From the NCBI GenBank assembly GCA_946481035.1, contig CAMLNK010000019.1, forward strand, positions 1 through 13,582: a DNA stretch of 13,582 bases. Reading direction: 5' to 3'. Origin of the DNA: an uncultured Dyadobacter sp. (GTDB taxonomy: Bacteria > Bacteroidota > Bacteroidia > Cytophagales > Spirosomataceae). A program made the position numbers and the translations under genes. This document shows positions 1 through 13,582 of this stretch, piece after piece. Position 1 is the stretch's first letter; each line of letters begins with the position of its first letter. The notes under the pieces were generated by a model that saw nothing but the letters and a program-made list of their open reading frames with translations, was not told the DNA's origin and ran no database searches.

Positions 1-1
1 A

Positions 2-793
2 GTGTGGGTGGCCAGCGGCGACTACAAGCTGGAAGACGACCATTTCGCAACGCCGTTCGAGCCCGTGAAATGCAATGTGTTCATCACCGAATCCACATTT
101 GGGTTACCTATCTATAAATGGCAGCCGCAGCAGCAGGTCATGTCGGAGATCGACGACTGGTGGGCACAGAACCGCGCCGAGGATAAGGCTAGTGTGTTAA
201 TGGGTTATTCGCTGGGTAAAATGCAGCGGATTTTGAAAAATATTCAGTTGCAGGATTCTGTGATTTACGCCCACGGGGCCATTTACACGGTGAATGAGCG
301 TTTGCGTGAGGCGGGTTTCGATCTGCCCGAGCTTACGCTGGTTACGAAAGAAACCGACCGTAAGCTGTTCAAAGGTGCGCTGGTGCTGGCACCGCCTTCC
401 GCAGACGGAACTACGTGGATCAAAAAGTTTGCACCCTATTCCGTCGGGTATTGCTCGGGCTGGATGGCATTACGGGGCGCCAAGAACCGCCGGGCGGTAG
501 ACCAGGGCTTTGTGTTGAGCGACCACGTCGACTGGCCGGACCTGAACCGGGCCGTGAAGGAAACCGGCGCCGAAAAAGTGTACGTTACGCATGGTTATAC
601 GAGCATTTATGCACGCTGGCTTAATGAAAACGGTATTGAAGCGGCGGAAGTGACCACGATGTACGGCAATGAGGATGAAAACGAAGAGGAGGAGACCGTA
701 CAGGATGCAGCCGCCGGGCAGGATGCCTACCAGGAGCATAAGCAAGAACTCGACGGAGCCGTAAATGCGGACAAAGACGATTTTGAGCTATGA
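2..793 (+). CDS. Ligase-associated DNA exonuclease, C-terminal part (5' truncated by window edge)
   Basis: The visible 263 residues match the C-terminal three quarters of the ligase-associated exonuclease family (metallo-beta-lactamase / beta-CASP fold, related to mRNA 3'-processing factor and SNM1/Artemis nucleases). The frame is open at the left edge. The family is usually about 330-340 residues, so roughly the first 100, including the HxHxDH metal motif, lie outside. What is seen is the SGDYK segment (Asp metal ligand), the ITESTFGLP block, VLMGYSLGK, the THG turn, and VLSDHVDWPDL with a late metal-binding histidine. The end is an unusually acidic tail (about visible residues 222-263) rich in Glu and Asp, likely disordered. 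Its stop overlaps the ligase start as ATGA, so the two are co-translated. The known role of the family, by gene association, is DNA end processing coupled to the neighbouring ligase. The GTG at position 2 is internal and not a start. Confidence 0.9.
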   Translation: MWVASGDYKLEDDHFATPFEPVKCNVFITESTFGLPIYKWQPQQQVMSEIDDWWAQNRAEDKASVLMGYSLGKMQRILKNIQLQDSVIYAHGAIYTVNERLREAGFDLPELTLVTKETDRKLFKGALVLAPPSADGTTWIKKFAPYSVGYCSGWMALRGAKNRRAVDQGFVLSDHVDWPDLNRAVKETGAEKVYVTHGYTSIYARWLNENGIEAAEVTTMYGNEDENEEEETVQDAAAGQDAYQEHKQELDGAVNADKDDFEL

Positions 794-2388
794 AACAATT
801 TGCAGACCTCTTCATGAACCTCGACCGGACGAACAAAACCAATGCGAAGGTCGATTTGCTGAAAAACTACTTTCAGAACGCCCCGGACGACGACAAGCTT
901 TGGGCATTGACATTATTTACAGGCCGCAGACCGTCATTTAAGGTGAATCGCACACAGGTGAAGGAATGGGCGGCCGAGGAAGCGGGCATTCCGATGTGGC
1001 TTTTTCAGGAGAGCTACCATAGTGTGGGGGATTTGGGAGAAACCATTTCGCTGCTTTTGCCCCGCACGAGCACCGGCGGATCGGAGAAATCGCTTGCGGA
1101 GTGGTTTCATTACCTTGGAATGCTGCCCGCCATGACCGACGAACAGAAGCGCGATCATATTAGCCAGGCCTGGATGCAGCTTTCGCAGCACGAGACATTC
1201 GTGTTCAATAAACTGCTCATGGGTAGTTTCCGCATCGGTGTTTCCCAGACTTTGGTGGTGCGTGCATTGGCCGAAGCCACCGAAACCGATTCCAATGTGA
1301 TCGCCCATCGCGTAATGGGGCAATGGGATCCGTCGGGGACGACATTTGAACAACTGATACTCGATAAGGGGGAGAATGATAATGCATCGCGACCCTACCC
1401 GTTTTTTCTCGCCTATCCGATTGAGGGTGACGTTGCAGACCTCGGCGAAGCCAGCGACTGGTTCGCCGAATGGAAATGGGATGGCATCCGTTCGCAGATC
1501 ATTTACCGGAACAAAGAGCTTTTTATCTGGACCAGGGGCGAAGAGTTATCCACCGAAAAGTTTCCAGAATTGCATTTCCTGAGCGGCGTCCTGCCTAACG
1601 GCACCGTGCTCGACGGCGAAATTGTGACTTATGCCGATGGCCGGCCGATGCCATTCAATGTACTGCAAACCCGCATTGGCCGGAAAAATCTTTCAAAAAA
1701 AGTATTGGAAGAAGCCCCTGTGGCATTTCTGGCTTATGATGTGCTCGAAGCAAACGGCGTCGATATCCGCGGGCTCACACAGGCGCAGCGTCGCGCACAG
1801 CTGGAAGTGATACATGCCAGTGTGCCTGTGCAAAAGTATTTTAACCTGTCGCCGCTGATTGAATTCAGCGATTGGCAGACCTTGCGCGACCTTCACCCGC
1901 AGTCGCGCGAGAATATAGCGGAAGGCTTTATGATTAAGAGAAAAGCCGGTATTTACCAGGTGGGCCGTAAAAAAGGCGACTGGTGGAAATGGAAAATCGA
2001 TCCGCTGAGCGTCGACGCAGTACTCATTTACGCTCAGAAAGGCTCCGGCCGCCGCGCCGAACTGTTCACCGATTATACCTTTGCCGTTTGGGGCGACGAC
2101 GGCAAGCTCGTACCCTTCGCGAAAGCCTACTCCGGCCTCACCGACGCCGAAATAGGCCAGGTAGACTATTTTATCAAACGTAATATTTTAGAAAAATTCG
2201 GTCCCGTCCGGACCGTCAAGCCCGAGCTCGTCTTTGAAATCGGGTTTGAAGGGATCAACGAATCCACGCGGCATAAGTCGGGCATTGCAGTGCGGTTCCC
2301 ACGGATTTTGCGCTGGCGAAAGGATAAGAAGGCCGAGGAGGCGGATAGTTTGGGAAGCTTGCGGGAGATATTAGGTAATTATAAATAA
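790..2388 (+). CDS. ATP-dependent DNA ligase (ligase-associated repair cassette)
   Basis: 532 residues, the usual length for the bacterial ATP-dependent ligase of this cassette. It seals DNA nicks through a ligase-AMP intermediate. An N-terminal helical DNA-binding domain (about 1-195) is followed by the nucleotidyltransferase core (about 205-410) and a C-terminal OB-fold (about 415-520). The catalytic motif I is KWDG at residues 229-232, with Lys229 as the predicted adenylated residue. DGEIV (motif III), EGFMIKRK (motif IV) and WWKWKIDP (motif V) follow, and EIGFEGI lies in the OB part. The ATG start overlaps the exonuclease stop by 4 bases. The reading frame is intact. In related genomes the helicase gene normally follows directly; here it is displaced by about 1.5 kb. 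Confidence 0.95.
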   Translation: MKQFADLFMNLDRTNKTNAKVDLLKNYFQNAPDDDKLWALTLFTGRRPSFKVNRTQVKEWAAEEAGIPMWLFQESYHSVGDLGETISLLLPRTSTGGSEKSLAEWFHYLGMLPAMTDEQKRDHISQAWMQLSQHETFVFNKLLMGSFRIGVSQTLVVRALAEATETDSNVIAHRVMGQWDPSGTTFEQLILDKGENDNASRPYPFFLAYPIEGDVADLGEASDWFAEWKWDGIRSQIIYRNKELFIWTRGEELSTEKFPELHFLSGVLPNGTVLDGEIVTYADGRPMPFNVLQTRIGRKNLSKKVLEEAPVAFLAYDVLEANGVDIRGLTQAQRRAQLEVIHASVPVQKYFNLSPLIEFSDWQTLRDLHPQSRENIAEGFMIKRKAGIYQVGRKKGDWWKWKIDPLSVDAVLIYAQKGSGRRAELFTDYTFAVWGDDGKLVPFAKAYSGLTDAEIGQVDYFIKRNILEKFGPVRTVKPELVFEIGFEGINESTRHKSGIAVRFPRILRWRKDKKAEEADSLGSLREILGNYK

Positions 2389-2419
2389 ACTATAAATTAT
2401 ATTATTTTTTAAATTTTAA

Positions 2420-2456
2420 CTATGCAAATTTAATATTTCATGTTAGATTTGCATAG
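2420..2456 (+). promoter_or_regulatory. 14-bp inverted repeat abutting the start of the DUF4143 ATPase gene (probable operator/promoter)
   Basis: The left arm CTATGCAAATTTAA (2420-2433) and right arm TTAGATTTGCATAG (2443-2456) are reverse complements with one mismatch, separated by 9 bases. The right arm ends at the base before the ATG at 2457. The right arm also contains TAGATTTG (2444-2451), a perfect match to the Bacteroidota -7 consensus TAnnTTTG. No convincing -33 TTG is seen at the usual distance. The surrounding 2389-2456 is extremely A+T-rich, unlike the ligase gene. I infer an operator over a promoter, probably autoregulatory. An mRNA hairpin sequestering the start is the alternative. 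Confidence 0.5.
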
Positions 2457-3635
2457 ATGATCAGGCGCCGACTTGAAAATAGAATTAAAGAAGCTCTAAC
2501 AAAGAATGCTTCTATTGCTCTGATGGGCCCCCGTCAGATAGGGAAAACTACAATCGCTCTTAACGTCGTTGATGCTACGCCGGCATTATATTTAGATTTG
2601 GAAAGCCGACTGGATCTGGAAAAAGTCAGAGACATCCGAGCATTCTATGAAGCAAACAAAGACCGGCTGATTGTGCTCGATGAGGTTCAGCGGATACCTG
2701 AGCTTTTTACCGAATTACGGGGAATTATCGATCAGGAGAGACGAAGGGGAAACAGGTCGGGGCTGTTCCTTTTTCTGGGCTCGGCTTCCATCGATTTGCT
2801 TCAACAATCGAGCGAGTCGCTCGCGGGCCGCATTTCCTATTTGGAGCTTTATCCGGTCGATGTTCTGGAATATGCGTCAGAGGACTTTCAACAAGTCAAT
2901 ACCTTGTGGCTTCGCGGCGGCTTTCCGGAAAGTTTACTGGCCGCTTCGGATCGCGACAGTCTGGAATGGCGGCAGGATTTTATCCGAACCTACCTCGAAC
3001 GCGACATTCCACAGCTCGGTCCACGTATTCCGGCAACAACTTTGGAGCGATTCTGGACAATGCTCGCACATAACCAGGGCAGTGTGCTCAATGCAGCACA
3101 CCTGGCGAGAAATCTCGACGTTTCCGGTGTGACAATCAGCCGGTATCTGGATTTGATGGTCGATTTGCTCCTCGTAAGGCGATTGCAGCCATGGGCTTCG
3201 AATGCCGGTAAAAGATTGGTGAGGAGCCCAAAGATTTATGTGAGAGATAGCGGCATTACCCATGCTTTAATGGGGATAGAAACCTATAATAACCTGCTGG
3301 CACATCCCGTAGTTGGGGGGAGCTGGGAAGGTTTTGTAATTGAAAACATCATGAGCGTGGCGCCTGCGCGAATGCAGCCCTATTTTTATCGAAGTGCCGG
3401 CGGGGCCGAAGTGGACCTGGTCCTTGAATTCGCCGACGGGAAAAAATGGGCGATAGAAATCAAAAGGAATTCGGCGCCGCATTTATCCAAAGGATTCCAC
3501 ATTGCCTGCGAGGATATTCAGCCGGACAGAAAGTTTGTGATCTATTCAGGAAAGGATACATTTCCTATGGGCGATGGCATTGTGGCTACTTCGCTCGTTA
3601 ATATTATGCGGGAGGTAATGAATCGCGTCGGATAA
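2457..3635 (+). CDS. AAA-family ATPase with C-terminal DUF4143 domain
   Basis: 392 residues, typical of the widespread AAA_14/DUF4143 ATPases whose cellular role is largely unknown. The Walker A motif GPRQIGKTT is at residues 24-32 and Walker B LIVLDE at 71-76. A sensor-like LGSASIDLL segment follows, and the mid-region ends at TYLERDIPQL. A helix-turn-helix-like stretch, with NAAHLARNLDVSGVTISRYL, starts near residue 207. The DUF4143 C-terminus carries a PD-(D/E)xK-like set: GAEVDLV with Asp320, and AIEIK with Glu334 and Lys336. This is the restriction-endonuclease-like fold noted for the family, and whether it cuts DNA is not established. The gene sits between ligase and helicase and is not part of the normal repair cassette, so it is probably an insertion. 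Start chosen at the first ATG, directly after an inverted repeat. The ORF is intact. Confidence 0.88.
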   Translation: MIRRRLENRIKEALTKNASIALMGPRQIGKTTIALNVVDATPALYLDLESRLDLEKVRDIRAFYEANKDRLIVLDEVQRIPELFTELRGIIDQERRRGNRSGLFLFLGSASIDLLQQSSESLAGRISYLELYPVDVLEYASEDFQQVNTLWLRGGFPESLLAASDRDSLEWRQDFIRTYLERDIPQLGPRIPATTLERFWTMLAHNQGSVLNAAHLARNLDVSGVTISRYLDLMVDLLLVRRLQPWASNAGKRLVRSPKIYVRDSGITHALMGIETYNNLLAHPVVGGSWEGFVIENIMSVAPARMQPYFYRSAGGAEVDLVLEFADGKKWAIEIKRNSAPHLSKGFHIACEDIQPDRKFVIYSGKDTFPMGDGIVATSLVNIMREVMNRVG

Positions 3636-3703
3636 GTCCGCACCGATAATAAATGACAGAACTGTGAGGCCGCTCAATGATTAATATCAATGCCAAATAG
3701 CCT

Positions 3704-3819
3704 GATCGGGACATTTGGGAATATGCGCGAGCGCATGAACTCGTAAGATCGAAACGCATCTCCAAGATGCAAGGATGATCATTGCCACCGCCGACGGCCT
3801 CGAAGTTTTCCCCTATTAA
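3704..3819 (+). pseudogene. Probable remnant of a DUF5615 (PIN-like) toxin gene
   Basis: The 247 bases between the ATPase and the helicase have no intact gene. One frame reads DRDIWEYARAHELV (3704-3745), closely resembling the conserved core of DUF5615 proteins, where a similar D-x-x-IWEYA segment precedes the IVTKD motif. A second frame, overlapping at 3739, continues RKIETHLQDARM... and ends GLEVFPY-stop at 3817-3819, like the family's C-terminal end. The intervening IVTKDxDF core is missing, and an in-frame stop lies just upstream (TAG 3698-3700). I read this as a frameshifted, internally deleted relic. The match is from memory of the family and short, so it could be chance. DUF5615 genes usually pair with a DUF433 antitoxin, and none is visible. 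Confidence 0.35.
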
Positions 3820-3882
3820 CTTCTTTCGTAGATTGGTACAGTAATTGTTAAATCAGTCCTGTATTTAATCAAACTGGTACCC

Positions 3883-6345
3883 TTGGCCAAATCCCGCGGA
3901 CATAGCATTGTTGAGCAATGGTTTAAAGATAAAAAGTGGAAGTGGGCGGCCTTTCAGAAGGAGGCGGCTGCGGCTTATCTGGCGGGGAAAAGTGGTTTGG
4001 TGAATGCACCTACGGGTAGCGGGAAGACTTACTCGCTCTGGCTGCCGATCCTGATCAGGCATATTAATTCCCTCCCCAAAAAGCCGCTGAAAACGAAAAA
4101 GGGCCTCCAAGTGCTGTGGGTCACGCCGCTTCGGGCGCTTTCGAAAGACCTTTTCCGGAATATGGAAACGGCGGCACTGGAAATGAACCTCACCTGGCGC
4201 GTAGGCATACGCACGGGCGACACGGGTACGCGCGAGCGCAACGAGCAGAAGCGGCAAATGCCCGACGCCCTCATTATCACGCCGGAGAGCCTGCACATGC
4301 TTTTCACACAAAAAAATGCGTCAGAACTCTTCGAAAACTTGCATACCGTTGTGATCGACGAGTGGCATGAGCTCATGGGCAGCAAACGCGGTACCCAAAC
4401 TGAGCTCGCACTCGCACGTCTCCGCATGATCAACCCAGGTCTCCAGACCTGGGGTATCTCCGCTACCATCGGCAATCTCGAAGAAGCCAGACAAGTGCTC
4501 CTGGGCATGCAGTTCCCGCAGGAAAACGCTGTAACCGTCCGGGCCAATACGGAGAAGAGGATTCTGGTGGAAAGCATTATTCCCGAAAGGGTAGAAACAT
4601 TGCCCTGGTCGGGGTATATGGGTATCAGGCTGGTGGATAAGGTGGTGGAAGTGGTGAATAAAAGCCGCACGACGCTGCTTTTTACTAATACGAGGTCGGG
4701 GACGGAGATTTGGTACCGCACGATCATCGAGAAGTATCCCGAGTTTGCCGGCATTATGGCGCTGCACCACGCGTCGCTCGACCGCGAGATCCGCGATTGG
4801 GTGGAGGAGGCATTGCACGACGAGCGGTTGAAGCTTGTAATATGCACAGCCAGCCTCGATTTAGGCGTCGATTTTCGGCCGGTGGACACGGTTATCCAGG
4901 TAGGAAGTCCCAAAAGCATTGCGCGGTTTGTGCAGCGGGCGGGCAGGAGCGGCCACCAGCCGGGTGTCGATAGCAAGATCTATTTTTGTCCTACCAATGC
5001 ATTGGAGCTGATCGAGGCCGTTTCGCTGCGGGAGGGTGTAATCAAAAATATGATCGAGGACCGACCGCCGGTTGCTCACGCATTTGATGTGCTGGCTCAA
5101 TGGATGATCACGCTCGCGGTAGGTGAGGGGTTTGATGAAGCGCAGCTTTTTGAGGAAGTCCGGAATGCGTATGGCTACCAATACCTCAACCGGGAAGAAT
5201 GGGAGTGGCTTTTGGGATACATTACCACCGGCAGTTCGTCGCTTACGGTTTATGACGAATACAAGAAAGTAGAGCGAGTGAATGGTCGCTATGTGGTAAC
5301 CAGCCGCCGCATTGCCCTGAGGCATGTGCTGAGTATGGGTACGATCGTTTCCGAAGTTTCGCTGAAAGTGAAGTTGCAGAGCGGTAAATACCTGGGGGCC
5401 GTCGAGGAATCATTTGTGACCTGGATGAAAGCAGGCGACGTTTTCTTCTTCGCGGGCATGAGCGTGGAATTTGTACGAATCCATGAAATGACCGTGACCG
5501 TGAAAAAGGCCGAGGGAAAAAAAGGTTACCTCGTTCGCTGGGCGGGTGGGCGGATGCCGCTGTCGTCCCAACTTTCCGCATTCATCCGCGAGCGCCTTGC
5601 CGACGCGATCGAAAACCCGCATAAGGAAGTGGAGCTGGCCAAAATGCAGCCGCTGCTCGAATTGCAGGAAAAGCGCTCGGTCATTCCCAAAACCAACGAG
5701 TTGCTGATCGAGCAATGCGAAACCCGCGAGGGATATCATATATTTATATTTCCGTTCGAAGGGCGACTGGTGCACGAGGGAATGTCGATTTTGCTCGCAT
5801 ACCGCATTAGCCAGCTGCGGCCGATCACGTTTTCGGTGGCGATGAACGATTACGGTTTTGAGTTGTTAAGTGATCAGTACGTCGATCTGGCCGAAATCCT
5901 GGGTGAAATGGATCTTTTTTCGACCCAACACCTCGTCGACGACATTTACCAGAGCGTAAACGCGACCGAAATGGCGAAGCGGAAGTTCAGGGAAATTGCC
6001 GCCATCGCCGGGCTGATGTTCCAGGGGTATCCGGGTAAATATGTCAAAACGAGGCAGTTGCAGGCGTCCAGTTCGTTGCTTTTCAATGTGATGAGCAAGT
6101 ATGAGGACAATAATCTGCTGATTAAGCAGGCATACCAAGAAGTACTGACCTACCAGCTCGAAGAGGTGCGTATGCGCGAGGCGCTCGCGCGGATCGAACA
6201 TCAGAAAATAGTCATACAACACACCGACAGACCGACGCCATTCTCATTTCCGATTATGGTAGACAGGCTTCGGGAACAATTAACTTCGGAAAAGCTGGAC
6301 GACAGGATCCAGCGAATGATCAAACAGTACGGTAATGCAGATTGA
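3883..6345 (+). CDS. Ligase-associated DNA damage response DEXH-box helicase (Lhr-like)
   Basis: 820 residues, the expected size for the ligase-associated superfamily 2 helicase related to the Lhr core. It is an ATP-driven DNA translocase/helicase acting in DNA repair with the linked exonuclease, ligase and PdeM. Motif I APTGSGKT is at residues 42-49, followed by VLWVTPLRAL (Ia) and TPESLH. The DEWH box (motif II) is at 159-162, and ISAT (motif III) is intact. RecA-2 motifs are FTNTRSG, CTASLDLGVDF (V) and QRAGRSGHQ (VI). A winged-helix/DUF4913-like C-terminal half follows. The start is TTG. No ATG or GTG in frame lies between the upstream stop (3829-3831) and this codon, and the protein from here begins like its relatives. 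No clear Shine-Dalgarno or promoter is visible. The last 11 bases overlap pdeM. Confidence 0.93.
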   Translation: MAKSRGHSIVEQWFKDKKWKWAAFQKEAAAAYLAGKSGLVNAPTGSGKTYSLWLPILIRHINSLPKKPLKTKKGLQVLWVTPLRALSKDLFRNMETAALEMNLTWRVGIRTGDTGTRERNEQKRQMPDALIITPESLHMLFTQKNASELFENLHTVVIDEWHELMGSKRGTQTELALARLRMINPGLQTWGISATIGNLEEARQVLLGMQFPQENAVTVRANTEKRILVESIIPERVETLPWSGYMGIRLVDKVVEVVNKSRTTLLFTNTRSGTEIWYRTIIEKYPEFAGIMALHHASLDREIRDWVEEALHDERLKLVICTASLDLGVDFRPVDTVIQVGSPKSIARFVQRAGRSGHQPGVDSKIYFCPTNALELIEAVSLREGVIKNMIEDRPPVAHAFDVLAQWMITLAVGEGFDEAQLFEEVRNAYGYQYLNREEWEWLLGYITTGSSSLTVYDEYKKVERVNGRYVVTSRRIALRHVLSMGTIVSEVSLKVKLQSGKYLGAVEESFVTWMKAGDVFFFAGMSVEFVRIHEMTVTVKKAEGKKGYLVRWAGGRMPLSSQLSAFIRERLADAIENPHKEVELAKMQPLLELQEKRSVIPKTNELLIEQCETREGYHIFIFPFEGRLVHEGMSILLAYRISQLRPITFSVAMNDYGFELLSDQYVDLAEILGEMDLFSTQHLVDDIYQSVNATEMAKRKFREIAAIAGLMFQGYPGKYVKTRQLQASSSLLFNVMSKYEDNNLLIKQAYQEVLTYQLEEVRMREALARIEHQKIVIQHTDRPTPFSFPIMVDRLREQLTSEKLDDRIQRMIKQYGNAD

Positions 6346-6976
6346 GATCAGAGGCAACCACTTTATATTATTGACGCAGCGGGCGATTTTTTGGGAAGAA
6401 ACGCAAACATTACTGATCGGAGACCTGCATTTAGGGAAAGTAACGCATTTCAGAAAGGAAGGCATCGCCATCCCGAACAACGCCGCCGCCAATAATTTCC
6501 AGCGGCTCAATGAGCTCGTCCGGCAAACCGGCGCTACCCGCATCATTTTCCTTGGCGATCTTTTCCATAATGAATACAATTCAGAATGGGAAACCTTCCG
6601 CGAATGGCGCGCCGAGCACCATTACATCGAAATGATCATCGTGATGGGCAACCACGACATTCTGCCCGTCAGCCTCCTTCTCGAATGCGACTTGCAGGTG
6701 TATGTGAATGATTACGAGGAAGATATATTCATTTTTACACACCACCCAAAAATAGAATTCGACGCATCCAGATTCGTTTTTGCGGGCCACGTCCACCCCG
6801 TTTTCACCTCCTACGGCCGAGGCCGCCAAAGCGTACGGCTCCCTTGCTTTGTGATCGACAAGTACCAGGCCATCCTGCCCAGCTTCGGCGTGTTCACCGG
6901 CGGCTACCAAATGGGGCTCATTGATGACCGGAAGATTTACATTACGACAGAAACGCGGGTTTTTTCTGTTTGTTAG
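6335..6976 (+). CDS. pdeM: Ligase-associated DNA damage response endonuclease PdeM (metallophosphoesterase)
   Basis: 213 residues of the calcineurin-like metallophosphoesterase fold with every metal-binding block present: GDLHLGK (29-35), GDLFHN (74-79), GNHD (105-108), THH (135-137) and GHVH (151-154). These coordinate a two-metal centre that hydrolyses phosphodiester bonds. The family is assigned as an endonuclease of the ligase-associated cassette. The start codon lies inside the helicase gene (11-base overlap, different frame), indicating translational coupling. This is the last gene of the plus-strand cassette, and the next gene converges on it from the minus strand 32 bases away. Confidence 0.92.
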   Translation: MQIEIRGNHFILLTQRAIFWEETQTLLIGDLHLGKVTHFRKEGIAIPNNAAANNFQRLNELVRQTGATRIIFLGDLFHNEYNSEWETFREWRAEHHYIEMIIVMGNHDILPVSLLLECDLQVYVNDYEEDIFIFTHHPKIEFDASRFVFAGHVHPVFTSYGRGRQSVRLPCFVIDKYQAILPSFGVFTGGYQMGLIDDRKIYITTETRVFSVC

Positions 6977-7008
6977 ATATTGATTTACCATCGTCCCGTT
7001 CGTTTCCA

Positions 7009-7245
7009 TCACCGATAATTTTCCCCCAGCTGCGAAATCAGGTTTATAACCCGATTTTGGTTAACGATATGCATGCGCATTTCAAGGCTCATATTTTCCA
7101 TGTTTTCAATGCACAACAGACTTTCGGTCATGAAGGTCAAGGAGTTGATTATTTCGCTGGCGCTGTCGGTTTGGAAGAATGCTTTGATGATTTCGTGTTC
7201 AGTTTGCAGAGAGTCATCAGGGTTCTTAGTTGGTAGTGTGCTCAT
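7009..7245 (-). CDS. Small hypothetical protein (78 aa)
   Basis: A 78-residue acidic, probably all-helical protein with no cysteine-rich, membrane or signal segment. I do not recognise the family. Support for it being real comes from an ATG start in an A+T-rich leader, a plausible amino-acid composition with amphipathic Leu/Ile/Met spacing in the middle, and a palindromic site 22 bases upstream of the ATG that nearly matches the one before the next small gene. It lies last on the minus strand of the accessory block and converges with pdeM. The opposite strand has an ORF of similar size, so coding status is not certain. Confidence 0.55.
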   Translation of the reverse strand: MSTLPTKNPDDSLQTEHEIIKAFFQTDSASEIINSLTFMTESLLCIENMENMSLEMRMHIVNQNRVINLISQLGENYR

Positions 7246-7266
7246 GATTTTAGAAAAGATTTACTA

Positions 7267-7287
7267 TTTGTAGGATTTTCCTACAAA
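7267..7287 (-). promoter_or_regulatory. Palindromic operator-like site A (9-3-9)
   Basis: The arms TTTGTAGGA (7267-7275) and TCCTACAAA (7279-7287) are perfect reverse complements around TTT. The site lies between the stop of the 7302-7514 gene and the ATG at 7245. Read on the minus strand, its TTTG is followed 20 bases later by TAAATCTT, a rough Bacteroidota -33/-7 pair, so a bound repressor would cover the -33 element and spacer. The near-identical partner at 7531-7551 has the opposite central triplet. A weak bidirectional terminator hairpin is the alternative, but the stem is A+T-rich and lacks a clean T-tract. Confidence 0.5.
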
Positions 7288-7301
7288 ATTTGAATAAAAA
7301 A

Positions 7302-7514
7302 TTATCTAGGGAAAAACAAGACCTCTGTTCGAACCTCTACCTTCCCGAACTCTTCCAGAATGCTTTTCATTCGTTTCTCAGAAATTCCTTGATTATGAGT
7401 AAAGTCTCTCCAAGCAGTTGTAAGCTTTCCCTTTTTTACCTCCGGTGGTAGACTTGGATAAACTTCAACTAGCCACCACCTGAATGCCTCCGAGACGGAC
7501 GCAAATTTTTTCAT
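7302..7514 (-). CDS. Small hypothetical basic protein (70 aa)
   Basis: About 70 residues beginning at the ATG (7514); a TTG two codons upstream (7520) is an alternative but overlaps the putative -7 box. The sequence is compact and helical with a Trp-Trp pair (FRWWLVEVYPSLP), then a basic KKGKLTTAWRDFTHNQG stretch and a second Lys/Arg-rich helix (SEKRMKSILEEFG), ending in a beta-like tail. The layout would suit a small nucleic-acid-binding protein, but I do not recognise a family and assign no function. It lies between the two palindromes and downstream of the kinase/HIRAN operon on the same strand. Confidence 0.6.
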   Translation of the reverse strand: MKKFASVSEAFRWWLVEVYPSLPPEVKKGKLTTAWRDFTHNQGISEKRMKSILEEFGKVEVRTEVLFFPR

Positions 7515-7530
7515 AAACAAATATAAATAC

Positions 7531-7551
7531 TTTGTAGGAAAATCCTACAAG
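7531..7551 (-). promoter_or_regulatory. Palindromic operator-like site B with promoter
   Basis: TTTGTAGGA (7531-7539), spacer AAA, and TCCTACAAG (7543-7551) form a 9-3-9 palindrome with one outer mismatch, nearly identical to site A. It sits between the HIRAN gene stop (7574) and the small gene starting at 7514. On the minus strand CTTG in the palindrome is followed 22 bases later by TATATTTG (7518-7525), a perfect -7 box TAnnTTTG, only 3 bases before the ATG. This places the palindrome across the -33 element and spacer, as expected for repression, and implies a very short or absent mRNA leader. Confidence 0.5.
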
Positions 7552-7573
7552 ATTGCTAAGGTTCTAAACCGTT

Positions 7574-8221
7574 TTAGTCTTTGAAATGAATCGATACAAA
7601 TATCTGTTTGATACTTCCGTTTTGATCAACTCCTTTAACCTTTATTTCCGGCTTTTTGCCATGTAGGAACACTAGATTATGAATTTTCTTCACATAGCCG
7701 ACCTTCGTGCCATCCTTATAAATGGCTATTGCATGTGCATCAAATTCGTTATTCGGTTCACTTTGGAAAGTCAGTATGTCATCCTTCTGAACCGTTCCGC
7801 GAGGTAGCTGCAAATGAGAAATACCCGCAAGATCACTTACAAAGCGTAAGCCCTTTTGAGGGTAATAAACCGCAAGGAACTCGAAGTTGTCGGTCGGGGA
7901 TTTTCCTTGTGTAAGTGCGAGTAAGTCAAAGGTGTCTGAGGTTTCCAATGCTTCCCAAAAAGACAGGAATTCGTTTCGGTCTGGGCGGTCTTTGGAGATA
8001 AACCTCTGCATTAGCAGCTGCTCAACCTGGTCAGGAGATAATTTAGGGGCGTTCTTGAAGCCAAAGAAATGGTCTAGTCCTCGTTTCTGAGCACTCTCAA
8101 ACCCCTCATCGCAATATTCAAAAGTTACCCCTTCAGATTTATTTCGCTTGATTTTGGCGATAATAAATCTCCGTGATCCCTGTGCCTCCTTCCAGGCGAT
8201 AAATATTTTTCTAACTAGCAC
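7574..8221 (-). CDS. HipS-like plus HIRAN domain protein (putative antitoxin of HipA-like kinase)
   Basis: 215 residues. The N-terminal part (about 1-115) resembles the HipS/HipA N-subdomain family: a beta strand with SRRFIIAKIKR, an FEYC strand, then LMQRFISKDRPDRNEFLSFW, the region that in relatives reads like 'FANRLLSKSRPDYxxFLEWL'. The C-terminal part (about 118-210) is a HIRAN domain, seen in DILTFQSEPNNEFDAHAIAIY and KVGYVKK; in eukaryotic HLTF/Rad5 this domain binds DNA ends. The GTG start overlaps the kinase gene's last 11 bases, so the two are translationally coupled and stoichiometric. By analogy with HipBST, where HipS neutralises the HipT kinase, I infer this protein restrains the kinase, with HIRAN possibly adding DNA binding for autoregulation or damage sensing. 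No Xre/HipB-type DNA-binding domain is present. Confidence 0.75.
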   Translation of the reverse strand: MLVRKIFIAWKEAQGSRRFIIAKIKRNKSEGVTFEYCDEGFESAQKRGLDHFFGFKNAPKLSPDQVEQLLMQRFISKDRPDRNEFLSFWEALETSDTFDLLALTQGKSPTDNFEFLAVYYPQKGLRFVSDLAGISHLQLPRGTVQKDDILTFQSEPNNEFDAHAIAIYKDGTKVGYVKKIHNLVFLHGKKPEIKVKGVDQNGSIKQIFVSIHFKD

Positions 8222-9227
8222 TCAGACAGTGTTTTAGGCGATCTGATCGGGCGATCAGTAGCGCTTGGATTAATGATTTTCTTGACAAACTTAAGTACGT
8301 TTCCTTTACGTTCCCAACAACGGAGTTATCAATCTCGTTTACAATTCTTCTCAAAGTCTCTGTTGTCAAGTTCGCAAACATCGATTTCGCCGCATCCTGG
8401 ACTATGTCGCGCTCAATGTCCAAAATGTTGCGAACAAGTTCAAAACAATTGATCTTCTTCTCGTTCCAACGTATTTCGTGCTTGCTTCGATCCAAATAAG
8501 ACCCGATTTGTTTTTGATCGGCTAGAAGCTCTTCGACTCGGGCTTCCGATAACTCCCTAGCAAGGCAGGACCCGGAGTCATATATAGGAGAAAAGCTGAC
8601 TTTTCGGATAAATTTAGCTTCGGTCCTCTCATCCATATCGTTCTCAATCGCCTTTTTCATGAATGAAGGCAAAATTAGGTCCCATTTCTTTCGAGGCGCT
8701 GGTGTGGGAACCTTTCGTATTCCTGGTTCCCTGTATAATGTTACCAGGAATGCCCAGTTTTCGGTGTGCCTGTCAGTGTTGCCGATCAAAGCGTCGAAAA
8801 GAATCATTTTGATAAAATCCTCCTTCATACCCCTGAACTCCTCAGTCTGGTCACAAAGCGTCATAATTTGTTGAAATGAGTGGACTGGTTTATGCGACAC
8901 CTCAAATCCCGGAAGGTAATCCCTCAGTATGTCTATTCCATGGTATAACTGGAAAAAGGCACTTGGCACCATGGATTTTGACAAGCAACCGAGTGTGCCC
9001 TGATAGATAGCGACATCATATTGCAGTGTGTTAAGACCCGCGGCCCGGCCTATCTCACTTGCAATAACCTCCGACCAAAATTCAGGCGGATATTTGGCGG
9101 AGGATTGTTTGAAGAAATATTCATCAACGCCTTGTGGGTCGGAGAATATCTTTTGAGGTCTGGAGCCTTTTTGAGGCGAACTCCACTCATTGTTTGTCCA
9201 AGTGGAAATGTCGATAAATCTAGGCAA
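8211..9227 (-). CDS. HipA-like Ser/Thr protein kinase (putative toxin)
   Basis: 338 residues from the TTG at 9227. The family would phosphorylate a protein target; E. coli HipA modifies glutamyl-tRNA synthetase, but the target here is unknown. Seen are GSRPQ in the likely glycine-rich loop, YFFK with the ATP-binding Lys (about 40), WSEVIASEIGRAAGL, the catalytic loop FDALIGNTDRHTEN (about 144-157, with catalytic Asp152 and Asn157), and YDSG (about 216-219), the DFG-like metal motif with Asp217. All key residues are intact. The HipA N-subdomain is absent and is supplied by the adjacent HIRAN-domain protein. An ATG at 9368 would add 47 residues, but these show no family resemblance and would contain a promoter-like sequence. 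The TTG gives MPRFIDISTW, a typical beginning for such kinases. Confidence 0.8.
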   Translation of the reverse strand: MPRFIDISTWTNNEWSSPQKGSRPQKIFSDPQGVDEYFFKQSSAKYPPEFWSEVIASEIGRAAGLNTLQYDVAIYQGTLGCLSKSMVPSAFFQLYHGIDILRDYLPGFEVSHKPVHSFQQIMTLCDQTEEFRGMKEDFIKMILFDALIGNTDRHTENWAFLVTLYREPGIRKVPTPAPRKKWDLILPSFMKKAIENDMDERTEAKFIRKVSFSPIYDSGSCLARELSEARVEELLADQKQIGSYLDRSKHEIRWNEKKINCFELVRNILDIERDIVQDAAKSMFANLTTETLRRIVNEIDNSVVGNVKETYLSLSRKSLIQALLIARSDRLKHCLSAS

Positions 9228-9265
9228 AATCGATGTAGTGTTAGGAAGAGGGACAAGACTTTTAG

Positions 9266-9294
9266 CAAAAATATCAGAAAAACTTCGACTGAAA
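9266..9294 (-). promoter_or_regulatory. Candidate promoter of the kinase/HIRAN operon
   Basis: On the minus strand TATTTTTG (9273-9266) matches the Bacteroidota -7 consensus TAnnTTTG exactly. TTTC (9294-9291), 17 bases upstream, could serve as an imperfect -33 element. Transcription would start near 9260, giving a leader of about 30 bases to the TTG start at 9227. This supports the shorter kinase start over the ATG at 9368. No palindrome like sites A and B is seen here. The 9228-9377 stretch otherwise holds no recognisable gene or strong terminator. Confidence 0.35.
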
Positions 9295-9377
9295 TAAGCG
9301 CTAAAGCTCCCTTTTACCTGAGTGCAATTACCAGTGATCAGGCGGAAAATTTGTAATAGTCGAAACATTTGGAGGCT

Positions 9378-11381
9378 TCATCCCGCCACCACCTGTTTCA
9401 CCGCCGAGCGGACTTTTAAATGCCTGCCGATCACCCGGATCAGTTCCTCGGCCTTAAACGGTTTCGTGACAAACCCACTAAAATTGCAAGCCACTATTTC
9501 GGGCGTTTGTTCAGCAAAAGTATCAGCGGTGAGCGCGATCACGGGCACATTCCGGTGCCTTGGGTAGGTGCTTCGTATCTTTTTCATGGCGGTTACCCCA
9601 TCCATGACAGGCATTTGAATATCCATTAAAATCAGGTCGAAGTCGCTGGTTTCGAGGGCGTTCAGTACTTCCTTTCCGTTGTTGCAGATCACAAACTCCG
9701 CTTCCCATTTGTTGAGCAAATGTTTGAGCAGGATCTGGTTGGCGAGAATGTCTTCGGCCGCCAGAATGCGATAGCCTTTGAGGGATAACGTTGGGGCTGC
9801 GTCGGTCTTCTCTTCTTCATAGGAAGTGCTTCCCTTGCCAAAATTGAGTATCACGGTGAAGGTGCTGCCCTCGCCGAGCTTGCTGTTTGCGGAAATAGAG
9901 CCGTTCATGAGCTCGGTAATCTTCCGGGTAATGCTCAAACCGAGCCCGGTACCGCCAAAATTGCGCACGGCATTGTTGTTGTGGGCTTGTGAAAAACTGT
10001 CGAAAATGACGCTCAGTTTGTCTTCCGAAATGCCTATCCCTGAATCGGATACGGTTATTTTGAGGTCGATGTTGTCGCCGTGGTCTTGGTCGGGAAGCAC
10101 GGCCACTTTTACAAAACCGCCTTCTTCAGTGAATTTGATGGCGTTGCCGATCAGGTTCACCATGATCTGGTTGAGCCGGTAAGGGTCGCCCATCACGATT
10201 TGCGGAACCTCGCGGCCGCATTGGAAAGTGAAGTCGATCGACTTTTCCAGAGCCCGGATTTCAAAAGTTTTCATCAGATAGCCCAGCTTCTCACGCAGGT
10301 CGAATTCGAAATTTTCCAGCCCGAATTTTCCGGCTTCAATTTTCGAAAAGTCGAGAATGTCATTCAGGATAACCAGCAGATTATCAGCTGAGTATTTGAT
10401 CGTATTCAAATGCTGCTGTTCTTCGCCGGTAAAGCCACTCGACAGCAGCAAGTCCGTAAACCCTATGATCGCATTCATCGGCGTGCGGATCTCGTGGCTC
10501 ATCGTCGAGAGGAAATCCGACTTGATGCGCGTCGCTTCTTCGGCGTCTTTTTTGGCCTGGATCAGCTCCCGCTCGGCTATTTTGCGTGCAGTAATGTCAA
10601 TGGCCGTACCCAGTACTTCCTGCACGCGCCCTCTCGCATTCCTTTTAAACGGCACTTCACGCGTGATGATCCATATTTCGGAGCCGTCCCGGTGTTTCAG
10701 CCTGAATTCTTTCTCGACTACCTCGGCGTCCTTTACCCGGTACCGCATATGATTGTAATGTTCCCGGAAAGTGCGCTGGTCCTGCTCATTAATGATCCGG
10801 GCAAGGCCTTTGCGCGTGTCGGTTTCCACTTCGCATTCCGAGTAGCCCAATATCTTCCATATCTGTTTGTTATGGAAAATATTGGTCCATTTCTCGATAT
10901 CGATTACATAGATGATATTAGGGGAAAGTAATGCTACTTTATTGATAAATTCCTCTTTTTCAGCCAGTTCATGCTCGGCGACTTCGCGGCCTTTCTCCAT
11001 TTCGAGCATCTGGCTCATCGTATGGAAAGCCTTCGTGAGTTTTTCCGCAGTAACCTCCGATTTTGGGAAATAGTCCAGCGCACCGGCTTTCATCATTTCC
11101 ACGGCAATGCGTTCGTCGCCATGAGAAGTCAGCACGATCACAGGGAGGTGCGGCGCGCGCTTTTTTACGGCTTTAAGCAATTCCAGTCCGTTCGTTTTAG
11201 GTAGTTGATAATCGAGGAAAATACAGCCGGGCGTCCAGATATTGAGCATTTGAAGGGCCTCTTCGGCATATTTGCATACTCTGATCTCCCCTATTTCCAC
11301 CTGAGCCCTGCTGATCGCACGGCTCAGTTTCATAGCGTCGATATCGTCGTCTTCAACAAGCAGGATGGAAAGAGCGGGCAT
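9378..11381 (-). CDS. Hybrid sensor histidine kinase, REC-PAS-HisKA-HATPase-REC
   Basis: 667 residues from ATG 11381, which begins MPALSILLVEDD, the normal first strand of a receiver domain. An alternative ATG at 11438 would overlap the upstream gene. The N-terminal REC (about 4-122) has Asp57 as phosphoacceptor, Thr85 and Lys107. A helical linker leads to a PAS/PAC domain (about 145-267), then HisKA with His296 in SHEIRTPMNAIIG. The HATPase domain has N-box NLIGNAIKF (409-417), G1 DSGIGI and G2 GGTGLGLS. The C-terminal REC (about 537-655) has Asp587 in MDIQMPVMDG, Thr618 and Lys640. There are no membrane segments, so it is cytoplasmic. Receivers at both ends allow control by another kinase at the N-terminus and onward relay from the C-terminus. 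No Hpt domain is encoded in the window. It is last in the signalling operon, 29 bases after the single-domain regulator. Confidence 0.93.
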   Translation of the reverse strand: MPALSILLVEDDDIDAMKLSRAISRAQVEIGEIRVCKYAEEALQMLNIWTPGCIFLDYQLPKTNGLELLKAVKKRAPHLPVIVLTSHGDERIAVEMMKAGALDYFPKSEVTAEKLTKAFHTMSQMLEMEKGREVAEHELAEKEEFINKVALLSPNIIYVIDIEKWTNIFHNKQIWKILGYSECEVETDTRKGLARIINEQDQRTFREHYNHMRYRVKDAEVVEKEFRLKHRDGSEIWIITREVPFKRNARGRVQEVLGTAIDITARKIAERELIQAKKDAEEATRIKSDFLSTMSHEIRTPMNAIIGFTDLLLSSGFTGEEQQHLNTIKYSADNLLVILNDILDFSKIEAGKFGLENFEFDLREKLGYLMKTFEIRALEKSIDFTFQCGREVPQIVMGDPYRLNQIMVNLIGNAIKFTEEGGFVKVAVLPDQDHGDNIDLKITVSDSGIGISEDKLSVIFDSFSQAHNNNAVRNFGGTGLGLSITRKITELMNGSISANSKLGEGSTFTVILNFGKGSTSYEEEKTDAAPTLSLKGYRILAAEDILANQILLKHLLNKWEAEFVICNNGKEVLNALETSDFDLILMDIQMPVMDGVTAMKKIRSTYPRHRNVPVIALTADTFAEQTPEIVACNFSGFVTKPFKAEELIRVIGRHLKVRSAVKQVVAG

Positions 11382-11410
11382 AACAGGGGGCTTAGGATGG
11401 AGGATGGTTG

Positions 11411-11842
11411 CTATTGAGGATATTCGCAAAGCGTCCAATAGCTGTTCAGGGTGGATACTGCTGCAATAAACCGGTCCATGGACAGCGGTTTGAGGATATA
11501 TCCGGCTACATTCAGGTTAAACGCATCGATCTTGTCGCTGTCTTCGTTGGAAGTGGTCATCACGAAAACCGACAGTGAACTGAGCGACGGATCCTGCCTG
11601 ATCTCTTTAAGGAATTCGATACCGCCCATTTTGGGCATATTCAGGTCCAGCAATATGATTTTAGGCTTAGGAAATTCCGAAGTTTCGGAACGCAACAGCG
11701 CCAATGCCTCTATGCCGTTGGATGCGACAACGAGTTGGTTGGAAATGTTGTTCTTCTTGAATGCCCGTTTGACATTCATCACATCAACTTCGTCATCTTC
11801 TACGAGGAGTATGGTCATCGGGACAGGGTTGGAAAAGGACAT
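11411..11842 (-). CDS. Single-domain response regulator (Rcp1/CheY-like)
   Basis: 143 residues, one receiver domain and no output domain. The acidic pair is in VEDDEVD (14-20), the phosphoacceptor Asp66 is in LLDLNMP, the conserved hydroxyl is in MTTSNED (Thr96/97) and Lys118 is in LKP. The long alpha2-beta3 loop (LRSETSEFPKP) and the NLNVAGYILKPLSMDRF end are typical of Rcp1-type regulators partnered with Cph1-like kinases. Its likely phosphodonor is the histidine kinase encoded immediately upstream (31 bases). It could pass phosphate back to the downstream hybrid kinase or act by protein contact. An internal ATG at residue 9 is an alternative start. Confidence 0.92.
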   Translation of the reverse strand: MSFSNPVPMTILLVEDDEVDVMNVKRAFKKNNISNQLVVASNGIEALALLRSETSEFPKPKIILLDLNMPKMGGIEFLKEIRQDPSLSSLSVFVMTTSNEDSDKIDAFNLNVAGYILKPLSMDRFIAAVSTLNSYWTLCEYPQ

Positions 11843-11873
11843 TTTGTAAAATTTGAATAGTAGTTAAAATGGG

Positions 11874-13214
11874 TTATTTGACATGTTCAATGTCTTTTGC
11901 TTCGTTTTTCGGCCAGGTAAAAAGGAATGTGGTTCCTTCGCCCATGACCGTTTCAATCCGGATCTTGCTGTGTTTTTCATCGAGAATTTTCTTCACAATC
12001 GCCAGGCCTACGCCGGTGCTTTCCACTTCGTCGCGGGCTTGCAATGTTTGGAAAATCACGAATATCCGCTCGTGGAACTCTGGGCTGATGCCGGGGCCAT
12101 TGTCGCCTACATAAAATTCGAACTGATTGCCCAGGTCTTTCCAGCCGACAGTGATATTAATCTCCGGCTTGTCGTTGTACTTGATGCCGTTTGAAATCAG
12201 GTTTTGCAGGATTTGGGTCAATGCGATTCGCTCCGCCTCGATCTCCGTATCAGCATCCCCCTCAATGTGGAATGCAAGTGGTTTTTTAGTACTGAACGAT
12301 TCGCAGAGTTCATCCACGAGGCTGTTAATCAGGAACTTTTCCTTTACGGTTTTGATCCGCCCGGCGCGCGAATAGGACAAAATACCGTTGATCAGGTTCT
12401 CCATCCGGTGCACCCGCCCGCGCAGGAGCCTGAACTGGTCCTTGGTTTCGCCTTCGAGCATGTGGGCGATATCCTCTTCGATCCATTCCGAAAGATTATT
12501 GATCGCCCGCAGCGGCGCTTTGAGATCATGGCTTACGACATAGGCAAACTGGTCGAGCTCTGCATTAATGCGTTCCAGATCGCGGGTATAAGATTTCAAC
12601 TTCGTTTCGGCGGTCACGCGGGCGGTAACGTCCGAGAGCGTGCCTGTGTAGCCAATGTGCCGGCCGTCGGTATGATAGGGACTCAACGAAACGCCGAGCC
12701 ATTTTTCCAGCCCGTCGGCAGTGAATATACGCACGGTTTCTTCCCTGGTCTGGGTTTCATTTTTTAGTATTTCAACCAATTTTTCGCGGGATTCGAGCGG
12801 GGCCAGGAAGCCGGCAAAGCTCTGGCCCAGGCTGGCGGCTACCGCATACCCCGTAATGCTCTCCCAGGCCCGGTTGAGATAGGTAAGGTTGCCGTCGCAA
12901 TCAAGCTGTACCAGCACTTCCGAAATGCTGCCTACCACTTCTTCGAGCCGTTTGCTGGTGAGGGCGGCTTCTTCCGTTTTTTCCTGCGCAATGCGGCTCA
13001 GCTCGCGGTTGGCTTTGAAAAGCTCGCCGGAGCTTTGTTCCAATATCAGTTCCATCCGCGTCAGGTCGTCCTGATATTCGGTATAGGCTTGATTGACAGC
13101 CAATAAAAAATCCTGAATATCCGGATGCTCGGCAAGTTCAGGGGGGAGCGACTTCCTGATCTGCCGTTTCAGGAGCCGGTGATAAGTGGTTTCGGTCAGT
13201 TCAAGGGTTTGCAT
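11874..13214 (-). CDS. PAS-domain sensor histidine kinase, Cph1-like HisKA class
   Basis: 446 residues. The N-terminal helical, coiled-coil-prone region (about 1-92) precedes a PAS/PAC domain (about 93-200), a dimerisation helix with His229 in YVVSHDLKAPLRAINN, the form typical of Cph1/bacteriophytochrome-type kinases, and an HATPase domain with N-box LQNLISNGIKY (336-346), G1 DNGPGI (371-376) and G2 TGVGLAI (400-406). There is no GAF/PHY chromophore module and no membrane segment. The gene starts 3 bases after the FIST gene stop, so the FIST protein is the likely sensory partner. The N-terminal helical region may be the docking site. The cognate regulator is probably the Rcp1-like protein downstream. 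Confidence 0.93.
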   Translation of the reverse strand: MQTLELTETTYHRLLKRQIRKSLPPELAEHPDIQDFLLAVNQAYTEYQDDLTRMELILEQSSGELFKANRELSRIAQEKTEEAALTSKRLEEVVGSISEVLVQLDCDGNLTYLNRAWESITGYAVAASLGQSFAGFLAPLESREKLVEILKNETQTREETVRIFTADGLEKWLGVSLSPYHTDGRHIGYTGTLSDVTARVTAETKLKSYTRDLERINAELDQFAYVVSHDLKAPLRAINNLSEWIEEDIAHMLEGETKDQFRLLRGRVHRMENLINGILSYSRAGRIKTVKEKFLINSLVDELCESFSTKKPLAFHIEGDADTEIEAERIALTQILQNLISNGIKYNDKPEINITVGWKDLGNQFEFYVGDNGPGISPEFHERIFVIFQTLQARDEVESTGVGLAIVKKILDEKHSKIRIETVMGEGTTFLFTWPKNEAKDIEHVK

Positions 13215-13217
13215 CGG

Positions 13218-13582
13218 TTACTCGCGGAAAGTGGTAATGGTCATGGTTTGGTTATGCAACTCGCACAACGAATCGCGGTTGAATGGCGCGAGCTCCCCGT
13301 AGGAGTAGAAGCCGGTCATAATAGGGCCGTCCAGCACTTCTGAAACGGATTCCACCTCTTCTTCCACCATCTGCTTCAATACCAGCTTACGTCCGACGCA
13401 GCTTACCAAAATAGCAAATTCAGCATTGTTATCGATGCCGCGTGCGGCTTCCATGGCTGCCTCTTCGGCCCCGTTGATCAACCGGTCGTTATTGGCTTTC
13501 ATTAGCCTCACAAACGAGCCTTCGGGAATATCACCCGCGAAGGTCAGGCTCTTTTCAGCCTCGTTGATACCCAGGATCGTAC
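13218..13582 (-). CDS. FIST-domain signal transduction protein, C-terminal part (5' end outside the window)
   Basis: The frame is open to the right edge: 120 codons are visible, beginning ...TILGINEAEKSLTFAGDIPEG and ending at the TAA at 13218-13220. The segment matches the FIST_C domain: GDIPEGSFVRLM, a helix with INGAEEAA, FAILVSCVGRK, and the hallmark GFYSYGELAP...CELHNQTMTITTF near the C-terminus. FIST proteins are predicted cytosolic small-ligand (amino-acid-like) sensors commonly encoded beside histidine kinases. The 3-base gap to the kinase gene indicates co-translation. The N-terminal FIST domain and the true start lie beyond the window, and the ATG at 13511 is internal. Confidence 0.88.
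   Translation of the reverse strand, partial: TILGINEAEKSLTFAGDIPEGSFVRLMKANNDRLINGAEEAAMEAARGIDNNAEFAILVSCVGRKLVLKQMVEEEVESVSEVLDGPIMTGFYSYGELAPFNRDSLCELHNQTMTITTFRE

What the first reader, a model, noticed from the sequence alone, without database searches (positions are those of the whole stretch)
7574..9368. Kinase-first HipA-like / HipS-HIRAN pair without any HipB repressor
The sequence shows a HipA-fold kinase with intact catalytic residues but no N-subdomain. Its gene overlaps by 11 bases a GTG-started gene that carries a HipS-like N-subdomain and a HIRAN domain. To my recollection, bicistronic kinase operons with HipS-HIRAN putative antitoxins have been predicted from HipA phylogeny but are hardly characterised. 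A split kinase whose inhibitor carries a DNA-end-binding domain could tie toxin release to DNA damage or phage genome ends instead of classical operator repression.
Basis: partly seen in the sequence, partly recalled or inferred. Interest (0 to 1): 0.72.

Follow-up and report, generated by a model that had tools for sequence, protein, structure and literature searches.

The report
Split kinase with DNA-end-domain partner
Two overlapping bacterial genes encode a HipA-type kinase and a partner that joins the kinase's missing piece to a domain of a kind known to bind DNA ends; the pair belongs to an already predicted, apparently untested class of toxin-antitoxin or anti-phage modules.

Summary
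At 8211-9227(-) lies a 338-aa HipA-fold kinase with intact motifs and no N-subdomain-1 (likely start TTG 9227, not ATG 9368). The GTG-started partner (7574-8221, 11-base overlap; model pLDDT 92) has a HipS / N-subdomain-1 fold at residues 4-118 and a HIRAN fold at 122-215. No HipB-like gene was recognised beside the pair. It fits hipIN (Gerdes 2021) and PADLOC's candidate defence system PDC-M03. The DNA-end/abortive-infection idea is already printed, so this is a new member of a known kind, in a Bacteroidota branch whose kinase is structurally nearest to Helicobacter CtkA. Added support for a defence role: kinase-then-HipS-HIRAN in 33 of 33 loci found on viral contigs (18 split, 15 fused); an exonuclease gene directly upstream in 19 of 33; two of eight Bacteroidota relatives directly behind type I restriction genes; two kinase+HipS relatives behind type IIG enzymes. 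Low GC suggests horizontal transfer. Inhibition by the partner, DNA binding, kinase target and phage defence are untested. Fused forms argue against release by degradation of a separate antitoxin.

The parts
8211..9227 (-). HipI-like (PDC-M03A) Ser/Thr kinase, 338 aa, likely TTG start; HipA core kinase without N-subdomain-1
7574..8221 (-). HipN-like (PDC-M03B) partner, 215 aa, GTG start, HipS-like domain + HIRAN domain
   Evidence: PADLOC PDC-M03B 3.8e-25; HIRAN 27.1 bits; AF2 pLDDT 92.4
7868..8212 (-). HipS-like / HipA N-subdomain-1-like domain (residues 4-118)
7577..7858 (-). HIRAN domain (residues 122-215)
7739..7753 (-). NNEFD motif aligned to NNPYD of the HLTF HIRAN domain
   Evidence: phmmer alignment to HLTF, E 0.007; N158 in 55 of 61 and D161 in 56 of 61 aligned partners; position
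9159..9167 (-). Gly-rich loop motif G21-S22-R23 (Ser or Thr after Gly in 26 of 26)
   Evidence: role by analogy with HipA/HipT
9108..9110 (-). invariant Lys40 (likely ATP lysine, by analogy)
   Evidence: 26 of 26; position
8757..8783 (-). catalytic motif GNTDRHTEN (D152, N157)
   Evidence: D152 and N157 26 of 26; position
8568..8585 (-). Mg-binding motif IYDSGS (D217)
   Evidence: D217 26 of 26; position
8211..8221 (-). 11-nt gene overlap (possible translational coupling)
   Evidence: short overlaps recur in relatives

Best explanation
The pair is a hipIN / PDC-M03 module. Shown by sequence and predicted structure: an intact HipA-fold kinase lacking N-subdomain-1, and an overlapping partner gene that supplies a HipS/N-subdomain-1-like domain joined to a HIRAN domain. 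Inferred mechanism: the HipS-like domain docks on the N-lobe near the Gly-rich loop and keeps the kinase from binding ATP, as HipS does to HipT; the HIRAN domain binds a DNA end or single strand made during phage replication or nuclease attack, which loosens or repositions the HipS-like domain and frees the kinase; the kinase then phosphorylates an essential component, probably of translation, and stops growth of the infected cell. The module seems to travel horizontally and relatives often sit in phages or beside nuclease genes, so anti-phage defence is its most likely role.
For: Folds of both proteins. PADLOC PDC-M03A/B matches for both genes and for 26 of 26 kinases and 28 of 28 partners aligned. 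In 8 genomes chosen because they hold the partner, 6 kinases were found and 6 of 6 lie next to it. Kinase then HipS-HIRAN in 33 of 33 viral-contig loci found by kinase similarity, 18 split and 15 fused; fusion suggests that the domains work together. Phage cargo positions: between terminase and portal (L088), next to an integrase in Clostridioides and Vibrio phage records, and in P2-type phages behind a DEDDh-type 3'-5' exonuclease gene. Two of 8 Bacteroidota relatives follow type I R-M genes; two kinase+HipS relatives follow type IIG genes with a 4-nt overlap. Module GC 0.43 vs 0.507 for the rest; GC3 0.44-0.49 vs 0.52-0.66 for the seven other genes of 400 bases or more that I measured. HipS-type inhibition is experimentally shown for HipBST (PMC10627512, PMC9325769; abstracts and passages seen).
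Against: No interface was modelled. The HLTF Arg-Tyr segment (a DNA contact by recall) aligns here to Gln138-Leu139, so end binding may differ or be absent. Fused forms cannot free the kinase by degrading a separate antitoxin. HipS-only pairs beside type IIG enzymes show that HIRAN is not needed for the R-M association. I recognised no defence gene beside the pair in this window, and no R-M gene beside it in 6 of 8 relatives (not every neighbour was scanned; in G001 the contig ends 448 bases before the kinase). Two genomes have the partner and no kinase (G609, G476), and one relative has an HTH gene directly upstream.
Confidence: 0.55

Rival explanations
1. The partner is a targeting or activating subunit, not an inhibitor: it completes the kinase (as N-subdomain-1 is part of HipA) and HIRAN brings the assembled kinase to DNA ends, where it phosphorylates DNA-bound proteins.
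For: N-subdomain-1 is an integral part of HipA (established knowledge); 15 of 33 viral-contig loci encode all three domains as one protein; the two genes overlap, so both proteins are probably made together.
Against: In the two HipBST systems studied the equivalent separate domain inhibits the kinase.
Confidence: 0.25
2. A plain addiction or element-stabilising toxin-antitoxin module without specific sensing; HIRAN serves for autoregulation on promoter DNA.
For: Relatives in phages, on viral contigs and on one plasmid; no HipB recognised, so another DNA-binding part could autoregulate.
Against: HIRAN domains are not known as sequence-specific repressors (recalled); upstream of the kinase only short two-copy repeats with one copy there were listed, no inverted pair; fused forms; recurrent R-M and exonuclease neighbours.
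Confidence: 0.15
3. A remnant or house-keeping regulatory kinase without defence role in this host.
For: No defence gene recognised next to it here; one relative's kinase has an in-frame stop.
Against: Both ORFs intact with the catalytic motifs; low-GC segment; patchy distribution, 2 of 395 phylum genomes at strong scores, one of them the centre genome.
Confidence: 0.05

Closest known systems
hipIN modules (HipI kinase, HipN putative antitoxin), Gerdes et al. 2021, PMC8262856
   Same: Kinase first, no N-subdomain-1, downstream gene with HipS-like plus HIRAN domain, no HTH gene.
   Different: Kinase 338 aa against 279-321 aa given for the HipG/I/J/M group; Bacteroidota, which the main text does not name ('bacteroid' 0 occurrences); placement in their tree not tested.
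PDC-M03 candidate phage-defence system, PADLOC-DB 2.0
   Same: Both genes match, A 1.2e-58 and B 3.8e-25, and are adjacent.
   Different: No other defence operon recognised around it in this window; the PDC preprint is not held and was seen only as a citation.
HipL (kinase-HipS-HIRAN in one protein), Gerdes 2021
   Same: Same three domains in the same order; the copy in Escherichia phage 899 has HIRAN and HipA N-terminal domain above Pfam's cut-offs and HipA_C below it.
   Different: Here two proteins; no exonuclease gene upstream.
HipBST of E. coli O127 and L. pneumophila
   Same: Kinase without N-subdomain-1 and a separate HipS-like protein.
   Different: There HipB-HipS-HipT; here kinase first, HIRAN added, no HipB recognised.
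CtkA of Helicobacter pylori (3akk)
   Different: CtkA is described as a tfs3-ICE-encoded host-acting protein (PMC5785829, PMC5536186, passages seen); whether it has a HipS-HIRAN partner gene was not tested.
diDNase - HipA - HIRAN clusters of Gram-positive bacteria, PMC11706625 (passages seen)
   Same: Adjacent HipA-domain and HIRAN-domain genes, said there to be predicted as phage defence.
   Different: No such nuclease gene beside the window pair.

Membership tests
hipIN (HipI/HipN) | HipA-type core kinase with intact motifs and no N-subdomain-1 | tested here: met
hipIN (HipI/HipN) | Downstream gene encodes HipS-like domain followed by HIRAN | tested here: met
hipIN (HipI/HipN) | Bicistronic, no HTH antitoxin gene | tested here: met
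   no HTH match in the two small ORFs downstream; upstream gene reads as a large signalling protein (not scanned)
[quoted passage not shown]
PDC-M03 (PADLOC) | Adjacent genes matching PDC-M03A and PDC-M03B | tested here: met
   control: E. coli K-12 HipA matches PDC-M03A only at 1.8e-7
PDC-M03 (PADLOC) | Protects against phage | not testable with these tools
   needs an experiment
HIRAN domain | Pfam PF08797 above cut-off and HIRAN fold | tested here: met
HIRAN domain | Binds DNA ends | not testable with these tools
   N158 and D161 mostly kept; Arg-Tyr segment of HLTF not
HipBST | HipB gene first, HipS before kinase | tested here: not met
   kinase first; no HipB recognised
HipBA | N-subdomain-1 within the kinase, HipB partner | tested here: not met
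Type II toxin-antitoxin | Toxic kinase neutralised by partner protein | not testable with these tools
   no expression data

The most novel reading that the evidence does not exclude
HipIN/HipL/HipJS kinases are a nuclease-coupled guard system: they sit in or beside operons of enzymes that cut or trim DNA (type I R-M, type IIG, DEDDh exonuclease), and the HIRAN/HipS unit senses the ends or strands these enzymes leave, or their failure, and unleashes a translation-stopping kinase as a second line of defence. The window's pair would be a free-standing Bacteroidota branch of it, and Helicobacter CtkA a kinase of the same stock put to another use.
Probability: 0.25. Interest if true: 0.7.

Novelty: new member of a known kind. 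Interest (0 to 1): 0.42.

Why it matters
hipIN was predicted from phylogeny and PDC-M03 is listed as a candidate defence system; I found no experimental test in print (searches; subscription papers and preprints are not covered). If a HIRAN domain gates a HipA-type kinase, DNA ends would be linked directly to growth arrest. The relatives collected here (split and fused forms, with and without nuclease neighbours, phage-borne copies) make the mechanism testable in laboratory strains, and the fused form in P2-type prophages of E. coli gives a simple starting point.

Tried and rejected
Start at ATG 9368: rejected on homologue starts. Trp89 of the partner as counterpart of the inhibitory HipS Trp65: attractive, since it is in 28 of 28 rows of A1 and 31 of 31 Bacteroidota rows, but it is in only 1 of 15 viral split, 0 of 11 fused and 0 of 4 other partners, and profile comparison with E. 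coli K-12 HipA gave no usable alignment; left open. A fused homologue in the protein database: none at E<=0.001, although fused forms were found later on viral contigs. Viral-contig search with the partner profile: 45 stretches matched the pattern, none confirmed; with the Vibrio phage kinase 2 stretches, none confirmed; the kinase profile worked. Plasmid search with the partner: no match. The window's own genome is not held, so neighbours beyond the window, copy number and host are unknown; a Dyadobacter-like host is suggested only by protein matches (a Dyadobacter MAG protein at 62% for the kinase). DNA-ligase search for a close genome: best 63% identity, too far for a synteny test. Palindromic sites as operators of the pair: none upstream of the kinase with up to 3 mismatches, no exact copy in the 48 loci fetched by then, no copy of one 19-base form in viral contigs. 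Rfam: no match at gathering scores.

Counting notes: one search covered 395 genomes of the phylum of G001; 13 matched at E<=0.001, 2 over the whole partner (G001, the centre itself, and G219); the other 11 are partial matches in the HIRAN region and were not counted; 16 of 251 matched, 5 over the whole partner; of the other 11, ten are partial matches to the C-terminal part and one to residues 3-50; 2 of 199, one of them the centre G219. (13 of 201, 3 over the whole partner) repeated genomes and is not counted again; one search gave only the centre, 1 of 3. The samples overlap. In one search, 7 of 395 had kinase matches at E<=1e-10: 2 with a close partner, 2 with a distant HipS-HIRAN neighbour (L044 by PADLOC; L048 by sequence similarity only), 2 with HipS only (L045, L047), 1 with no partner recognised (L046, neighbours not scanned). 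No chance calculation was made for the R-M association (2 of the 8 relatives G001, G219, G476, G509, G585, G609, G636, G750). The 33 viral loci were found with conserved kinase words, so kinases without these words were not sampled. The 61-row alignment took 28 rows of A1, 26 of 33 viral partners (7 near-duplicates dropped), L049, L052, L044, L048, L035, L037 and L056; partners of L036, L038, L039, L040, L041, L050 and L051 were not added.

Full report
What is there. On the minus strand two ORFs overlap by 11 bases: a kinase gene ending at 8211 and a GTG-started gene 7574-8221. The kinase ORF is open back to ATG 9368, but 17 of 25 aligned homologues start exactly at the column of TTG 9227, 5 start 1-5 residues earlier and 3 listed ORFs run further upstream, so I take 8211-9227, 338 aa.

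Known class. Gerdes, Baerentsen and Brodersen 2021 (PMC8262856; outline, abstract, section 3 parts 1 and 2 of 3, section 15 and passages) define hipIN: a HipI kinase followed by HipN with HipS-like and HIRAN domains. They also propose that HIRAN recognises DNA ends of phages and that the freed kinase triggers abortive infection. Their main text does not name Bacteroidota or CtkA. PADLOC-DB holds the same pair as candidate defence system PDC-M03; both window genes match (1.2e-58 and 3.8e-25), as do 26 of 26 kinases and 28 of 28 partners aligned, whereas E. coli K-12 HipA scores only 1.8e-7. PDC systems are described as candidates from a guilt-by-embedding approach, most not validated (PMC12988326, passages). 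PMC11706625 (passages) reports HipA- and HIRAN-domain genes beside a DEDD dinuclease gene in Gram-positive bacteria. No paper in the library holds the term PDC-M03, and I found no experiment on HipI/HipN.

Relatives in Bacteroidota. Matches over the whole partner occur in 2 of 395 genomes sampled across the phylum, 5 of 251 of one family and 2 of 199 of another; the first and third counts include the centre genome, and the samples overlap. In the 8 genomes that hold a partner, 6 kinases were found and 6 of 6 lie next to it; 2 genomes (G609, G476) have the partner and no kinase match. One of the six kinases (G636) has an in-frame stop. Overlaps are short: 8 nt in L001 and 4 nt in L004/L040, L035 and L056. 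In L035 the kinase ATG overlaps the stop of a fused type I methylase-specificity gene by one base, with a PD-(D/E)XK protein and an HsdR-like protein upstream. In L056 the order is HsdM, HsdS, unknown, HsdR, kinase, partner, and that genome has only one ORF with Methylase_S matches. In L037 an 87-aa HTH protein precedes the kinase by 43 bases, so 'no HipB' is not universal. In the other loci I recognised no R-M gene beside the pair; not every neighbour was scanned, and in G001 the contig ends 448 bases before the kinase. The window pair has neither kind of neighbour.

More distant kinases. Of 7 kinase matches in the 395 genomes, two (L045, L047) are followed by a 131-aa HipS-like protein without HIRAN and overlap by 4 bases an upstream type IIG restriction-methylation gene (MmeI-type domains in L058). 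This fits a general link to nuclease-based defence, but shows that HIRAN is not required for it.

Phage-borne relatives. The kinase profile found 27 viral contigs and the Clostridioides phage kinase 6 more. Of these, 33 of 33 carry the kinase followed by HipS-HIRAN: 18 as two genes, 15 as one protein; they form 26 clusters at 95% and 18 at 70% kinase identity. An exonuclease gene (Pfam Rv2179c-like, PADLOC DEDDh) lies directly upstream in 19 of 33: all 15 fusions and 4 split pairs that belong to one 95% cluster. One pair lies between terminase and portal genes (L088). Among annotated records, Clostridioides phage phiCDKH02 and a Vibrio phage carry the pair next to an integrase (three more Vibrio phages carry it), a Nocardiopsis plasmid carries a pair, and Escherichia phage 899 carries the fusion. 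The fusion is in 61 of 5426 E. coli genomes at 99% identity or more; in the one inspected it lies in a P2-type prophage between replication endonuclease and portal, behind the exonuclease.

Acquisition. The module has GC 0.43 against 0.507 for the rest of the window. GC3 is 0.44 for the partner and 0.49 for the kinase, against 0.60-0.66 for six of the seven other genes of 400 bases or more that I measured and 0.52 for the seventh, an ATPase gene. This is in line with horizontal transfer.

How it most likely works. HipS blocks HipT by acting at the Gly-rich loop and preventing ATP binding (PMC10627512 and PMC9325769, passages). By shared fold, the partner's first domain probably docks at the same place. 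HIRAN would be the sensor. The fused forms suggest that activation is a conformational change rather than loss of a separate antitoxin, and they keep the opposite reading alive, that the partner completes or targets the kinase. Target, direction of regulation, DNA binding and phage protection remain untested.

Verdict. The thing is a new, intact, probably horizontally acquired member of a predicted class; the mechanistic idea is already in print. The added value is the structural support for both domains, the Bacteroidota branch, the closeness of its kinase to CtkA, and the recurrent neighbourhood of nuclease genes and phage cargo sites.

Noticed in passing
7267-7290 and 7531-7554: Two 17-base palindromic sites TGTAGGAWWWTCCTACA (7-base arms) flank a 70-72-aa ORF (7302-7520, minus); 2 found against 0.08 expected, 1 of 200 shuffles reached 2; no exact copy in 48 loci and no copy of one 19-base form in viral contigs. 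The one behind the partner gene scores as a weak terminator; the unit could be a small cassette.
   Followed up: partly
2-6976: Plus-strand genes that read as exonuclease, ATP-dependent DNA ligase, DEXH helicase and PdeM-like phosphoesterase (the ligase-associated repair set, named from recall; only the phosphoesterase was scanned), with an AAA_14/DUF4143 ATPase at 2457-3635 between them.
   Followed up: no
L036 and L038 (G609, G476): HipS-HIRAN partner without kinase. In L038 an Abi_2-like gene (PADLOC PD-T4-5 4.1e-15) stands directly upstream where the kinase would be; L036 seems to hold remnants of the same gene and an SLFN_AlbA_2 gene further up. Possible partner swap.
   Followed up: partly
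window kinase vs PDB 3akk: Helicobacter CtkA is clearly the best structural match, which suggests that this ICE-encoded kinase derives from the same toxin-antitoxin/defence kinase stock; none of the 7 papers returned for CtkA/jhp940/HipA holds the word HipA.
   Followed up: partly
L060:3987-6108: A viral contig with a 35%-identical kinase and its partner also carries QueC and GTP cyclohydrolase I genes, with QueD- and QueE-like ORFs between them (read from sequence), suggesting 7-deazaguanine DNA modification.
   Followed up: no
L058:9424-10494: A 356-aa ORF of unknown family follows a type IIG - kinase - HipS gene row.
   Followed up: no
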